A DNA stretch of 64,000 bases from Anaerotignum propionicum DSM 1682 (lineage in GTDB: Bacteria > Bacillota > Clostridia > Lachnospirales > Anaerotignaceae). The translations under genes and the position numbers were made by a program. Shown here in pieces: positions 1 to 64,000 of the stretch. The stretch is from the NCBI RefSeq assembly GCF_001561955.1, contig NZ_CP014223.1, positions 1,178,001 through 1,242,000 of the forward strand, in the 5' to 3' direction. Numbering within the stretch: position 1 is the stretch's first letter; every line of letters starts with the position of its first letter. The notes beneath the pieces are model-generated. The model was not told the DNA's origin. It did not search any database and saw only the letters and a list, made by a program, of their open reading frames with translations.

Positions 1-2
1 AA

Positions 3-419
3 ATAGGATATGTGCTTACATTGCAGGCAAGAGAACAGCACATTAGAAGGGAGAAGTCATCCAGCAATATATGCTCCAATGAGGCTCTATGTGCCCTTGC
101 GGCAGGCGTATATCTTTCTGCAATGGGAAAGAAAGGCCTACGAGAAGTGGCGGTTCAGAGTATGTCAAAGGCAGATTATCTGGCAGAAAGACTCAGTGAG
201 TTGGGATTTAAGCTAGTCAATAAAGAGGAAATTTTTAATGAGTTTGTGACGGAATCCCCAAAACCTGTCAGTGAGGTGATGCGCCTTCTGGAGTCCAAAG
301 GAATCTTAGGAGGATATCCATTGAGGGAAGAAAATAAAGGGAAAATTTTATGGTGCTGTACGGAAATGAACAGCAAGAAAGATATTGACGAATTAATTGC
401 TATATTGCAGGAGGTGTGA
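3..419 (+). CDS. gcvPA: Glycine dehydrogenase (decarboxylating) subunit 1, C-terminal part
   Basis: The reading frame is already open at the window edge, so the N-terminal two thirds or more of the protein is missing. The visible 138 or so residues contain the conserved run QAREQHIRREKSSSNICSNE and the following ALCALAA, typical of the C-terminal part of the P-protein alpha subunit. GcvPA and GcvPB together form the PLP-dependent decarboxylase of the glycine cleavage system. The stop codon lies 3 bp before the gcvPB start, and a GGAGG inside its last codons serves as the gcvPB ribosome site, so the two are cotranscribed and probably translationally coupled. gcvT and gcvH are presumably upstream, outside the window. 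Confidence 0.93.
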   Translation: MGYVLTLQAREQHIRREKSSSNICSNEALCALAAGVYLSAMGKKGLREVAVQSMSKADYLAERLSELGFKLVNKEEIFNEFVTESPKPVSEVMRLLESKGILGGYPLREENKGKILWCCTEMNSKKDIDELIAILQEV

Positions 420-422
420 GAA

Positions 423-1871
423 ATGTTGGTTTTTGAAAAAAGTAGAGAAGGTCGAGGAACAAGTTTTTTGCCCTTATGTGATGTGCCGGAAGTATTACCC
501 TCCTCACAATTTCAAAGAAAGATACCTTTGAAGCTGCCTGAAATAGCAGAGACTGATTTAAACAGGCATTATAGTGAGCTTGGGGAGAAAGCATATGGCG
601 TAAATCATGGTGCTTATCCATTGGGCTCATGTACCATGAAGTATAACCCTAAAATAAATGAGGCAATGGCAGGTCTCAGTGGATTTACTGAAATTCATCC
701 ATTGCAGACGGAGGATACGGTACAAGGCTGTCTTGAAGTGATGAATTTGCTGGAGAAATATCTCTGCGAAATAACTGGGATGACTCACTTTACCATGCAG
801 CCAGGGGCAGGTGCCCATGGAGAGTTAACGGGACTTTTGATGATAAAGGCGTATCACCAAAAACTTGGGGATACAAAAAGAACCAAGATTATTGTTCCCG
901 ATTCTGCCCATGGAACAAATCCGGCGAGTGCAACAATGGCAGGCTTTGAGACGATAACGGTTCCATCTAATCAAGATGGGGGTGTAGATATTGAAAAACT
1001 GAAAGAAGCTGTGGGAAGTGATACCGCAGGGCTTATGCTGACAAATCCCAATACACTGGGTTTGTTTGATAAGAATATCTTGGAGATTACCAATATCATA
1101 CATAGCTGCGGAGGAATCAATTATTATGACGGGGCAAACCTAAATGCGATTATGGGGATTGCAAGACCCGGTGATATGGGGTTTGATGTGATTCATGTAA
1201 ATTTACATAAGACTTTTTCTACACCTCATGGTGGCGGTGGCCCCGGAAGTGGCCCTGTTGGTTGCAAGGAATTTCTTTCAGAATTTCTGCCGTCAGTGCG
1301 GAGTGAAGAAAAAGACGGTAAATTCTGTTTTGTAAAAGCAGAAAGCTCTATAGGGGAAATGAAAAGCTTTTTTGGCAATTTTTTGGTGGTGGTGAGAGCC
1401 CTTGCTTATCTTATGACACTGGGAAAAGAAGGTATTTTACAAGCCAGTGAAAATGCAGTGCTGAACGCTAATTATATGCTTTATAAATTAAAGGATTTGT
1501 TCACCCCTGCCTATGATAAAGCCTGTATGCATGAATTTGTTTTAAGCTTAGAAAAGCTAAAAAAAGAAACAGGGGTGTCTGCGTTGGATATTGCAAAGGG
1601 GATGATTGACAAAGGAATTCACCCGCCCACCATGTATTTCCCTCTGATTGTTCATGAAGCATTGATGTTTGAACCCACAGAAACGGAATCAAAGGAAACC
1701 ATGGATAATTTGATTCAAATTCTGAGAGATTTATATGAGGAAGCCCATACAACTCCAGAAATATTTCATACGGCACCGTTTTCAACTCCCATTGCAAGGT
1801 TGAATGAGGTTGAGGCCGCAAGAAATCCTATACTTAAGTATCAATGGCCTAATGAGGAAGGTGCTATTTAA
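423..1871 (+). CDS. gcvPB: Glycine dehydrogenase (decarboxylating) subunit 2
   Basis: A 482-residue protein of full family length. It is the PLP-binding half of the split P-protein, which decarboxylates glycine and passes the aminomethyl group to lipoyl-GcvH. The PLP lysine is about residue 263, in HVNLHKTFSTPHGGGGPGSG, a hallmark of the family. Other conserved blocks are GSCTMKYNPK near residue 67 and PDSAHGTNPASA near residue 158. The start is fixed by an AGGAGGTG ribosome site 8 bp upstream, within the end of gcvPA. lpdA follows after about 105 bp, completing a glycine-catabolic or serine-forming set; glyA lies elsewhere in this window (43.9 kb). Confidence 0.96.
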   Translation: MLVFEKSREGRGTSFLPLCDVPEVLPSSQFQRKIPLKLPEIAETDLNRHYSELGEKAYGVNHGAYPLGSCTMKYNPKINEAMAGLSGFTEIHPLQTEDTVQGCLEVMNLLEKYLCEITGMTHFTMQPGAGAHGELTGLLMIKAYHQKLGDTKRTKIIVPDSAHGTNPASATMAGFETITVPSNQDGGVDIEKLKEAVGSDTAGLMLTNPNTLGLFDKNILEITNIIHSCGGINYYDGANLNAIMGIARPGDMGFDVIHVNLHKTFSTPHGGGGPGSGPVGCKEFLSEFLPSVRSEEKDGKFCFVKAESSIGEMKSFFGNFLVVVRALAYLMTLGKEGILQASENAVLNANYMLYKLKDLFTPAYDKACMHEFVLSLEKLKKETGVSALDIAKGMIDKGIHPPTMYFPLIVHEALMFEPTETESKETMDNLIQILRDLYEEAHTTPEIFHTAPFSTPIARLNEVEAARNPILKYQWPNEEGAI

Positions 1872-1976
1872 GCACACCTTATAACAAAGTGGGCTTTCAA
1901 ACGGACCTTGAATTTTTAGCTCACATAAAAGTAAGAAAGGGCTAATCGAGATGGATTAAGGATAAAAAGGGGTTGA

Positions 1977-3389
1977 ATGTATATGGATAAAACTTTTGAT
2001 TTAATCGTGATTGGAGCAGGCCCCGGTGGCTATGTTGCCGCAATCAAAGCTGCAAAGCTTGGTCTTAGTACTGCCATTATTGAATATAGGGAAGTGGGCG
2101 GAACTTGCTTGAATCGAGGATGTATCCCCACTAAAGCCATGCTTCATGCTGCCAGCTTATACAAAGAAATCAAAGAGGCTGAACGATTTGGGGTTTTTGC
2201 AGAGAATGTATCTTTTGAGTATTCAAAAATTATGGAATACAAAGAGGATACCTGTTTAAAACTTCGAGAAGGAATTTTAAGCCTTCTGAAAGCCAACGGT
2301 GTGGCGCTGATAACGGGAAAAGCTAGACTTGAGAAGGATAAAACAGTCACTGTAACTCATGACGAAACAGTTGATACCTACAGAGCCAAAAGCATTATAT
2401 TGGCCACCGGCGCTGTTCCATCAAAAATTCCGGTAGAAGGAAGTCAACTTGATGGAGTATTAAACAGCGAGGATTTGTTTCTTCTTGAGGAAGTTCCCCA
2501 AAGCTTAGTTATTGTGGGTGGTGGTGTTATTGGCGTAGAAATGGCTAAAGTATTTAGTTCTTTGCATACAAAGATAACTTTGATTGAGGCGGCGCCAAGA
2601 CTGATTTCCAATTTTGATAAGGAAATTGCCCAGAGTTTAAAAATGATGCTGAAAAAACAGGGTGTTGAAATATTTACATCCTCTCTTATAAAAAATATTG
2701 AAAAAAACAAGGAGGGCTTATTATGCTCCTTTGATGAGGATGGAGAAAAAAAGAAAGTCTCAGCTCAGTATGTGCTCTTTGCTGTAGGACGTGAGCCAAA
2801 TACCCATGGGCTATTCGGTGAAGGTATAACAATTGAAATGGCAGGTAAAAAGGTCGCTGTTAATGATGGCTTTGAAACAAGCATAAAAGGTGTATATGCA
2901 ATTGGTGATTTATCTAGCGATATACAACTGGCACACAATGCAATTGCTCAGGGGATTCAGATTGCCCATAGGCTGGGTGGTGGCAATTCAACGGAAGAGT
3001 TAAGAGTTATTCCCAGTTGTATTTATACCAACCCCGAAATAGCCTCGGTAGGCATTACGGAGGAGGAGGCAAAGAAAAAGGAAATCCCAGTAAAAGTGGG
3101 AAAATTTATTATGAGTGGAAATGGAAAAACCCTTATATCTAAAGATGAGAGAGGGTTTATAAAAGTGATTAGCCATAGCAAAAGTGGAATCATTTTGGGT
3201 GCACAACTTATGTGTGCAAGAGCAACGGATATGGTTGGCGAGTTTGCAATGGCAATTACCAATAGGCTGACAGTAGATGATATGCTTAAGACAGTTAGAC
3301 CACATCCAACTTATAATGAGGCCATAACGGAAGCATTGGAGGAGATAGAAGGTCAAGGAATTCATGTTATGCCAAAAAGAAAAATTTAA
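1977..3389 (+). CDS. lpdA: Dihydrolipoyl dehydrogenase (glycine cleavage L-protein)
   Basis: A 470-residue flavoprotein that reoxidises dihydrolipoyl-GcvH with NAD+. The N-terminal FAD motif is VIGAGPGGYVAA (residues 11-22). The redox-active disulfide is Cys44/Cys49 in GGTCLNRGC. The second dinucleotide-binding motif is VIVGGGVIGVEMAK around residue 180, and the C-terminal catalytic His-Glu pair is in HPTYNEAITE. There is no N-terminal lipoyl domain, unlike some clostridial homologues. A start at the second ATG (1983) is equally compatible with the AAGGGG ribosome site. It sits downstream of gcvPB and ends at a good terminator, so it is taken as the last gene of the operon. Confidence 0.94.
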   Translation: MYMDKTFDLIVIGAGPGGYVAAIKAAKLGLSTAIIEYREVGGTCLNRGCIPTKAMLHAASLYKEIKEAERFGVFAENVSFEYSKIMEYKEDTCLKLREGILSLLKANGVALITGKARLEKDKTVTVTHDETVDTYRAKSIILATGAVPSKIPVEGSQLDGVLNSEDLFLLEEVPQSLVIVGGGVIGVEMAKVFSSLHTKITLIEAAPRLISNFDKEIAQSLKMMLKKQGVEIFTSSLIKNIEKNKEGLLCSFDEDGEKKKVSAQYVLFAVGREPNTHGLFGEGITIEMAGKKVAVNDGFETSIKGVYAIGDLSSDIQLAHNAIAQGIQIAHRLGGGNSTEELRVIPSCIYTNPEIASVGITEEEAKKKEIPVKVGKFIMSGNGKTLISKDERGFIKVISHSKSGIILGAQLMCARATDMVGEFAMAITNRLTVDDMLKTVRPHPTYNEAITEALEEIEGQGIHVMPKRKI

Positions 3390-3461
3390 GGTGGTTTGAA
3401 ACGGCAGGTTGTATGAACTTCATAGGAGGTTTTTCAAAATAATATTTTCAAATGAAATAAA

Positions 3462-3510
3462 AAGAGTGTCGAGGAACTGATTCACAATTTCTTGCCACTC
3501 TTCTTTTATT
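3462..3510 (+). terminator. Intrinsic terminator after lpdA
   Basis: AAGAGTG and CACTCTT arms, extended inward by wobble-containing pairs, are followed by TTCTTTTATT. The stem lies 70 bp after the lpdA stop. Confidence 0.75.
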
Positions 3511-3720
3511 ATGTAGAAATAGGAATGATTGAAGTAGTTATTTTTTATTGGAAGATAACAAAGGATGACGAAAAAAATATTGGTGAGTATGTAAGGACAT
3601 GCAATATAGGTAAGGACAGAACCAAAATTCGGCTCTGTCCTTTAGCAACTCCCCTTATATATTTAATATCAGTTGTTCAGTTTATACAAACTTGTCACTC
3701 TCTATATTCATTTCTTTTTT
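3511..3720. other. Intergenic region with one hairpin
   Basis: No convincing gene. The only structure is an 11-12 bp hairpin, AAGGACAGAACC at 3612-3623 with GGCTCTGTCCTT at 3631-3642. It lies between the rightward lpdA operon and the leftward DUF2087 gene, so it may be a weak bidirectional terminator, although neither side has a long T-tract. Confidence 0.45.
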
Positions 3721-4020
3721 TCATAAAGTTTTTTTACAGTCTGTTAAATCTGCATGCAATGGTTTCCAATAACGAGAACCACTTGGTTCCCGGCATAATA
3801 ACCCGTTATCAACAAGCTCTCGTCTTAGAATGAAATAATCGGAAAAAGTGTGCCATTCATCGCAAATGCAGTTTACCTCTTTTTCGGTATAATTGCGATT
3901 GGCTTCAAATTTTTCTGCCAAATAGCTTAGAACTTCAATTCTATAGGTTTTCTTCTCTGGCAATTGTTTGATTTTTCCGGATTCATCAAGAAACCTGTTG
4001 ATTATATTTTTTTGTTCCAA
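3721..4020 (-). CDS. DUF2087 domain protein
   Basis: A 99-residue small protein starting with TTG. Upstream, GGAGG lies 9 bp away, inside the last codons of the preceding gene. The pattern FLDESGKIKQLPEKKTYRI, then YTEKEVN, then LRRELVDNGLL and GSRYW matches the DUF2087 family. That family is often fused or adjacent to transcription regulators and has no established biochemical role. Only 2 bp separate it from the upstream GIY-YIG-like gene, so the two form one transcript with the XRE regulator. Confidence 0.8.
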   Translation of the reverse strand: MEQKNIINRFLDESGKIKQLPEKKTYRIEVLSYLAEKFEANRNYTEKEVNCICDEWHTFSDYFILRRELVDNGLLCREPSGSRYWKPLHADLTDCKKTL

Positions 4021-4022
4021 AT

Positions 4023-4364
4023 TTATAGTCCTCCTTCCGATAATTTATCAGTCCATATTTCTAACAAAATATTGATATCCTCCGCAAATTCACCTTCTGT
4101 TTGAAGTTCTTTTTTTTGCAGCTCCTCTAAGATTTCATAGGAGAAAGAGGATTTCCCAAATTGATTCCATGCTTCTGCCATACAAGGTTCGGGACTTGAA
4201 TCCATTGATAAAGAAAATTGAAAGCGGTTCTTCGAGCCTTGTAAATCTATTGCTGCTCGAACCCAAAATGCATCATTTGCATTACACTGAATGCGGTATA
4301 CTCCTCCGACGAGTACTCTGTTCTTATATTGCTCCTTCAAAGCTTTTTTTGAAAGCTTATCCAT
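4023..4364 (-). CDS. GIY-YIG nuclease-like small protein
   Basis: A protein of 113 residues from the ATG at 4364 (117 from the ATG at 4376, whose ribosome site would be too close). The pattern LKEQYKNR, then GGVYRIQCNANDAFWV, then DLQGSKNRFQFSL, then WNQFGKSSFSYEILEEL resembles the family annotated as GIY-YIG nuclease-like in Firmicutes. The GIY and YIG tripeptides themselves are replaced (GVY and related residues), so nuclease activity cannot be assumed. It is the middle gene of a three-gene minus-strand unit with an XRE repressor upstream and DUF2087 downstream. Confidence 0.65.
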   Translation of the reverse strand: MDKLSKKALKEQYKNRVLVGGVYRIQCNANDAFWVRAAIDLQGSKNRFQFSLSMDSSPEPCMAEAWNQFGKSSFSYEILEELQKKELQTEGEFAEDINILLEIWTDKLSEGGL

Positions 4365-4424
4365 TTGTTTCACCATCCTTATAACCTTATAATTAATCTG
4401 TCAATATTACATAGAAAAGAGATA

Positions 4425-4640
4425 TCATGACTTTTCATATAACTTTAATAACTCACGAACATCAATGTCTAAAATATTTGAAAGCTTTAGAATGAAGCAG
4501 ATATCTGGCTTACCGAATCCGCACTCCCATTTTGAGATTGCTTTATCGCTGATTTCTATTTTGTCGGCAAGTTGTTTTTGCGTCATTTTCTGTTCCAAGC
4601 GTGCCTTACGAATGATAGAGCCAATTTGTTTGTTTTGCAT
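4425..4640 (-). CDS. XRE-family helix-turn-helix regulator
   Basis: A 71-residue protein that is essentially one HTH_3 domain. IGSIIRKARLEQKMTQKQLA, then KIEISDKAISKWECG, then KPDICFILKLSNILDIDVREL is the classic Cro/C1 pattern. It has a strong GGAGGGG ribosome site. It is the first gene of the small minus-strand unit and probably regulates that unit; that role is inferred from position only. Confidence 0.88.
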   Translation of the reverse strand: MQNKQIGSIIRKARLEQKMTQKQLADKIEISDKAISKWECGFGKPDICFILKLSNILDIDVRELLKLYEKS

Positions 4641-4825
4641 GATTTCCCCTCCATAAAGCCATTGTAATCCTTTATAACTTATTTTTAAATAAACGCTCCG
4701 TAGAGTCCTGGAACAATAAATAAAAAATTGAGTTTAAAAGGAGTAATTTTAGAAAGAATGAGAAACATTCGTCAAGAAAATGGAATAGGTGAGTAATGGC
4801 AGAAATAAAATGGGTATTCAATATA

Positions 4826-4858
4826 AAAACCTACCACATAAATCGTGATAGGTTTCTA
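4826..4858 (-). terminator. Terminator of the HAD gene
   Basis: Read on the minus strand, AAACCTATCAC and GTGGTAGGTTT form an 11-bp stem with one wobble pair, followed by TTTTATA. It lies just past the HAD hydrolase stop codon. Confidence 0.75.
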
Positions 4859-4877
4859 TTTTAAGTCAATCAATATA

Positions 4878-5510
4878 TTATAATAATTCTTTATAACTTT
4901 TTATGTATTTATCAGCATGAGAACGTATTTCTCTGCTATCTGCCTCTGTGACATGATCAGCGATGGCATAAACGGTAAATCCCCCTTTTTTTGCACCCTG
5001 CACTGCATAAAGGGCATCTTCAAAAACAATGGTGTTTTCCAAAGAGCCACCCAGCTTTTCCATGGCAATACGAAAGACATCAGGCTCGCTTTTAAAGTGC
5101 CCGGTTTCACTGCATGTTAAAATAAACTGAAAATATTTTAAAAGATCCAGGCGCTCTAAAGCAGGATGAATATAACTTGCTTCTGATGCAGTTAAGACGC
5201 ACATTTTAGTGCCATTTTCCAATTCTCTATCTAGAAAGTCTCTGGCGTAAGGTTTTAGTGGAATTGTATTCTTATAGGCATCTTCTACATAATGAATAAT
5301 TTCATGAATGATTTCTTCTTGGCTGTGGGTTACTCCTAAATTAGAGCGAAAATAATCCGCCGTTTGGCCGATTGTTTGAGCTTTCACAACACTATGTAAA
5401 TTTTCAGGCACAGAAAAACCATGCTTTAATAAGAAGTTACGCCCTGTGTCTTTCCAAACTGGCATAGAATCAATTAAAGTGCCGTCAAGGTCAAAAATAA
5501 TACTTTTCAT
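4878..5510 (-). CDS. HAD-superfamily hydrolase (phosphoglycolate phosphatase-like)
   Basis: A 210-residue protein with all four HAD motifs. Motif I is FDLDGTLIDS (nucleophile Asp near residue 6), motif II is CVLTASE, motif III is the Lys region FKSEPD, and motif IV is IVFEDALYAV. The alpha-helical cap between motifs I and II is of the beta-phosphoglucomutase/phosphoglycolate phosphatase type. The substrate cannot be read from sequence. The start MKSIIF at 5510 is preceded by AGGAGAAATT; an upstream in-frame ATG lacks a good ribosome site. It is 13 bp downstream of the thiamine-binding-like gene and shares its transcript. Confidence 0.88.
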   Translation of the reverse strand: MKSIIFDLDGTLIDSMPVWKDTGRNFLLKHGFSVPENLHSVVKAQTIGQTADYFRSNLGVTHSQEEIIHEIIHYVEDAYKNTIPLKPYARDFLDRELENGTKMCVLTASEASYIHPALERLDLLKYFQFILTCSETGHFKSEPDVFRIAMEKLGGSLENTIVFEDALYAVQGAKKGGFTVYAIADHVTEADSREIRSHADKYIKSYKELL

Positions 5511-5523
5511 AATTTCTCCTTTG

Positions 5524-5817
5524 TTATTTGAATTTATCCGTTTTTTCAGCAATGGTCAAAACGCCGTTTGGGTTATGAAAAATTTTCACATATGACTTGG
5601 TGGATGGGGCACCAAGTTCCACAGGTATTTCCTGACAGCGCTTTATAATAGACATCAAAGTCTCAAAGTCACCTTCTATAGTGGTTTCAAATGGGCCAAC
5701 CATATAATTGCAGCCTGTGGAATCGATGTATTCAATAACATGATCCACAATAGCGCAGATTTTATCCATTTCTGTAATATCGGGCAATACCTGAATGGCA
5801 ATGCTGGTTGTATACAT
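5524..5817 (-). CDS. Thiamine-binding-like protein (MTH1187/YkoF family)
   Basis: A 97-residue protein, MYTTSIAIQVLP, then STGCNYMVGPFETTIEG, then IPVELGAPSTKSYVKIF. This is the ferredoxin-like DUF77/Thiamine_BP family. YkoF-type members bind thiamine or related pyrimidines, while many are uncharacterised. The chosen ATG (5817) is 7 bp from AGGAGG; the ATG at 5823 is too close to it. No TPP riboswitch is seen upstream. An HAD phosphatase follows in the same operon, a pairing that could act on a phosphorylated vitamin intermediate, but this is inference. Confidence 0.8.
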   Translation of the reverse strand: MYTTSIAIQVLPDITEMDKICAIVDHVIEYIDSTGCNYMVGPFETTIEGDFETLMSIIKRCQEIPVELGAPSTKSYVKIFHNPNGVLTIAEKTDKFK

Positions 5818-5918
5818 TTTCATTCCTCCTTTTTGAGCAGTGTACCATTTTTTATATAAAAACTCAAGAATTGTTCCAGACTTTTTCTCATGAACCAATA
5901 TATTTTTAAGTAAGTTTT

Positions 5919-5927
5919 TGCTATAAT
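5919..5927 (+). promoter_or_regulatory. Extended -10 element for fumC
   Basis: TGCTATAAT, an extended -10 box, lies about 50 bp before the fumC start; no good -35 is present. Two TCTAGA palindromes just downstream (about 5932-5949) could be an operator. Confidence 0.45.
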
Positions 5928-5977
5928 CTATTCTAGAACAATCTAGATGAAAAATTAAACATATAAGGAGATTTGTC

Positions 5978-7342
5978 ATGGAATACCGTATTGAAAAAGA
6001 CTCTATGGGTGAAGTAAAGGTTCCGGTGGGGGTGTACTGGGGTGCTCAAACCCAAAGGAGCTTTGAAAATTTTAAAATCAGCACCGAAAAAATCCCGATG
6101 GAAATTATCTATGCCTTTGCAATTCTGAAAAAAGCAGTTGCCCAAGCCAACAACCGTTTAGGTAAGCTGGATGATAAAAAATGTGTTTTGATTGGTCAGG
6201 TTTGTGATGAAATTCTGGCAGGGAAGCATGATGATCAATTTCCTTTGGCTGTGTGGCAAACAGGTAGTGGTACACAGTCTAATATGAATGTCAATGAAGT
6301 GATTGCCAATCGTGGGAATGAGATTGTCGGAGAAAAACTTTTGCATCCCAATGACCATGTGAATATGTCTCAAAGTTCAAATGATACATTTCCCACAGCC
6401 ATGCATATTGCGGCAGCTTTGGAAACGAAAAAACAGCTTCTTCCTGCCTTAGAGCGGATGATTTTTGAGCTGAAACGCTTGGAAAAAGAAAATATGGGAA
6501 TTGTAAAAACAGGGAGAACCCATTTGCAGGATGCCACACCCATTAGCTTTTCTCAAGAAATCAGCGGTTGGCGGAATATGCTGGAAAAAACAAAGGCGAT
6601 GATTGAAACTAGCCTTTCAGGGGTGCAGGAGCTTGCATTAGGCGGCACAGCGGTAGGTACAGGATTGAATGCGCCAAAAGGTTTTGCGGAGGTTGCAGCA
6701 GAAGAAGTATCCAATTTGACAGATACACATTTTGTTACTGCAGAAAATAAATTTCATGCTTTAACTGCAAAGGATGAGTTGGTTTTTGCCCATGGGGCAC
6801 TAAAGGCTTTGGCTGCAAATTTAATGAAAATTGCCAATGATGTGCGCTGGCTTTCTAGCGGCCCTCGTTGCGGTTTGGGAGAAATCCTTATTCCTGAAAA
6901 CGAGCCGGGAAGTTCTATTATGCCTGGTAAGGTAAATCCAACTCAATGTGAGGCTCTTACTATGGTAGCAGTTCAGGTAATGGCCAATGATACAGCCGTT
7001 GGTATTTGTGCATCCCAAGGAAATTTTGAGCTGAATGTTTATATGCCTGTATGTATTTATAATTTTTTGCAGTCTGTTCGCCTTTTGGCAGATGGCTTGG
7101 AATCCTTCCGTGTCCATTGTGTTTCAGGCATTCAGGCGAATAAAGAAAAGATGCATGAAAATCTGCACCGCTCCCTGATGTTGGTTACTTGTTTAAACCC
7201 TTATATAGGATATGAAAATGCAGCAAAGACAGCGAAGAAAGCTTATATCGAAAATATCTCTTTAAGAGAGGCTTGTGTTGAACTAGGATTTTTAACAAAA
7301 GAAAAATTCGATGAGGTTTTCCGTCCTGAAAGCATGGTTTAA
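5978..7342 (+). CDS. fumC: Class II fumarate hydratase
   Basis: A 454-residue protein of normal class II length. It interconverts fumarate and L-malate without an iron-sulfur cluster. The superfamily signature GSSIMPGKVNPTQCE is at about residues 310-324. Other blocks are GSGTQSNMNVNEVIANR near residue 94 and GRTHLQDATPI near residue 178 (catalytic His). ATATAAGGAG precedes the ATG. It is a single-gene unit between a divergent promoter region and a strong terminator. With the malic enzyme 3 kb away it supports a C4-dicarboxylate branch linking malate, fumarate and pyruvate. Confidence 0.96.
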   Translation: MEYRIEKDSMGEVKVPVGVYWGAQTQRSFENFKISTEKIPMEIIYAFAILKKAVAQANNRLGKLDDKKCVLIGQVCDEILAGKHDDQFPLAVWQTGSGTQSNMNVNEVIANRGNEIVGEKLLHPNDHVNMSQSSNDTFPTAMHIAAALETKKQLLPALERMIFELKRLEKENMGIVKTGRTHLQDATPISFSQEISGWRNMLEKTKAMIETSLSGVQELALGGTAVGTGLNAPKGFAEVAAEEVSNLTDTHFVTAENKFHALTAKDELVFAHGALKALAANLMKIANDVRWLSSGPRCGLGEILIPENEPGSSIMPGKVNPTQCEALTMVAVQVMANDTAVGICASQGNFELNVYMPVCIYNFLQSVRLLADGLESFRVHCVSGIQANKEKMHENLHRSLMLVTCLNPYIGYENAAKTAKKAYIENISLREACVELGFLTKEKFDEVFRPESMV

Positions 7343-7446
7343 TCATTGGATAACGGAACTGCAATAGCCAAAAATGCTCTTTTTACTGGTTGAGAATAAA
7401 AATTTAAGAAAAAGTTCCTTTAATTTAAGTAATTTTTAAAATATAA

Positions 7447-7496
7447 TCCTTCAAACTGATGTAAAATTATTTTACAGGGTCTGAAGGGTTTTTTTT
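7447..7496 (+). terminator. Terminator after fumC
   Basis: Long hairpin with outer arms CCTTCA and TGAAGG and inner TGTAAAA/TTTTACA pairs, followed by an eight-T run. Confidence 0.88.
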
Positions 7497-7930
7497 GATG
7501 AAATTTAAAATTTAAATTACACAGCGAAAAATCTAATTTTTCCTCAAAAATTTCAATTAAATTGCCTTTTAATCTAAATTAAAATAGTTTATTTTGCGAA
7601 ATTAAAATGTAACTATTGATTCTAGTTTACAAATATTGTTATTTCTGAATCTGAGTTAATTGTGAAATTGTAACAAATTTGATTAAAAATAGTGTATACA
7701 GAAATAAAAATATAGTGGAAAGTGCATATTATTACTATTATTCTCTATACAATATTTTCCAATTCAAACCATGTAATATTTACCCAATAATGCTATAATG
7801 ATATCATGGGTAAGTTATTAAGAGCTGAAATGCCCTGTGAAATGAAAGGAATCGGGGGTGTGATTAGAAAATCTGAAGCGTTTGATTCATACATTTTAGA
7901 GTAACGTAGTGAAAAGGGGGAATACATAAC
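7497..7930 (+). promoter_or_regulatory. AT-rich leader and promoter region of the SLH gene
   Basis: A very AT-rich 430-bp stretch with no ORF of note. An extended -10 box TGCTATAAT lies at 7791-7799, implying a 5' untranslated leader of about 125 nt before the GTG start. AAAAGGGGG at 7912-7920 is the ribosome site. A long leader is common for abundant surface proteins. Confidence 0.5.
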
Positions 7931-10381
7931 GTGAAACGTTTAGTACAAAACAAAAAGGCTTTATCTATGGCGTTAGCTGCGGCTTTGGCGATTGCGCCAG
8001 TAAGCGCCTTCGCTGCTTCAAATGACATTCGTGGTCATTGGGCTGAGAGAACAATTACACAATGGCAGGATAAAGGTTTGATTGGTGGCTACCAAGATGG
8101 TACCTTTAAGCCCGATAAGCCAGCAACAAGAGCTGAATTTGCTCGCATTATGAACCAAGCATTGGGCTTGAATCATAAAGGAAATGTATCTTTTTCCGAT
8201 GTTTCCAGCAGAGATTGGTTTTATAATGACGTAGCAATTGCAATGGGAGAACAGTATACTGCGGGTTATCCCGATGGTACTTTTAAACCCAATGAAATCA
8301 TAACCAGAGCACAAGCAGCAGTTTTTATCGCAAAAGCCCTTGGTGCATCTGGAGGTTCACTGGCATCCTTTAAAGACGCATCCAGTATTCCTGCTTGGGC
8401 ACAGGGTGCAGTAGGCGGAATTGTTGAAAAAGGTTATATGAGCGGCTATCCTGATGGAACATTCAGACCAAATGCTGTTTTAACCAGAGCAGAAGCTGTT
8501 TCTACCTTAAATAGAATTATGGGTGTAAAACCTGTAGAGGAAGAAACCAAGAAAACAGAAAAAGATGTTGTGATTGATGAAAGCGGAACAAAGCTGAAAG
8601 ATCAAACAATTGAAGGAAATTTAACCATTTCCGACAAAGTTGGTAAAGGTAAGGTTACTTTAAGTAATGTTGAAATCAAAGGTGATTTGATTATTCAAGG
8701 TGGTGGGGAAAACTCCGTTTATTTAGACAACACAGTTGTTGAAGGTAAGACAGTTATGGACAAGAAGAATGTTCACCTCGAAGTTTCCGGAAAAACAAAG
8801 CTTCCAAATGTAGAAATTAAAAAAGCATGCAGCATGACTACCAGCAATTTCTCTGGAGAAGTGAAGAAAATTAGTATTACGTCGGCAATTTCTGATAAAA
8901 CAACAATTGGTGTTTCAGCAGATAAGCTATATGTGGAAGGTAAAGCAAATCTTTATATTACCAGGGACATTGCTCAAGTAATTGTCGAGAAAGATGCAGC
9001 TGGAACAGAATTAGAGATAAGCAGTAACGGAAAAGTTTCGACTCTTACTGCAGATGGAAAAGTAGCGCTAAGTGGTAGTGGTAAAATTTCCACATTAGAG
9101 GCAAATGTTGATGGGATTACATATACCTCTGCTATGACAATTAATAAAACTGAAACAGCCAAGGGTGTAGACAAACCTAGTAGAACAAATGAATCCAGCA
9201 GTAGTTCTTCCTCTTCTAGCAAAACGAGTGTAAGTGCGATTGGGATCACTGGTACTGCTGTAGTTGGCGCAAAACTAACTGCAACACCAACACCAGCAGC
9301 AGCTACCGGCACATATCAGTGGCAAAGATGCGATACAGTAAACGGAACATACACAAATATTACTGGTGCGACAGCAAGCACATATACAATTGCTACTGGC
9401 GATGCAGGTAAGTATTTAAGAGTTGTTTTTTCAGCTTCAGGCAACTATAAGGGTACTCAAACCAGTGTAGCGACAGCAGCAATCGGTACAGCGGTAGTGC
9501 CGAGTGTAAAAGTAACAGCATTGGCATTTACAGATACAGACACCGATGCTGCTCAAATGGGCGGAACAGTAACATGGACAGCACCAACAAATGTTTCCAA
9601 TGTAACAGGTTATGTAGTTTATGCATCAACAGATGGAATAACTAAGGGAGCTAAATTAGGCGAAGTAGGAGTAGGAACAAATCAATTAGTGATACCTGCA
9701 AATACAACATATGCAGCGCATATTATTGTTGTAGCAAAGAATATAACAGGCGAAGCAGTGTCAGCTAACTATGCAAGTGTTGCTGTAACCGATGTGGTGG
9801 CAGACCCAGCAGCAGGGGCAACATCAGAGCTTGCTAAGGTAACCGATGCAGTAGTAACAACAGTACCAAACGGAACAACGAATGATAAAGCTAGTATTGA
9901 AGCAGCAATGTTGGTATTAGCAAATGCAGCAGTTGATTCCGCAAACTACACGGTAACCATTGCATCAGGCTCAGCTTACGATGCAGGAACAAAAGCATGG
10001 ACTGGTAAATTTGTAGTAACAAACAAAACAACACCAGCAAATACAAAGACAGATGCAGCCAATAGAAATATCACAGTAGTAATTGCAGCAGACCCAGCAG
10101 CAGGGGCAACATCAGAGCTTGCTAAGGTAACCGATGCAGTAGTAACAACAGTACCAAACGGAACAACGAATGATAAAGCAAGTATTGAAGCAGCAATGTT
10201 GGTATTAGCAAATGCAGCAGTTGATTCCGCAAACTACACGGTAACCATTGCATCAGGCTCAGCTTACGATGCAGGAACAAAAGCATGGACTGGTAAATTT
10301 GTAGTAACAAACAAAACAACACCAGCAAATACAAAGACAGATGCAGCCAATAGAAATATCACAGTAGTAATTGCAGCATAA
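7931..10381 (+). CDS. SLH-domain surface protein with duplicated C-terminal domain
   Basis: An 816-residue exported protein with a GTG start and an AAGGGGGAAT ribosome site. A Sec signal peptide (about residues 1-29, ending AFAA) is followed by three SLH domains: DIRGHWAERTI at about 32, FSDVSSRDWFYNDV at about 92 and FKDASSIPAWAQGAV at about 150. Each is followed by a GYPDGTF or GYQDGTF motif. Such domains anchor proteins to wall-linked polysaccharide. Next come a beta-rich repeat region (about 215-400), a Ser-rich linker near 420, an Ig-like segment of the form GTYQWQRCDTVNGTYTN, and a fibronectin-like segment. The last two 96-residue units are identical at the protein level and come from a DNA duplication. 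It could be an S-layer protein or adhesin. Confidence 0.92.
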   Translation: MKRLVQNKKALSMALAAALAIAPVSAFAASNDIRGHWAERTITQWQDKGLIGGYQDGTFKPDKPATRAEFARIMNQALGLNHKGNVSFSDVSSRDWFYNDVAIAMGEQYTAGYPDGTFKPNEIITRAQAAVFIAKALGASGGSLASFKDASSIPAWAQGAVGGIVEKGYMSGYPDGTFRPNAVLTRAEAVSTLNRIMGVKPVEEETKKTEKDVVIDESGTKLKDQTIEGNLTISDKVGKGKVTLSNVEIKGDLIIQGGGENSVYLDNTVVEGKTVMDKKNVHLEVSGKTKLPNVEIKKACSMTTSNFSGEVKKISITSAISDKTTIGVSADKLYVEGKANLYITRDIAQVIVEKDAAGTELEISSNGKVSTLTADGKVALSGSGKISTLEANVDGITYTSAMTINKTETAKGVDKPSRTNESSSSSSSSSKTSVSAIGITGTAVVGAKLTATPTPAAATGTYQWQRCDTVNGTYTNITGATASTYTIATGDAGKYLRVVFSASGNYKGTQTSVATAAIGTAVVPSVKVTALAFTDTDTDAAQMGGTVTWTAPTNVSNVTGYVVYASTDGITKGAKLGEVGVGTNQLVIPANTTYAAHIIVVAKNITGEAVSANYASVAVTDVVADPAAGATSELAKVTDAVVTTVPNGTTNDKASIEAAMLVLANAAVDSANYTVTIASGSAYDAGTKAWTGKFVVTNKTTPANTKTDAANRNITVVIAADPAAGATSELAKVTDAVVTTVPNGTTNDKASIEAAMLVLANAAVDSANYTVTIASGSAYDAGTKAWTGKFVVTNKTTPANTKTDAANRNITVVIAA
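9800..10375 (+). repeat. Tandem 288-bp duplication inside the SLH protein gene
   Basis: Copy 1 is 9800-10087 and copy 2 is 10088-10375. By eye they differ at a single silent base (AAAGCTAGT against AAAGCAAGT near 9891/10179). Both encode the same 96-residue domain beginning ADPAAGATSELAKV. The unit length is a multiple of three, so copy number can change without a frameshift. Confidence 0.95.
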
Positions 10382-10423
10382 GTAATCAGATTATTTTGTA
10401 ATAACGTCAATTATAAGTAACCC

Positions 10424-10460
10424 AAAAGCCCTCATACCTCTCCGGTACGAGGGCTTTTCT
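10424..10460 (+). terminator. Terminator after the SLH gene
   Basis: AAAAGCCCTC and GAGGGCTTTT arms, extended by TAC/GTA, around a short loop and followed by TCTC. Confidence 0.85.
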
Positions 10461-10509
10461 CTTGTCCCAGAAAAATGATTATCATTCAAGCTTGTTTCGC
10501 CATGGCTTA

Positions 10510-10538
10510 TTGACCATGCACTAAAATCACTGTATAAT
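10510..10538 (+). promoter_or_regulatory. Sigma-A promoter of the malic enzyme gene
   Basis: TTGACC, a 17-bp spacer, then TATAAT. This is a near-consensus vegetative promoter 70 bp before the ATG. Confidence 0.75.
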
Positions 10539-10608
10539 TCAAAAAGATGAAGTAAATCCCAGAGTTATACTTATAAAACTAGCATGAAATATAAAGGAGA
10601 TCTTATCC

Positions 10609-11784
10609 ATGAGCATCGAAGAACAAGCATTAAAACTGCATTATGAAATGCAAGGTAAAATAGAAGTGGTTTCCAGAAAAGAAATTACAACCAGGGAGGA
10701 TTTATCCTTGCTTTATACCCCCGGCGTTGCGGAGCCTTGTCGGGTGATTGAGAAAAACTATGAGGAGTCCTTTCGGCTGACACGCCGTTCCAATTTGGTT
10801 GCTGTGGTGACAGACGGCACGGCAGTTCTTGGATTAGGGGACATTGGCCCTGCGGCGGGAATGCCCGTTATGGAAGGGAAATGCGTGCTATTTAAGGAGT
10901 TTGGCGGTGTGGATGCCTTTCCTCTTTGCATTGATTCCAAAGATGTGGATACCATCGTGAACACCATTTATTTGATTTCCAAAAGCTTTGGTGGCATTAA
11001 TTTAGAAGATATTTCTGCGCCTCGTTGCTTTGAAATCGAACGGAAGCTCAAAGAAATTTGCGATATCCCCATATTTCATGATGACCAGCATGGAACGGCC
11101 ATTGTGGTTGCGGCGGCTATGATAAACGCCATGAAAGTGGTTGGCAAAAAAATGGGTGAAATGAAAATTGTCATCAATGGTGCGGGGGCGGCTGGCATTG
11201 CCATCGGGAAGCTTCTCATTGCCATGGGTTTTGGCAATATTGTGATGTGTGATATTAACGGCATCATTTGTGAGGGTGATGAAGGCTTAAATGCTGGGCA
11301 GGAGGAAATCTCTCATATTAGCAACATCCACAAGGAAAAGGGGGATTTAGCCGATGCTATGAGAGGTGCAGATGCTTTTGTTGGTGTTTCCCGTCCCAAA
11401 ATGGTAACCGGGGAAATGGTGGCGTCCATGAACAAGGGTATTGTTTTCGCCATGGCAAATCCTATCCCCGAGATTATGCCTGATGAGGCATTGGCGGCAG
11501 GTGCGGCTGTGGTTGGTACAGGCCGTTCTGATTTTCCGAATCAGATTAATAACGTGTTGATTTTCCCTGGGATTTTCAAGGGAGCTTTAGCGGTTCGTGC
11601 TAAGGAGATTACAGAGGGGATGAAGCAAAGAGCGGCATATGCCATTGCTGCTATGATTCCTGATCATGAGTTGCATGAAGAAAATATTATTCCATCTGCT
11701 TTAGATAAGTCTGTAGCGGATGCAGTGGCAAAAGCTGTAGCCGATGTGGCAATCGAAGAGGGCATTGCTCGTGTGAAGCCATAA
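10609..11784 (+). CDS. NAD(P)-dependent malic enzyme
   Basis: A 391-residue short-form malic enzyme that oxidatively decarboxylates malate to pyruvate. Key features are YTPGVAEPC near residue 36, GDIGPAAGMPVMEGK near 84 and FHDDQHGTAIVVAAA near 160. The nucleotide-binding motif is INGAGAAGIAIGKLL near 190, and FAMANPIPEI near 285 is also conserved. It lacks the C-terminal phosphotransacetylase-like domain of MaeB. Cofactor preference is not decidable by eye. AAGGAG precedes the ATG. It is monocistronic, with its own promoter and terminator. Confidence 0.94.
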   Translation: MSIEEQALKLHYEMQGKIEVVSRKEITTREDLSLLYTPGVAEPCRVIEKNYEESFRLTRRSNLVAVVTDGTAVLGLGDIGPAAGMPVMEGKCVLFKEFGGVDAFPLCIDSKDVDTIVNTIYLISKSFGGINLEDISAPRCFEIERKLKEICDIPIFHDDQHGTAIVVAAAMINAMKVVGKKMGEMKIVINGAGAAGIAIGKLLIAMGFGNIVMCDINGIICEGDEGLNAGQEEISHISNIHKEKGDLADAMRGADAFVGVSRPKMVTGEMVASMNKGIVFAMANPIPEIMPDEALAAGAAVVGTGRSDFPNQINNVLIFPGIFKGALAVRAKEITEGMKQRAAYAIAAMIPDHELHEENIIPSALDKSVADAVAKAVADVAIEEGIARVKP

Positions 11785-11913
11785 ATTCATTAATAAACGC
11801 AGAACAATGGATTTGCAAAATTCTGAGCCAGCATATTTTCCGGCTTTACAGAATTTTTACTGCAATATCCTTTTTCTCAGACAAATAGCATGAGACGGGT
11901 TGTTCTTGTAATG

Positions 11914-11957
11914 AAAAAAAGGTCGGGCTTTTTATTTAAGAAGCCAGACCTTTTTGA
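11914..11957. terminator. Bidirectional terminator, malic enzyme / yaiI
   Basis: AAAAAGGTCGGGCTT and AAGCCAGACCTTTTT arms with A- and T-runs on both sides, between convergent genes. Confidence 0.9.
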
Positions 11958-11973
11958 TTTATAGATGTATTGC

Positions 11974-12417
11974 CTATTTTGACGTGAATGCTTTCTCAAA
12001 AACCGAAAGAAAGGTCATATCATCTTCTTTTGTCCGTTTATGAATGTGCCCACTTTTCCCCTTTTTTTGCCGCCGCATTTCTCGGGAAAGGTGACGCTCA
12101 AAAAGCATACGCTCAATATTTTCAGCGGTATAAAAAAAGCCATTTGGATGGATTGCAGTAGCTTTTTTTCCTAAAATCAAAGTAGCAAGGCCATAATCGG
12201 CAGTGACACAAATATCGCCTTTTTCTGTACGGTTGGCAATGGCTAAATCAGCACTATCCGCCCCTTGGTCAACAGTAACAACATGTACGTTGGTTTCAGG
12301 GTAAAATAAAATATGAGAGGCATCGGTAACCATATAAACCTCTACATTATTTTTCGTTGCTATTTCAACGATAATTTCTTTCACTGGGCAGGCATCTGCA
12401 TCGACAAGAACTTTCAT
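11974..12417 (-). CDS. YaiI/YqxD (DUF188) family protein
   Basis: A 147-residue protein with the family signature MKVLVDADACPVKEII at the N-terminus and DQGADSADLAI, then VTADYGLATLIL in the middle. The fold is PIN-like, and the conserved Asp residues suggest metal binding or nuclease activity, but no function is established. The start at 12417 is preceded by AAAGGAGAAT; an upstream in-frame ATG at 12450 lacks such a site. The C-terminus is Lys/Arg-rich (REMRRQKKGKSGHIHKR), consistent with nucleic-acid binding. Confidence 0.9.
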   Translation of the reverse strand: MKVLVDADACPVKEIIVEIATKNNVEVYMVTDASHILFYPETNVHVVTVDQGADSADLAIANRTEKGDICVTADYGLATLILGKKATAIHPNGFFYTAENIERMLFERHLSREMRRQKKGKSGHIHKRTKEDDMTFLSVFEKAFTSK

Positions 12418-12525
12418 TTTATTCTCCTTTTGCCACAGGCTGAAATGCATGTTTCAATGTATTTCGTGGGCGTTTATTTATTATGGACAGAAGGCCTGCG
12501 TTTTCTTTGCCATACAGGGGAAAAA

Positions 12526-13164
12526 TCAATATCCCATTTCTTCTCCAACCACAATAACCTTAATTCTTTTTGCGGGTCTGCATAATCTTGTAATCAGAAC
12601 TTGGCTGCAGATAGAATCTGTGGAGGTGCAATTATGGCAGCTTCCTGTGGTAACGCAAGGGGTTTTTCCCATAAAACGAAAGGCATTGGTTGGTGCCGCA
12701 ACGTTTCTTGCTCGGGAAACTGCCGCATCAAGATTAGGAGCCACTTTATTGATACCGCAAATGATGATAACATTTTTTGGACCAAAAGACATGGCAGCAA
12801 TGCGGTTTCCTGTACCATCGATGTTTACCAAAATACCATCTTGGGATAGTGCGTTGGTGCTGGTAATAAAATAATCAGCCAAAAGTCCTTGACGATGTAA
12901 ATTTGCAGTTTCCTCAGGGGATTTTGCCAAATCTCTATCGATAACTTCAAAATCTCCATTATGGAAAGCCTTTGTAAGACCCATGTTACGGATGGTCATG
13001 GAGCCTCCCCAAGAAACAGAGCTTTTTTCAGGTACCAATGATACTGCTTTTTCCAAAGCTTCTTTTGCAGTAGGACAGTAGTAAGCCTCAAAATGTCTGC
13101 CTTCTAATTTTGAAACTACAGTTTTGCCTAATATTTCAGTTCTCATTTCAATCGGTGTACTCAT
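12526..13164 (-). CDS. LUD-domain (LutC/DUF162-like) protein
   Basis: A 212-residue protein with the lactate-utilisation LUD fold pattern: SVSWGGSMTIRNMGL near residue 50, ADYFITSTNALSQDGILVN near 95, GTGNRIAAMSFGPKNVI near 118, and a C-terminal Cys cluster CVTTGSCHNCTSTDSIC. Stand-alone homologues are common in Clostridia and annotated only as lactate utilisation proteins. There is no lutA or lutB nearby, so a role in lactate oxidation is not supported by context. ATG 13164 has AAAGGAGAT 6 bp away and is preferred over the ATG at 13182. Confidence 0.87.
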   Translation of the reverse strand: MSTPIEMRTEILGKTVVSKLEGRHFEAYYCPTAKEALEKAVSLVPEKSSVSWGGSMTIRNMGLTKAFHNGDFEVIDRDLAKSPEETANLHRQGLLADYFITSTNALSQDGILVNIDGTGNRIAAMSFGPKNVIIICGINKVAPNLDAAVSRARNVAAPTNAFRFMGKTPCVTTGSCHNCTSTDSICSQVLITRLCRPAKRIKVIVVGEEMGY

Positions 13165-13359
13165 GGATAAATCTCCTTTCATAGTAAAAATTTTATAACT
13201 TCATTCTAACATAATTTTGCTAAAACCAATATAGAAATCAAGTTTTATTTTTCCTTGTTGAGAAAAAGGTATTAAGTTTTCCGTGGAGATTCTTTATGTT
13301 GCAATAAGAATATGTTTTGTATTATGATAGGGAGAGAATTTGAGAAACGAGGGATAAAT

Positions 13360-14145
13360 ATGGCGATAAAAATAGAGAGCCATCAAAATAAAATATTCAA
13401 GCGGGTAAAAGGTCTGAATCTAAGAAAGAATCGTGATAAAGAAGGGGTATTCGTTGCCGAAGGGCTTCGTTTTATTTCTGAAATTCCTCTGGATTGGCCA
13501 GTGGAACTGTTCCTGATGACAGAGGCATTTGCAGAAGAAAACGGGGTAGAGCTTTTTGAAAATAGAGCAGCAACCTATATCCTTTCTGAGGAACTGTTTT
13601 CCCTATTATCAGATACAGAAAATCCCCAAGGGGTATTGGCTGTCTGCAAAAAACAGAAAGAAGACAGGGAAAAAATCTGGTTAAAAGAAGACTCCTTTTT
13701 TCTTTTGGCGGAAGAACTCAATGATCCGGGCAACCTTGGTACTGTAATACGCACAGCAGACGCAAGCGGTGTAGACGGCATTTTTCTTTCAAAAGGTAGT
13801 GTGGATGTATACAATCCAAAGGTTTTACGGGCAACAATGGGTTCCATATTTCATGTACCTGTGTTCCAAAATATTGCATTAGATGATATTTCGTCAGAAT
13901 TGAAAAATAGAGGGATTTCACTATATGCTGCTCATTTAAAGGGCGAATGCCTCCCCTATCATTTATCGTTGCAAAAAAGTTGTGCATTTTTAATTGGAAA
14001 TGAAGCAAGAGGTCTTTCCCAAGATGCAGCAAATCTTTGTGATCAATGGGTAAAAATACCCATGCCGGGGCAGGCAGAGTCCTTAAATGCTTCAATTGCT
14101 GCAGGGATTTTGCTGTATGAAGTAGTGCGTCAGCGGTTGAGATAG
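13360..14145 (+). CDS. TrmH-family (SpoU) RNA 2'-O-methyltransferase
   Basis: A 261-residue protein with an N-terminal substrate-binding domain (KIFKRVKGLNLRKNRDKEG, then FVAEGLRF) and a SPOUT methyltransferase domain. The three SpoU motifs are visible: motif 1 is NDPGNLGTVIRTADASG near residue 115, motif 2 is FLIGNEARGLS near 208, and motif 3 is KIPMPGQAESLNASIAAGIL near 230. It is similar to YsgA/TrmH-like rRNA or tRNA ribose methylases, but the target nucleotide is unknown. ATG 13360 is preceded by GAGGGATAAAT; earlier in-frame ATGs lack a ribosome site. Confidence 0.92.
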   Translation: MAIKIESHQNKIFKRVKGLNLRKNRDKEGVFVAEGLRFISEIPLDWPVELFLMTEAFAEENGVELFENRAATYILSEELFSLLSDTENPQGVLAVCKKQKEDREKIWLKEDSFFLLAEELNDPGNLGTVIRTADASGVDGIFLSKGSVDVYNPKVLRATMGSIFHVPVFQNIALDDISSELKNRGISLYAAHLKGECLPYHLSLQKSCAFLIGNEARGLSQDAANLCDQWVKIPMPGQAESLNASIAAGILLYEVVRQRLR

Positions 14146-14189
14146 GAATGCATCAGCCATTAAAATTCTGGGGTAAAAGTAAATAATTT

Positions 14190-14261
14190 GAAAGGGTGTC
14201 GGCAAAGCGGCACCCAGATAATTTGAGCGTACCCTTTCGTAGATTGCGTAAGGAAAGGGTG
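14190..14261 (+). repeat. Nested competing hairpins downstream of the TrmH gene
   Basis: GAAAGGGTG occurs at 14190-14198 and again at 14253-14261. The single complement ACCCTTTC at 14231-14238 can pair with either copy. A separate 8-bp hairpin GGGTGTCG/CGGCACCC (14194-14215) overlaps the first copy, so alternative folds are mutually exclusive. A T-run follows at 14272-14280, so the element may act as the TrmH-gene terminator. Confidence 0.6.
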
Positions 14262-14315
14262 GACTGTGATCTTCTTTTTTGTAAAAATACTTCACTTAGT
14301 TTAGAAATTTATCTG

Positions 14316-14639
14316 TTACTCATTACTCATTTCTTCTGCGGATACTGTTGGCAGATTAGACAAGTTATTGTCTTCAGTTCCATCGGGGATAGATTTTAAG
14401 TATTCCGTATCCTTTCGATGAGCAATGCCAACTCCGGCTATTTCTCCTTGTCTGGCCATTTCTATTGCTTCATTCTTATCAATCATTGTGTCATCAGATA
14501 GACGATAGCCTTTAATTTTTCCACTTTGCTTTATTAGGCCTGTAATTTTTTTGGCATTTGGTTTTGGAGTAGGAATATCATCTAGTGTGTTTTTTGCCAA
14601 TGCTTCTGATAACTCATTTTTCTCAAGGGTCTGATTCAT
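14316..14639 (-). CDS. DUF3892 domain protein
   Basis: A 107-residue protein with an excellent AGGAGG site 7 bp before the ATG. The segment KKITGLIKQSGKIKGYRLSD, then NEAIEMARQGEIAGVGIA, then YLKSIPDGTEDNNLSNLP matches the DUF3892 family, a small domain frequent in Firmicutes with no known activity. The first 40 residues are an unconserved acidic/Asn-rich tail. It is encoded alone, convergent with the TrmH gene. Confidence 0.82.
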   Translation of the reverse strand: MNQTLEKNELSEALAKNTLDDIPTPKPNAKKITGLIKQSGKIKGYRLSDDTMIDKNEAIEMARQGEIAGVGIAHRKDTEYLKSIPDGTEDNNLSNLPTVSAEEMSNE

Positions 14640-14925
14640 AACCACACCTCCTTTTTTTATTATCTTATCCATAAATCTAAAAAATATAGAAAAGATGTGT
14701 AGGTGTAAATTCTTTTAATTTTATTTTTGAGTTTATATGTTTTTTTAATCATATTGCGATGATTCAGTAGAATTTAGAATGAATAAAAAAGAAAATGTAC
14801 CTATAATCTAAGATTAAGTTACAAATAATTACAAATAATTAAAAATCACGATTTGTGATATTTTAGACTTGAATAGAGATAAGAAATGGGGATAATTCTA
14901 TACTTTATTAAAAACTTAGAATGAG

Positions 14926-14971
14926 CATTCGTAAATTCCTCCGACTATAGGGTTGGAGGAGCTTGCGAATG
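14926..14971. repeat. 17-bp stem hairpin in non-coding DNA
   Basis: Arms 14926-14942 and 14955-14971 (CATTCG with CGAATG outside, TCCTCC with GGAGGA inside) pair over 17 positions with two wobbles and one mismatch around a 12-nt loop. A second, weaker hairpin with A- and T-runs on its two sides lies at 14981-15017. The rest of 14640-15128 shows no gene. Confidence 0.6.
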
Positions 14972-15128
14972 TAATGATCTAAAAAAGGCAGAAGCGTATT
15001 AGGCTACTTTTTTTATGGATAAAATGTGACATCTATTTTAAATAGTCAGGTTATATAGTTTGAATCAGGTTTTTTAAAAAGAATTTGAATATTTCAGGGC
15101 AATATTCACAATTTTCTAAAAAATAGGG

Positions 15129-15157
15129 TTTACATACAAATGTCTTTGTGGTAGTAT
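15129..15157 (+). promoter_or_regulatory. Sigma-A promoter of the aro operon leader
   Basis: TTTACA, a 17-bp spacer and TAGTAT. The predicted transcript begins around 15164, about 40 nt before the leader-peptide start codon. Confidence 0.75.
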
Positions 15158-15203
15158 GTTTAAAAATAACCAAATAAAATTAATTGTGAAAGAGGTTGCG
15201 AAT

Positions 15204-15272
15204 ATGAATCAGATCAATTTTGCTGCAACTACATACTTTTACTTTTACCGTGTTTTCAGAGATTCAAAGTGA
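15204..15272 (+). CDS. Tyr/Phe-rich leader peptide of the aro operon
   Basis: A 22-codon ORF with an AAAGAGG ribosome site 9 bp before the ATG. The peptide is MNQINFAATTYFYFYRVF followed by RDSK. Five consecutive codons (11-15) are Tyr-Phe-Tyr-Phe-Tyr and codon 18 is Phe, so four Phe and three Tyr occur in 22 residues. It precedes a terminator and then a gene set whose end products are Phe and Tyr. This is the arrangement of the enteric pheA and trp leader peptides, where ribosome stalling at scarce-amino-acid codons controls termination. The stop codon lies inside the 5' arm of the predicted antiterminator. Confidence 0.82.
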   Translation: MNQINFAATTYFYFYRVFRDSK

Positions 15273-15353
15273 ATTTTACTGTGAGAAAAGACGGTTGGTT
15301 TTGATGGTTTTTTCTAGAATGAAGGCTAAATAGACTTCGCAGTGAAATTCGCT
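15268..15353 (+). promoter_or_regulatory. Antiterminator of the aro attenuator
   Basis: Positions 15268-15285 can pair without interruption with 15336-15353: 18 consecutive pairs, 14 Watson-Crick and 4 G-U. The 3' arm covers most of the 5' arm of the terminator, its loop and the first bases of its 3' arm, so the two folds exclude each other. The 5' arm overlaps the leader stop codon, so a ribosome that finishes translation would mask it, while one stalled at the Tyr/Phe codons would leave it free. Confidence 0.75.
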
Positions 15354-15371
15354 GCGGAGTCTTTCTTTTTA
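15332..15371 (+). terminator. Attenuator terminator of the aro operon
   Basis: AGACTTCGCAG (15332-15342) pairs with CTGCGGAGTCT (15352-15362) through 11 pairs around a 9-nt loop. TTCTTTTTAT follows. It lies about 100 nt before aroF. Confidence 0.9.
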
Positions 15372-15468
15372 TACTGGAAAACCCAAAATATGTAAGTATA
15401 GATTCTGTTTCTAGTGAACATCTTTCAAAATTAGAAAACTAAGGGACAAAATAAAGGAGGATAAAGAT

Positions 15469-16482
15469 ATGATCGTAGTGTTGAAAAACGGAACAAAGCC
15501 GGAACAAATTGATAACTTAAAGGCATGGTTAAAAAGCATGGGCATTGATACCCATATGTCTGTTGGAGTAAATCATACCATTGTTGGTTTGGTTGGAGAT
15601 ACTTCCGGTGTGGATATGGATTTGGTGCGTTCTTTGGATATTGTTGAAAATGTTCAGAGAATTCAAGAACCTTTTAAAAATGCAAATAAAAAATTCCATA
15701 ACGGAAGACTTGTAGTAGATGTAAATGGTGTAAAAATTGGTGGTGGAGAATTTCAGATTATTGCTGGTCCCTGCTCGGTAGAATCAAGAGAACAGGTTTG
15801 CTTTGTTGCGGAGTGTGTAAAGAAATCCGGCGCTGGCTTCTTGCGTGGGGGTGCCTTCAAACCCCGTACTTCCCCTTATGCTTTCCAAGGCTTGTTGGGT
15901 GAGGGCATTGACCTTTTGCTTGAGGCAAAAAAAATGACAGGGCTTCCTATCGTTTCTGAAATTATGAATATTACCCACCTTCCCTTATTTGATCCCGTTG
16001 ATGTTGTGCAGGTTGGGGCAAGAAATATGCAGAACTTTGAGCTTTTGAAAGAGCTTGGCAAGACAAAAAAGGTAATCTTATTAAAAAGAGGCTTAGCAAA
16101 TACCATTGACGAGCTGTTGATGAGCGCTGAATATATTATGGCTGGCGGCAATGAAAATGTAATTCTTTGCGAAAGAGGTATCCGTACCTTTGAAACAAGA
16201 ACCAGGAATACATTGGATTTATCCATTATTCCAGTGTTGAAAAAATTAACCCATCTGCCTGTAGTGATTGATCCCAGCCATGCGTTAGGATACTCCTACA
16301 TGGTGAAGCCCATGGCTTTGGCGGCAACCGCTGCGGGAGCCGATGGATTGATGATTGAGGTGCATAACGACCCTCCTCATGCTTTATGCGATGGAGCACA
16401 ATCATTGACACCGGAAGCATTTGATGATGTGGCAAAGGCTGTATTTCAGATTAGACCCTTCGCTTGCAGATTTGATGATTAA
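15469..16482 (+). CDS. aroF: 3-deoxy-7-phosphoheptulonate (DAHP) synthase
   Basis: A 337-residue type I-beta DAHP synthase condensing PEP and erythrose 4-phosphate, the committed step of the shikimate pathway. An N-terminal ferredoxin-like regulatory domain occupies about residues 1-70. The catalytic barrel follows with IIAGPCSVES near 100, RGGAFKPRTSPYAFQG near 127 and the metal-binding region VVIDPSHALGYSY near 265. An ideal AAAGGAGG site precedes the ATG. It is the first structural gene after the Tyr/Phe attenuator. The N-terminal domain is likely the site of allosteric feedback by Tyr, or by prephenate or chorismate, as known for this subclass. Confidence 0.95.
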   Translation: MIVVLKNGTKPEQIDNLKAWLKSMGIDTHMSVGVNHTIVGLVGDTSGVDMDLVRSLDIVENVQRIQEPFKNANKKFHNGRLVVDVNGVKIGGGEFQIIAGPCSVESREQVCFVAECVKKSGAGFLRGGAFKPRTSPYAFQGLLGEGIDLLLEAKKMTGLPIVSEIMNITHLPLFDPVDVVQVGARNMQNFELLKELGKTKKVILLKRGLANTIDELLMSAEYIMAGGNENVILCERGIRTFETRTRNTLDLSIIPVLKKLTHLPVVIDPSHALGYSYMVKPMALAATAAGADGLMIEVHNDPPHALCDGAQSLTPEAFDDVAKAVFQIRPFACRFDD

Positions 16483-16567
16483 TTTGATGCAAGTGAATAG
16501 TAGGTAAGCATATTTACTGAAAAGTTGGGAGTGGCTGTTCTGAAAGAAAGGAGATTAAGGTGAGTTT

Positions 16568-17416
16568 ATGAATATAGGAGTAATTGGTATGGGGCTCATT
16601 GGGGGTTCTATGGCAAAGGCAATCAAACAAAAAACGGATCATACTGTGTTTGGCTGGGATGGCTCGGAAAACGTCCGTTTCAGCGCAAAGCTGGCAGAAG
16701 CGGTACATGATATTTTGGAGGAAGGAAACCCTTCCAACTGTGATTTGGTTCTAATCGCTTTATATCCGGGAGCAACGGTGGATTATGTGAAGAAATTCGC
16801 CTCCCAGTTTAAAAAGGGGGCAATGGTTGTTGATTGTGCAGGCATTAAGCGCAGTGTTTGCCAACCATTGCAGGAGGTTGCAGCACAAAATGGATTTATT
16901 TTCTGCGGTGCCCACCCCATGGCAGGGATTGAGCGTAGTGGCTTTACTTATTCAACCCCTGACTTATTTGAAGGTGCAACAATGATTTTAACACCTTATA
17001 CAGGAACGGATATTGCACCTATGAATGAGTTAAGTTTCTTTTTTAAAAGCCTTGGTTTTGCAAAAATGCAAGTTGCCACCGATGCAGAACATGACCAAAT
17101 GATTGCATATACCTCTCAATTGGCTCACGTTGTTTCCAGCGCATACATCAAAAGCGAATTGTCCCCTAAGTTTAAAGGGTTTTCAGCAGGAAGCTTTCAT
17201 GATATGACCCGTGTGGCAAAGCTCAATGAAACCATGTGGACGGAATTGTTTTTAGACAACAGCGATTTCCTCGCAGATGAAATTGATGGTTTGATTAAAC
17301 GTTTGCAGGTTTACAGCAAGGCAATACGAGAAAAAGACGGGGACAAATTAAAGGCAATTCTAAAAGAGGGTAAGGAAAAACGCCTAGCAGTAGACGATAT
17401 AAAGGAATTTGAATGA
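16568..17416 (+). CDS. tyrA: Prephenate dehydrogenase
   Basis: A 282-residue NAD(P)-dependent enzyme making 4-hydroxyphenylpyruvate from prephenate, for tyrosine synthesis. The Rossmann motif IGVIGMGLIGGSMAKAI is at residues 3-19, with CAGIKRSVCQPL near 98 and the conserved FCGAHPMAGIERSGF near 117 (His/Arg substrate contacts). It has no ACT domain at the C-terminus, so feedback control may rest on transcription or on AroF. It follows aroF by 85 bp and precedes aroB by 12 bp. Confidence 0.94.
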   Translation: MNIGVIGMGLIGGSMAKAIKQKTDHTVFGWDGSENVRFSAKLAEAVHDILEEGNPSNCDLVLIALYPGATVDYVKKFASQFKKGAMVVDCAGIKRSVCQPLQEVAAQNGFIFCGAHPMAGIERSGFTYSTPDLFEGATMILTPYTGTDIAPMNELSFFFKSLGFAKMQVATDAEHDQMIAYTSQLAHVVSSAYIKSELSPKFKGFSAGSFHDMTRVAKLNETMWTELFLDNSDFLADEIDGLIKRLQVYSKAIREKDGDKLKAILKEGKEKRLAVDDIKEFE

Positions 17417-17428
17417 GGGGTTGCCCAT

Positions 17429-18490
17429 ATGAAAAAAGTCGAGGTAAATACATCTACCCAGTACGATATATTAATTGGAAAAGGTCTCTTAACACAAGTT
17501 GGCAAAGAAATTGCAAGCCGCATTTCTCCTTGCAAGGTGGCAATGATAACAGATGATAAAGTGGATTGCTTATTTTCTGCCACCGTTGCACATTCATTAA
17601 CAAATGCAGGGTTTGATTTTTGCAAATTTGTGTTCCCAAGGGGAGAAGGTTCAAAACATATCGGCACCTTAAGTGATATCTTAGAGTTTCTGGCAGAGAA
17701 TGAAATGACTAGACAAGATATTGTCGTTGCTTTGGGCGGCGGTGTGGTAGGGGATATGGCAGGCTTTGCCGCCGCTGTTTACCAAAGAGGAATTGATTTT
17801 GTGCAAATCCCCACAACTTTTTTGGCGGCAGTAGATTCCTCTGTAGGAGGGAAAACTGCCATTGATTTAAAGGCGGGCAAAAATATGGCAGGCGCATTTT
17901 ATCAGCCGAAGTTGGTTCTTTGTGATACAAATGTTCTGCAAACTCTGCCCGAGGAAGTTTTTGCTGATGGCATTGCTGAGACCTTGAAGTATGGAATTAT
18001 AGGAAATGAAGATTTATTTAATAGGGTTGCGTCATTAGATTTTACCCATGACTTGGAAGAAATCATTGAAATTTGTGTGTCTATGAAAAGAGATATTGTA
18101 ATGCGGGACGAGTTTGACAATGGAGAACGTCAGTTGTTGAACTTGGGGCATACCTTAGGACATTCCATAGAAAAACTAAGCGACTTTTCCATTTCCCATG
18201 GGCATGGGGTTGCCATAGGGCTATACCTAATTGCCAATGCCGCAGAAGTAAGAGGTTTGGCAGAAAGTGGTTTGGCAGAACGCATTCGCAAGGCATTAAC
18301 GAAAAATGGGTTGCCTGTGAAAACCGAATTTTCTGCCCAGCAGATTGCACAGGGAACGTTGATGGACAAAAAAAGAAGGGGTGGAGCGATCAGCTTTGTA
18401 TTCCCCGAAAAAATCGGACAATGCCGTATTGAAAAAATTCCTGTTGAGGAAGTAGAGCAATTAGTGGCGGAGGCCATGAAAAGTAGGTGA
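17429..18490 (+). CDS. aroB: 3-dehydroquinate synthase
   Basis: A 353-residue NAD- and metal-dependent enzyme converting DAHP to 3-dehydroquinate. Signatures: PRGEGSKH near residue 71, VALGGGVVGDMAGFAAAVYQRG near 99, IPTTFLAAVDSSVGGKTAID near 127, and metal-binding His in LNLGHTLGHSIE near 237 and ISHGHGVAIG near 252. A GAGGGG ribosome site overlaps the tyrA stop region. It is cotranscribed with tyrA and aroA. Confidence 0.96.
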   Translation: MKKVEVNTSTQYDILIGKGLLTQVGKEIASRISPCKVAMITDDKVDCLFSATVAHSLTNAGFDFCKFVFPRGEGSKHIGTLSDILEFLAENEMTRQDIVVALGGGVVGDMAGFAAAVYQRGIDFVQIPTTFLAAVDSSVGGKTAIDLKAGKNMAGAFYQPKLVLCDTNVLQTLPEEVFADGIAETLKYGIIGNEDLFNRVASLDFTHDLEEIIEICVSMKRDIVMRDEFDNGERQLLNLGHTLGHSIEKLSDFSISHGHGVAIGLYLIANAAEVRGLAESGLAERIRKALTKNGLPVKTEFSAQQIAQGTLMDKKRRGGAISFVFPEKIGQCRIEKIPVEEVEQLVAEAMKSR

Positions 18491-18495
18491 AGTGA

Positions 18496-19761
18496 TTGAA
18501 TATTAAAATCGGAAAAAGCATTCTAAAGGGAAATATAAAAGTGATTTCTTCCAAATCCGACGCCCATCGTTTGCTGATAGGTGGGGCTTTGGCAGATAAA
18601 CCCACTAAAATTTTCTTAGAGGGCTGGTCGAATGATATAGAGGCTACAAAAAGTTGTCTTGAGACATTGGGATGCGAGGTGATACGGGACAATGACGGCA
18701 TCCAGATTACCCCCCTTTGGGATGGGCAAGCAGATGATATTGTGTTGGACTGTGTGGAAAGTGGCTCCACCCTTCGTTTTTTGCTACCCATTGTGGCTGC
18801 ATTGGGGAAGCATGCAATTCTAGAGGGACAAGGAAGGCTGCCTGAAAGACCCATTGATGTATTATTGGAGGAGCTTAGAGCTCATGGCTCTTTGGTAAAG
18901 GAAAATAATTTACCGCTGGTGATGGCGGGGCAAATTAGCGGAGGCGTTTACACACTACCGGGGAATATTAGCTCTCAGTTCATAACAGGCCTTTTGTTTG
19001 CACTACCTCTTTTAGAGGAAGACAGCGAAATACGACTAACCACAAAAATGGAATCCAGAGGTTATGTTGATATGACCTTAGATACCTTGAGACTCTTTCA
19101 AATTGAAATAGAAGAGAAAGATTGGGGTTTCAAAATAAAAGGGGGACAAACTTATCGCTCACCCCTTGAAGTTTCCGCAGAGGGTGATTGGTCAGGTGCT
19201 GCATTTTGGGTTGTTGCGGGGGGCATCGGTGGAGAGATCACTTGTACTGGCTTACGGAAGAATTCCTGTCAGGGAGACAAAGAGATTGTTGATCTAATGG
19301 AGCAGTTTGGTGCAAAGGTTACTTGGGGCGAAAATGAAGTTATGGTTTGTGGAGGCAATTTAAAGGGAATTACCATTGATGCCGCCCAGATTCCCGATTT
19401 AGTTCCTGCCCTTTGTGTAGCAGCAGCATTAGCAGAGGGAACAACGATTATTTATAATGCGGGTAGACTGCGAATGAAGGAAAGTGACCGTCTGAAGGCG
19501 ATGGCAGAAGGCTTGCAAAAGCTTGGAGTGCGTGTATCGCAACAGCCGGAGTCTATTAAGATTGAGGGGGGCAGCGTGCATCCTGAGGGGGAAGTGGTTT
19601 TAGATTCCTACGATGATCATCGCATTGTTATGTCTCTTGCAATTGCGGCGGCAGCAATGGGCGTGGAGGCGGTGATAGAAAGGGCGGAAGCTGTTTCCAA
19701 ATCTTATCCCACGTTCTTTGCAGAGTTTACACGACTAGGGGGTGCGGCGGATGTCTTCTAA
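18496..19761 (+). CDS. aroA: 3-phosphoshikimate 1-carboxyvinyltransferase (EPSP synthase)
   Basis: A 421-residue two-domain enzyme transferring the enolpyruvyl group of PEP to shikimate 3-phosphate. The shikimate-phosphate-binding motif SKSDAHRLLI lies near residue 19, GSTLRFLLPI near 92, the domain hinge SSQFITGLLFALPLL near 158, and RMKESDRLKAMAEGL near 330. It starts with TTG, 5 bp after the aroB stop with AGGTGA as ribosome site, which may lower its translation. Its last 11 bp overlap the aroC reading frame. The N-terminal SKSDAHR form is typical of clostridial enzymes. Confidence 0.94.
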   Translation: MNIKIGKSILKGNIKVISSKSDAHRLLIGGALADKPTKIFLEGWSNDIEATKSCLETLGCEVIRDNDGIQITPLWDGQADDIVLDCVESGSTLRFLLPIVAALGKHAILEGQGRLPERPIDVLLEELRAHGSLVKENNLPLVMAGQISGGVYTLPGNISSQFITGLLFALPLLEEDSEIRLTTKMESRGYVDMTLDTLRLFQIEIEEKDWGFKIKGGQTYRSPLEVSAEGDWSGAAFWVVAGGIGGEITCTGLRKNSCQGDKEIVDLMEQFGAKVTWGENEVMVCGGNLKGITIDAAQIPDLVPALCVAAALAEGTTIIYNAGRLRMKESDRLKAMAEGLQKLGVRVSQQPESIKIEGGSVHPEGEVVLDSYDDHRIVMSLAIAAAAMGVEAVIERAEAVSKSYPTFFAEFTRLGGAADVF

Positions 19762-20842
19762 CTATGGACATAAGGTGAAAATCAGCATTTTTGGACAGTC
19801 CCATTCTGATGCCATCGGTGTGGTGATCGATGGGTTGCCTGCCGGAGAAGAAATAGACTTAGAGAAGGCACAGCGGTTTTTAGACCGCAGAGCCCCCGGT
19901 AAAAATGCTTATTCTACCCCCAGAAAAGAGGGGGATCAGGTTCAGGTGGTTTCGGGTTTGTTTCAAGGCAGAACTTGCGGCGCACCAATTTGTGCAATGA
20001 TTGAGAATACAAATACAAAATCTAAAGATTATGACCAACTGAAAGACTTGCCAAGACCCGGTCATGCGGATTTTACCGCAGAAATGAAATATCAAGGTTT
20101 TCAAGACCACCGTGGTGGCGGTCATTTTTCAGGGAGATTGACAGCACCTCTTTGCTTTGCCGGGGCGGTATGCTTACAAATATTAGAGCGTAGAGGTATT
20201 GCCATTGGAGCACATATCCTTTCCATTCATGAAGGGAAAGATGAAAGCTTCAATCCTGTTGATATTACAAAAGATGAGTTGGTACAAATTAATGAAAAAG
20301 CTTTTCCCACAATAGATGATGGTGTGGCAGAAAAAATGCAGGAAATCATTCAAAAGGCTAGAGAGCAAGGGGACTCTGTTGGCGGTGTGATTGAGAGTGC
20401 TGCCATTGGACTACCGGTGGGTATTGGCGAGCCTATGTTTGATGGTTTGGAAAGTAAGCTATCTTCTATCCTATTTGCCATTCCGGCAGTAAAGGGTGTA
20501 GAGTTTGGTGAAGGCTTTGGTGCGGCAGAGCTTCTTGGCTCGGAAAACAATGATAGCTTCTATTATATAGATGAAACTGGTGAAATTAAGACGAAAACCA
20601 ATCATCATGGTGGTAGTTTGGGAGGAATCTCCAGTGGAATGCCATTGGTCGTTCGAACCGCATTTAAGCCTACCCCATCTATCAGCAAAGAGCAGTCAAC
20701 GATTAGTCTCAAGGAAGGAAAAGATGCCTCATTAAAGGTTGTAGGGAGGCATGATCCTTGTATTGTTCCCAGAGCGGTACCTTGCGTGGAGGCGGCCATG
20801 GCTATTGCTTTACTGGATTTATATGAGGAAAATAGAAAATAG
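19751..20842 (+). CDS. aroC: Chorismate synthase
   Basis: A 363-residue FMN-dependent enzyme making chorismate from EPSP. Signatures: GHKVKISIFGQSHSDAIG at the N-terminus (signature 1, conserved His), PRPGHADFTAEMKYQGF near 105 with the following HRGGGHFSGRLTA, and the C-terminal GRHDPCIVPRAVPCVEA near 335. The ATG at 19751 is 7 bp from AGGGGGT; a GTG at 19742 in the same frame lacks this spacing. It overlaps the aroA end by 11 bp, implying translational coupling. Confidence 0.95.
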   Translation: MSSNYGHKVKISIFGQSHSDAIGVVIDGLPAGEEIDLEKAQRFLDRRAPGKNAYSTPRKEGDQVQVVSGLFQGRTCGAPICAMIENTNTKSKDYDQLKDLPRPGHADFTAEMKYQGFQDHRGGGHFSGRLTAPLCFAGAVCLQILERRGIAIGAHILSIHEGKDESFNPVDITKDELVQINEKAFPTIDDGVAEKMQEIIQKAREQGDSVGGVIESAAIGLPVGIGEPMFDGLESKLSSILFAIPAVKGVEFGEGFGAAELLGSENNDSFYYIDETGEIKTKTNHHGGSLGGISSGMPLVVRTAFKPTPSISKEQSTISLKEGKDASLKVVGRHDPCIVPRAVPCVEAAMAIALLDLYEENRK

Positions 20843-20996
20843 AATTTTACAACATTATATGTTCTTTTGAATCATCTGAATTATTATATTATTAGAACAA
20901 AATACGTTTTGGTATATGTCAGAGAAACTTCCGCAGCACATTTAAATTAGGAATAGCGACCATTGAGGAAATGCTATATTTAAGGAGGAACGAAAG

Positions 20997-22136
20997 ATGG
21001 ATTTAGAGGCTTTAAGATTGAGAGTAAATGAAATTGATGATGAAATTGCCAAGCTGTTTGTAGAACGAATGCAGACATCAGCGAAAATTGCAGAGGCAAA
21101 GGCAGAAAAAAATTTACCAGTTTTAGATCAAAAAAGAGAAAACCAGGTGCTGCAACGGGTGATGGATCAAGCGGGAGAAGAATTTGAATTATATATTAAA
21201 ACCCTGTATCATACCATGTTTGAAGTCAGCAGAAGCTATCAGGCAGGCCTCTTAACAAAAGAAACACCTCTGTCTCAAGAAATTATTGCAAACTTTCAAG
21301 AACCCAAGCTGGAATTCCCCAGAAAAGCAATTGTTGCCTGCCAGGGAGTGGAGGGTTCTTATGCAGAGCGAGCATGCGGAAAGCTTTTTTCTATGCCCAA
21401 TACCATGTTTTTCAATAGTTTTGAAAGTGTGTTCAATGCTGTAGAAATGGGGCTTTGCCAATATGGCGTTTTGCCAATTGAAAACAGCTCTGCCGGTTCA
21501 GTAACAGAAGTGTATGATTTGATGGTTCGTCATAAATTTTATGTGGTAAAAAGTTTAAAACTGCATATCAATCATGCCCTTGTAACGAAAAAAGGCATTA
21601 AGCTTTCCGACATCAAAGAAATCATCTCTCATGAGCAAGCTTTGCAGCAATGCAGTGAATTTTTGAAATCCTTACCTAATGTAAAAGTTACTGTGTTCGA
21701 AAATACAGCTACAGCGGCAAAATATGTTGCGGAATGTGACCGTACAGATATAGCGGCACTTTCTTCACCTGAATGCGCAAAGCTCTATGGCTTAGATATT
21801 CTGAAAGAGGATGTTCAGAATAATGCCAATAACTATACTCGCTTTATTTGTATCGCAAAGAATATGGAGATTTATGCCGGAGCAAACAAAATAAGCTTAA
21901 TGCTTTCTGTAGAACATAGACCGGGCTCTCTTCATGAAATGATTGGGAAGGTTGCATGCCAAGGTTTGAATCTTTCCAAGCTGGAAAGCCGTCCTATCCC
22001 AGGGAAAGATTTTGAATTTCGCTTCTATTTTGACATCGAGGGTTCCGTATTCTCTCCTTATGTATTGACACTACTGAAGGATATGGAATTATCCGCAGAA
22101 CAATTATCCTTCTTAGGATGCTATTCAGAAATGTAA
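20997..22136 (+). CDS. pheA: Bifunctional chorismate mutase / prephenate dehydratase (P-protein)
   Basis: A 379-residue fusion leading chorismate to phenylpyruvate. Residues 1-85 are an AroQ-type chorismate mutase (LRLRVNEIDDEIAKLFVERM). About 105-285 is prephenate dehydratase (VEGSYAERA, then LPIENSSAGSVTEVYDLM, then the FICIAKN segment after YTR). About 295-375 is an ACT domain with LMLSVEHRPGSLHEMI and the Phe-binding ESRP motif, predicting feedback inhibition by phenylalanine. AAGGAGG is 8 bp upstream. The 154-bp gap before it is the widest in the operon and contains no clear terminator. Confidence 0.95.
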   Translation: MDLEALRLRVNEIDDEIAKLFVERMQTSAKIAEAKAEKNLPVLDQKRENQVLQRVMDQAGEEFELYIKTLYHTMFEVSRSYQAGLLTKETPLSQEIIANFQEPKLEFPRKAIVACQGVEGSYAERACGKLFSMPNTMFFNSFESVFNAVEMGLCQYGVLPIENSSAGSVTEVYDLMVRHKFYVVKSLKLHINHALVTKKGIKLSDIKEIISHEQALQQCSEFLKSLPNVKVTVFENTATAAKYVAECDRTDIAALSSPECAKLYGLDILKEDVQNNANNYTRFICIAKNMEIYAGANKISLMLSVEHRPGSLHEMIGKVACQGLNLSKLESRPIPGKDFEFRFYFDIEGSVFSPYVLTLLKDMELSAEQLSFLGCYSEM

Positions 22137-22147
22137 GGGGCGATGGT

Positions 22148-22600
22148 ATGAAGATTCTCGTACTGAACGGACCAAACTTGAATATGCTCGGGATTCGTGA
22201 AAAAGGAATTTATGGAAATGAAACCTATGAGGACTTGGTGCGTTTCATTGAAGAAACAGCCAATGAAGAAGGTATTGAGGTGGAAATAGTACAATCCAAT
22301 CATGAGGGTGCTTTGGTTGACCGCATACAGCAGGCTTACTTCGATAAAACAGAGGGGATTGTGATAAATCCCGCTGCCTATACCCATACCAGCGTTGCCA
22401 TTTTGGATGCGTTGAAGGCGGTGAATCTGCCTGCAGTAGAGGTGCATATTTCTGATGTGAGCCAGAGAGAAGATTTTCGTCAGATTTCCTATGCGGGAAA
22501 GGCTTGTGTCAAAACGATTATGGGCAAAGGCTTTTTGGGATATAAAGAAGCCATGCTGTTTTTACTGGAAAGAAGTAATGGGGAGGGGAAGAAGCGATGA
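22148..22600 (+). CDS. aroQ: Type II 3-dehydroquinate dehydratase
   Basis: A 150-residue protein of standard type II length. It removes water from 3-dehydroquinate to give 3-dehydroshikimate. MKILVLNGPNLNMLGIREKG is the N-terminal signature, with the active-site Tyr in the following YGNETYEDL. EIVQSNHEGALVDRI and GIVINPAAYTHTSVAILDAL (catalytic His) are intact, and VEVHISDVSQREDFR follows. It begins 11 bp after pheA and its stop overlaps the next start by 4 bp (ATGA). Confidence 0.95.
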   Translation: MKILVLNGPNLNMLGIREKGIYGNETYEDLVRFIEETANEEGIEVEIVQSNHEGALVDRIQQAYFDKTEGIVINPAAYTHTSVAILDALKAVNLPAVEVHISDVSQREDFRQISYAGKACVKTIMGKGFLGYKEAMLFLLERSNGEGKKR

Positions 22601-23784
22601 TTTCAAAAAATATGAAGGAATTGGTAGATAAGAGCGCCGCAATTAGTGCACTATTTACGGAAGGCCCACGATTGCGTAAACTATTGGGGGATGAAAATGT
22701 TTTTGATTTTGGCATTGGCAACCCCAACGTGAAGGCTCCCATTTCGGTCAATGAAACAGCAATTGAATTGCTAGAGAATATGGATTCTTTGACGCTACAT
22801 AGCTATACTGACGGTGCAGGCATACCTTCGGTACGTCAGGCCATTGCGGAAAGCCTAAATCGTCGTTTTGGTGAAGAATATACAGGAAAAAATATTGTTA
22901 TGACCACAGGTGCGGCTGGAGGCTTGAATGTTATTTTAAAAGTTCTCTTGGATCAAGGGGACGAAGTTTTGACCTTTGCCCCTTATTTTTCAGAATACGA
23001 TGTATATGTTGCCAATGCAGGTGGACGATTGATTTCCATTGCCCCCAATATTCCTTCTTTCTTACCTGATGCCAACAAATTGGAGGAAGCGATTAGCTCC
23101 AAAACAAAGGCAATTATCATTAACAACCCCAATAACCCCACAGGTGTGGTTTATGATGAAGAAACCCTGAAAAAGGTTGCAGAGGTTTTAAACAAGAAGG
23201 GGAAAGAATTTGGAACTACGATTTATTTGATTTCTGATGAGCCATACAGGGAATTGGTTTTTGATGGTGTGACAGTGCCTTACATACCAAAGATTTATGG
23301 TAATACAATTGTTGCCTACTCCTTCTCAAAATCCCTTTCCTTGCCGGGCGATAGAATTGGTTATTTAACCATCCCTTCTACTGTGGAAGATTTTGAGGAT
23401 GTGGTTTACGGCACAGGGGTAGCTAACCGTGTGCTGGGGTTTGTCAATGCCCCTGCATTACAGCAATTGGTGGTGGCAAGATGCTGTGATGAAAAGTCGG
23501 ACATTGCTTTTTATGATAAAAACAGGGAAATTCTATACAATGCCTTAATCAGCTACGGTTTTGAATGTGCAAAACCACAAGGCGCATTTTACCTCTTTGT
23601 AAAGGCGCTGGAAGAAGATGATGTTGCTTTTGTAAATAAAGCCAAGGAATACGGTATTCTGATGACACCAGGTAGAGGTTTTGGTTGTAAAGGTTATGTC
23701 AGAATTGCCTATTGTGTGGCAAGAGCTGTCATCGAGAGAGCCCTTCCTTCCTTTGAAAAGCTGGCAAAGGCGTATAAAAAATAA
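22597..23784 (+). CDS. Class I/II PLP aminotransferase (probable aromatic or aspartate aminotransferase)
   Basis: A 395-residue fold-type I aminotransferase. The PLP lysine is in VAYSFSKSLSLPGDRIGYL near residue 247. Other features are IINNPNNPTGVVYDEE near 171, LISDEPYRELVF near 212, and the C-terminal Arg in KGYVRIAYC. The last-gene position in an operon that makes phenylpyruvate and hydroxyphenylpyruvate suggests it performs the final transamination to Phe and Tyr; the family alone does not settle specificity. ATGA overlap with aroQ indicates coupling. A perfect palindromic terminator follows. Confidence 0.9.
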   Translation: MISKNMKELVDKSAAISALFTEGPRLRKLLGDENVFDFGIGNPNVKAPISVNETAIELLENMDSLTLHSYTDGAGIPSVRQAIAESLNRRFGEEYTGKNIVMTTGAAGGLNVILKVLLDQGDEVLTFAPYFSEYDVYVANAGGRLISIAPNIPSFLPDANKLEEAISSKTKAIIINNPNNPTGVVYDEETLKKVAEVLNKKGKEFGTTIYLISDEPYRELVFDGVTVPYIPKIYGNTIVAYSFSKSLSLPGDRIGYLTIPSTVEDFEDVVYGTGVANRVLGFVNAPALQQLVVARCCDEKSDIAFYDKNREILYNALISYGFECAKPQGAFYLFVKALEEDDVAFVNKAKEYGILMTPGRGFGCKGYVRIAYCVARAVIERALPSFEKLAKAYKK

Positions 23785-23798
23785 GAATATAAATAAAC

Positions 23799-23834
23799 GA
23801 AAAACAGGTATTGCATATGCAATACCTGTTTTTC
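23799..23834 (+). terminator. Terminator of the aro operon
   Basis: AAAAACAGGTATTGCAT and ATGCAATACCTGTTTTT form a perfect palindrome with a T-run. Confidence 0.93.
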
Positions 23835-24025
23835 ATTTATGGGAGGAAAGTGGAGAGGAATTTTGAATTGGAAGAAAACCGAATTCTTTAAAAACTAACG
23901 GTGGAGGGATAGTGGTTGGGGAATAAATTGTCGTATCTCGTTGAAATATTCTCTTATATGAGTATAAACATTGAATTATCAAGGTTTTTTTCTGAAAAAC
24001 GCAGAATTTTTTTGTACTATGGGGC

Positions 24026-24054
24026 TTGCCTATTTCCGTTAAATATATTACAAT
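24026..24054 (+). promoter_or_regulatory. Sigma-A promoter of the dcw cluster
   Basis: TTGCCT, a 17-bp spacer and TACAAT, about 85 bp before mraZ and directly followed by the MraZ operator. The rest of 23835-24025 shows nothing recognisable. Confidence 0.7.
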
Positions 24055-24064
24055 GTGGTTAATA

Positions 24065-24098
24065 GTGGTGGAAAGTGGGCGAAAATGGTTTGAAATGC
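24065..24098 (+). promoter_or_regulatory. MraZ operator, 10-bp direct repeats
   Basis: TGG triplets at 24066, 24076 and 24086, with a TG at 24096, recur every 10 bp inside GGTGGAAAGTGGGCGAAAATGG. This is the layout of MraZ-binding repeats known upstream of mraZ in other bacteria. It sits just after the -10 box, where a repressor would block initiation. Confidence 0.72.
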
Positions 24099-24138
24099 CC
24101 TATATTTCCCTTAGAGGGTGAAGGGTGGTGACTACAAA

Positions 24139-24570
24139 ATGTTTCTTGGCGAATTTCAGCATTCAATTGATTCTAAAGGGCGCTTAATTGTGCCGTCGAA
24201 ATTTCGAGATGGCTTAGGCGAACATTTTGTGGTAACCAAAGGTTTGGATAATTGTTTGTTTGCTTATCCAAAAAGTGAATGGGCAATTTTTGAAGAAAAA
24301 TTAAAACAGCTACCCTTAACCAGCAGTGGCGCAAGAAAATTTGTCCGTTTTTTCTTTTCAGGCGCTATCGAATGTGATTTAGATAATCAGGGAAGAATAA
24401 ATTTGCCTGCAAATCTCAGAGAATACGCAGGATTAAAAAAGGACGTTGTTTCTATTGGCGTAAACAATCGTGTGGAAATCTGGAATAAGGATGATTGGGC
24501 TGAATATAACAACGAAGAAAATTTCATCAGCAATGAATTGGCTTTTGAAATGGAGAATTTGGGAATTTAA
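24139..24570 (+). CDS. mraZ: Division/cell wall cluster regulator MraZ
   Basis: A 143-residue protein, exactly the family length, with two AbrB-like MraZ repeats: [20 protein letters not shown] with FRDGL in the first, and [20 protein letters not shown] with EYAGL in the second. It binds DNA repeats in its own promoter and represses the dcw cluster. Its probable operator lies 40-70 bp upstream. The ATG at 24139 is preferred to an upstream in-frame GTG because family members begin MF(L/M)G. Confidence 0.95.
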
Positions 24571-24572
24571 TT

Positions 24573-24710
24573 ATGGCGGCGGGACAGGCCTTCAATGAAA
24601 ATGCTTATTGTGGTTTTCGAATTCTCACTGAAATTGAAGATTTGACTGCTTTGATAAAAATATATAACGGAAGAGAATTACTCAAAATTAACGTAAATCA
24701 GAAAGGATAG
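24573..24710 (+). CDS. Possible 45-residue ORF between mraZ and rsmH
   Basis: An open frame of 45 codons starting ATG 3 bp after the mraZ stop and ending just before the rsmH ribosome region. The peptide begins [20 protein letters not shown] and ends INVNQKG. No clear ribosome site precedes it, and I recognise no family. It fills nearly all the otherwise unexplained gap. It may be chance, or a coupled small protein translated by ribosomes leaving mraZ. Confidence 0.3.
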
Positions 24711-24735
24711 GGATGGCGAGATTGCGCTGTCCACG

Positions 24736-25683
24736 GTGACCATTTTGGAATTTCATCATGTTTCCGTACTTCTATGGGAGTGCATCGAAAATTTAAAGAT
24801 TAAGCCTGATGGGGTTTATGTAGATGGAACAATGGGTGGTGGCGGTCATTCCTTAGAAATTGCAAAAAAACTGACAACAGGTAGACTGATTTGTATTGAT
24901 CAGGATTTGAATGCCCATAAGGCGGCAAAGGAAAGATTAAAGGATCATTTAGATAAAATTAACTTTGTGCACAATAATTTTGGTAATATTGGCAGTATTT
25001 TGGATGGATTGGGTATTGAAAAAATTGATGGAATGCTTTTGGACATAGGGGTTTCTTCTCATCAGTTGGATGAAGCGGAGAGAGGCTTTTCTTATCAGCA
25101 GGATGCACCATTGGATATGAGAATGGATACCACCAATTCATTTTCGGCGTATACCCTCATTAATGAATATAATGAGGACGAGCTAAATCGTGTAATTTTC
25201 AACTATGGTGAAGAACGTTGGGCAAGAAGAATTGCTCAGTTCATCATACAGGAAAGGCAAAATAAGCCCATCGAAACAACAGGTGAATTGGTTGAGGTGA
25301 TTAAAAAGGCAGTGCCAAAGGGTGCCAGAAAGGATGGCCCTCATCCTGCCAAGAGAACCTTTCAGGCAATTCGCATTGAGGTAAATGGTGAGTTGGATGT
25401 CTTGCAGCAAGCCATTGATGCTGTGGCAAATAGACTGAATCCCGGTGGAAGGCTTTGTATTATTACCTTTCATTCTCTGGAAGACAGAATTGTAAAAGAG
25501 GCATTTCGAAAGCAAGAAAATCCTTGTATTTGCCCCCCTCAATTTCCTATTTGTATGTGTGGAAAAAAGCGAATGGGTAAGGTAATCACAAGAAAACCCA
25601 TTGTATCTGGTGAGGAAGAGTTGGAGATGAATCCCCGTGCCAGAAGCGCGAAGCTTCGCGTATTGGAGGGAGTAGAAAATTAA
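24736..25683 (+). CDS. rsmH: 16S rRNA (cytosine(1402)-N4)-methyltransferase
   Basis: A 315-residue SAM-dependent methyltransferase. [15 protein letters not shown] at the start, [17 protein letters not shown] near 30 (SAM site), [18 protein letters not shown] near 103, [17 protein letters not shown] near 208 and [13 protein letters not shown] near 249 are all canonical. The start is uncertain: GTG at 24736 and TTG at 24745 are in frame, and family alignments favour a start close to EFxHVSV. No ATG is available, so weak initiation is expected. Confidence 0.93.
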
Positions 25684-26241
25684 ATGAAAGGGGTATTGGG
25701 CATGGCAGCGAAGAAATATGACAAAAATAGAAATAATTTTAAAGGTTCTTCCTACTATGCCTACGGCAACGTCGCATACGACGTGCAGCCGGAATATACC
25801 CCTTATTATACAGACGAAGAAGATGAAAAAAATCGTATTGCAGAGGAAAAAGCCCAAAAGGCAGAAAACAGAGAAAGTAGGATTACTGCGTTTAAGCTTA
25901 TTATAATTATGATTCTTCTTTTTGCTGGTAGCATTGTTTTCATGGGGATGAACGTTAGAGTTGCCAATGAGAGAGTAGAGCTTCGGAAGGAAAAAAATCA
26001 ACTAGCTGAATTGAAAGCAAGTAACGCCATTTTAGAGGCTGAGCTAACGGAGCAGATTGACTTGGGCTATATTAAGGAGCAGGCTACAACACGCCTAGGT
26101 ATGGCTGAACCACAGCCTTACCAAATCATATACATAGATGTACCCAAGCAGAGTTATACTGTGCAATATGCGGCGGACACAACAAATGAAGATAATAATT
26201 CTGGTTTTTTAAAATTTAAAAGTCGATTGAAAAAGGATTGA
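25684..26241 (+). CDS. ftsL: Cell division protein FtsL-like
   Basis: A 185-residue bitopic membrane protein. A charged cytoplasmic N-terminus of about 65 residues precedes one transmembrane helix (LIIIMILLFAGSIVFMGMNV, about residues 72-91). A coiled-coil segment follows (ERVELRKEKNQLAELKASNA), then a short extracellular tail. Position between rsmH and the PBP gene, together with this topology, identifies FtsL, the divisome scaffold partner of DivIC/FtsQ. ATG 25684 directly follows the rsmH stop; the ATG at 25702 has a better spaced AAAGGGG site and may be the real start. Confidence 0.8.
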   Translation: MKGVLGMAAKKYDKNRNNFKGSSYYAYGNVAYDVQPEYTPYYTDEEDEKNRIAEEKAQKAENRESRITAFKLIIIMILLFAGSIVFMGMNVRVANERVELRKEKNQLAELKASNAILEAELTEQIDLGYIKEQATTRLGMAEPQPYQIIYIDVPKQSYTVQYAADTTNEDNNSGFLKFKSRLKKD

Positions 26242-26244
26242 TGC

Positions 26245-28488
26245 ATGATGAAAAAAACAACATCAGGAATAAAGGCAAACGGTAAATTTGCTTTTATTCT
26301 TTTTGTGTTTATGGCAGTATTTACAACTGTTTTTGGCAGAATTGTTTATCTGAAGGCAGTTCATGGAGAAGAGTATGAGGCAGCTGCAAAAAATCAGCAG
26401 ATTAACCGTTATGATTCAGTCATTGCTGCCAACAGAGGGAGCATCCTCGACCGAAACGAGCAAGTGCTGGCAATTTCAACGGCGGTTTATAATGTGGTTC
26501 TTGACCCTTTGGTTTTAGCAGAAAATAAAGAAGCCGAGCAAGAAAAGACGTTAACGACATTATGCCAGAAATTTCCTGAACTGGACTATGCAACTTTAAA
26601 AGGGTACATTACCGTAAATCCTACGACAGGAAAAATAAACTTGCCAAACCACTGGAAATACTTAGTGAAAGAGGTTGATCGTTCCATAAAAGAGGAGCTG
26701 GAGGGTTTAAAATTAAAGGGTGTTTATTACGAGAAGACAACAAAACGCTCTTATCCTCTGAAAACGTTAGGGTGTCACTTGTTGGGTTTCATCCGAGGAG
26801 ATGCCCAATGGGGCATTGAAGGAAAATACGGTGATTATATGGTTGGCACACCGGGACGCTCTTTTATTCTTTACGATGGTGCTGATGGGGTTTCTTATCA
26901 GGACTATCCTGCCAAAGATGGTGATACTGTAATCACCACCATTGACTACACCATTCAGCAGTATGCCGAAGATGCTGTGGCAGAGACTGCTGCCAAATGG
27001 CCTGCTGATCATATTGCTTCTATTGTGATGGATCCTAATACAGGGGAAATCATTGCTTTGGCCGAATCCAACCCATTCGATTTGAATCAGCCAGGAACTC
27101 CTTTGCAGACTGAAACCGACCCTGCATTTAAGACTGCATGGGAAGCAAAGAGTAGCAAGGAGCAGATGGAATATTTAAATAACATGTGGAAAAATTTTAG
27201 CATCAGCAGTACGTATGAACCAGGTTCCATTTATAAGCCTTTGGTGGCGGCGGCGGCTCTGGAGGAAGGGGTGATTACCCCACAAACAACCTTTTATTGC
27301 GGTGGCTCTATGGATGTAAGTGGTACGCCAATTCACTGCCATTTAAGAACCGGCCATGGCACTGTAAATGTGAAAGATATTTTGGCACAGTCTTGTAACG
27401 TAGGTATCATTCAGATTGCCCAGAAGCTTGGGGCTGAGAAAGTATATCGCTATCAAATGGAGTTTGGTTTTGGTAAAAAAACCGGTATAGATTTGCCCGG
27501 TGAAGAAGATGCTTCAAAAGTGCTTCACTCTTTATCAGGCATTGGCCCCACAGAATTGGCTACCATTTCCTTTGGCCAGACATTTAACTGTACCACGATT
27601 CAAATTATTTCGGCATTTTCTGCTTTAATAAACGGGGGTAACATTATGAAACCCTACGTTGTTTCTCAGGTGATTGATCCCAATGGTGATGTTGCATATG
27701 AAAATAAACCGGAGGTTGTTCGTCAGGTTATTTCCAAAGAAACATCTGACTATTTGCGCATTGCACTCAAGGCAACTGTAGAAGAAGGGACAGGTAAAAA
27801 AATTCAGATTCCCGGGTATTCCATTGGATGTAAAACTGGTACTGCGGAACAGGGCTCCAGAGATAGAGATGACCTTTGGACATTGACCCATATGGCGTAT
27901 TTCCCCGCTGAAAATCCAAAGTATATTATCCTATCGGTAATTCACCTTCCTGAGGCATATGTTGATGGAGTGCAAAGCACTGCCCCTATGACAAAGTCTT
28001 TGATGGAGAAAATTATTAAATACAAAAATTTGGAACCAACGGAAAAAGCGCAAAATGCCTCAGCATTGACAACAAAGGCAACCGTGAAGCTCCCTGATTA
28101 TGTTGGCAGTTCAGCTTATGATGTTGTGTCTGATTTGGATGGAAAAGAATTAACCTACAAAGTAGTGGGTACAGGCAATACCATTACAAATCAGGTACCT
28201 AAGGGTGGTACACAAGTGGAAAAGGGTAGTGAAATCATTCTCTATGTGGAAAGATCTGAAAAGGATACAGGGGCAGCGTCTGTGCCAAATGTCGTTGGTA
28301 AAACCTATGAAGATGCAACGGCAGCTCTGACAAAGGCCGGATTTGAAGTGGTTTTTGAGGGGGAAACTGACGGAGTTGTTTCTTCCCAAAACCCTAAATA
28401 TGGTGTATCAGCCGCGAAGGGCACAGAAATCAAAATACAGCTCACAAAAAAGACTGAGGACAAAAAGAATCCGTCTCAAGGTGGATAA
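26245..28488 (+). CDS. Class B penicillin-binding protein with two PASTA domains
   Basis: A 747-residue divisome transpeptidase. A short cytoplasmic N-terminus and one transmembrane helix (about 14-32) precede the PBP dimer domain (RGSILDRNEQVLAIS) and the transpeptidase domain. Its active-site motifs are SxxK in YEPGSIYKPL near residue 330, SCN in LAQSCNVGI near 383, and KTGT in GCKTGTAEQGS near 530. Two PASTA repeats (about 615-670 and 675-735) end the protein; the second begins PNVVGKTYEDATAAL. Gene order indicates the vegetative PBP2b/FtsI that cross-links septal peptidoglycan. It begins 3 bp after ftsL. Confidence 0.93.
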   Translation: MMKKTTSGIKANGKFAFILFVFMAVFTTVFGRIVYLKAVHGEEYEAAAKNQQINRYDSVIAANRGSILDRNEQVLAISTAVYNVVLDPLVLAENKEAEQEKTLTTLCQKFPELDYATLKGYITVNPTTGKINLPNHWKYLVKEVDRSIKEELEGLKLKGVYYEKTTKRSYPLKTLGCHLLGFIRGDAQWGIEGKYGDYMVGTPGRSFILYDGADGVSYQDYPAKDGDTVITTIDYTIQQYAEDAVAETAAKWPADHIASIVMDPNTGEIIALAESNPFDLNQPGTPLQTETDPAFKTAWEAKSSKEQMEYLNNMWKNFSISSTYEPGSIYKPLVAAAALEEGVITPQTTFYCGGSMDVSGTPIHCHLRTGHGTVNVKDILAQSCNVGIIQIAQKLGAEKVYRYQMEFGFGKKTGIDLPGEEDASKVLHSLSGIGPTELATISFGQTFNCTTIQIISAFSALINGGNIMKPYVVSQVIDPNGDVAYENKPEVVRQVISKETSDYLRIALKATVEEGTGKKIQIPGYSIGCKTGTAEQGSRDRDDLWTLTHMAYFPAENPKYIILSVIHLPEAYVDGVQSTAPMTKSLMEKIIKYKNLEPTEKAQNASALTTKATVKLPDYVGSSAYDVVSDLDGKELTYKVVGTGNTITNQVPKGGTQVEKGSEIILYVERSEKDTGAASVPNVVGKTYEDATAALTKAGFEVVFEGETDGVVSSQNPKYGVSAAKGTEIKIQLTKKTEDKKNPSQGG

Positions 28489-28590
28489 TATGGGTACACA
28501 TTACAAAAACAGAAATATTTTTAAATCATGGGAATACGGTTTGCGCTGTATTTTCACAACCTAAGACATGTCTTTCTGAATTAAACGCAT

Positions 28591-28648
28591 ACACGCCCTG
28601 TTTTTTCCATATATTTTTTATAAATGGAGAAGGCAGGGGTGTTTTTCA
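28591..28648 (+). promoter_or_regulatory. Hairpin overlapping the spoVD ribosome site
   Basis: CACGCCCTG (28591-28599) can pair, with one bulge, with CAGGGGTG (28636-28643), helped by an inner CCAT/ATGG pair. The 3' arm is the ribosome site of the next gene and is followed by TTTTTC. The structure could act as a terminator between the two PBP genes or occlude translation of the second. Confidence 0.5.
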
Positions 28649-30591
28649 TGGAAAGACCACCTATAGGGGTTAAAAAAAAGCTGCTGGTATTTTTGTTTGG
28701 AGCAATGTTTGGTTTTACTTTATTGCTCGGCAGAATTATTTATATTGAGCTGTTCCGTTCCCAGCAGTGGCAGGAACTGGCTTATGAACAGCAAACAAGA
28801 GATAGGCTGATTATGCCGAAAAGAGGCAGTATTTTGGATAGGAATGGTGTGGGAATTGCGTTGACTGAAACGGTAAATGCTGTTAGTGTTATTCCAGTGC
28901 AAGTAAAAGATAAAGAAAAAACCGCCTCTTATCTGGCAGAAAAGTTAGGTTTGGATTATGAGACTGTTTTAAAAAAGGTTCAGGAGAAAGTGGCTTTGGT
29001 TAGGATAAAAACCAAGGTTGACAGTGAGCTGGCGGCGGAGATCCGAAAGGCAGAAATCCCCGGTGTCATGGTGGACGAGGATGTAAAGCGGGTATATCCC
29101 TTTTCCGAAATGGGCGCCCAAGTAATTGGATTTGTAGGTAAGGACAATCAGGGTATTTTAGGCCTTGAGGCTAAATATGATGATATTTTAGAGGGAAAGC
29201 AAGGGAAGATTTTAACCCTTACTGATTCCAGAGGAAATGAAGTTGACAGTCAACAGGAACGAATTCCTCCTGAGGATGGAAAAAATCTTGTGACTACCAT
29301 TGACGTGGTGCTGCAACAATATGCAGAGCAAACGATTGCAAAAGCGGTGGAGACGAAAGGGGCAGATCATGGCCTAATCATTGTCTTAAATCCGCAAAAC
29401 GGTGAGATTTATGCAATGGCAAACTATCCATTTTTTGACTTGAATGATCCTTTTACCATTAATGACGATGCTCTGGCACAAGTTTGGAGCACCCTATCGG
29501 AAAAGGAGAAAAATGATTATTTGAATGCAATGTGGCGAAATACTGCCATTAATGATACCTATGAGCCCGGTAGTACCTTTAAAATTGTAACCTCGGCGGC
29601 GGGGTTAGAAGAGGGTGTAGTAACTCCGGAGAGTACCTTTCATTGCAACGGATTTTATGTAGTTGGCGATAGACGTATTAAATGCTGGCGTTTTCCTCGT
29701 ACCCATGGTTCGGAGACTTTTATTCAGGGTGTACAAAACTCCTGTAACCCCGTTTTTATGCAGGTTGCTGAACGGGTAGGGGCAGAGAAGTTTTTGAATT
29801 ATATGAAAAAATTTGGTTTTGACCAAAAAACAGGCGTTGACCTTGCCGGTGAGGCGGTAGGCATTATTCACAAGCTTGAGAACATTGGTCCTGTAGAGCT
29901 TGCGACCATGAGCTTTGGCCAGTCTTTTCAAATTACACCGTTACAGCTTCTAAGAGCAGCGTCATCTATTGTGAATGGCGGCAACCTTGTGACCCCCCAT
30001 TTTGCTAAGGGGATTGCCGATGAAGACGGTAATATGATTGAGGAATTTCAATATGAAAAAGGGGAACAGGTCATTTCAAAGGAAACTTCGGAAACGATGA
30101 AAATGATATTGGAAAGTGTTGTTTCACAAGGAACCGGTAGCAAGACCTATATACCGGGATATCGTATTGGTGGAAAAACAGCTACGTCCGAAAAGCTGCC
30201 TCGTAGAAGCGGTAAATATATTGCGTCGTTTATGGCCTTTGCACCGGCAGAGAATCCTCAAATAATGGCATTGGTTTTAATTGATGAGCCCAAGGGTGTT
30301 TACTACGGAGGTACCGTAGCAGGTCCTGTTATGCAGGAATTAATGAAAAATACCTTACCATACATAGGGATTGAACCGGTTTATAGCGAAAAGGAGGCCA
30401 AGGAGGCGGCGAAGGAGCAAGCTACTATGCCTGATGTGATCGGAATGACTTATCAGGAAGCAAAAAATTCGTTACAAAAAGAAGGGTTATCCGTTAGTGT
30501 GCGTGGAGAGGGAGAAACTGTTCAAAGGCAACTGCCCCCTTCTGGAGAAACGATAAATAAAGGAACGCAAGTAATTGTTTATTTAGAGTGA
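28648..30591 (+). CDS. spoVD: SpoVD-like class B penicillin-binding protein
   Basis: A 647-residue protein with a transmembrane helix (about 14-32), PBP dimer domain (MPKRGSILDRNG) and transpeptidase domain. Active-site motifs: STFK in YEPGSTFKIV, SCN in VQNSCNPVF, and KTA in GGKTATSEKL, a KTG variant that I recall in clostridial SpoVD-type proteins. One C-terminal PASTA domain (PDVIGMTYQEAKNSL). In Bacillus, SpoVD makes the spore cortex; here it follows the division PBP. The ATG at 28648 is 5 bp from CAGGGGTG; an upstream ATG at 28624 has no site. Confidence 0.87.
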   Translation: MERPPIGVKKKLLVFLFGAMFGFTLLLGRIIYIELFRSQQWQELAYEQQTRDRLIMPKRGSILDRNGVGIALTETVNAVSVIPVQVKDKEKTASYLAEKLGLDYETVLKKVQEKVALVRIKTKVDSELAAEIRKAEIPGVMVDEDVKRVYPFSEMGAQVIGFVGKDNQGILGLEAKYDDILEGKQGKILTLTDSRGNEVDSQQERIPPEDGKNLVTTIDVVLQQYAEQTIAKAVETKGADHGLIIVLNPQNGEIYAMANYPFFDLNDPFTINDDALAQVWSTLSEKEKNDYLNAMWRNTAINDTYEPGSTFKIVTSAAGLEEGVVTPESTFHCNGFYVVGDRRIKCWRFPRTHGSETFIQGVQNSCNPVFMQVAERVGAEKFLNYMKKFGFDQKTGVDLAGEAVGIIHKLENIGPVELATMSFGQSFQITPLQLLRAASSIVNGGNLVTPHFAKGIADEDGNMIEEFQYEKGEQVISKETSETMKMILESVVSQGTGSKTYIPGYRIGGKTATSEKLPRRSGKYIASFMAFAPAENPQIMALVLIDEPKGVYYGGTVAGPVMQELMKNTLPYIGIEPVYSEKEAKEAAKEQATMPDVIGMTYQEAKNSLQKEGLSVSVRGEGETVQRQLPPSGETINKGTQVIVYLE

Positions 30592-31067
30592 TTAGAAAGA
30601 ACTTAGAAGACGTATTCTAATAAAAAGAAATCTTTTTTTGCAGATGAAAGAAAAGTTCAGAAATGGCAAAAATAATTGGTAGAATAGCGTAAATGTGGTA
30701 TACTTTTCCCAATGTGCTTTCTTCTCATAGACAATTTTCAAATTTTGTATCTAAATTGTTTATGAAAAGCAAAATTCATTTTCATATTTTTAAGAAAAGG
30801 TACCGCATTTACGAATTATCTTTTGCTCGTTTGAAAAAGTATCGTTTTAGAGGTGAAGAAGCAAGAAACTACTTCTTGCATCTTATTAAATAGGCTAAGC
30901 TGTATTTATGAAAAAAATATTCGATGAAACACGAAAAAGTATTGTAATTACCGCTCATTGTAATTAAAATGATGAAGTGATTTTACATAAATGTTTTTAC
31001 TGACGACAAAAGCTTTCCTCACATATGCCGAAGGCTGGCAATCGTTTAACCAAAGGAGGAAACAGCC
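30592..31067 (+). other. Non-coding gap between spoVD and murE
   Basis: AT-rich 476 bp with no credible gene; the one frame of 66 codons has no ribosome site and no coding character. A perfect 7-bp hairpin GCAAGAA/TTCTTGC lies at 30861-30879 without a strong T-tract. murE probably has its own promoter here, but I could not pick one convincingly. Confidence 0.4.
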
Positions 31068-32522
31068 ATGGAATTGCAAAAGCTGTTAGAAGGGGTTTCC
31101 TATAAAGTATTACAAGGAAATCTATCCATTGAAGTGGAAAAAATTGAGTATGACTCCCGAAAGGTTCTTGCGGGAGATGTTTTTGTGTGTGTTACCGGTT
31201 TTCAGGTGGATGGACATAAGTTTGGGGCGAAAGCAGTGGAAAACGGTGTAGTTGCCTTGATTTGTGAGCATATGCCTGAGGGTATCGACGGGAAAGTTCC
31301 AGTTGTACAGGTGGAGAATGCCCGTGAGGCCTTGGCCTTTATGGCGGTGAATTATTATAATAGGCCTTCTGAAAAAATGCATGTAGTTGGTGTTACCGGA
31401 ACAAACGGAAAAACCACTACCACATATTTAATCAAGTCCGTTTTAGACCATATCGGAAAAAAAGTTGGTGTTATAGGAACCATTGAGAATCGTATTGGGG
31501 ATAAAATACTCCATACAGAGCGTACTACCCCTGAATCCAAAGAACTTCAGGAATTATTGGACACTATGGTGAAAGAGGATGTCAGCCATGTGGTTATGGA
31601 GGTATCCTCCCATTCCTTAGATTTGCATAGAGTAGATGGTATTTCATATGAAATTGGAATTTTTACAAATTTAACTCAAGACCATTTGGATTACCATAAA
31701 ACCATGGAGAATTATAAAGAGGCAAAATCAAAGCTATTTCAACGTGCAAAAAAAAGTGTAATCAATATGGACGATGCCGCTGGTAGTTTTATGAAGGATA
31801 AAGCGACTGGTCAGGTATTGAGCTTTGCTGTTGATAACGCCGCTGATTTACAGGCAAAAGATATTGAAATTACTGCTGAGGGTACGGATTTTTCTTTGTT
31901 TTGGGATGAAAAAGAATATCATGTCCATTTGAGTACACCTGGCAGATTCAGTGTTTATAATGCCTTGGGTGCCATTGGAGCATGCTTGCTTTTGGAAATT
32001 CCCATGGAAGATATTATTACAGGGCTTCAAGAAAATCATGGGGTAACTGGTCGTTTTCAGGCTGTTCGCAGCAAAAAAGGATACCAAGCCGTTGTGGATT
32101 ATGCCCATACGCCGGATGGGCTGGATAATATTTTGAAAACTGCTCGTGAATTTGCCAAAGGACGTATTATTACCATTTTTGGCTGTGGTGGTGACAGAGA
32201 TAAAACAAAACGGCCAATCATGGGTGAAATTGCAGGCAATGGCTCTGACTTTTGTATTATTACCTCAGATAATCCCAGAACGGAAGACCCTCTAACCATC
32301 TTAAATGAGGTGGAAGTAGGGATGAAAAAAACACCTTGTCCCTATGAAAAAGTTGCTGACAGAGGAGAGGCGATTTTAAAAGGTGCAAAAATGGCAAAGG
32401 CCGGCGATGTGATTATCATTGCTGGGAAGGGACATGAAACCTATCAGATTTTTAAAGACTGTACCATTCATTTTGACGATATGGAAGAGATACGAAAGGC
32501 TTTTGGTGAAGATTGCTTATGA
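31068..32522 (+). CDS. murE: UDP-MurNAc-L-Ala-D-Glu:meso-diaminopimelate ligase
   Basis: A 484-residue Mur ligase adding the third residue of the stem peptide. The ATP-binding P-loop is GVTGTNGKTTTTYLI near residue 107. The central domain has EVSSHSLDLHRV near 178 and TNLTQDHLDYHKTMENY near 202 (carbamoylated-Lys region just after). The C-terminal DNPRTEDP near 403 is the DNPR motif that selects meso-diaminopimelate over lysine. It therefore predicts a DAP-type wall. Ribosome site AAAGGAGG. It overlaps murF by 4 bp. Confidence 0.95.
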   Translation: MELQKLLEGVSYKVLQGNLSIEVEKIEYDSRKVLAGDVFVCVTGFQVDGHKFGAKAVENGVVALICEHMPEGIDGKVPVVQVENAREALAFMAVNYYNRPSEKMHVVGVTGTNGKTTTTYLIKSVLDHIGKKVGVIGTIENRIGDKILHTERTTPESKELQELLDTMVKEDVSHVVMEVSSHSLDLHRVDGISYEIGIFTNLTQDHLDYHKTMENYKEAKSKLFQRAKKSVINMDDAAGSFMKDKATGQVLSFAVDNAADLQAKDIEITAEGTDFSLFWDEKEYHVHLSTPGRFSVYNALGAIGACLLLEIPMEDIITGLQENHGVTGRFQAVRSKKGYQAVVDYAHTPDGLDNILKTAREFAKGRIITIFGCGGDRDKTKRPIMGEIAGNGSDFCIITSDNPRTEDPLTILNEVEVGMKKTPCPYEKVADRGEAILKGAKMAKAGDVIIIAGKGHETYQIFKDCTIHFDDMEEIRKAFGEDCL

Positions 32523-33904
32523 AAAAAATGACCATTGGAGAAATCATTGAGGCAACGAACGCACAGGTAATTGCAGTGGACGGTCTGGATGAAGTTTTAA
32601 ATAAAACCATTTCTCATATTACACAGAATTCTAAGGAAGTAACAAAGGACAGCTTATTCTTTGCAGTACAGGGAGAGCGTGTGGATGGACATCAGTTTAT
32701 TGAGGAATGCTTTGAAAAGGGGATTGCCGCTTGTTTGTCCTGTAAGGTAATTGCGCCCAAAAAAGGCGGCGTTTTGCTTTTGGTTCCCGACGTAAAAAAG
32801 GCTTTGCTGAAATTGGCGGCACATTATAGAAATAAATTTAATATTCCTTTTATTGGAATTACAGGAAGCGTAGGAAAAACCACAACAAAGGATATGGTGG
32901 CTTCTGTTTTAAGTCAAAAACACGATGTTCTCTGGACACAAGGGAATTATAACAATGATATTGGTGTTCCTTTAACATTATTCCGCTTGGAGGATCATCA
33001 TGAAATAGCAGTGATTGAAATGGGTATGAACCATTTCGGAGAAATTCATGCATTGGCGGAAGTTGTGCGACCACAGTTAGGATTGATTTCAAATGTTGGT
33101 GTTGCTCATATTGAATATTTGGGTAGTAGAGAGGGTATTTTGAAGGCCAAATGCGAGATGTTCGATTTCATGCCGGAGGATGGCGTTGCAGTTTTAAATG
33201 GAGATAATGATATGCTCAGCACGTTAGAGGGTAAGCTTCCTCAAAGATTGCGCTGGTTTGGCATTGACAATAAAAAAGATATTTATGCTGATCATTTGGA
33301 ACTTATGGGCATGGAAAAAACAAAGTGCACCATTCATACCCCCGTGGGTTCTCTCGATACAATTATACCTATGCCGGGAGAGCACATGGTCTTGAATGCC
33401 CTATCTGCGGTTACTGTAGGGCTTGAGATGGGTCTTAGTTTTGCAGAGATAAAAGAGGGCATTGAAAATTTTGTGCCAACGAAGAACCGCATGAATATTA
33501 TGAAGCTGGAAAACGGTATAACGGTTTTAAATGATGTTTATAATGCAAACCCTGTATCCGTGAAGGCGTCACTGAATATTCTTGCAAATGCGGATGGTCG
33601 TAAGGTGGCAATTTTAGGGTTTATGGGAGAGCTTGGAGAATATGCATCTCAAATGCATGAAGAAGTTGGAGTCTATGCCGCAGAAAAAGGAATTGATCTC
33701 TTATTCTGTATAGGAAAGTTCAATGTTGAAATGGAGCAAGGCGCAAGAGACGGTGGACTCAAAGCGGTTTATTGCTTTGCTAGTCAAGAGGATTTTTGGA
33801 ACGAAGGTTTGGCTTTGCTGAAAAATGGGGATGCTGTTTTGGTGAAGGCATCCAGAAGCATGGCATTAGAAAAAACCGTAGAAAAAATACAGGGAGTGAA
33901 CTAA
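32519..33904 (+). CDS. murF: UDP-MurNAc-tripeptide:D-Ala-D-Ala ligase
   Basis: A 461-residue ligase that completes the UDP-MurNAc-pentapeptide. The P-loop is GITGSVGKTTTKDMVASVL near residue 112, with WTQGNYNNDIGVPLTLF near 142, EMGMNHFGEIHALA near 168 and NDVYNANPVSVKASL near 341. The ATG overlaps the murE stop as ATGA, indicating coupled translation; a TTG 6 bp upstream is less likely. Confidence 0.95.
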   Translation: MKKMTIGEIIEATNAQVIAVDGLDEVLNKTISHITQNSKEVTKDSLFFAVQGERVDGHQFIEECFEKGIAACLSCKVIAPKKGGVLLLVPDVKKALLKLAAHYRNKFNIPFIGITGSVGKTTTKDMVASVLSQKHDVLWTQGNYNNDIGVPLTLFRLEDHHEIAVIEMGMNHFGEIHALAEVVRPQLGLISNVGVAHIEYLGSREGILKAKCEMFDFMPEDGVAVLNGDNDMLSTLEGKLPQRLRWFGIDNKKDIYADHLELMGMEKTKCTIHTPVGSLDTIIPMPGEHMVLNALSAVTVGLEMGLSFAEIKEGIENFVPTKNRMNIMKLENGITVLNDVYNANPVSVKASLNILANADGRKVAILGFMGELGEYASQMHEEVGVYAAEKGIDLLFCIGKFNVEMEQGARDGGLKAVYCFASQEDFWNEGLALLKNGDAVLVKASRSMALEKTVEKIQGVN

Positions 33905-34891
33905 GTGGGGTCTTTGGAACAGGCGGTATACGCAATCATTATATCTTTCGTGGTAGGGGTTATCCTTTGTCCGGTTATGATTCCTATGCTGCATAAATTA
34001 AAATTTGGGCAAAATGTAAGGGATGATGGACCTCAAAGCCATTTGCAAAAGCAAGGAACGCCAACTATGGGCGGCATTGCCTTTTTAATTGCATTTGCTG
34101 TAGCAGCAGCATTTTTTATGAGAGGAAATATCGATGGCACCGTTATTGTTTTGGTAACGGTATGTTATGGTATTATTGGTTTTTTGGATGACTATATCAA
34201 GGTTGTGAAAAAACGCTCCCTAGGACTGCGGGCTATACAGAAAATATTGTTACAGCTCATTGTGACAGGGGCTTTTTGCTGGTATATGTATTATAGCGGA
34301 ATTGGCACTGAGGTATATATTCCTTTTGGACATGGCGCAAGCATTGATATGGGAATCCTTTTTGTACCATTTTTATTTGTCGCAATACTAGGGACAGTAA
34401 ATGGGGTTAACTTGACCGATGGTTTGGATGGTCTGGCAGGCGGTGTTACGCTAATTGTGGCAGCTTTTTTTGCAGTCGTAGCTTGGGCGGCAGGAAGCAC
34501 CGTTTCACCCATTTGTGGAGCAATTATCGGTGGATTGCTGGCGTTTTTGATTTTTAATTCCTATCCTGCAAAGGTTTTTATGGGGGACACAGGTTCCCTT
34601 GCCTTAGGTGGATTCATTGCCTCTACGGCTTTTATATTAAAGATGCCAATTTTTATTTTAATAGTTGGCTTCATTTATCTTTTGGAATCCATCAGTACAA
34701 TGCTTCAGGTTGGTTATTTTAAGCTGACAAAACGAAAATGTGGCGCAGGTAAAAGATTGTTTAAAATGGCGCCATTTCATCATCATTTGGAGCAGAGCGG
34801 CTGGAGAGAAACAAAGGTTGTCACACTTTTCTATGTGGCCACGGCTATGCTTTGTTTAATTGGTTTTTTAGGAAGTAATGGTATTTTTTAA
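33905..34891 (+). CDS. mraY: Phospho-MurNAc-pentapeptide transferase
   Basis: A 328-residue polytopic membrane enzyme of about ten helices that makes lipid I on undecaprenyl phosphate. Conserved loops: GTPTMGGIAFL near residue 54, FLDDYIKVVKKRSLGL near 96 (Asp-rich motif), NLTDGLDGLAGG near 169, MGDTGSLALGG near 226 and FHHHLEQSGW near 292. The start is GTG directly after the murF stop, with a GGGAGTGA ribosome site inside murF. Confidence 0.95.
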   Translation: MGSLEQAVYAIIISFVVGVILCPVMIPMLHKLKFGQNVRDDGPQSHLQKQGTPTMGGIAFLIAFAVAAAFFMRGNIDGTVIVLVTVCYGIIGFLDDYIKVVKKRSLGLRAIQKILLQLIVTGAFCWYMYYSGIGTEVYIPFGHGASIDMGILFVPFLFVAILGTVNGVNLTDGLDGLAGGVTLIVAAFFAVVAWAAGSTVSPICGAIIGGLLAFLIFNSYPAKVFMGDTGSLALGGFIASTAFILKMPIFILIVGFIYLLESISTMLQVGYFKLTKRKCGAGKRLFKMAPFHHHLEQSGWRETKVVTLFYVATAMLCLIGFLGSNGIF

Positions 34892-35098
34892 GAGGGATTC
34901 TCTAAGAAAAAATATTTGTTGATTTGAAAGAACTGAATTAATAGATTAAAATTAGGTTTACATTAATATTGTTCTATAGCTTTAATATTTTGCATAAAAT
35001 TCGCAGAATATGGTAGTTTCATAATAAAATATTGGATTATATTTGGCGGAAAAAAGAACTTTGATTTGCTGAAAACTTTTGGAAAGAGGGAATCTAAA

Positions 35099-36454
35099 TT
35101 GGACTATAAGGATAAAAAAGTTTTGGTTTGCGGTATGGCGAAAAGCGGCATCTCTGCTGCCAAGCTTTTAAATACACTAGGGGCGAGTGTTACCCTTCAG
35201 GATATGAAAAAGCAAGAGGAAATAAAAGATTCTCGGCTTTTGGAGCAAGAGGGAATTTCCCTTTTTCTGGGAGAAAATCCAGATAAAATTGTTTTAAAGC
35301 AGGATTTAATTGTATTAAGCCCCGGGATTCCTTGTGATCTTCCTTTTATTCTAAAGGCAGAGGCTGGAGGGATTCCTGTCATTGGTGAGGTTGAATTGGC
35401 ATACACTCTTACGCCCTGTCCTGTGACAGCAATTACAGGTACAAACGGAAAAACGACTACCACTACCCTTGTGGGGCAGATTATGCAGGCGATGAAGCCT
35501 AATACGGCGGTGGTAGGGAATATTGGTGTTTCTTACAGTGGTGAGGTATCACGGTTGACGAAAAATGATTGGGTAGTGGCGGAAATCAGTAGTTTCCAGA
35601 TGGAAAAGGCAAAAACCTTTTCTCCCCATATCAGTGCAGTATTGAACATTTCACCTGACCACTTAAATCGTCACAAAACCATGGAAAATTATATTGCCAT
35701 GAAGGAACGCATTTTTGAGAATCAGACGGAAGAAGATTTTTGTATCCTAAATTATAGTGATGAGGTATGCCGAAAGATGGCGGCAAAAACAAAGGCGAGG
35801 GTATTTTTCTTTAGCAGTCAAGAGCCTTTGAATGAGGGAATTTATCTGGATGGTGATATGATTTGTGTTCGCTGGGATGGCATGCAGGAAAATTTAGTTT
35901 CTGTTCATGACCTGCAAATATTGGGCATTCATAATTATGAGAATGCCATGGCGGCGGCGGCAATGGCTATTGTTGCAAAAGTGCCTATGGCTATCATCAG
36001 AGATGTTTTGAAAAATTTCTGCGGCGTTGCCCATAGAATTGAGTATGTTGCAACAGTTGATGGCGTAGATTATTATAATGACTCCAAAGGCACCAATACG
36101 GATGCTTCTATCCGTGCTGTGCTTGCCATGAGAAAACCCATTGTTTTGATTGGTGGAGGCTATGACAAAGGTGTATCCTTTGATGAATGGACGAAGCTTT
36201 TTCCAGGCAGAGTGAAGCATCTTGTTTTAATTGGTGTTACGGCCCAGCAAATTAAGGCGTCTGCGGAGAAATTTGGTTTCACTGATATTTCTATCTGTGA
36301 AACTTTCGAGGAAGCTGTTAATCTTTGCCGAGAATCATCCAATGAAGGGGACTGTGTCTTGCTTTCCCCTGCCTGCGCCAGCTGGGGCATGTTTGATAAT
36401 TACGAGCAGCGGGGAGATATGTTTAAAGAGCAAGTAAAGGGGTTTAGACTTTAA
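35099..36454 (+). CDS. murD: UDP-MurNAc-L-Ala:D-glutamate ligase
   Basis: A 451-residue Mur ligase. The N-terminal Rossmann-like domain has VLVCGMAKSGISAAKLL, the P-loop is AITGTNGKTTTTTLVG near residue 118, and NISPDHLNRHKTMENY and NDSKGTNTDASIRAV follow. The preferred start is TTG at 35099, 9 bp after AGAGGG; an earlier TTG at 35066 has no site. It is separated from mraY by about 200 AT-rich bp, so it may be transcribed partly from its own promoter. Confidence 0.93.
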   Translation: MDYKDKKVLVCGMAKSGISAAKLLNTLGASVTLQDMKKQEEIKDSRLLEQEGISLFLGENPDKIVLKQDLIVLSPGIPCDLPFILKAEAGGIPVIGEVELAYTLTPCPVTAITGTNGKTTTTTLVGQIMQAMKPNTAVVGNIGVSYSGEVSRLTKNDWVVAEISSFQMEKAKTFSPHISAVLNISPDHLNRHKTMENYIAMKERIFENQTEEDFCILNYSDEVCRKMAAKTKARVFFFSSQEPLNEGIYLDGDMICVRWDGMQENLVSVHDLQILGIHNYENAMAAAAMAIVAKVPMAIIRDVLKNFCGVAHRIEYVATVDGVDYYNDSKGTNTDASIRAVLAMRKPIVLIGGGYDKGVSFDEWTKLFPGRVKHLVLIGVTAQQIKASAEKFGFTDISICETFEEAVNLCRESSNEGDCVLLSPACASWGMFDNYEQRGDMFKEQVKGFRL

Positions 36455-36460
36455 ACTCAG

Positions 36461-36680
36461 CAAGGGCTAAGATCTTAGGGACGCTGTCCCTAAAACCAAG
36501 CAAGGGCTAAGACCCTTAGGGACGCTATCCCTAAAACCAAGCAAGGGCTTTGCCCTTGACCCAATAGGGAAAACTTTGTTTCCAAGGATAAGCATTAAAT
36601 ATTAAATGTATATCTGTTAAAAACGTAGTTTTCGAGAAAAGGGTCAAGGGATGAAATCCCTTGTGGAGTTTGAGACAAAG
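36461..36680. repeat. Tandem 40/41-bp repeats and palindromes between murD and ftsW
   Basis: CAAGGGCTAAGA...CCAAG units lie at 36461-36500 (40 bp) and 36501-36541 (41 bp), with a partial third from 36542. Each carries a GGGACGCTGTCCC- or GGGACGCTATCCC-type palindrome. The third turns into CAAGGGCTTTGCCCTTG. CCCTTGACCC (36553-36562) is complementary to GGGTCAAGGG (36641-36650), so the block can fold as one large structure. No coding frame is evident. Confidence 0.8.
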
Positions 36681-36742
36681 CCTCAGGTTTAAGACCTTAG
36701 ATTGATGTCTTTTAAATAAATCGGAAGAAACGGAGTGAGGAA

Positions 36743-37882
36743 ATGGGAAGAGGGTATAGCCAAAGGAAGGGTTCAACTGCAAAAAGAAAACGAATTAAAC
36801 CCGATTCCTTCGATTTCACGGTAATGTTCGTTGCGTTGACACTGATGTTATTTGGTGTAGTAATGATTTTTAGCGCTAGCTACTACACAACCATGACCGG
36901 TGCCAAGTATAACTATGATATGTTTTTTTTCCTAAAGCGTCAAAGTGTTTGGGTGGTTTTGGGTGTCGTGGCGATGGTTTTTTGCATGAATATTCCTTAT
37001 AGTTTCTGGAAGCGCTTTGCCCTATTGGCTTATTGGGCTTCAAATGTTTTCTTGCTTTTGCTGCCTTTTATTGGGATTGAGGCCGGTGGGCAGAAACGTT
37101 GGCTGGGGGTAGGCATGTTGCAGTTTCAGCCATCAGAATTTACAAAATTGGCATTGGTCCTTTATTTCTCCCAATACATTGTAAGTCATAGACAGGATTT
37201 GGCGAATTTCCGAGGGTTTTTTAAGGCGCTGATGGTTTTGGCTTTACCTGTAGGATTGATTGCAATTTCAAACTTCTCTTCCGCTTTGTTGATTATGTTG
37301 ATGGGTCTGACAATGCTGTTCATCGGGAGCCCTAAAATTTGGTATTTTGTTGCGGGAGCGGGGGCAATTATTCCGGCAGGTGTTCTTGCTGTTGTATTAT
37401 TCCCATATCGCCTAAGTAGAATTAGGATATGGTTAGACCCTTGGTCTGACCCCACAGGAAAGGGCTTTCAGACCATTCAGGGGCTTTACGCTGTTGCATC
37501 TGGTGGGATTTTTGGCCTTGGTTTGGGGCAGAGCAGGCAGAAAACCTTTGTACCCGAGTCTCATAACGATATTATTTTTGCGATTATTTGCGAAGAGCTG
37601 GGCATTATTGGTGCAGCACTCGTGATTATCTTATTCGCAGTTTTAATTTGGCGTGGCATCAAAATTGCCATGAATGCCAAAGATACATATGGAACATTGA
37701 TGGCCACTGGCATTACATCGGTCATTGCATTTCAGGCGATTATTAATATCGGTGTTGTTACGAATACCATACCAAATACGGGGCAACCTTTGCCCTTTAT
37801 CAGTTATGGCGGCACATCACTTTTATTTTTAACAATTATGATTGGTTTGCTTTTGAACATTTCAAGATATCAAAAAGACTAA
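36743..37882 (+). CDS. ftsW: FtsW/SpoVE-family peptidoglycan polymerase
   Basis: A 379-residue SEDS-family membrane protein with about ten helices. Signatures: FSASYYTTMT near residue 44, GGQKRWLGVGMLQFQPSEFT near 113, DPWSDPTGKGFQTIQGLYAV near 233, LGLGQSRQK near 260, FVPESHNDIIFAIICEELG near 270 and PFISYGGTSLLFL near 352. SEDS proteins polymerise glycan strands from lipid II with a cognate class B PBP. It closes the cluster: no murG, ftsQ, ftsA or ftsZ follows here. A terminator follows at once. Confidence 0.93.
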   Translation: MGRGYSQRKGSTAKRKRIKPDSFDFTVMFVALTLMLFGVVMIFSASYYTTMTGAKYNYDMFFFLKRQSVWVVLGVVAMVFCMNIPYSFWKRFALLAYWASNVFLLLLPFIGIEAGGQKRWLGVGMLQFQPSEFTKLALVLYFSQYIVSHRQDLANFRGFFKALMVLALPVGLIAISNFSSALLIMLMGLTMLFIGSPKIWYFVAGAGAIIPAGVLAVVLFPYRLSRIRIWLDPWSDPTGKGFQTIQGLYAVASGGIFGLGLGQSRQKTFVPESHNDIIFAIICEELGIIGAALVIILFAVLIWRGIKIAMNAKDTYGTLMATGITSVIAFQAIINIGVVTNTIPNTGQPLPFISYGGTSLLFLTIMIGLLLNISRYQKD

Positions 37883-37885
37883 AAA

Positions 37886-37926
37886 GAAAACAGCACAGTA
37901 TCCAAACGGATTGTGCTGTTTTTTCT
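37886..37926 (+). terminator. Terminator of the dcw cluster
   Basis: AAAACAGCACA and TGTGCTGTTTT arms followed by TTTTCTT, 4 bp after the ftsW stop. Confidence 0.88.
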
Positions 37927-37991
37927 TAAATTTAGTAATTTTTCCTGAGAAGTTTTGTCTGCTTACTAGTAATATCGATCTTTATGTAGCA

Positions 37992-38816
37992 CTAAAGGCT
38001 GAAAATACCACTCATGTTTAATACAAGAAATGTGGCGTCTGAACCTTGTTTTTCTCCAATATGTGAGAGTAGCTGAGGTCCTGAGGTATTCATGCAGCTG
38101 GGGGGCAAATCCTTCATTGTAATTGTCTCCACAGCTAAAACTTCATCAACAAGTAACCCCAATAATGAGTCCTGCTTATCCCTTACAGTGACACACATGG
38201 TTTTGGTGTTTTCACGGAATATTCTTTTTGTTTCGTCCAAAAGTCTTACAACAATATCTTTATAGGTATGTGCATCTTGTTTAAGCTGATCGCGCAGGCA
38301 TTTTTCTCTTTCACAATCATCACATTGACGAGGGCATTCGAAAGCTAAATGAGCAGTTTCATGGAGCTTTTTATGGGGCTCATCTATTTTGCTTAAGTGA
38401 AACGCAATGGAATGGTTATTGGTTTGATAGGCATCATACCATTTCCCAAAGGCGCATTTATGAGGATCAGTAGCCAACCGAAAGGTATCGTCCTCCAAAA
38501 GGCATCGTTCCATTTCCCGCACCCAAAGAATATGGTCATTTTTTCTTTGCTCTAACATTTCATCAAAGGCATCTTGTTCCTGTTCAAGAGTTTTTAAACC
38601 CAATGCGGGTCTTAAATCGATAATTGGGACTACATTTCCCCTTGAATGAATGATGCCACGTTTTATAATATTACTATCCGGTAACACGCTGACTGGCTCT
38701 TCTAATACAGAGATTGATTCAACATAAGAACTATCAATGGCATATAATTGGGATTCAAGTTTTAAGCTAAGCCATAGGTTCGTTTTATTTATAAATTCAT
38801 CTTTTTGGTTCAGCAT
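37992..38816 (-). CDS. CheW-like protein with an internal CZB (zinc-binding) domain
   Basis: A 274-residue chemotaxis adaptor. The CheW fold is split: the N-terminal half has YAIDSSYVESISVL, then GIIHSRGNVVPIIDLRPALG, and the C-terminal half has MCVTVRDKQDSLLGLLVDEV, then SDATFLVLNMSGI. Between them (about residues 85-205) is a chemoreceptor zinc-binding domain: HILWVREMERCL, then DPHKCAFGKWYDAY, then DEPHKKLHETA supply the His/Cys zinc ligands. An extra Cys cluster, CPRQCDDCEREKC, lies just after it. CheW couples receptors to CheA, and CZB domains sense zinc or oxidants. It is monocistronic; no cheA or other chemotaxis gene is adjacent. Confidence 0.85.
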   Translation of the reverse strand: MLNQKDEFINKTNLWLSLKLESQLYAIDSSYVESISVLEEPVSVLPDSNIIKRGIIHSRGNVVPIIDLRPALGLKTLEQEQDAFDEMLEQRKNDHILWVREMERCLLEDDTFRLATDPHKCAFGKWYDAYQTNNHSIAFHLSKIDEPHKKLHETAHLAFECPRQCDDCEREKCLRDQLKQDAHTYKDIVVRLLDETKRIFRENTKTMCVTVRDKQDSLLGLLVDEVLAVETITMKDLPPSCMNTSGPQLLSHIGEKQGSDATFLVLNMSGIFSL

Positions 38817-39016
38817 GTAGGATCACTCCTTTCTGTGTATCTATATTATATATTACATTCATCATACAACAGGTTTTACCATTTTTCAACTGTAATACAC
38901 CTGAGAAAAGAAGCCCTTTATTTGTATACTGTTTTCATTAAAAGGATACATAGAAAACAACTTTTTTCTTATAAGTGGAATAATTCCGATTTATCGGTAA
39001 TTTGATAAAAAGATGC

Positions 39017-39045
39017 TTGACAAATTTAAAAGAATTGACTAAAAT
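39017..39045 (+). promoter_or_regulatory. Sigma-A promoter of valS
   Basis: TTGACA, 17-bp spacer, TAAAAT, immediately upstream of the T-box leader. Confidence 0.78.
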
Positions 39046-39054
39046 CTTGTGATA

Positions 39055-39309
39055 TAGAAACTGCAAAAGACAGTGAAAAAGAGGAGTATGTATCGATCAT
39101 TGCCAGAGAGAAAGGGTCATCGGCTGTAAGCCCTTTTCAAAATAGGATACAGAAGGTAGCTTTTGAGTTGTTTTGCTGAAGGATTATTTCTGTGTAGGCA
39201 AAAACGGTTTACCCCGTTATCGGTTATTGAGTGTCTGCCCTTTGGGCAGAAATTAAGGTGGTACCGCGAGTTTTCGTCCTTTTTAGGGATGGAAGCTTTT
39301 TTTTTATAA
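39055..39309 (+). promoter_or_regulatory. T-box leader of valS
   Basis: The T-box sequence AAGGTGGTACCGCG is at 39255-39268. A Stem I region lies upstream (AGAAAGGGTCATCGGCTG, etc.), with a likely specifier codon GTA (Val) at 39156-39158 in GAAGGTAGC. A terminator follows: GAGTTTTCGTCC pairs with GGGATGGAAGCT and is followed by a run of T (39298-39307). Uncharged tRNA-Val would stabilise the antiterminator and permit valS transcription. Confidence 0.9.
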
Positions 39310-39611
39310 TTCTATCTGGTAAAAGTTTTTTTAAATCCTTGAAAGGTGGAATAACCACTGTAAGGAAGCAGAAAACACTTTGAGAAATAAAATGCATTGT
39401 TTTTTCAATGAAATGCATTGGCTAGATATAAATGAAAATTTATCTTATTTTATTTATATTGAAACCTTGTTTATAAAAGAGACGGGACATGGTTATAACA
39501 AACATAGATAATCTTTTTATAGGAGTTTTTACCGTTAATATTTAAGAAATAAACAAACTGCATTGTTTGATGAAAAGAAATATTATAGGAAGTTATTAGG
39601 AGGAGAGTATT
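39310..39611 (+). other. Long untranslated spacer between T-box and valS
   Basis: About 300 AT-rich bases separate the T-box terminator from the valS ATG, longer than usual. It contains two copies of AAATGCATTG near 39391 and 39410. No ORF with a ribosome site is apparent. A second promoter for valS could lie here. Confidence 0.4.
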
Positions 39612-42242
39612 ATGAAAGAATTGGCTAAAAGTTATGATCCATCAATTGTTGAAGAAAAGCTTTATGAAAGATGGATGGAAAAGAAATATTTTCACACAGA
39701 GGTTGATAAAAGCAAAAAACCCTTCTGTATTGTTATGCCACCCCCAAACATAACAGGACAGCTGCATATGGGCCATGCTTTAGATAACACCATGCAGGAT
39801 ATTCTAATCCGTTGGAAGAGAATGGCGGGCTTTAATGCATTATGGGTACCGGGTATTGATCATGCCAGTATTTCTACTGAATTAAAGGTAGTTCAAAAGA
39901 TGGCCTCCGAGGGTTTGAGCAAGGACGATGTTGGTCGTGACGGATTCTTGGATCGTGCATGGGCATGGAAAGAAGAATATGGTGGTATTATTTTGAACCA
40001 GCTTCGTAAATTAGGTTGTTCTTGCGATTGGGACAGAGTTCGCTTTACCATGGATGAAGGCTGTTCTGACGCTGTTCTGGAAGTATTCTGCCGATTATAT
40101 GAAAAAGGCTATATCTATCGCGGTGAAAAAATCATTAACTGGTGCCCTGAGTGTCAGACCACAATTTCTGATGCTGAGGTAAATCATGTTGACTCGGCAG
40201 GACATTTTTATCATATTGATTACCCCATTGTAGGTTCTGAGGAAAAACTGCGATTGGCAACAACAAGACCTGAAACAATGCTGGGGGATACTGCTGTTGC
40301 CGTTCACCCTGAGGATGAAAGATATAAACATTTAATTGGTAAGAACTGTATTTTGCCTTTGTTAAATAAGGAGATTCCTATTATTGCTGATGATTATGTT
40401 GACCGTGAATTCGGTACGGGTGTTGTAAAAATCACACCTGCCCATGACCCTAATGACTTTGAAGTTGGTCTAAGACATGATCTGCCTCGAATCAGTGTTA
40501 TGAATGATGATGGCACAATGAACGATTTGGCGGGAGAATATGCAGGCATGGATCGTTATGCATGCAGAGAAGCAATTGTTTCCAAGCTGAAAGAAGAGGG
40601 CTATTTAGTTCGTATTGAGGACATTACCCATGCTGTAGGATGTCATGAACGCTGTAATGTTCCCATTGAGCCGATGATTAAATTGCAGTGGTTTGTTAAA
40701 ATGGAAGAAATGGCAAAACCTGCAATGGAAGTATATGAAAACCAGAAGCTTCGCTTTGTGCCAGACCGCTTTGGTAAGGTTTATATGCATTGGCTGGAAA
40801 ATATTCGTGACTGGTGTATCTCTCGTCAGCTTTGGTGGGGACACCGCATCCCTGCATATTATTGTGCAGACTGCGGACATATCACTGTTGACAAGCATAC
40901 ACCGGATAAATGTGAAAAATGCGGCTCTACAAATCTTAGACAGGATGAAGATACGTTGGATACATGGTTCAGCTCAGCTTTATGGCCTTTTTCAACCTTA
41001 GGCTGGCCTGAAAATACCGAGGAGATGAAACACTTCTATCCGACAAGCACTCTGGTTACAGGGTATGATATTATCTTCTTCTGGGTAGTAAGAATGGTAT
41101 TTAGCGGCATGGAGCAGATTGGTGAAATTCCATTCCATGATGTATTAATTCATGGCTTGATTCGTGATGATCAGGGTCGTAAATTCTCCAAATCTTTGGG
41201 CAATGGCATTGATCCATTGGAGGTTATTGCAAACTACGGTGCTGACCCTCTGCGTTTGATGCTTATTACTGGAAACGCACCCGGAAATGATATGCGTTTC
41301 TATTGGGAAAGATTGGAGAACTGCAGAAACTTTAGTAATAAAATTTGGAATGCAACTCGTTTTGTTATGATGAATCTGGATGAAAAAGTAGAAACAAAAC
41401 TTCTCATGTTGACTTCTGCGGATAAGTGGATTCTTTCAAAGGTAAATACTTTGGCAAAAGAAGTTGAAGATAACATGGAACATTATGAATTGGCTCTGGC
41501 TGCCCAGAAGGTTTATGATTTCCTTTGGGATGAATATTGCGACTGGTATATTGAAATGGTTAAGCCTCGTTTGTACAATAAGGAAGATCATACCAGAGAG
41601 GCTGCCCTTTGGACACTGAAAACCGTTTTGATAAATGCGTTGAAGCTGTTGCACCCATTTATGCCTTTCATCACAGAGGAGCTGTTTTTACACATTCAGG
41701 ATGCCGAAGAAAGTATCATGATTTCCGATTGGCCTGTATACAAGGAAGAGTGGAACTATAAAGAAAATGAAATGGAAATCGATACGATAAAAGAAGCCGT
41801 TCGTAATATCCGTAATATTCGTGGTGAAATGAACGTAGCTCCTTCCAAGAAGGTGCAGGTATTTGTTGTTACTGAAAATGAAGAAATCAGCCATATTTTT
41901 GAGCATGCAAAGGTGTTCTTTAAAACTTTGGCATATGCCAGCGAGGTTATGGTTCAAAGCACTCGAGAAGGCATTGGTGAAGATGCAGTTTCAGTGGTAA
42001 TCTCCAATGCAACAATTTATATGCCTTTGGCAGAATTGGTTGATATTTCCAAGGAAATAGAGCGTTTAGAAAAAGAGCGGGATAAAATGCTGGGAGAAAT
42101 TCAGCGTGTGGAGAAGAAGCTGGAAAATCAGGGCTTTGTAGCAAAAGCACCTAAGTCTTTGATTGATGAGGAAAAGGCGAAGGGTGAAAAATACAAAGCA
42201 ATGTTGGCGCAGATTGAGGAACGCTTGGCTCAGATGAAGTAA
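39612..42242 (+). CDS. valS: Valyl-tRNA synthetase
   Basis: An 876-residue class Ia synthetase of full length. The HIGH-type motif is PPPNITGQLHMGHALD near residue 45. The editing domain has ATTRPETMLGDTAVAVHPED near 216, and the KMSKS-type motif is KFSKSLGNGIDP near 526. The C-terminal coiled coil (EIERLEKERDKMLGEIQRVE) clamps tRNA-Val and separates ValRS from IleRS. AGGAGGAGAG lies upstream. It is controlled by the T-box leader and is monocistronic. Confidence 0.97.
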   Translation: MKELAKSYDPSIVEEKLYERWMEKKYFHTEVDKSKKPFCIVMPPPNITGQLHMGHALDNTMQDILIRWKRMAGFNALWVPGIDHASISTELKVVQKMASEGLSKDDVGRDGFLDRAWAWKEEYGGIILNQLRKLGCSCDWDRVRFTMDEGCSDAVLEVFCRLYEKGYIYRGEKIINWCPECQTTISDAEVNHVDSAGHFYHIDYPIVGSEEKLRLATTRPETMLGDTAVAVHPEDERYKHLIGKNCILPLLNKEIPIIADDYVDREFGTGVVKITPAHDPNDFEVGLRHDLPRISVMNDDGTMNDLAGEYAGMDRYACREAIVSKLKEEGYLVRIEDITHAVGCHERCNVPIEPMIKLQWFVKMEEMAKPAMEVYENQKLRFVPDRFGKVYMHWLENIRDWCISRQLWWGHRIPAYYCADCGHITVDKHTPDKCEKCGSTNLRQDEDTLDTWFSSALWPFSTLGWPENTEEMKHFYPTSTLVTGYDIIFFWVVRMVFSGMEQIGEIPFHDVLIHGLIRDDQGRKFSKSLGNGIDPLEVIANYGADPLRLMLITGNAPGNDMRFYWERLENCRNFSNKIWNATRFVMMNLDEKVETKLLMLTSADKWILSKVNTLAKEVEDNMEHYELALAAQKVYDFLWDEYCDWYIEMVKPRLYNKEDHTREAALWTLKTVLINALKLLHPFMPFITEELFLHIQDAEESIMISDWPVYKEEWNYKENEMEIDTIKEAVRNIRNIRGEMNVAPSKKVQVFVVTENEEISHIFEHAKVFFKTLAYASEVMVQSTREGIGEDAVSVVISNATIYMPLAELVDISKEIERLEKERDKMLGEIQRVEKKLENQGFVAKAPKSLIDEEKAKGEKYKAMLAQIEERLAQMK

Positions 42243-42287
42243 TAAAATGAAATAAAGAAACAGCCAAAATATAAAATAATTGTGATT

Positions 42288-42320
42288 GGACTGGGTTCGC
42301 TGAGAACTCAGTCCTTATTA
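42288..42320 (+). terminator. Terminator after valS
   Basis: GGACTGGGTTC and GAACTCAGTCC arms, with one wobble pair, followed by TTATTATATT. Confidence 0.75.
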
Positions 42321-42491
42321 TATTATATGAGAGATTTGGAGAGGGATTTTTTATCTTTATAGTTGATTAAGAAAGTATACTAATAAAAATTTGCACCATT
42401 CCGTGTTCATATCGATTGGTAAATTTTCACGCACGCATTCCTTTTTTGTTGAAGATGAAAAAGCTAATAAAATTACTATATATTGAAATAT

Positions 42492-42520
42492 TTAAAAACC
42501 CCCGGCATTGGCCGGGGGAA
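42492..42520 (-). terminator. Terminator of the Cys-rich protein gene
   Basis: On the minus strand CCCCCGGC and GCCGGGGG form a GC-only stem around a short loop, followed by TTTTTAAAT. Confidence 0.92.
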
Positions 42521-42538
42521 TGATGTGGAGCTACATTT

Positions 42539-43564
42539 TTATTTACAGTTGCATCTGTTGTTGCAATTACAGTTATTGTTGCTGTTATTTACGGAATTAG
42601 TATTGTCATCGAAATCGCAGTTTGGAGAACTGAAGGTTGGTGTAAATGCACAGCAGGATTTAGGTTCCTTGGAAGGTACAAATGCATCCCAAGGGAAACT
42701 CAAAGCATTGAAGTTTGCACAAGGATCGCCGGACTGCAAAGGTGATACGCAGCTTTCAGGCAAACATGTGCCTAAGGACTGAACTACCATGTTTACAGGG
42801 CGATACAGTTTGATAATTGTAAACAAACCGATTGTGACATTCACAGCTACAGGAGTAGTTTGAGAAACGTCTCCGCAGCAGTCGTTGCAGAAGTCGTTGC
42901 ATCCATTGTCACAGCCGCATCCGCTTTCGCAGTCGCAAATGCAACTACAGCAACAGCAGCAGCAGTTGTTACTAGGACTAGCATACTTTAATTCAGCAGC
43001 TAAAGCGATAGCTTTTCCTTCTGCCACAACAAAGGGGCCGCCGATGCCGCTAAAGCAGCAATTAAACATTTCGTTTACTGTTGTTGTATCTGTTTCGGTA
43101 GAGCCAAACAGTGTAGTTTTTAAGGTGTAACTGCTTGTTGCATCAATACGTCCGATAAAACAGCCATCAGAACGACGGAACTCTAAAGTATATTCAAAAA
43201 CATACCTTAGTTCAATATCCCAGCAGCCAATTTGTAAAGGGCTAGGAGTCTTGCGAATAATTTCGATTTTTTTGAGCACAAGATGTTTGATGATAACATC
43301 AGTTGCATTGCAAGGAGGAACGATGATGTCACCCTCACAAATCATTTCTTTTCCACCAGGACCACTATTCCTTGCAGCTCTAGCGGGTCCCAAAATATCG
43401 GGGGTTAAACATTTCTGAATACGGCATTGGTCGAAGATTTTTTGCGCGATGATACAGACCTCGCCAGCTCCAGTATTGGAGTCACTTCCACTTCCACAGC
43501 CACAGCCACAGCCACAGCTTCTACTACTGAGCTCTGTATTGTTATCAAATTCAAAAGCTCCCAT
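42539..43564 (-). CDS. Cys-rich putative spore-surface protein
   Basis: A 341-residue protein with 38 cysteines by hand count (about 11 percent). The N-terminus has a CGCGCGCG run near residue 18. A central conserved-looking region (about 36-190; FDQCRIQKCLTPDILGPARA, then GDIIVPPCNATDVIIKHL) is probably a beta-rich domain. A dense cluster near 200-232 (NNCCCCCCSCICDCESGCGC, then further Cys) and a C-terminal CNCNNRCNCK complete it. There is no signal peptide or membrane helix. Such composition recalls clostridial exosporium or coat morphogenetic proteins such as CdeC, but I do not recognise the family firmly. A sigma-K-like promoter and a strong AAGGAGG site precede it. Confidence 0.75.
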   Translation of the reverse strand: MGAFEFDNNTELSSRSCGCGCGCGSGSDSNTGAGEVCIIAQKIFDQCRIQKCLTPDILGPARAARNSGPGGKEMICEGDIIVPPCNATDVIIKHLVLKKIEIIRKTPSPLQIGCWDIELRYVFEYTLEFRRSDGCFIGRIDATSSYTLKTTLFGSTETDTTTVNEMFNCCFSGIGGPFVVAEGKAIALAAELKYASPSNNCCCCCCSCICDCESGCGCDNGCNDFCNDCCGDVSQTTPVAVNVTIGLFTIIKLYRPVNMVVQSLGTCLPESCVSPLQSGDPCANFNALSFPWDAFVPSKEPKSCCAFTPTFSSPNCDFDDNTNSVNNSNNNCNCNNRCNCK

Positions 43565-43599
43565 AAGATTGCCTCCTTTAAGTTGTATATGTTCTTATA

Positions 43600-43626
43600 T
43601 ATAGTATGTAAAGTGGGAAAATGGGT
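43600..43626 (-). promoter_or_regulatory. Sigma-K-like promoter of the Cys-rich gene
   Basis: On the minus strand ACC, then 15 bp, then CATACTATA. This fits the late mother-cell pattern AC-N16-CATAnnnTA. It is about 36 bp before the ATG. Confidence 0.5.
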
Positions 43627-43756
43627 GATAGGAGTAAAATAAATATATTTGCAGTATTTTAGCTTTCTTCAGCGGGGGTTGGAAGATTTAACCTTAAATT
43701 CATCTAATGTAAATATTTTTTTATCTATTTTGCCAAGTACTTTTTTCTGCCTAAAA

Positions 43757-43765
43757 TGTTATACT
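43757..43765 (+). promoter_or_regulatory. Extended -10 element for glyA
   Basis: TGTTATACT, an extended -10 box, about 165 bp before the glyA start. No good -35 is visible. The remaining bases to glyA show no gene. Confidence 0.4.
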
Positions 43766-43929
43766 CTGGTTATAGTCCTTTACAGGAGATGCCACTTTAC
43801 TTTCTTCAGAATAAGGGAATATGCTTAATATGAAAAGAACAGAGAACTTGTGCTGATAAGCAGCGCTGATGAAATTATTTGAGAAACAAAAATAAAAAGG
43901 CACCTTAAAAAGGAATAGGAGGATGAAGA

Positions 43930-45171
43930 ATGGGTTTGAATTTTGAAGAAATTAAAAATGTGGATGTTGAGGTTGCACAGGCAATTGAGGCTGAACTTGT
44001 ACGTCAACAGCATAATATTGAGTTGATTGCATCGGAAAATATTGTTTCCAAGGCGGTTATGCTTTCAATGGGTACGCCCTTAACAAATAAATATGCTGAA
44101 GGTTACCCTGCCAAGCGTTATTATGGTGGTTGTGAAAAGGTTGATATTGTTGAAAATTTGGCGAGAGATCGGGCAAAAGAATTATTTGACTGCGATCATG
44201 TGAATGTACAGCCCCACAGCGGTTCTCAGGCAAATCAAGCTGTTTATTTTGCAATGCTTCAATACGGTGATACTGTTATGGGGATGAATTTGGATCATGG
44301 CGGTCATTTAACTCATGGCAGCCCTGTCAACCTTTCCGGCAAATATTTTAACTTTGTAGCCTATGGCGTGGATGATAATGGATTTATTGATTATGAAGCA
44401 TTTCGCAATAAGGCATTAGAGGTTAAACCAAAAATGATTGTTGCTGGTGCCAGTGCATATGCAAGAACCATTGACTTTGAGTTTATGGGCAAGGTGGCAA
44501 AGGAAGTGGGCGCGTACTTCATGGTGGATATTGCCCATATCGCCGGACTTGTAGCAGCGGGTTTCCATCCTTCCCCCGTGCCTCATGCTGATTTTGTTAC
44601 AACTACAACCCATAAAACCCTGCGTGGTCCTCGTGGTGGAATGATAATGTGCAAAGAGGAATATGCGCAAAAGATTGATAAGTCAATTTTCCCCGGTATT
44701 CAGGGAGGTCCTTTGATGCACACCATTGCCTCTAAAGCAGTATGCTTTAAGGAAGCGCTGGACCCTTCCTACAAGGAATATATTGGTCAGGTTGTTAAAA
44801 ATGCAAAGGTTTTAGCAGAAAGCCTTCAGGCAAATGGTGTAGATATCGTCTCCGGCGGCACAGATAATCACTTAATGCTGGTTGATTTACGTTCCTTGAA
44901 TATTACAGGCAAGGAAGCTGAGAAAAAATTGGATGAGGTTGGAATTACAGTAAATAAAAATACCATTCCAAATGATCCCCAGTCTCCATTTGTAACCAGT
45001 GGTATTCGTGTTGGCACTCCTGCTATTACTTCAAGAGGCATGGTGGAGGATGACATGAAGGAGATTGCAGCAATCATAGCCCTAGTTTTGAAGGACTTTG
45101 AGGGTAATAAGAATGAAGCAAAAAAACGTGTAAAAGCGTTAACAGATAGATATCCTATTTATGAGGATTAA
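43930..45171 (+). CDS. glyA: Serine hydroxymethyltransferase
   Basis: A 413-residue PLP enzyme interconverting serine and glycine with tetrahydrofolate. The PLP lysine is in [18 protein letters not shown] near residue 226. Other conserved blocks are [14 protein letters not shown] near 31, [16 protein letters not shown] near 52, [17 protein letters not shown] near 94 and [12 protein letters not shown] near 253. AGGAGG precedes the ATG. It complements the glycine cleavage genes at the start of the window, though it is transcribed separately. Confidence 0.97.
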
Positions 45172-45319
45172 ATCGGCCTGTTCAATTCTAGCAGATGCCG
45201 TCTACATCCACATAAGTACTCCAAAATAGTGGGTATTTCTGATATATTTTCCTTATGAAAATTTAACTGCAAGCGGAATGTAGAAAATTTGCGGCTTACC
45301 TAAGTATCTTTAACAAAAT

Positions 45320-45357
45320 AGTCTCCTTGCCGTGAATGGTGAGGAGACTTTTGTTTT
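45320..45357 (+). terminator. Terminator after glyA
   Basis: AGTCTCCT and AGGAGACT arms followed by TTTGTTTT, about 150 bp after the glyA stop. Confidence 0.8.
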
Positions 45358-45483
45358 ATAATTGAATATGGAGTAGCCTAAGCCACTGGGAGGTTTTTAG
45401 CGACGGGAATTGTAGACTTGTTACAATATTTAGTAGAGTAAAAACGTATTGTGTAGAAGCAAAAAGAAATTTTCATATGCTTT

Positions 45484-45512
45484 TTGCTTTTCTATCAATT
45501 TTATGCTATACT
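45484..45512 (+). promoter_or_regulatory. Sigma-A promoter of the PHP-domain gene
   Basis: TTGCTT, a 17-bp spacer and TATACT, 150 bp before the start codon. Confidence 0.65.
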
Positions 45513-45663
45513 TTAGACTTGAGTGGAAAATCACTCTAAAATGGATGATTTATAAGTATTTGACTTTGACGGAATGAAATGTTTATCAAGGGATGCTTTT
45601 TAGTGAATCCCACTGAGAATATGTAACATGATTTTTTTTGCAATTGGAGGTGAGAGATTAAAT

Positions 45664-46392
45664 ATGAAAATTTTAGCGGATACCCATACCCACAGTCTGG
45701 CTAGCGGACATGCCTATAGCACCATTCAAGAAAACGTTCGTGCGGCGGCAGAAAAGGGGCTTAAGCTAATTGCTTTGACGGAGCATGCACCTGCAATGCA
45801 AAATACTACTTCCCATGCTTATTTTGCAAATCTCCATGTGATTCCTGATGAGCTTTTTGGTGTACGTGTACTAAAAGGTGTAGAGCTTAATATTCTTGAC
45901 TTTGAGGGAAGCGTTGATATGGATGAGCGAATCCTCTCTGGTCTTGATCTTTCTATTGCAAGCTTACATATTCCTTGTATTGCACCGGGAAGCATGGAGG
46001 AAAATACAAATGCTTGCATCCGTGCAATGGAAAATCCCTATGTAGATATATTAGGACATCCGGGTGATCCCAGATATCCTTTGGATTATGACGAAATTTT
46101 TAAAGCAGCAAAAAGGACAGGTACTTTACTTGAAATCAATAATGCATCCTTGGTGCCAGGTGGTTTCCGCTCCGGAAGCGATGAAAATATTGAAAAATTA
46201 TTGCATATGGCCATAGCAGAAAATGTACCGATTGTGGTGGGTAGTGATGCCCATTTTTATACTGGAATTGGTGATATATATTATGTGGAACGCCTATTGG
46301 AAAAAATCGGATTCCCAGAAGAATTGGTTTTAAATACAGACCTTGAAAAGCTTTTGTATGCAATAAAACGCAATAAAAGGCAAAAAAAATAG
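45664..46392 (+). CDS. PHP-domain phosphoesterase (YcdX-like)
   Basis: A 242-residue metal-dependent phosphatase of the PHP superfamily. Metal ligands: DTHTHSLASGHAY at residues 6-18, LTEHAP near 38, the Glu of GVELNI near 73, HIP near 101, HPGDPRYPLDY near 129, and GSDAHFY near 190. Its fold and motif order match YcdX and trinuclear-zinc phosphatases; the natural substrate is unknown. ATG 45664 follows GGAGGTGAGAG and begins the typical MKILADTHTH; upstream in-frame ATG 45628 is unlikely. Confidence 0.9.
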   Translation: MKILADTHTHSLASGHAYSTIQENVRAAAEKGLKLIALTEHAPAMQNTTSHAYFANLHVIPDELFGVRVLKGVELNILDFEGSVDMDERILSGLDLSIASLHIPCIAPGSMEENTNACIRAMENPYVDILGHPGDPRYPLDYDEIFKAAKRTGTLLEINNASLVPGGFRSGSDENIEKLLHMAIAENVPIVVGSDAHFYTGIGDIYYVERLLEKIGFPEELVLNTDLEKLLYAIKRNKRQKK

Positions 46393-46403
46393 AAGGAAAT
46401 CCC

Positions 46404-46432
46404 TTTACTTTAGCACTTTAGTATGTTAATAT
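46404..46432 (+). promoter_or_regulatory. Promoter of the YerC-like gene
   Basis: TTTACT, 17-bp spacer, TAATAT, about 40 bp before the start codon. Confidence 0.6.
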
Positions 46433-46469
46433 AAAAAGGATTATAGTGCAAAAGAGGTGGCCTTGACAG

Positions 46470-46778
46470 ATGAATAAAAAAATTAAAACAGAACTTACAG
46501 ATAAGCTTTTTCAAAGTATTTTGTGCATGAATACAGTAGAAGAATGCTATCAGCTTTTCGAGGATCTTTGTACGGTGAATGAGATTCAGGCCATTGCCCA
46601 GCGTATGGAGGTTGCAGCTATGCTGGATGCAAAATGTACCTATGTAGAGATCGCAGAAAAAACCGGTGCTTCAACTGCAACGATCAGCAGAGTAAATCGA
46701 TGTCTTCATTATGGGACTGACGGATATAAATTGGCGATAGATCGCGTGAAGGCATTGGAACAGAAGGAAGAAAATTAG
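46470..46778 (+). CDS. TrpR-like regulator, YerC/YecD family
   Basis: A 102-residue DNA-binding protein. The Trp-repressor-like fold is seen as LTDKLFQSILCMNTVEECYQ, then FEDLCTVNEIQAIAQRMEVA, then the helix-turn-helix YVEIAEKTGASTATISRVNR. In Bacillus yerC lies directly upstream of pcrB-pcrA-ligA. Here too it precedes pcrA and ligA, so the linkage is conserved. The ligand and targets are not known from sequence. Confidence 0.92.
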   Translation: MNKKIKTELTDKLFQSILCMNTVEECYQLFEDLCTVNEIQAIAQRMEVAAMLDAKCTYVEIAEKTGASTATISRVNRCLHYGTDGYKLAIDRVKALEQKEEN

Positions 46779-46796
46779 GTTTTATGAATGTATGAA

Positions 46797-46877
46797 TAAA
46801 GCGTGGGGCTGATTATTGACGAAGCAGTGGAAAACGAATCCGGACTTCATCGATATCAGCCTTTCTTGGCGCTTTTT
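46797..46877 (+). terminator. Long imperfect hairpin before pcrA
   Basis: AAAGCG...GGCTGATTATTGA pairs imperfectly with TCGATATCAGCC...GCGCTTTTTT. It is a probable terminator of the YerC-like gene. The remaining 155 bp to pcrA hold no recognisable gene. Confidence 0.5.
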
Positions 46878-47032
46878 TGAAGCTTATGTGAGCATTTATC
46901 CAGATGATAATGGTACAAGATTTTAGGAGCAAAATTGCCCAGCGAATCGTTTCGTAAAATTTCATCTGTTTTTTTAATATATCGTAACTGAAAGTATATA
47001 TAGTGGAGTTTAATTAGGAAGAGGAGAATAAT

Positions 47033-49303
47033 ATGATAGGGTTTGAGCAGCTCAACACGATGCAGCAAAAGGCAGTTTTACAAAAGGATGGTCCCGTTTT
47101 GGTTTTGGCTGGGGCAGGCAGTGGAAAAACCGGAGCGTTAACCGTGCGTATTGCCCATTTGCTGGAGACAGGAGTGAAGCCTTGGAATATCCTTGCGATT
47201 ACTTTTACAAATAAAGCTGCAAAGGAAATGAGAGAGCGTGTGCTTAAGCTGGTACCAAACGGGGCAGAGGATATTTGGATCAGTACGTTCCATTCCACTT
47301 GCGTTCGTATTTTGCGCCGAGAAATTCATTTTTTGGATTATGATGGGCAATTTTCTATCTATGACGCTGATGATCAGGAAAAGCTTATGCGTGAGGTTTT
47401 TAAACAGCTGGGCTTTGATACCATGAATAAATCTTTTTCTGTGAGAGGGGCTATGTCCATCATCAGCAACCTAAAGGAAGAAATGGTTTCTTGGGAAGAT
47501 TATTCCAAAAACGCTGATCGAGAAGACGAAAAAGCAAGTCGTATCGCTTTAGTTTATCGTACTTACCAAAAACGTTTGAAAGAAAACAATGCTTTGGATT
47601 TTGATGATTTAATATATAAAACTGTTTTATTGTTTAGAAATCATCCTGAGGTTTTGGAGAAGTATCAGGATAGATTCCGTTATATTATGGTGGACGAGTA
47701 TCAGGATACAAATACCTCTCAGTATGAATTAGTTTGTATGCTGGCTTCTAAATATAAAAATCTTTGTGTTGTTGGAGATGATGACCAAAGTATCTATGGT
47801 TGGCGTGGTGCGAACATACGAAATATTTTGGAATTCGAAAAGGATTTCCCTGAAACCGTTGTAATAAAGCTGGAACAAAATTATCGTTCTACCCAAAAAA
47901 TTCTGGAAGCTGCAAATTCCGTGATTCAGAATAATCAGACAAGAAAAGATAAATCTCTTTGGACAGAGAATGATGGTGGAAATATTCTTCATATTTATAA
48001 AGGGGAAAATGAATACGACGAGGCGCGTTTTGTTGCTGAGCAGATTCAGGAAATTGTAAATAATGGCAGAGAATTTAAGGATATGGCTGTTCTGTATCGT
48101 ACCAATGCGCAGTCCCGTGCGGTGGAGGATCAATTTGTGAAAAAAGGGATTCCTTATCGTTTATTTGGGGGCGTTCGGTTTTACGAGCGTAAGGAAGTAA
48201 GAGATATTCTTTCATACCTCAAGGTTTTAGCCAATCCTGTGGATACCATTTCTTTGCGCCGCATTATTAATGTTCCCAAAAGAGGAATTGGTGAGGCTTC
48301 TATTGACAAGGTTGCAGCATTTGCAGAAGCAAACCAAATATCTTTGTTTGATGCCTTGTTAAGGCTGGATGAGATTACGGAATTAAAAACAAGAGCATCA
48401 AAATTCCGAGATTTTCTTGAAATTATTACTAGCTTGCAAAAGGACGCAGCTGATTTATCTGCAGCGGAATTGATTGATACAGTGGTAAAACGTTCAGGAT
48501 ATTTCCAACTGTTGATGACAGAAGGGACAGAAGAGGCTCTTTCACGCTTGCAAAACATTGATGAATTTGTGAATAAAGCAGTGGAATACGATAAAAATAA
48601 TCCAGAGGGTGGATTGATGGGATTTTTGGAAGAGGTTTCCTTGGTAGCGGATATTGATAGTTATCAGCCGGGGGAGGACGCCGCTGTGCTTATGACATTA
48701 CATAGCGCCAAGGGCTTGGAATTTCCTTATGTATTTATGATTGGTATGGAGGAAGGCATGTTCCCTACCTTCCGTGCAGTAATGTATGGTGGAGAAAAGG
48801 ATATCGAGGAAGAAAGACGCCTTTGCTATGTTGGTATTACCCGTGCAAGAGAAGAATTGTTTCTTACCCATGCAAAAAGTCGTATGCAACATGGAATTAC
48901 ACAATACAATCCACCATCACGCTTCTTAAAGGAAATTCCTCAAGAGCTGGTGGATATGCCTACAAGGGAAATTTCTGAGATGGCAAAGAAATATGCCATG
49001 AAAAATAGCATGAAGCTTTCACCAATTACATCTTTAAAACAGCAACGTATTGGCGGAAGAGGCACAGGAATCCCTGCAACTTTTATTACGGCTTCTAAGG
49101 AAAATAAGAGAATGCCTGCCCCTAAGGATTTTGAATTGAATTATAAAGAAGGCGATAAGGTGCGTGCACCAAAGTATGGCATTGGCGTAGTAAAATCCAT
49201 TCAAAATGGCGGTGCGGATTATGAAGTTGAGGTTTCATTTGGTGAGAAGGGAACCAAGAAATTTATGGCGAAATTATCAAAGCTGATTAAAGTAACCGAA
49301 TAA
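47033..49303 (+). CDS. pcrA: ATP-dependent DNA helicase PcrA/UvrD
   Basis: A 756-residue superfamily 1A 3'-5' helicase for nucleotide-excision repair and replication-conflict resolution. Motifs: N-terminal Q-motif LNTMQQKAV, Walker A AGAGSGKTGALT near residue 28, motif II VDEYQDTN near 223, motif III VGDDDQSIYGWRGA near 246, motif IV QNYRSTQ near 282, motif V TLHSAKGLEFPYVF near 560, motif VI CYVGITRARE near 600. The C-terminal Tudor-like RNA-polymerase-binding domain is present (EGDKVRAPKYGIGVVKSI). AGAGGAG precedes the ATG. Confidence 0.96.
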   Translation: MIGFEQLNTMQQKAVLQKDGPVLVLAGAGSGKTGALTVRIAHLLETGVKPWNILAITFTNKAAKEMRERVLKLVPNGAEDIWISTFHSTCVRILRREIHFLDYDGQFSIYDADDQEKLMREVFKQLGFDTMNKSFSVRGAMSIISNLKEEMVSWEDYSKNADREDEKASRIALVYRTYQKRLKENNALDFDDLIYKTVLLFRNHPEVLEKYQDRFRYIMVDEYQDTNTSQYELVCMLASKYKNLCVVGDDDQSIYGWRGANIRNILEFEKDFPETVVIKLEQNYRSTQKILEAANSVIQNNQTRKDKSLWTENDGGNILHIYKGENEYDEARFVAEQIQEIVNNGREFKDMAVLYRTNAQSRAVEDQFVKKGIPYRLFGGVRFYERKEVRDILSYLKVLANPVDTISLRRIINVPKRGIGEASIDKVAAFAEANQISLFDALLRLDEITELKTRASKFRDFLEIITSLQKDAADLSAAELIDTVVKRSGYFQLLMTEGTEEALSRLQNIDEFVNKAVEYDKNNPEGGLMGFLEEVSLVADIDSYQPGEDAAVLMTLHSAKGLEFPYVFMIGMEEGMFPTFRAVMYGGEKDIEEERRLCYVGITRAREELFLTHAKSRMQHGITQYNPPSRFLKEIPQELVDMPTREISEMAKKYAMKNSMKLSPITSLKQQRIGGRGTGIPATFITASKENKRMPAPKDFELNYKEGDKVRAPKYGIGVVKSIQNGGADYEVEVSFGEKGTKKFMAKLSKLIKVTE

Positions 49304-49324
49304 AGATTTAGGAGTTGAGGCTGA

Positions 49325-51298
49325 ATGGTAAACCGGATAAAGGAATTGATTTCTCTTTTGAATAAGGCGGCTGAAGCGTATTATCAAAAGGATACAGAAA
49401 TAATGTCTAATCAGGAGTATGATCGTTTGTATGATGAACTGGAGCATTTGGAAAAGGAAAGCGGCATCATACTGGCCAATAGCCCTACCCAAAGGGTTGG
49501 TTATACCGTATTGAGTAATTTGCAAAAGGTGAAGCATGACAGCCCCATATTATCTTTAGATAAAACAAAAGAACCACAAAAATTAAAAAGCTTTTTAGGC
49601 GGAGAAAAGGGAATTCTTTCTTGGAAATTAGATGGATTAACCATTGTATTAACATACGAAAATGGGACACTTCAGCAGGCAATAACCCGGGGAAATGGGG
49701 AAATCGGCGAGGATGTCACCCATAATGCAAGGGTCTTTGCTAATTTACCGTTGCAAATTAGCTTTAAAGGAAGCTTGGTTCTTCGTGGAGAAGGCGTGAT
49801 TTCTTATACAGAGTTTCATCGCATAAACGAAGGAGCTCAGGAAGAAGAGAAATACAAGAATCCTAGAAATCTTTGCAGTGGTACGGTACGACAGCTTAAT
49901 AGTGAAATTGCCGCGAAAAGAAGAGTCCAGTTCTTTGCATTTACATTGGTAAGTGCTGAGGGTAGATTATTGTCCGATAGCAAGGCAGAAAATTTGAAGT
50001 GGCTTGCGGGGCTTGGATTTGATGTGGTTGACCATAAGATTGTGACCGCTGAAACTGTAGAGCAGGAAGTGGAATGGTTTCGTGCCTATGTAAAAAAGAA
50101 TGACATTGCATCCGATGGTTTGGTTTTAACCTTCGATAGTATTGATTATAGTGAAAATCTTGGCAGTACAGCGAAATTCCCCAAAGATTCCATTGCCTTT
50201 AAATGGGCGGATGAAATGGCAGAGACTACCTTGCGGGAAATTGAATGGAATACCTCAAGAACTGGTTTGATGAACCCCATTGCAATCTTTGATCCTGTGG
50301 AATTGGAGGGATCTAGAGTCAGCAGAGCCAGTGTGCATAACGTTAGTATTTTGCGGGAGCTCAAGCTGGGTATTGGTGATAGTATCAAAGTTTATAAAGC
50401 AAATATGATTATCCCCCAAATTGCAGAGAATTTGACGTGCTCTGACTCAGCTGAAATTCCAAAGGAGTGCTTTGTGTGCGGTGGGGAGACCCAAATCAAA
50501 AAACAACGAGACGGGGAAGCTTTATACTGCACAAACCCAGAGTGTTCTGCCCAAAGAATTCAGAGACTTACTCATTTTGTGTCAAGAGATGCCATGAATA
50601 TGGAGGGCTTTTCTGAGGAGACCATAAAGAAGTTTCTGGAGATGGGCTTTATTCAGCAATATCCTGATATTTTTTGTTTGGAGAAATATGAAGGACAAAT
50701 AAAAAAAATGGAAGGCTTCGGGGAAAAATCTTATAGTAATTTGATAAAGTCCATTGAAAAGGCAAAACAAGTGGAGCTTCCGAATTTTATTTATGCTTTA
50801 GGCATTGATCAGGTGGGCTTGCGCAATGCCAAGCTTTTATGTAGTAAATATCATTATGATTTGGATAAAATTATTCACGCTTCAGAAGATGAGTTGATTG
50901 GTATTGATGGATTCGGAACTGTAATAGCCCATAGCATTCATCATTATTTTGGAGAAGAAGAACATAAAACACTGTTAAATTGTGCTTTGAAGTATTTGAA
51001 AATAAAGGTTCCGGTAGAAATTAAAACGGAGGGATCTCTTGTACAAGGGTTAACTTTTGTAGTGACAGGAGACTTAGAAAGGTTTTCAAACCGAAAAGCT
51101 CTTTCAGAGGCAATAGAGTTACTGGGAGGAAAGGTAACAGGAAGTGTTACGAAGAAGACGAATTATTTAATTAATAATGACGTTTTCTCAGCATCTTCAA
51201 AAAATGAAAAAGCCAAACAATTGGGAATTCCGATTATTAGCGAGAATGATTTTATACTTCAATTTAAGATAATGCCAGATGAATCTAAAAACATTTAA
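49325..51298 (+). CDS. ligA: NAD-dependent DNA ligase
   Basis: A 657-residue bacterial replicative ligase. Residues 1-70 are domain Ia (YHxxD-like QKDTEIMSNQEYDRLYDELE). The adenylation lysine is in LSWKLDGLTIVL near residue 101. The OB fold (ASVHNVSILRELKLGIGD) is followed by a four-Cys zinc finger CFVCGG...CTNPEC near 389-408. A helix-hairpin-helix region and a BRCT domain (GLTFVVTGDLERFSNRKALS) end the protein. It starts 21 bp after pcrA with GGAG ahead, the conserved pcrA-ligA pair. Confidence 0.96.
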   Translation: MVNRIKELISLLNKAAEAYYQKDTEIMSNQEYDRLYDELEHLEKESGIILANSPTQRVGYTVLSNLQKVKHDSPILSLDKTKEPQKLKSFLGGEKGILSWKLDGLTIVLTYENGTLQQAITRGNGEIGEDVTHNARVFANLPLQISFKGSLVLRGEGVISYTEFHRINEGAQEEEKYKNPRNLCSGTVRQLNSEIAAKRRVQFFAFTLVSAEGRLLSDSKAENLKWLAGLGFDVVDHKIVTAETVEQEVEWFRAYVKKNDIASDGLVLTFDSIDYSENLGSTAKFPKDSIAFKWADEMAETTLREIEWNTSRTGLMNPIAIFDPVELEGSRVSRASVHNVSILRELKLGIGDSIKVYKANMIIPQIAENLTCSDSAEIPKECFVCGGETQIKKQRDGEALYCTNPECSAQRIQRLTHFVSRDAMNMEGFSEETIKKFLEMGFIQQYPDIFCLEKYEGQIKKMEGFGEKSYSNLIKSIEKAKQVELPNFIYALGIDQVGLRNAKLLCSKYHYDLDKIIHASEDELIGIDGFGTVIAHSIHHYFGEEEHKTLLNCALKYLKIKVPVEIKTEGSLVQGLTFVVTGDLERFSNRKALSEAIELLGGKVTGSVTKKTNYLINNDVFSASSKNEKAKQLGIPIISENDFILQFKIMPDESKNI

Positions 51299-51482
51299 AC
51301 AAATCTAATATAGACGAGATAGGAATCTTAAACCATTGTAGAGTAGATTGGCGGGTGCTTTTATGTACCTGTCTTTTTATTATTTTTGATAGACCTTAAT
51401 AAAACGAGCATAATTTTGTTAATCAGATAGATGATGTATTAGAAGTGGCAATAGTGAAATCGAGTTTGATATTTGCAAAAAA

Positions 51483-51531
51483 GTTTCTCCTTTGAATGTT
51501 TAAGAATTTTTACAGTCAAAGGAGATTTTTT
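51483..51531. terminator. Bidirectional terminator, ligA / ABC permease
   Basis: TCTCCTTTGA and TCAAAGGAGA arms with T-runs on both strands, between converging genes. Confidence 0.9.
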
Positions 51532-52358
51532 TATTGCTGCCATTTTAAACACTTTTTTTCAAGCAAAGCGATACCCTCATACATAAGGGCGGCAAGAATA
51601 GCAAGTATAATGACACTGAGCATTACCCAGTCTAGTTTGAATATCTGACTTCCGTATACAATTAAAAATCCTAATCCGGATTGGGCAACCAAAAATTCTC
51701 CGACAATAACACCTACAAAAGATAACCCCACATTAATTTTCAGTGCGTTTAAGATACAAGGGATGTTCGCTGGAAAAACAACTTTTTTTAGCACCTGTGC
51801 TTTTGTGCCGCCAAAAATTTGTATCAGCTTTATTTTTTCAGCATCCACTTGCAAAAAACCATTCAGGACACTCATTACTGTAACAATGACTGAAGTTAAC
51901 AAAGCAACCGCTATAATGGAAGTTTGGTTATTTCCTAACCAAACGATAATAATTGGAGCAAGGGCGGTTTTGGGTAAGGAGTTTAATACTACCAAATATG
52001 GCTCTGCAATATCCGAAATAAAACGATTCCACCATAATAGAATTGCAGTCAAAGTGCCGAGGATTGTTCCCAGTACAAAACCAGCTACAGTTTCCCAAAG
52101 GGTTGTTCCAATGTGAGTCCATAATGTGCCGTCTTTTCCCATTTGCATTCCAGCTGATAGCATTCTGCTTGGCTGACTAAAAATGAACGGATCAATCCAG
52201 CCAACACGAGCTGCAATTTCCCATAGTAGAAAAAAACCAATCAGAAGAATCCATTGAATGCCATGTATAGCATTTTTTCTTCGCTGTAAGCGATTTAAAA
52301 AAGCTGCCTGCTCCTTTGACATGAATTTTGTATCCTTTTGCTTATGCCACATGAACAT
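51531..52358 (-). CDS. ABC transporter permease, NitT/TauT/SsuC type
   Basis: A 275-residue membrane protein with about six helices and the binding-protein-dependent transport loop. The first helix is ILLIGFFLLWEIAARVG near residue 38, and the coupling EAA-type loop is AEKIKLIQIFGGTKAQVLKK near 178. It resembles SsuC/TauC/ThiX permeases for sulfonates, nitrate or pyrimidine vitamin precursors. No substrate-binding protein is encoded next to it, so the substrate is unknown. Its start overlaps the ATPase gene by 17 bp; an ATG at 52352 is an alternative. Confidence 0.92.
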   Translation of the reverse strand: MFMWHKQKDTKFMSKEQAAFLNRLQRRKNAIHGIQWILLIGFFLLWEIAARVGWIDPFIFSQPSRMLSAGMQMGKDGTLWTHIGTTLWETVAGFVLGTILGTLTAILLWWNRFISDIAEPYLVVLNSLPKTALAPIIIVWLGNNQTSIIAVALLTSVIVTVMSVLNGFLQVDAEKIKLIQIFGGTKAQVLKKVVFPANIPCILNALKINVGLSFVGVIVGEFLVAQSGLGFLIVYGSQIFKLDWVMLSVIILAILAALMYEGIALLEKKCLKWQQ

Positions 52359-53088
52359 CTAACTCCTTCCAAATTGCATTGAAATATTCCCGAAATTCGG
52401 GTGCTTCTCTAGCCTTTATGGGACTATATTCATCAATTGACAGTTGAATATCATAAATCCTTTTTACTTGTGCAGGGCGAGAAGAAAGAACAACGACTCT
52501 ATCTGCAAGGCTGATTGCTTCAGAAATATCATGGCTGACTAAAATTGCAGTTTTCCCTTCTTTGCGTATGATAGACCCGATTTCATCGGAAACGGAAAGG
52601 CGCGTCTGATAATCTAAGGCGGAAAATGGTTCATCAAGCAGCAGTATATCAGGTCGTATGGCCAATGTACGAATGAGGGCGACCCGTTGTCGCATCCCTC
52701 CAGAAAGCTGATAGGGATAATGCTCTTTAAAATCAGCAAGACCGTATTGATCAAGCAATGCTTCAACAAAAGCAATATTTTCGGAAGTAAGCTTATTTTG
52801 TATTTCCAAGCCCAGTAGGGCGTTATTGCGTATGGTACGCCATTCCAAAAGATAATCCTTTTGCAGCATATAACCAATTTCTCCGTTCACAGAAATTTTT
52901 CCGTGGGAAGGTGTGATTAGTCCTGCCAACATGGAAAGCAGGGAGGATTTACCGCATCCACTGGGGCCGACAATACTGAGAAATTCACCAGCCTGAACGG
53001 AGAGATTTAAATTAGAAACAGCCAATGTTTCGCCATTCACACTATGATAACGTAGGCTGACATCTTCTAAAGAAACGATAGGGTGCAT
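52342..53088 (-). CDS. ABC transporter ATP-binding protein, NitT/TauT type
   Basis: A 248-residue ATPase. Walker A is IVGPSGCGKSSLLSML near residue 38, Q-loop GYMLQKDYLLEW near 72, signature YQLSGGMRQRVALIR near 126, Walker B ILLLDEPFSALD near 149, and switch His in AILVSHDISEAISLADRV near 183. It pairs with the downstream permease. An extended -10 TGATATAAT at 53128-53120 (minus strand) and an AAGGAGG site precede it. No riboswitch was recognised in the leader. Confidence 0.94.
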   Translation of the reverse strand: MHPIVSLEDVSLRYHSVNGETLAVSNLNLSVQAGEFLSIVGPSGCGKSSLLSMLAGLITPSHGKISVNGEIGYMLQKDYLLEWRTIRNNALLGLEIQNKLTSENIAFVEALLDQYGLADFKEHYPYQLSGGMRQRVALIRTLAIRPDILLLDEPFSALDYQTRLSVSDEIGSIIRKEGKTAILVSHDISEAISLADRVVVLSSRPAQVKRIYDIQLSIDEYSPIKAREAPEFREYFNAIWKELDVHVA

Positions 53089-53119
53089 GGAAACGACCTC
53101 CTTGTTGACTTATATTCCC

Positions 53120-53128
53120 ATTATATCA
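53120..53128 (-). promoter_or_regulatory. Extended -10 element of the ABC transporter operon
   Basis: TGATATAAT on the minus strand, about 32 bp before the ATPase start. No clear -35. Confidence 0.5.
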
Positions 53129-53234
53129 ATTACAGGACAAAAAGTGCTTTTCCTATTTAAAGAATATACAGAAAAGCAAATACATTTTTTAAGGATTATA
53201 AAGCGTTCACAACAACATCGTTTGATCAAAATGC

Positions 53235-53290
53235 AAAAGCCCGTATTGCAAGGAAATTTTAGGAGATTTTCCAATTGCAATCGGGCTTTT
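53235..53290. terminator. Terminator downstream of the Cys-rich mini-genes
   Basis: AAAAGCCCGTATTGCAAGG and CCAATTGCAATCGGGCTTTT pair through most of their length. T-runs lie on both strands. Confidence 0.85.
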
Positions 53291-53401
53291 TATTGAAAAA
53301 TGATAAAGACTCTGAAAAATACAGAAAACTTCACTTTCATAATACAGAGGATAACACTCTTACTAAAATTTACTGGCTATTCTTATTTTCTAATAAATTA
53401 T

Positions 53402-53578
53402 TTAATCCTCTTCCATTTCCCAATAATCATACTCTGATGCAAGAACATTTTGCTCTCTACGAGGTCTGCAGCTTTGCCACAACCAGTATTGCTGCCACCA
53501 CCAATATTTGCAGGAACAGTGGCAGCCACAACAAGAATGTCTGCACCGTCTGTGACTTGATCTTCGTTGATCACACAT
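53402..53578 (-). CDS. 58-residue Cys/Trp/Arg-rich small protein
   Basis: An ORF of 58 codons with an ideal AAAGGAGG site 7 bp before its ATG. The peptide has three parts. The basic N-terminal part begins MCDQRRSSHRRCRHSCCGCH and is rich in Cys, His and Arg. The middle is aromatic (CKYWWWQQYWLWQSC), and the C-terminus is acidic (EYDYWEMEED). There is no signal peptide. I recognise no family. It is second in a two-gene unit, 33 bp after a 33-residue Cys-rich ORF, with a sigma-K-like promoter ahead and a terminator behind. A coat or exosporium structural peptide is the favoured inference; metal binding is an alternative. Confidence 0.72.
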   Translation of the reverse strand: MCDQRRSSHRRCRHSCCGCHCSCKYWWWQQYWLWQSCRPRREQNVLASEYDYWEMEED

Positions 53579-53611
53579 GATATATCCTCCTTTCCGTTTG
53601 ATTACATAGTT

Positions 53612-53713
53612 TTAGCATCTGTTACATCTACAACAGCAACGATTGCATCTGCAGCACCGACAGCCTCTGTGGCAGCAACCTCTACAACATCTGTGACATG
53701 TTTGTCCAATCAT
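53612..53713 (-). CDS. 33-residue extremely Cys/Arg-rich peptide
   Basis: An ORF of 33 codons with an ideal AAAGGAGG site 7 bp before its ATG. The peptide has 14 Cys and 8 Arg, with the dominant spacing C-C-R-x-C (for example CHRGCRCCRCNRCCCRCN). It lacks hydrophobic segments. No family is recognised. Cys/Arg composition this extreme is seen in some spore-coat and metal-binding peptides. First gene of the unit behind the sigma-K-like promoter. Confidence 0.7.
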   Translation of the reverse strand: MIGQTCHRCCRGCCHRGCRCCRCNRCCCRCNRC

Positions 53714-53765
53714 ATTTTATCCTCCTTTCTTTTTTGAGAGAAATGGGTGGTTGTTTCTCTTTCTA

Positions 53766-53793
53766 TAAAATATGAAAGAAGGGACAAATTGGT
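53766..53793 (-). promoter_or_regulatory. Sigma-K-like promoter of the Cys-rich mini-genes
   Basis: On the minus strand ACC, exactly 16 bp, then CATATTTTA. This is a close match to the sigma-K consensus (AC-N16/17-CATAnnnTA). It is about 53 bp before the first start codon. No competing sigma-A promoter is obvious. Confidence 0.65.
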
Positions 53794-54361
53794 GAATGCA
53801 TAATAATTTAAAAAACAATAAGAGGGGAAGAAATACCTTTATAAACATTAATTTCATTAGACTGTTACCAAGTAATTTGGTTTTATATACTTTTCAAAGA
53901 CCACCTTTTTTGTTTTGTGGAGCGATATATATAGAAAAAATTTGGAAAATTTGATATAATTAATAAATTAAAAAATATTTATGTTTCACATAGGTGTTTC
54001 GTATTTCGTTTAAGGCTTTATAAACCTAGGAACAATGGTAATAGAAATTTTACTTTATTATGTGCACCTTTTATACGCAAGGTTTTCTGCTCCACTGTTC
54101 AATAATCATTAACAATGAATCAATTCACTTTAAATTACTTTTTCTGAACAAAACACAAAGTGTGAAATACCTGCTTATAAGATTTAAGGCCCTAGTAGTT
54201 GAGTATTCGTTAAGGATACATTTTTGTTACTTATATTTGAGAGACAACCTGTGATAGCACTTAAGTTTGGGGATAAACTTTTTGTGTATGAAGGATAGCT
54301 TATATTGAAAATAAATGGATTATTTTCTTTCCCAGTGAGGGATAAAAGGATGGGATGTAAG
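53794..54361 (+). promoter_or_regulatory. AT-rich upstream region of the Hpt-EAL operon
   Basis: No gene is convincing in these 568 bases. An extended -10 TGATATAAT lies at 53952-53960 on the plus strand, giving a leader of almost 400 nt to the Hpt gene. TAGGTGTTTCGTAT (53991-54004) recurs at 61416-61429 upstream of the chemoreceptor gene. No c-di-GMP riboswitch consensus was recognised. Confidence 0.4.
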
Positions 54362-54724
54362 ATGGACAGTGAAATTCTGAAAAGCTCTGGCATTGATTTT
54401 GATAAAGGTGTTGCCCGTTTTCTTGGTGACAGGCAGCTATATGAAAGCATATTAATTACCTTTTTGTATGATGATACATTCGAGAAGGGAAAAGCAGCAC
54501 TGGAAACAGAAAATTATAAAAACTTATATGAATTTGTTCATACGCTAAAAGGGGTTGCAGGTAATACAGATATGACCACTTTGTATCTAACTACAGCAGT
54601 ATTAAGTGAGTATCTGCGAAAATGTGAGGTTCCTGAAAAAGATAGAGTTTTTCATCTTTTTTGTGGAATGGAAGAGGCATATTATGCTGTAATGAAAGGC
54701 ATTGCAGCCGCAAAGGAGGCATGA
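54362..54724 (+). CDS. Hpt (histidine phosphotransfer) domain protein
   Basis: A 120-residue four-helix phosphotransfer protein. The phosphoacceptor His is in EFVHTLKGVAGNTDM near residue 61. FDKGVARFLGDRQLYESIL precedes it and LSEYLRKCEVP follows. Stand-alone Hpt proteins relay phosphate between hybrid kinases and receiver domains. The downstream gene, 7 bp away, starts with a receiver domain and is the likely partner. ATG 54362 follows AAAGGATGGGA; upstream in-frame starts lack a site. Confidence 0.85.
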   Translation: MDSEILKSSGIDFDKGVARFLGDRQLYESILITFLYDDTFEKGKAALETENYKNLYEFVHTLKGVAGNTDMTTLYLTTAVLSEYLRKCEVPEKDRVFHLFCGMEEAYYAVMKGIAAAKEA

Positions 54725-54731
54725 TGAATCA

Positions 54732-57284
54732 ATGGATGCAGATATTGGTAAAAAGACAATTCTAATTGCTGATGATGCTGAGCCAAATCGCTTATTGCTG
54801 AAAAAAATATTTGGCGGAGAATATTATGTGGAAGAGGCCGTAAATGGAGTTGAGGCCTTGGAGAAGTTGCGGCAGTTAGAAGATGTTGCGATATTAATAT
54901 TGGATATTGTGATGCCGTTGATGGATGGATTTAGCGTGCTTGAAGAGATGCAGAAGGATGAAATATTACGTACCATTCCTACGGTTGTGATTACTGCTAA
55001 TAACGAAGAAGATATCCAAATTCGAGCATTATCCTGCGGTGCTACTGATGTTATGGCCAAACCTTTTAGTCCTCTCATTATCCTACATCGTATTAAAAAT
55101 ATAATGGCTCGTAAAGATTCTGAAAAACTTGCGGAGCAGAACCGAGCTTATAGACTTGAACTGAAACTTATGGATACCGATGAGAAATCGGGATTGTTTA
55201 ATAAAAATGCATTTCATCGATATACAAAAAAGATGCTCCAGAAAAATTCAGACAAAAAGTTTGTTTTAATCCGCTGGGACATCGATAATTTTAAGGTGTT
55301 TAACGATTGGTTTGGAACTGAAGTTGGAGATACTTATTTGAAGAAAATCGGGGATTTTTTTCGGGAATACGAAGAAAAGAACGATTCAGTCAAGACCTAT
55401 GCCAGATATGATGCAGATCATTTTGTTTGCTGCCAAGAGGCTGAGGGGTTTGATCCAGAGGAAATTACACAAATCATTGATGACTATATGACCCATTTAA
55501 AAACAATTGAATTTGAGTATACCCCTCGTGTTGGACTTTATCTGATTAACGATCCATCCCTGGATGTGGCGTTAATGTGCGACAGGGCTTTACTTGCTTT
55601 ACGTTCAATTAAAGATAGTTATGGAAAGCGCTATGCATGGTTTGATGATTCTATGAGAGAGGCGCTATTAGAACAACAAGAAATTGTAAACGAAATGGAA
55701 TTTGCTCTGCGAGATGGACAGTTTATTACATATTTTCAACCGCAATATAATTACGAAACAGGTAAAATGATTGGGGCAGAAGCTTTGGTTCGTTGGCAGC
55801 ATCCAAGAAAAGGAACAATTTTGCCAAATAAGTTTATCCCACTGTTTGAACGTAATGGATTTATCTCTAGGTTGGACGAGTATATGTGGGAGCAGGTTTG
55901 TATTCAATTAAAGGATTGGGAGCGGAAAGGGCTGAACTTGGTTCCTATTTCCGTAAATGTATCCCGCAGAGATATTTATAATCCCCACCTAGTTGGGAAT
56001 ATTCTCTCCCTGCTTCAAGAATATGAATTAAGTCCTGAAATGCTTCATTTAGAAATAACGGAAAGTGCCTATACGCAAAATGCAGAGCAGCTGGTTAATA
56101 CAGTAAATCTTCTAAGAATACATGGAATAGAAGTACATATGGACGATTTTGGTAGTGGATATTCATCCTTAAACATGCTTCAGAACGTTCCGGTAGATAT
56201 CTTGAAGCTGGATATGAGATTTTTAGGGGGAGATTATAAGGATGAAAGAAGTGGAAATATTTTAAATGCAGTTGTTCGTATGGCAACAGCATTAAGGCTC
56301 CCTGTGCTAGCAGAGGGTGTAGAAACGAAGGAACAGGCAGAGTTTTTAAGGAGTATTGGATGTTTGCTAATGCAGGGATACTTATTCTCAAGACCAATGG
56401 CAGTTGAGGATTTCGAGAAGCTTTTAGATGGTTCCCAAACAGTTTCAGCATTGGATAAAAGTTATGTAGAGAGCTTTCAAGGTTCAATTGATTTGTTAAG
56501 TTTTACATCTCAATCCACTTTATTATTTAACTGCTTTGTTGGCGGAGCAGCGGTAGTAGAATATGACGAAAAAGATGAAGTATTATTAGCCTTAAGGATT
56601 AATGACCAATTTCTGAGGGAAATCGGTATAACCAGAATGGAATACGCGGAGGATGGGCAAAGTATCTTTCGTTATTATGAAGGTGAAAATAGGGTACTGG
56701 TAATTTCTATGTTACAAGAGGCCATTCATACGGGAAAAGAAACATGTTGTGAAATAATGAGAAAATCCAAACTGCATGATATGGAAGATAACTGGTTTAA
56801 ACTTCGGGCAAGACTCCTCAAGAATAGCATGAGCAAGCATTTTTTCTATGTAACCATGGAAAATATTACAATATATAAAGAGCAAACCGTAGAAAATGAA
56901 AAATTAGTGCATTGTCTGAGCGCACTAACGAATCATGTGGATGAAGGGCTTTTGGTGCTTGAACTTTCTGAGAATATAAAAATCCAATATTCAAATGTGA
57001 GAATAGCTGAAATGTTTGGTTATACACAAAAAGAATTTCAGGAGCTTTTTGGTAATGATTTTCTTCTGTCCATTCATCCCGATGACAAGGTACTGGCGAG
57101 GGAAAATTTTGAGCAAATATTAAGGGCCGGTAATGGGGTAGGAAGGAGAATTTATCGACAGACTTGCAAAAACGGTTATTATGAGTGGGTTAGCATGACT
57201 GGTTGTGTCGTTGAAACAGAGAAAGATCATATTTGCATCTGTACCACCATTGAAAAAGATGATGAAAATAAACAAAGGTATTAA
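54732..57284 (+). CDS. REC-GGDEF(degenerate)-EAL-PAS signalling protein
   Basis: An 850-residue cytoplasmic protein. Residues 8-125: receiver domain (ILIADDAEPNR, phosphorylatable Asp in LILDIVMPLMDG, Lys in MAKPFSP). About 145-310: GGDEF-like domain whose GGDEF motif reads DADHF in ARYDADHFVC, so cyclase activity is unlikely. About 325-565: EAL domain with catalytic residues intact (EALVRW, NVSRRD, LEITES, DDFGSGYSSL, EGVETKEQ, LMQGYLFSRP), predicting c-di-GMP hydrolysis. Two PAS-like segments follow (about 570-720 and 730-840; WVSMTGCVVE at the end). The start at 54732 is 12 bp from AAGGAGG. Probably controlled by phosphorelay from the upstream Hpt. Confidence 0.9.
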   Translation: MDADIGKKTILIADDAEPNRLLLKKIFGGEYYVEEAVNGVEALEKLRQLEDVAILILDIVMPLMDGFSVLEEMQKDEILRTIPTVVITANNEEDIQIRALSCGATDVMAKPFSPLIILHRIKNIMARKDSEKLAEQNRAYRLELKLMDTDEKSGLFNKNAFHRYTKKMLQKNSDKKFVLIRWDIDNFKVFNDWFGTEVGDTYLKKIGDFFREYEEKNDSVKTYARYDADHFVCCQEAEGFDPEEITQIIDDYMTHLKTIEFEYTPRVGLYLINDPSLDVALMCDRALLALRSIKDSYGKRYAWFDDSMREALLEQQEIVNEMEFALRDGQFITYFQPQYNYETGKMIGAEALVRWQHPRKGTILPNKFIPLFERNGFISRLDEYMWEQVCIQLKDWERKGLNLVPISVNVSRRDIYNPHLVGNILSLLQEYELSPEMLHLEITESAYTQNAEQLVNTVNLLRIHGIEVHMDDFGSGYSSLNMLQNVPVDILKLDMRFLGGDYKDERSGNILNAVVRMATALRLPVLAEGVETKEQAEFLRSIGCLLMQGYLFSRPMAVEDFEKLLDGSQTVSALDKSYVESFQGSIDLLSFTSQSTLLFNCFVGGAAVVEYDEKDEVLLALRINDQFLREIGITRMEYAEDGQSIFRYYEGENRVLVISMLQEAIHTGKETCCEIMRKSKLHDMEDNWFKLRARLLKNSMSKHFFYVTMENITIYKEQTVENEKLVHCLSALTNHVDEGLLVLELSENIKIQYSNVRIAEMFGYTQKEFQELFGNDFLLSIHPDDKVLARENFEQILRAGNGVGRRIYRQTCKNGYYEWVSMTGCVVETEKDHICICTTIEKDDENKQRY

Positions 57285-57410
57285 AATAATTTGTTTTATA
57301 GTAAAGGGAAATTTAAATCAAGTATTAGTCTTTGAGACAGATAACAAAATAATATAATGTTGCCAAAAGGAGTTTTAAAGTATTCTATTATAATAAGGTA
57401 AGCATTCATT

Positions 57411-57447
57411 GAGTCAGTGCCATTTAGGTGCTGACTTTTATCTTTTG
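57411..57447 (+). terminator. Terminator after the EAL gene
   Basis: AGTCAGTGCC and GGTGCTGACT arms around a 5-nt loop, then TTTATCTTTT. Confidence 0.75.
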
Positions 57448-57693
57448 GTTATTATTTGTAAAGTAAAAAAAGTGAGTTAGTTCATTTGATGAAGGAAAAA
57501 GTAGACGATGAAGATACTATGTTACAGTTTTCATTAAAATTAAGTAAATCTATACCCTCTTTTGATTTTTTATATTAAGGGTAAACTTATTAAATAAATG
57601 AATAATTGTTTTATGATTTTTTTTGCTCAAAACTATGAATAAAATATTGTTGTGAGTTACCAAAAAAGAAATGAAACTGAAATTATACTTTTT

Positions 57694-57730
57694 TTCAGTT
57701 GTCAATTTTGTAAAAAACAGTGCAAATTTT
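57694..57730 (+). promoter_or_regulatory. LytTR-type direct repeats upstream of agrD
   Basis: TTCAGTTGTCAATTTT and AACAGTGCAAATTTTG carry CAGT cores at 57696 and 57718, 22 bp apart. This two-turn direct-repeat spacing is that of AgrA and VirR boxes. The downstream box lies some 40 bp before the -10 element, suited to activation by the AgrA encoded nearby. Confidence 0.6.
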
Positions 57731-57758
57731 GGCATTTTGTAAATTTGGGCTAAAAAAG

Positions 57759-57767
57759 TGGTATTCT
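57759..57767 (+). promoter_or_regulatory. Extended -10 element of agrDB
   Basis: TGGTATTCT without a good -35, as expected for an activator-dependent promoter. About 50 bp before agrD. Confidence 0.5.
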
Positions 57768-57819
57768 TTTCTTGTACAAATTATTCCAACTATTCTTAAA
57801 GAAATGGGGTGTTTTTTTT

Positions 57820-57975
57820 ATGAAAAAAGGAACAAATAAAGTGTGTACGGAACTATGGAAGGTGATTGCCTCATTGGCGATGGTGATTACAACAATATCG
57901 GTTAATACAACCTGTATGTTTGAATATTACCAACCCAAACTACCTCAAGGAAGTGAAAAGTTGAGAAGAGAATAA
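57820..57975 (+). CDS. agrD: AgrD-type cyclic lactone autoinducer precursor
   Basis: A 51-residue propeptide. A basic, amphipathic N-terminal leader (KKGTNKVCTELWKVIASLAM) is followed by the signal core and a charged C-terminal tail. The core region is SVNTTCMFEYYQPKLP: a Cys four residues before the conserved YQPKxP recognition segment. By analogy with clostridial AgrD the mature signal would be a five-residue thiolactone ring CMFEY with a short N-terminal tail. ATG 57820 has a GGGGTG site. agrB follows after 44 bp. Confidence 0.88.
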   Translation: MKKGTNKVCTELWKVIASLAMVITTISVNTTCMFEYYQPKLPQGSEKLRRE

Positions 57976-58019
57976 GATTAATATTAAATTTAATGGTGTA
58001 CTGTTCGGGGTGATTGCAC

Positions 58020-58628
58020 ATGACTGAGAAACTGATGGATGGAATTTGGAAACAAATGCAGCTATCAAAAGGACTGCAGGAAGACGATAAGGATATTTAT
58101 TTATTCGGCGTTTACCAGGGTGCAATTTTACTGTTGAATATTTGTACAGCTCTGCTCATTGGGGTCGCCCTGAACATGCTTCTTGAAATAGTTATTTACT
58201 TGATTTGCTTTCTTCCACTACGCATTTTTGCTGGAGGTTATCACGCTAAGACACAGCTTAGGTGCTATATCATGTCAAGTTTTACAACAGTAATTATTTT
58301 GTTGGGAATTCAATTTTTACAGCAACAAGAAAGTATATGGGAGTTCTTAAGTTATATTGTTTCTTTTGGAATTATTTGGAGATTTGCTCCGGTGGCAGAT
58401 GCGAATAAGCCTTTGCTGGAGAAGGAGCATGTGATTTATCAAAAAAAGGTTCGTAAAGTACTATTGCTTCTAACAGGGATTGCTGCGTTGACATATTTTT
58501 TAGGTTTTAACATTATCAGCACAGTAATAGAAGTATCAGTATGTTTTCTTTCGGTCATTTTACTTATGGGAATTTATAAAAACAAAGTACATTGTAATAA
58601 CATAGAAGAATTGGAATGTAATAAATAA
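58020..58628 (+). CDS. agrB: AgrB-type accessory gene regulator protease
   Basis: A 202-residue membrane protease that cleaves and cyclises AgrD. The catalytic His is in RIFAGGYHAKT near residue 74 and the Cys in QLRCYIMSSF near 81, the expected spacing. About five to six hydrophobic helices follow. The ATG at 58020 is 6 bp from GGGGTGA; an in-frame TTG precedes it. Here agrD lies upstream of agrB, the reverse of the usual agrBD order. Confidence 0.92.
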   Translation: MTEKLMDGIWKQMQLSKGLQEDDKDIYLFGVYQGAILLLNICTALLIGVALNMLLEIVIYLICFLPLRIFAGGYHAKTQLRCYIMSSFTTVIILLGIQFLQQQESIWEFLSYIVSFGIIWRFAPVADANKPLLEKEHVIYQKKVRKVLLLLTGIAALTYFLGFNIISTVIEVSVCFLSVILLMGIYKNKVHCNNIEELECNK

Positions 58629-58759
58629 GAATAAGACTGCTATTTATAATTATAATCTAAAGTGCAGGCACATCGGGGGATAGTTGTTTGTTTGGGTTTA
58701 GTTTAAAGTAGTATGAGTAACAGGTAGAGACTTAAATGGCACTAAGAAAGCCTTTGAAA

Positions 58760-58800
58760 AAAACTGGCACAGCTCTATCACTAGGTCTGTACCAGCTTTA
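58760..58800. terminator. Hairpin between convergent agrB and agrC
   Basis: CTGGCACAG and CTGTACCAG arms with A-rich and T-rich flanks, probably a bidirectional terminator. The rest of 58629-58899 holds no gene. Confidence 0.6.
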
Positions 58801-58899
58801 AAACGATACTATAGGGTGGCATCTACTATCAACAGATATTGTATAAACTTGGTTTTTAACATTTCATATCTTTATTTTTGATGGAAAAAATAGATATGT

Positions 58900-60171
58900 C
58901 TATACATACATAACTATTTCTACATCAAAATAGTTTTCTTCAGTGAGAATGGTTAAAACACCACTGTATTTTTCGACAATTCTTTTTACGTTGCTTAAAC
59001 CGATACCGTGGGGCTCATTGGAATCTTTTTTTGTGCTGAAAAAAGTATTTCCTTTCTTTTTGATTTCCCCAAGGAATGAGTTTCTAATATGTAATAAAAT
59101 GGTTCCTCTATCATACACAAAGTCCATTCGGAAAAATCCATTTTCCTGTTCTTGTAGTGCTCTAATTGCATTATCAAGTAAATTTCCTAATATAACAATT
59201 TCATCAAAAGCATGAATATTAATATTTTGCGGTATATTGATATTTAGCTCTACTTTTACGCCTAAATCATATAGAGTTTGTAGCTTATAGTTAATTAAAC
59301 CATCTAGAGATTCATTTCCTGTCATTACAAATTCGGATTTCATATCAATTTTTTCTTCTAATGCTTGAAAATACTCCTTAAAGTTTTCTGTATTACAATT
59401 TGATGACAATTCTTTTATTGCAATCAAATGATTCTTGAAATCATGTTGCAACCTTTTCATGTTGTCTTCTGCGGTACGAATCACGACAAGTTGCTGCTGG
59501 TAAGCTTTATTTTGGTGTGATAAGGACTGATTTTGCATCTCCACTTCATACTTTTCCACTACTTGTGCGTATAGGTAGAAAAAAGCTATATTAATGATGA
59601 ATAGGCTTGAAATAACGGTAACGTTTACCCATTGTTCATATCCACCCAAAATAAGAGAAATATCTGCTATTGATGATATACATGGAATAATAGTAATACA
59701 AAGCCAATGTAATTTAGGAAGGTAAATATCTTCCCGTTCTATGAAGAATCGTCTCATAATTAAAATAATAAAATACAACAAAAAATTACTAACCACATAT
59801 GTAATAATTTCAATCTTAGGGCACAAGCCATATAGTAGAATTGCAGTTCTTGCTACGATTCCCTCACAAATTACACCAATCATAAAAATGGAGCAGGTTG
59901 CAAATAATCTACGGCCGATGGATGCCCTATAGGGGAGAGTCAACACTACAAATAAAACTGCATTCGTAATGACTGTTAAAACAGGATTTCGTGCGAATAA
60001 ATAAACTCCACTATTGATAATAAAATAAAGAAATAATACCGCTGTTTGGGTCCATGGCTGCCATCTCAGGTTTTTTTTGAAGAAGAAAAACTCTAGAAAT
60101 AGTTTAATAGCAAAGATACGAAAAGCATTCGAAATTAAATAAATCACTTCATTATAGGAAATTGCTTCCAT
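58900..60171 (-). CDS. agrC: AgrC-like sensor histidine kinase (GHKL)
   Basis: A 423-residue kinase of the HPK10 class. The N-terminal half has about six transmembrane helices and forms the peptide sensor. A coiled linker leads to the phosphoacceptor His in MKRLQHDFKNHLIAIKEL near residue 243. The N-box is EIVILGNLLDNAIRAL near 328 and the G-box PHGIGLSNVKRIVEKY near 388. It lies 1 bp after agrA on the same strand and converges on agrDB, so it most likely senses the AgrD-derived peptide. Confidence 0.9.
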   Translation of the reverse strand: MEAISYNEVIYLISNAFRIFAIKLFLEFFFFKKNLRWQPWTQTAVLFLYFIINSGVYLFARNPVLTVITNAVLFVVLTLPYRASIGRRLFATCSIFMIGVICEGIVARTAILLYGLCPKIEIITYVVSNFLLYFIILIMRRFFIEREDIYLPKLHWLCITIIPCISSIADISLILGGYEQWVNVTVISSLFIINIAFFYLYAQVVEKYEVEMQNQSLSHQNKAYQQQLVVIRTAEDNMKRLQHDFKNHLIAIKELSSNCNTENFKEYFQALEEKIDMKSEFVMTGNESLDGLINYKLQTLYDLGVKVELNINIPQNINIHAFDEIVILGNLLDNAIRALQEQENGFFRMDFVYDRGTILLHIRNSFLGEIKKKGNTFFSTKKDSNEPHGIGLSNVKRIVEKYSGVLTILTEENYFDVEIVMYV

Positions 60172-60172
60172 T

Positions 60173-60886
60173 TTACAAAACCTCTCTTTGTAGTAAATTT
60201 AATTGTTTTCTTACTTCTTTCCGATAAATACGGCTGATGGGCAATTCTTGGGAATTACTCAATAAAACCCTGTCAAATTTGAATTGAATTACACAATGCC
60301 TATTTACAATAAAAGATTTGTGGATACATAAAAAGTCTTCTGATGGTACGATTAAGTCGCTCAATTTTCCATAAAAGTAGTCCTTTCCATTTTTCATATG
60401 TAAAAATATTTTTTTGCCTTCACTACTAAAATAAAGAATATCTCTAAAAGATACTCTTTTTTCTGTTCTCTCACTTTTGTAACAGAAGAATTTTGTTTGT
60501 CGACCCTGTAGTTCCAAGGTTTTTTCTATTATTTTAAAAATTTGGTCTTTTGCTATGGGTTTTATCAAAAAGTGAATAGGTCGAACTTGAAAAAGATCCA
60601 AAGCGTAAGATGATTTAGCAGAAATAAAAGCAATTTGTGTGTTGTCATCTAACAATTCTTCTCGAATATAACGTCCAACATGAATGCCATTTATCCTATC
60701 TAATTCAATATCAAGAAAAATTAAGTCATATTTCTCCTTTTCTTTTAAGTTTGTGAGTATTTCTTCTCCGGTAAAAAACACTTCAATATCATAATTTATC
60801 ATTTCTGTTGAAAAAAACTCATCAATCTGCTTTTCAATTTGAGTACATAATATTTTGTTATCATCACAAATAGCAATTTTAAACAT
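60173..60886 (-). CDS. agrA: AgrA-like LytTR response regulator
   Basis: A 237-residue regulator. Receiver domain at residues 1-115 (FKIAICDDN, phosphorylatable Asp in LIFLDIELDRINGI, Lys in FLIKPI). LytTR DNA-binding domain at about 135-235 (RVSFRDILYFSSEGKKIFLH, then FLCIHKSFIVNRHCV). The ATG at 60886 is 9 bp from AGGTGGG; the ATG at 60895 abuts that site and is unlikely. agrA precedes agrC, opposite to the staphylococcal order. LytTR proteins bind direct repeats such as those upstream of agrD. Confidence 0.92.
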   Translation of the reverse strand: MFKIAICDDNKILCTQIEKQIDEFFSTEMINYDIEVFFTGEEILTNLKEKEKYDLIFLDIELDRINGIHVGRYIREELLDDNTQIAFISAKSSYALDLFQVRPIHFLIKPIAKDQIFKIIEKTLELQGRQTKFFCYKSERTEKRVSFRDILYFSSEGKKIFLHMKNGKDYFYGKLSDLIVPSEDFLCIHKSFIVNRHCVIQFKFDRVLLSNSQELPISRIYRKEVRKQLNLLQREVL

Positions 60887-61088
60887 CTCAGCCATCCCAC
60901 CTAAAAATCTGAAAATTTAATATTAATATATTACCATAATTTTAATAATTTTAAAATCAGATAATTATTTTTCGAATTACAACATTCAAAGAACTTTAAT
61001 TAAGTTGTTGAGACTTTTTTAAGTCCGGTTTTAAATATTAGTGATGAAAATAATTAGTATGTCACAATTGTAAATCTATGAAAGTTTG
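60887..61088 (-). other. AT-rich upstream region of agrA
   Basis: Very AT-rich, no gene. A possible extended -10 (TGGTAATAT on the minus strand) lies about 50 bp before agrA. Nothing else recognised. Confidence 0.35.
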
Positions 61089-61141
61089 AAAAAGCGTATA
61101 TAACTGAGTTTTATAAAGGTCTCAGTTAATACGCTTTTTTT
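61089..61141. terminator. Strong bidirectional hairpin upstream of agrA
   Basis: AAAAAGCGTATATAACTGAG and CTCAGTTAATACGCTTTTT pair over about 19 positions, with A/T-runs on both sides. It separates agrA from the inverted-repeat element further right. Confidence 0.85.
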
Positions 61142-61162
61142 AAGCTAAGAAAAAATGCCTAT

Positions 61163-61589
61163 AAAAACGCAGTATAAATAATACTGTGGTGAGGAATTTT
61201 GCCATATTTTGTCATGTTATATTATATATCTAATGTTTGTTTATTGTCAATCATCACGTTACAACAATAAAAAACCTTAAATTATAAGTTTTTATGATAA
61301 TTTTCTTTGATTTATGTGAAATATTTCCTTTATATTGTGATTACGCCGTCGGAACAAACGTCATATAAATAGAAAGAGTTTTCTATCATTGAAACATACT
61401 GTCACTTAAGAAACTTAGGTGTTTCGTATAAATCCTTAATATTAAAAATTAAATTAAGAAATAATTAGCTTAAAAATTCTATTGTACCATACCAAAATAA
61501 ATCGTCTTTTTTTTGTCTTATATTATTTCAATCCTTTTAAGAACAAGGTTTTTTACGACTTACCACAGTATTATTTATACTGCGTTTTT
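61163..61589. repeat. 427-bp block bounded by a 28-bp perfect inverted repeat
   Basis: Left arm 61163-61190 and right arm 61562-61589 are exact reverse complements. Each arm is itself a hairpin, CAGTATaaataATACTG, followed outward by a T-run, so it would read as a terminator. The interior (about 370 bp) holds no ORF. A diverged copy of the arm is at 63881-63905. No transposase is present. It could be a MITE-like insertion or paired regulatory hairpins. Confidence 0.75.
61215..61250 (-). promoter_or_regulatory. Strong outward promoter inside the repeat block
   Basis: On the minus strand TTGACA, 18-bp spacer, TATAAT, about 30 nt before the left-arm hairpin. The copy at the window end has the same architecture. 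Confidence 0.65.
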
Positions 61590-61736
61590 AAAAAGAGTAT
61601 TTATGTATTCAAGTATCTCATGGGAGGCAGATATCCTATGATGAGAACATAATGCTTTTTCAAACATACACTATAGAAATTCTAAGTATATGATCGTAAA
61701 ACTAAGTTAGAACCATTACTTTTGGAAGGAGGATAT

Positions 61737-61865
61737 ATGACAAAAATGAATCTCGATATAAAAAGAGTAGAGAATTTCTTTGTTTATGTATTAGTGAAAT
61801 CTAATGTAAAGAATTGTAAGCCGATTATTTTTAGTGAGAATAAAAGAAAGAGGGATATGGAATGA
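61737..61865 (+). CDS. 42-residue ORF translationally coupled to the chemoreceptor
   Basis: An ORF of 42 codons with an excellent GGAAGGAGG site 5 bp before the ATG. It stops at TGA inside the ATGA overlap with the chemoreceptor start (61862-61865). The peptide begins [20 protein letters not shown] and ends [10 protein letters not shown]. It is basic, with one short hydrophobic stretch (FFVYVLV) too short to span a membrane. No family recognised. The site and overlap argue that it is translated; its product may be a regulator, or the ORF may only deliver ribosomes to the chemoreceptor start. Confidence 0.65.
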
Positions 61866-63658
61866 AGCAGTGGTTTGAAAATGCGAAAGTATCGAAAAAG
61901 TTGAGCATCGGGTTTCTTCTTACAGTGTTTTTAGGGCTTATTATTGGCATTGTTGGAATCGGAAACATGCTTAACATGCTCAGCCGCCAACAAAAAACTT
62001 ACGATCAGAATACATTGGGAATTGCCTATTCCACGGAGGCAGAAATTAGTTTTAAAGATGTTAGGACTTCCATAAGAGATCTTTATATTTACTACGATAT
62101 AAATAAACAGAAATACTGTAATGCGATTACAAATGAAATGAATGATATTCAGACGCAATTAGATCACTATGCAAGTAGAATTGCTAATGAGCAGGATCAA
62201 CAGAATTTTGATGTAGCTCAGCAGGCATTTAAAAACTATAAAAATGTTGTAGATGAAATTGTACAAGCTGCTAATAATGGAGATTCTAAGGATTCTATAT
62301 TGGTATTAATTAAAGAGGGTGCATCAGTTGGGAATGATACATCCAACGCATTTAATACACTTACAGAATATAATAATTTGGCAGCAAAAGAAAATTTGGA
62401 CAATGAAAAAACTACATCTTGGATTGCAATTATTTTGATGGCTGTGACGATTGTGATATCTGTGATTATAGCAATTCTTATGAGCAAATTTATATCCAAT
62501 ATAATCAGCAGGCCTATGCAGATGCTGGTTATGGTAGCTGAGCATTTAGAAATAGGAGATGTTGATGTTTACAATTTAATGTCTGAAGAGGATAAAAAGG
62601 TAAAATACCGAAAAGATGAAATTGGTAAGGTTGCATTAGCTTTTAATAAATTAATTCAGGCAAATATTGCGTTAAGTAAAGAGGCAGAAACGGTTGCCAC
62701 AGGTGACTTGACCACAACCGTAACGGTTCGCTGCGAAAAAGATATTATTGGCAAAGCGTTGCGAGATTTAGTTGAGAAACTTCATAGCCTAATTTCATCT
62801 GTAGCGATTACTTCCGAACAGGTTGACTTTGGTGCAAGGCAGGTTTCTGATGGAGCACAAGCCTTGTCTGCCGGCACCACAGAACAAGCAGCATCGTTAG
62901 AGGAGTTGACTTCTGCGGTTGCTAATATTTCTGAGCAGGCTGTAAATAATGCTGCCAGTGTGCAAAAAGCGGGTGAGTATGTAAATCAGGCTGGTAAAGG
63001 TGTTGTTTCCAGTAGTGAACAGATGGAGAAGTTGAACCATGCTATGAAGGAGATTGGGCAGTCTTCTTTGCAAATTTCTAAGATTACAAAATTGGTAGAG
63101 GATATAGCATTTCAGACAAATATTCTTGCATTGAATGCTGCGGTAGAAGCTGCTCGGGCAGGAAATGCGGGCAAAGGTTTTGCTGTTGTAGCGGATGAAG
63201 TCCGCAATCTTGCGGCGAAGTCGGCTGAAGCAGCGAAACAGACAGCAGATTTGATTCAGAGATCTACAATATTGGTATCCGAAGGGGAAGTACTTGCGGA
63301 TAAAACTGTGCAACTTTTAATCGATGTCTCAGAAAAAGCTGCTATGGTAGAAAACTCTATAATTGAAATAGAGTCTGCTTCATCATCTCAGGCAACTGCA
63401 ATTGAGCAGATTAACCAGGGACTCTCTCAGGTATCGGCCGTTATTCAGACAAATGCAGCAACTTCGGAAGAGAGCTCCGCTGCCAGTGAAGAGCTTGCGG
63501 CACAGGCACAAGTTTTGAAGCAAGAGATTACCCACTTTAAATTAACCAGAGAGAAAGAAAACTACAGCATAAGAGAAAATGAAACCGCTTTCTCCGAAAA
63601 TCAGGGTGAACAAACTGTTTATTTGAACCCCTCAATCAATGACTATGTAAAATATTAA
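61862..63658 (+). CDS. Methyl-accepting chemotaxis protein
   Basis: A 598-residue chemoreceptor. Transmembrane helix 1 (about 14-35), an extracytoplasmic four-helix-bundle sensor (about 36-185, MCP 4HB type), helix 2 (about 187-209), HAMP (about 210-280) and a cytoplasmic signalling domain. Its hairpin tip reads [20 protein letters not shown] near residue 417, followed by [20 protein letters not shown]. Glu/Gln-rich methylation helices flank the tip. AAAGAGGG lies before the ATG, which overlaps the stop of the small upstream ORF. The ligand is unknown. Confidence 0.95.
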
Positions 63659-63824
63659 AAATTGTGGTGTCAAATCTAAAGTTAGAGTCTTGAACGAAAC
63701 GAGGAAAAAGAGGGACAGAAATATCTTTTAGCAAATCAAATGAAAATAACAAAGCTGATTTGATGGAATAGGTTAATCATTTATTTAAAAGCCTTGATGA
63801 AGATTTAAAAATAGTGAGCGTTAA

Positions 63825-63855
63825 AACGCCCCTTTACAGTTTGTAAAGGGGCGTT
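63825..63855. terminator. Hairpin after the chemoreceptor gene
   Basis: AACGCCCCTTTAC and GTAAAGGGGCGTT form a perfect 13-bp stem around AGTTT. The T-run is on the minus-strand side, so it may mainly end a leftward transcript. Confidence 0.8.
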
Positions 63856-63880
63856 CAGTTTAACATTGAAAAATAGAATT

Positions 63881-63983
63881 AAACCGCAGTATACTTGATA
63901 CTGTGCAACTGCAATTAAGTATAATATAATACAATTTATTATATAACAACTGCTTTCAGTTTGTCAATTCGTGCGACATTTTT
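63881..63983 (-). repeat. Diverged copy of the hairpin-promoter repeat
   Basis: CGCAGTATACTTGATACTGTG (63885-63905) matches the arms of the 61.2-61.6 kb repeat. On the minus strand TTGACA (63967-63962), 18 bp, then TATAAT precedes it, as in the other copy. A transcript from there would cross the hairpin and stop at the 63825-63855 hairpin, giving an RNA of about 110 nt without an ORF. The element may continue past the window. Confidence 0.55.
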
Positions 63984-64000
63984 GTCGAAAAATCACGAAA

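Follow-up and report, generated by a model that had tools for sequence, protein, structure and literature searches.

Predicted Tyr/Phe leader-peptide attenuation of the aroF operon in Anaerotignum propionicum, and aromatic leader ORFs before aroF in other Clostridia

The region 15129-15371 of the window (the whole analysed stretch, 64,000 nucleotides from Anaerotignum propionicum DSM 1682) is very probably a ribosome-mediated transcription attenuator that senses the charging of Tyr-tRNA and Phe-tRNA. According to sequence and folds, it combines an aromatic leader ORF, an intrinsic terminator, a downstream operon whose products match the codons, and an antiterminator exclusive with the terminator. 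Sequence and comparison with relatives show the individual parts, how far they are conserved and that the two helices exclude each other, and the dependence of the switch on the ribosome footprint is predicted by computed folds. The features are located as follows (positions in the window).

15129-15157, + strand: promoter, TTTACA (15129-15134), 17 nt, TAGTAT (15152-15157); sequence TGTGGTAGTAT
15191-15195, + strand: Shine-Dalgarno site of the leader, AGAGG, read from the sequence
15204-15272, + strand: leader peptide ORF, ATG at 15204, 22 codons, stop TGA at 15270-15272; peptide MNQINFAATTYFYFYRVFRDSK
15234-15248, + strand: control codons, codons 11-15, TAC TTT TAC TTT TAC (Tyr-Phe-Tyr-Phe-Tyr)
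15247-15257 with 15285-15295, + strand: hairpin P1, a possible 1:2 (protector) hairpin with a central G.G mismatch
15268-15285, + strand: antiterminator 5′ arm, containing the leader stop codon and pairing with 15336-15353
15284-15292 with 15307-15315, + strand: hairpin P2, predicted within the antiterminator state and exclusive with P1
15332-15371, + strand: intrinsic terminator with a 14-pair stem (15332-15362), a 3-nt loop and a T-rich tail TTCTTTTTAT
15336-15353, + strand: antiterminator 3′ arm, overlapping the terminator 5′ arm, its loop and part of its 3′ arm
15469-16482, + strand: aroF, DAHP synthase, first gene of the regulated operon (NF006421 and TIGR01361 above cut-off)
16568-23784, + strand: remaining operon genes (ORFs and NCBIfam search)

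Several of these parts had been named in a preliminary description of the sequence. The TTTACA-N17-TAGTAT promoter lies where it had been placed, and a promoter-like site of the same form starts 62-81 nt 5′ of the leader ATG in 24 of 24 relatives. Reading the sequence likewise confirms the 22-codon leader with its ribosome site and five consecutive Tyr/Phe codons. The proposed 18-pair antiterminator forms 18/18 pairs, four of them G-U, and its helix score is equalled by none of 2000 dinucleotide shuffles of the leader. The terminator, previously given 11 pairs, has a stem of 14.

Regarding other chance controls on the single sequence, the leader RNA has a fold z of −3.44 (1 of 200 shuffles as stable or more). 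Positions 14600-15600 hold three terminator-like sites against a shuffle mean of 0.2, these calls being the leader terminator and one aroF-internal hairpin counted on both strands. Shuffling the element's own upstream region produces a dense-aromatic ORF with a Shine-Dalgarno site in 34 of 2000 cases, and 7 of 566 tiles of the window contain one, two of the seven being the leader itself. As a lone signal, the promoter match stays at chance level (6 found and 5.8 expected in the scan of 14600-15600). Either the promoter or the aromatic ORF alone is unconvincing; the combination, together with its conservation, is convincing.

The operon has the order aroF-tyrA-aroB-aroA-aroC-pheA-aroQ-aminotransferase and is followed by mraZ. 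The first five genes encode DAHP synthase, prephenate dehydrogenase, 3-dehydroquinate synthase, EPSP synthase and chorismate synthase, and the last three encode chorismate mutase/prephenate dehydratase, type II dehydroquinase and a PLP-dependent aminotransferase. The names of prephenate dehydrogenase (E 2e-45) and mutase/dehydratase (E 1e-63) are those of the best NCBIfam matches, which are under the curated cut-offs. The operon makes Phe and Tyr, i.e., the amino acids of the control codons.

In the proposed mechanism, RNA polymerase would start at about 15164, as placed from the −10 site, and the leader would be translated at once by a ribosome. With both Tyr-tRNA and Phe-tRNA charged, the ribosome would reach the stop codon at 15270 and cover the antiterminator 5′ arm (15268-15285); the terminator (15332-15362) would then form, leaving the aromatic operon untranscribed. 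With Tyr or Phe in short supply, the ribosome would stall at 15234-15248, upstream of the 5′ arm, and the free arm could pair with the emerging segment 15336-15353, preventing the terminator and allowing read-through into the operon from aroF to the aminotransferase gene. We infer the transcription start, leader translation, stalling and the response to Tyr and Phe, the response to both amino acids being deduced from the mixed codons.

In the pheA and trp attenuators of enterobacteria, the biosynthetic operon is preceded by a short ORF in which codons for the end product are clustered in a run. A ribosome finishing at the stop codon blocks the antiterminator, which is exclusive with the terminator. 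The present leader has the same layout as these enteric systems as they are generally known, with codon run, stop placement, exclusive folds and operon all corresponding. It differs in sequence, in host phylum, in its mixed Tyr/Phe run and in its weakly supported protector hairpin, and the controlled genes cover both the common pathway and the branches to Tyr and Phe.

The preliminary description held that the stop codon inside the antiterminator arm makes a stalled and a finishing ribosome select opposite folds, and computed folds with the ribosome footprint masked, in the window and in 24 relatives, reproduce this behaviour. For transcripts that extend no further than the antiterminator 3′ arm, a mask up to 15248, 15254 or 15260 yields a predicted antiterminator in 24/24. 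When the mask extends to about 15285, as for a ribosome at the stop codon, the terminator is predicted in 24/24. As for stalled full transcripts at equilibrium, the terminator is the better fold in 14/24 with a mask to 15260 and the terminator completely transcribed, and in the window itself it is also the better equilibrium fold with a mask to 15248. The switch must therefore be kinetic, decided during RNA synthesis.

Ribosome-free transcripts were folded from 15216. Extended to the T-run, they give the terminator in 23/24; ending at the antiterminator 3′ arm, they give the antiterminator in 18/24, with P1 favoured in 3/24. Since incomplete transcripts without a ribosome favour the antiterminator, untranslated leaders may leak, and because of the same 18/24 a strong protector hairpin is not demonstrated. 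P1 was considered as a firm protector and set aside: on the single sequence 467 of 2000 shuffles give an equally good helix, and the free folds do not favour it. It is a possible protector, which could prevent leakage from untranslated leaders.

The element is conserved within the host family. Starting from the aroF protein, a search revealed related leaders 5′ of aroF in 7/7 other genomes of the same genus and in 5 further genomes of the family. A covariance model built from 13 leaders (window included), whose mean column identity is 85%, gives a strong match in 24 of 58 family genomes. The carriers fall into four genera (8/8 genomes of the host genus, 7/7, 2/2 and 7/9), with none in the other 13 genera of the family, and the element lies directly 5′ of aroF in all 24 carrier genomes. 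Across 295 genomes of the host order, the model yields one weak match only (G222, E 5e-4). Five weak second matches in family genomes (E 1e-4 to 9e-4) are to the complementary strand at loci already matched, probably because the terminator is self-complementary. Two of the nine genomes of one carrier genus, G031 and G071, are without a covariance-model match; in G031 aroF is 75% identical, but no aromatic leader was found upstream of it.

The Shine-Dalgarno-like site, the leader ORF and the aromatic run are each kept in 24/24 relatives. The run reads YFYFY in 21, YFYSY in 2 and YWFYFS in 1; Tyr is, judging from these sequences, its more constant residue compared with Phe. The stop codon is a TGA inside the antiterminator arm in 22/24. 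In L152 a TAA lies at the far side of the arm and the leader extends to 27 codons, and in L150 a TAG stands 11 nt before the arm, with RVD as the peptide end. The preliminary description had made its reading depend on conservation of the leader ORF and of two exclusive folds in close relatives, and both are kept in the 24 carriers. The short Tyr/Phe-rich ORF that it suggested looking for before aroF in related genomes is present in the same 24.

Peptide residues beyond the run are also conserved in the 24 relatives (RVFRDSK, FAA). Leaders of the TnaC and Erm type arrest the ribosome through the nascent peptide in response to a small molecule, and the aromatic codons could in principle be an arrest sequence of this kind; besides the conserved non-run residues, the recurrence of longer motifs such as SWGYF(Y)FSAG in other Clostridia speaks for such sensing. 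However, the conserved 3′ codons of the 24 relatives coincide with the segments that pair in P1 and the antiterminator, and L150 and L152 have different peptide ends but keep the RNA arm, apart from a single changed base in L152. The residues of the run also vary yet stay aromatic-rich. For the present leader, arrest by the nascent peptide is thus very unlikely, and sensing of tRNA charging through stalling at the run accounts better for the pattern.

The 85% column identity exceeds what a peptide alone needs, which would suit an RNA that binds an aromatic metabolite or a protein directly, with an incidental ORF. Against such a riboswitch or protein-bound leader, the start codon, Shine-Dalgarno site, frame and aromatic run persist in 24/24 while the surroundings of the start vary; no Rfam family matches the leader region (15100-15500) at gathering score (release 15, 4227 models); and the conservation is explained without any aptamer-like multi-helix fold. 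This alternative is highly improbable, and translation-dependent attenuation is again preferred.

The covariation test suggested in the preliminary description gave a divided result, since the terminator and P1 show two-sided changes and the antiterminator shows none. The terminator has 14/14 pairs in 24/24 sequences, four of them with changes on both sides. Of the 11 pairs of P1, 20 relatives keep 10, three keep 9 and one keeps 8, and a single pair is changed on both sides, in two sequences. Together, terminator and P1 have 5 pairs changed on both sides (shuffle mean 1.6), corresponding to 11 cells (mean 3.1). As for P2, 7-9 of its 9 pairs are found on the alignment in 22/24, and 4/9 in the other two.

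The antiterminator retains 14-18 of 18 pairs across the 24 relatives, and its 13-pair core is complete in 23/24 (12/13 in L152). Compensatory changes were found in 0/18 of its pairs, in 13 as well as in 24 sequences. The varying pairs that still pair change on one side only and do not pass the shuffle control, so compensatory proof is lacking for this helix. When the register is slid, pairing drops from 95% to 35-47%. The sequences favour the antiterminator by its conservation and by the failure of slid registers; the conservation of the arms could have another reason.

The 97 bases between 15371 and the aroF start suffice for a promoter. The terminator might accordingly end an upstream or leader transcript, with aroF transcribed from its own promoter 3′ of 15371 and the ORF encoding a small functional peptide. 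However, the scan of 14600-15600 finds no forward sigma-70-like site downstream of 15157, the antiterminator (0 of 2000 shuffles) is left unexplained, and the strong element matches sit just 5′ of aroF in 24/24 genomes. Such an arrangement has next to no probability beside attenuation of the operon by the leader.

According to family databases, the leader is equally unfamiliar at the protein level: the peptide has no Pfam or NCBIfam match at E ≤ 1, and four wider relatives are likewise without a family match. As it is matched by neither these nor Rfam at gathering score, annotation pipelines built on them would miss the leader. The Rfam trpB motif RF04312 aligns to 15263-15371 at 27.3 bits against a cut-off of 59 (E 0.08), which was taken as a chance similarity driven by the terminator; over 148 genomes of the class this model gives 8 weak matches, none above cut-off and none in the genome itself.

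T-boxes sense the charging of the same tRNAs by direct tRNA binding, with no ribosome, and TRAP control involves repeated NAG triplets in the leader together with a TRAP gene. The T-box model RF00230 has no match at 15129-15371. The sole T-box of the window, at 39064-39284 (142 bits), lies upstream of a gene whose start resembles valyl-tRNA synthetase by eye. The own genome has 18 T-boxes above cut-off. Family search identified five of the genes they lead, namely, pheS, tyrS, trpE, a TrpB-like enzyme and a homologue of the tryptophan ABC transporter binding protein, the last below the curated cut-off. The T-box leaders of pheS, tyrS and trpE are thus alike in tRNAs and genome, and the attenuator differs from them in sensing through the ribosome. 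With pheS, tyrS and trpE each preceded by a T-box, the cell would use T-boxes for dedicated genes and a leader peptide for the operon common to several amino acids. A plausible reason for this split is that a leader peptide may respond to two amino acids, a T-box to a single one. In this way a leader peptide can serve as an OR gate over several amino acids, and a single genome that combines both kinds of sensor in this manner offers a clean test of sensor choice in evolution.

Aromatic leaders before aroF are also frequent outside the host family. In a set of 80 aroF loci from named genomes, 55 have an aromatic leader ORF, defined as an ORF of 10-60 codons that follows a Shine-Dalgarno site, has 5 or more aromatic residues within 7 and lies within 450 bases upstream. 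The controls give 0/80 on the reverse strand, 9/800 in shuffles and 0/160 in aroF-internal stretches. In a class-wide set, with genomes drawn across Clostridia and one aroF per genome, 57 of 108 upstream regions have such an ORF versus 2/108 on the reverse strand. The class figures are estimates because of the single aroF per genome, the permissive leader test and the short upstream stretches. The 188 regions of both sets contain no near-identical pair and form 175 clusters at 75% identity.

As for T-boxes at Rfam gathering score, 5 of the 51 class loci without a leader have one, each in the same orientation as aroF; none was found in the 19 leader-less named loci, nor in the 9 leader-bearing class loci scanned out of 57. 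After clustering, the 57 leader loci correspond to 49 clusters and the 5 T-box loci to 3. We lean, with little more than even confidence, towards aromatic-leader attenuation being the commonest recognisable aroF control in Clostridia, well ahead of T-boxes, because one leader answers two or three tRNAs (Tyr, Phe and, elsewhere, Trp) while the single-amino-acid genes (pheS, tyrS, trpE) keep one-tRNA T-boxes.

Structural elements accompany many of these ORFs. Among 112 leaders pooled from the two sets (L031 and L032 come from the same genomes as two members of the family set), a terminator follows the run in 100 regions, versus 29/73 regions lacking a leader and 22/112 reverse strands. In 43 of the 100, pairing of the post-run region with the terminator arm scores in the top 5% of mononucleotide shuffles. 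In 26 of the 100, codons before the run pair with the post-run region at the same top-5% level, giving the classic 1:2 element.

Regarding earlier reports, the preliminary description contrasted this enteric-type design with aromatic operons of Firmicutes under T-box or TRAP control. This contrast is too strong in view of the precedents described for S. aureus ilv, bacilli hisS/hisZ and Acholeplasma aroF, and the Clostridia sample has more aromatic leader ORFs than T-boxes before aroF. The view that aromatic control in Firmicutes is mainly by T-box or TRAP is itself questioned by 57/108 leader ORFs versus 5 T-boxes among the 51 leader-less loci. The Leu-rich attenuator peptide of S. aureus ilv is described as having experimental support from attenuator mutants and Leu depletion (PMC5794164). 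It exemplifies leader-peptide attenuation in a Firmicute, as proposed here, but with leucine codons and a branched-chain operon. According to the accessible text of PMC2965389, the His leader peptides predicted for hisS/hisZ in bacilli were the first regular ones described in Firmicutes.

The closest precedents concern aroF and shikimate genes. The uORFC-13-1 motif before aroF in Acholeplasma is described as a short ORF with at least one Phe codon, a possible promoter, a ribosome site and a terminator, with 24 representatives restricted to Acholeplasma and environmental sequences (PMC8632094). By description alone, it shares aroF, a short Phe-containing ORF and a terminator with the present leader; unlike the latter, it has no antiterminator in the accessible part of its description (PMC8632094). 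A study of five genomes, among them Clostridium novyi, describes two candidate uORFs that carry F and Y codons ahead of shikimate genes (PMC6429828). Compared by description only, they resemble the present leader in their Phe/Tyr codons and position, and part of the wider set of Clostridia leaders may correspond to them. The terms "aroF" and "leader peptide" are absent from the accessible main text of a 2024 study of 50 genomes (PMC11109978), and the words aromatic, phenylalanine and tyrosine from that of PMC10053330 on A. propionicum. No aroF leader peptide in Anaerotignum or across Clostridia was found among the matches listed, which comprised titles and abstract starts outside subscription papers and supplements. 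Attenuation of this kind is established, and precedents exist for aroF; the Anaerotignum-type leader family and the breadth in Clostridia were not found among the same listed matches.

Other observations concern the window outside the operon and further aroF loci. An ORF at 7931-10381 of the window has, judged by eye, S-layer-homology-like repeats at its N-terminus, and a segment of about 100 residues occurs in two nearly identical copies in its C-terminal part. In ten loci (L035, L043, L044, L063, L068, L078, L080, L097, L103 and L107), an aroF 64-74% identical to that of the window lies on MAG contigs labelled Spirochaetes, Treponema, Planctomycetes, Thermoguttaceae, Lentisphaerae or Victivallales. 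These off-phylum copies reflect either gene transfer or mis-binned contigs. Three of the loci (L063, L068 and L097) have an aromatic ORF upstream of aroF that is without a clear Shine-Dalgarno site.

A second type of aroF leader occurs in other Clostridia, with a recurring motif like FSWGYF(Y)FSAGxFxCKK and Phe, Tyr and often Trp codons. Among 19 loci compared, it was seen in L018, L021, L055, L058, L092, L192, L202-L204, L209, L212, L223, L226, L229, L244 and L248, and the motif is conserved beyond its aromatic residues, which may reflect RNA pairing or a nascent-peptide role. Several of the 26 leaders whose pre-run codons pair with the post-run region do so through Phe-Ala-Ala codons (TTTGCAGC). 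Such pairing may explain otherwise puzzling conserved residues of those leader peptides. In L041, L047, L054, L057 and L089 (L041 and L047 being close relatives of each other), the pairing between the Phe-Ala-Ala codons preceding the run and the sequence after it extends over 10-14 bases.
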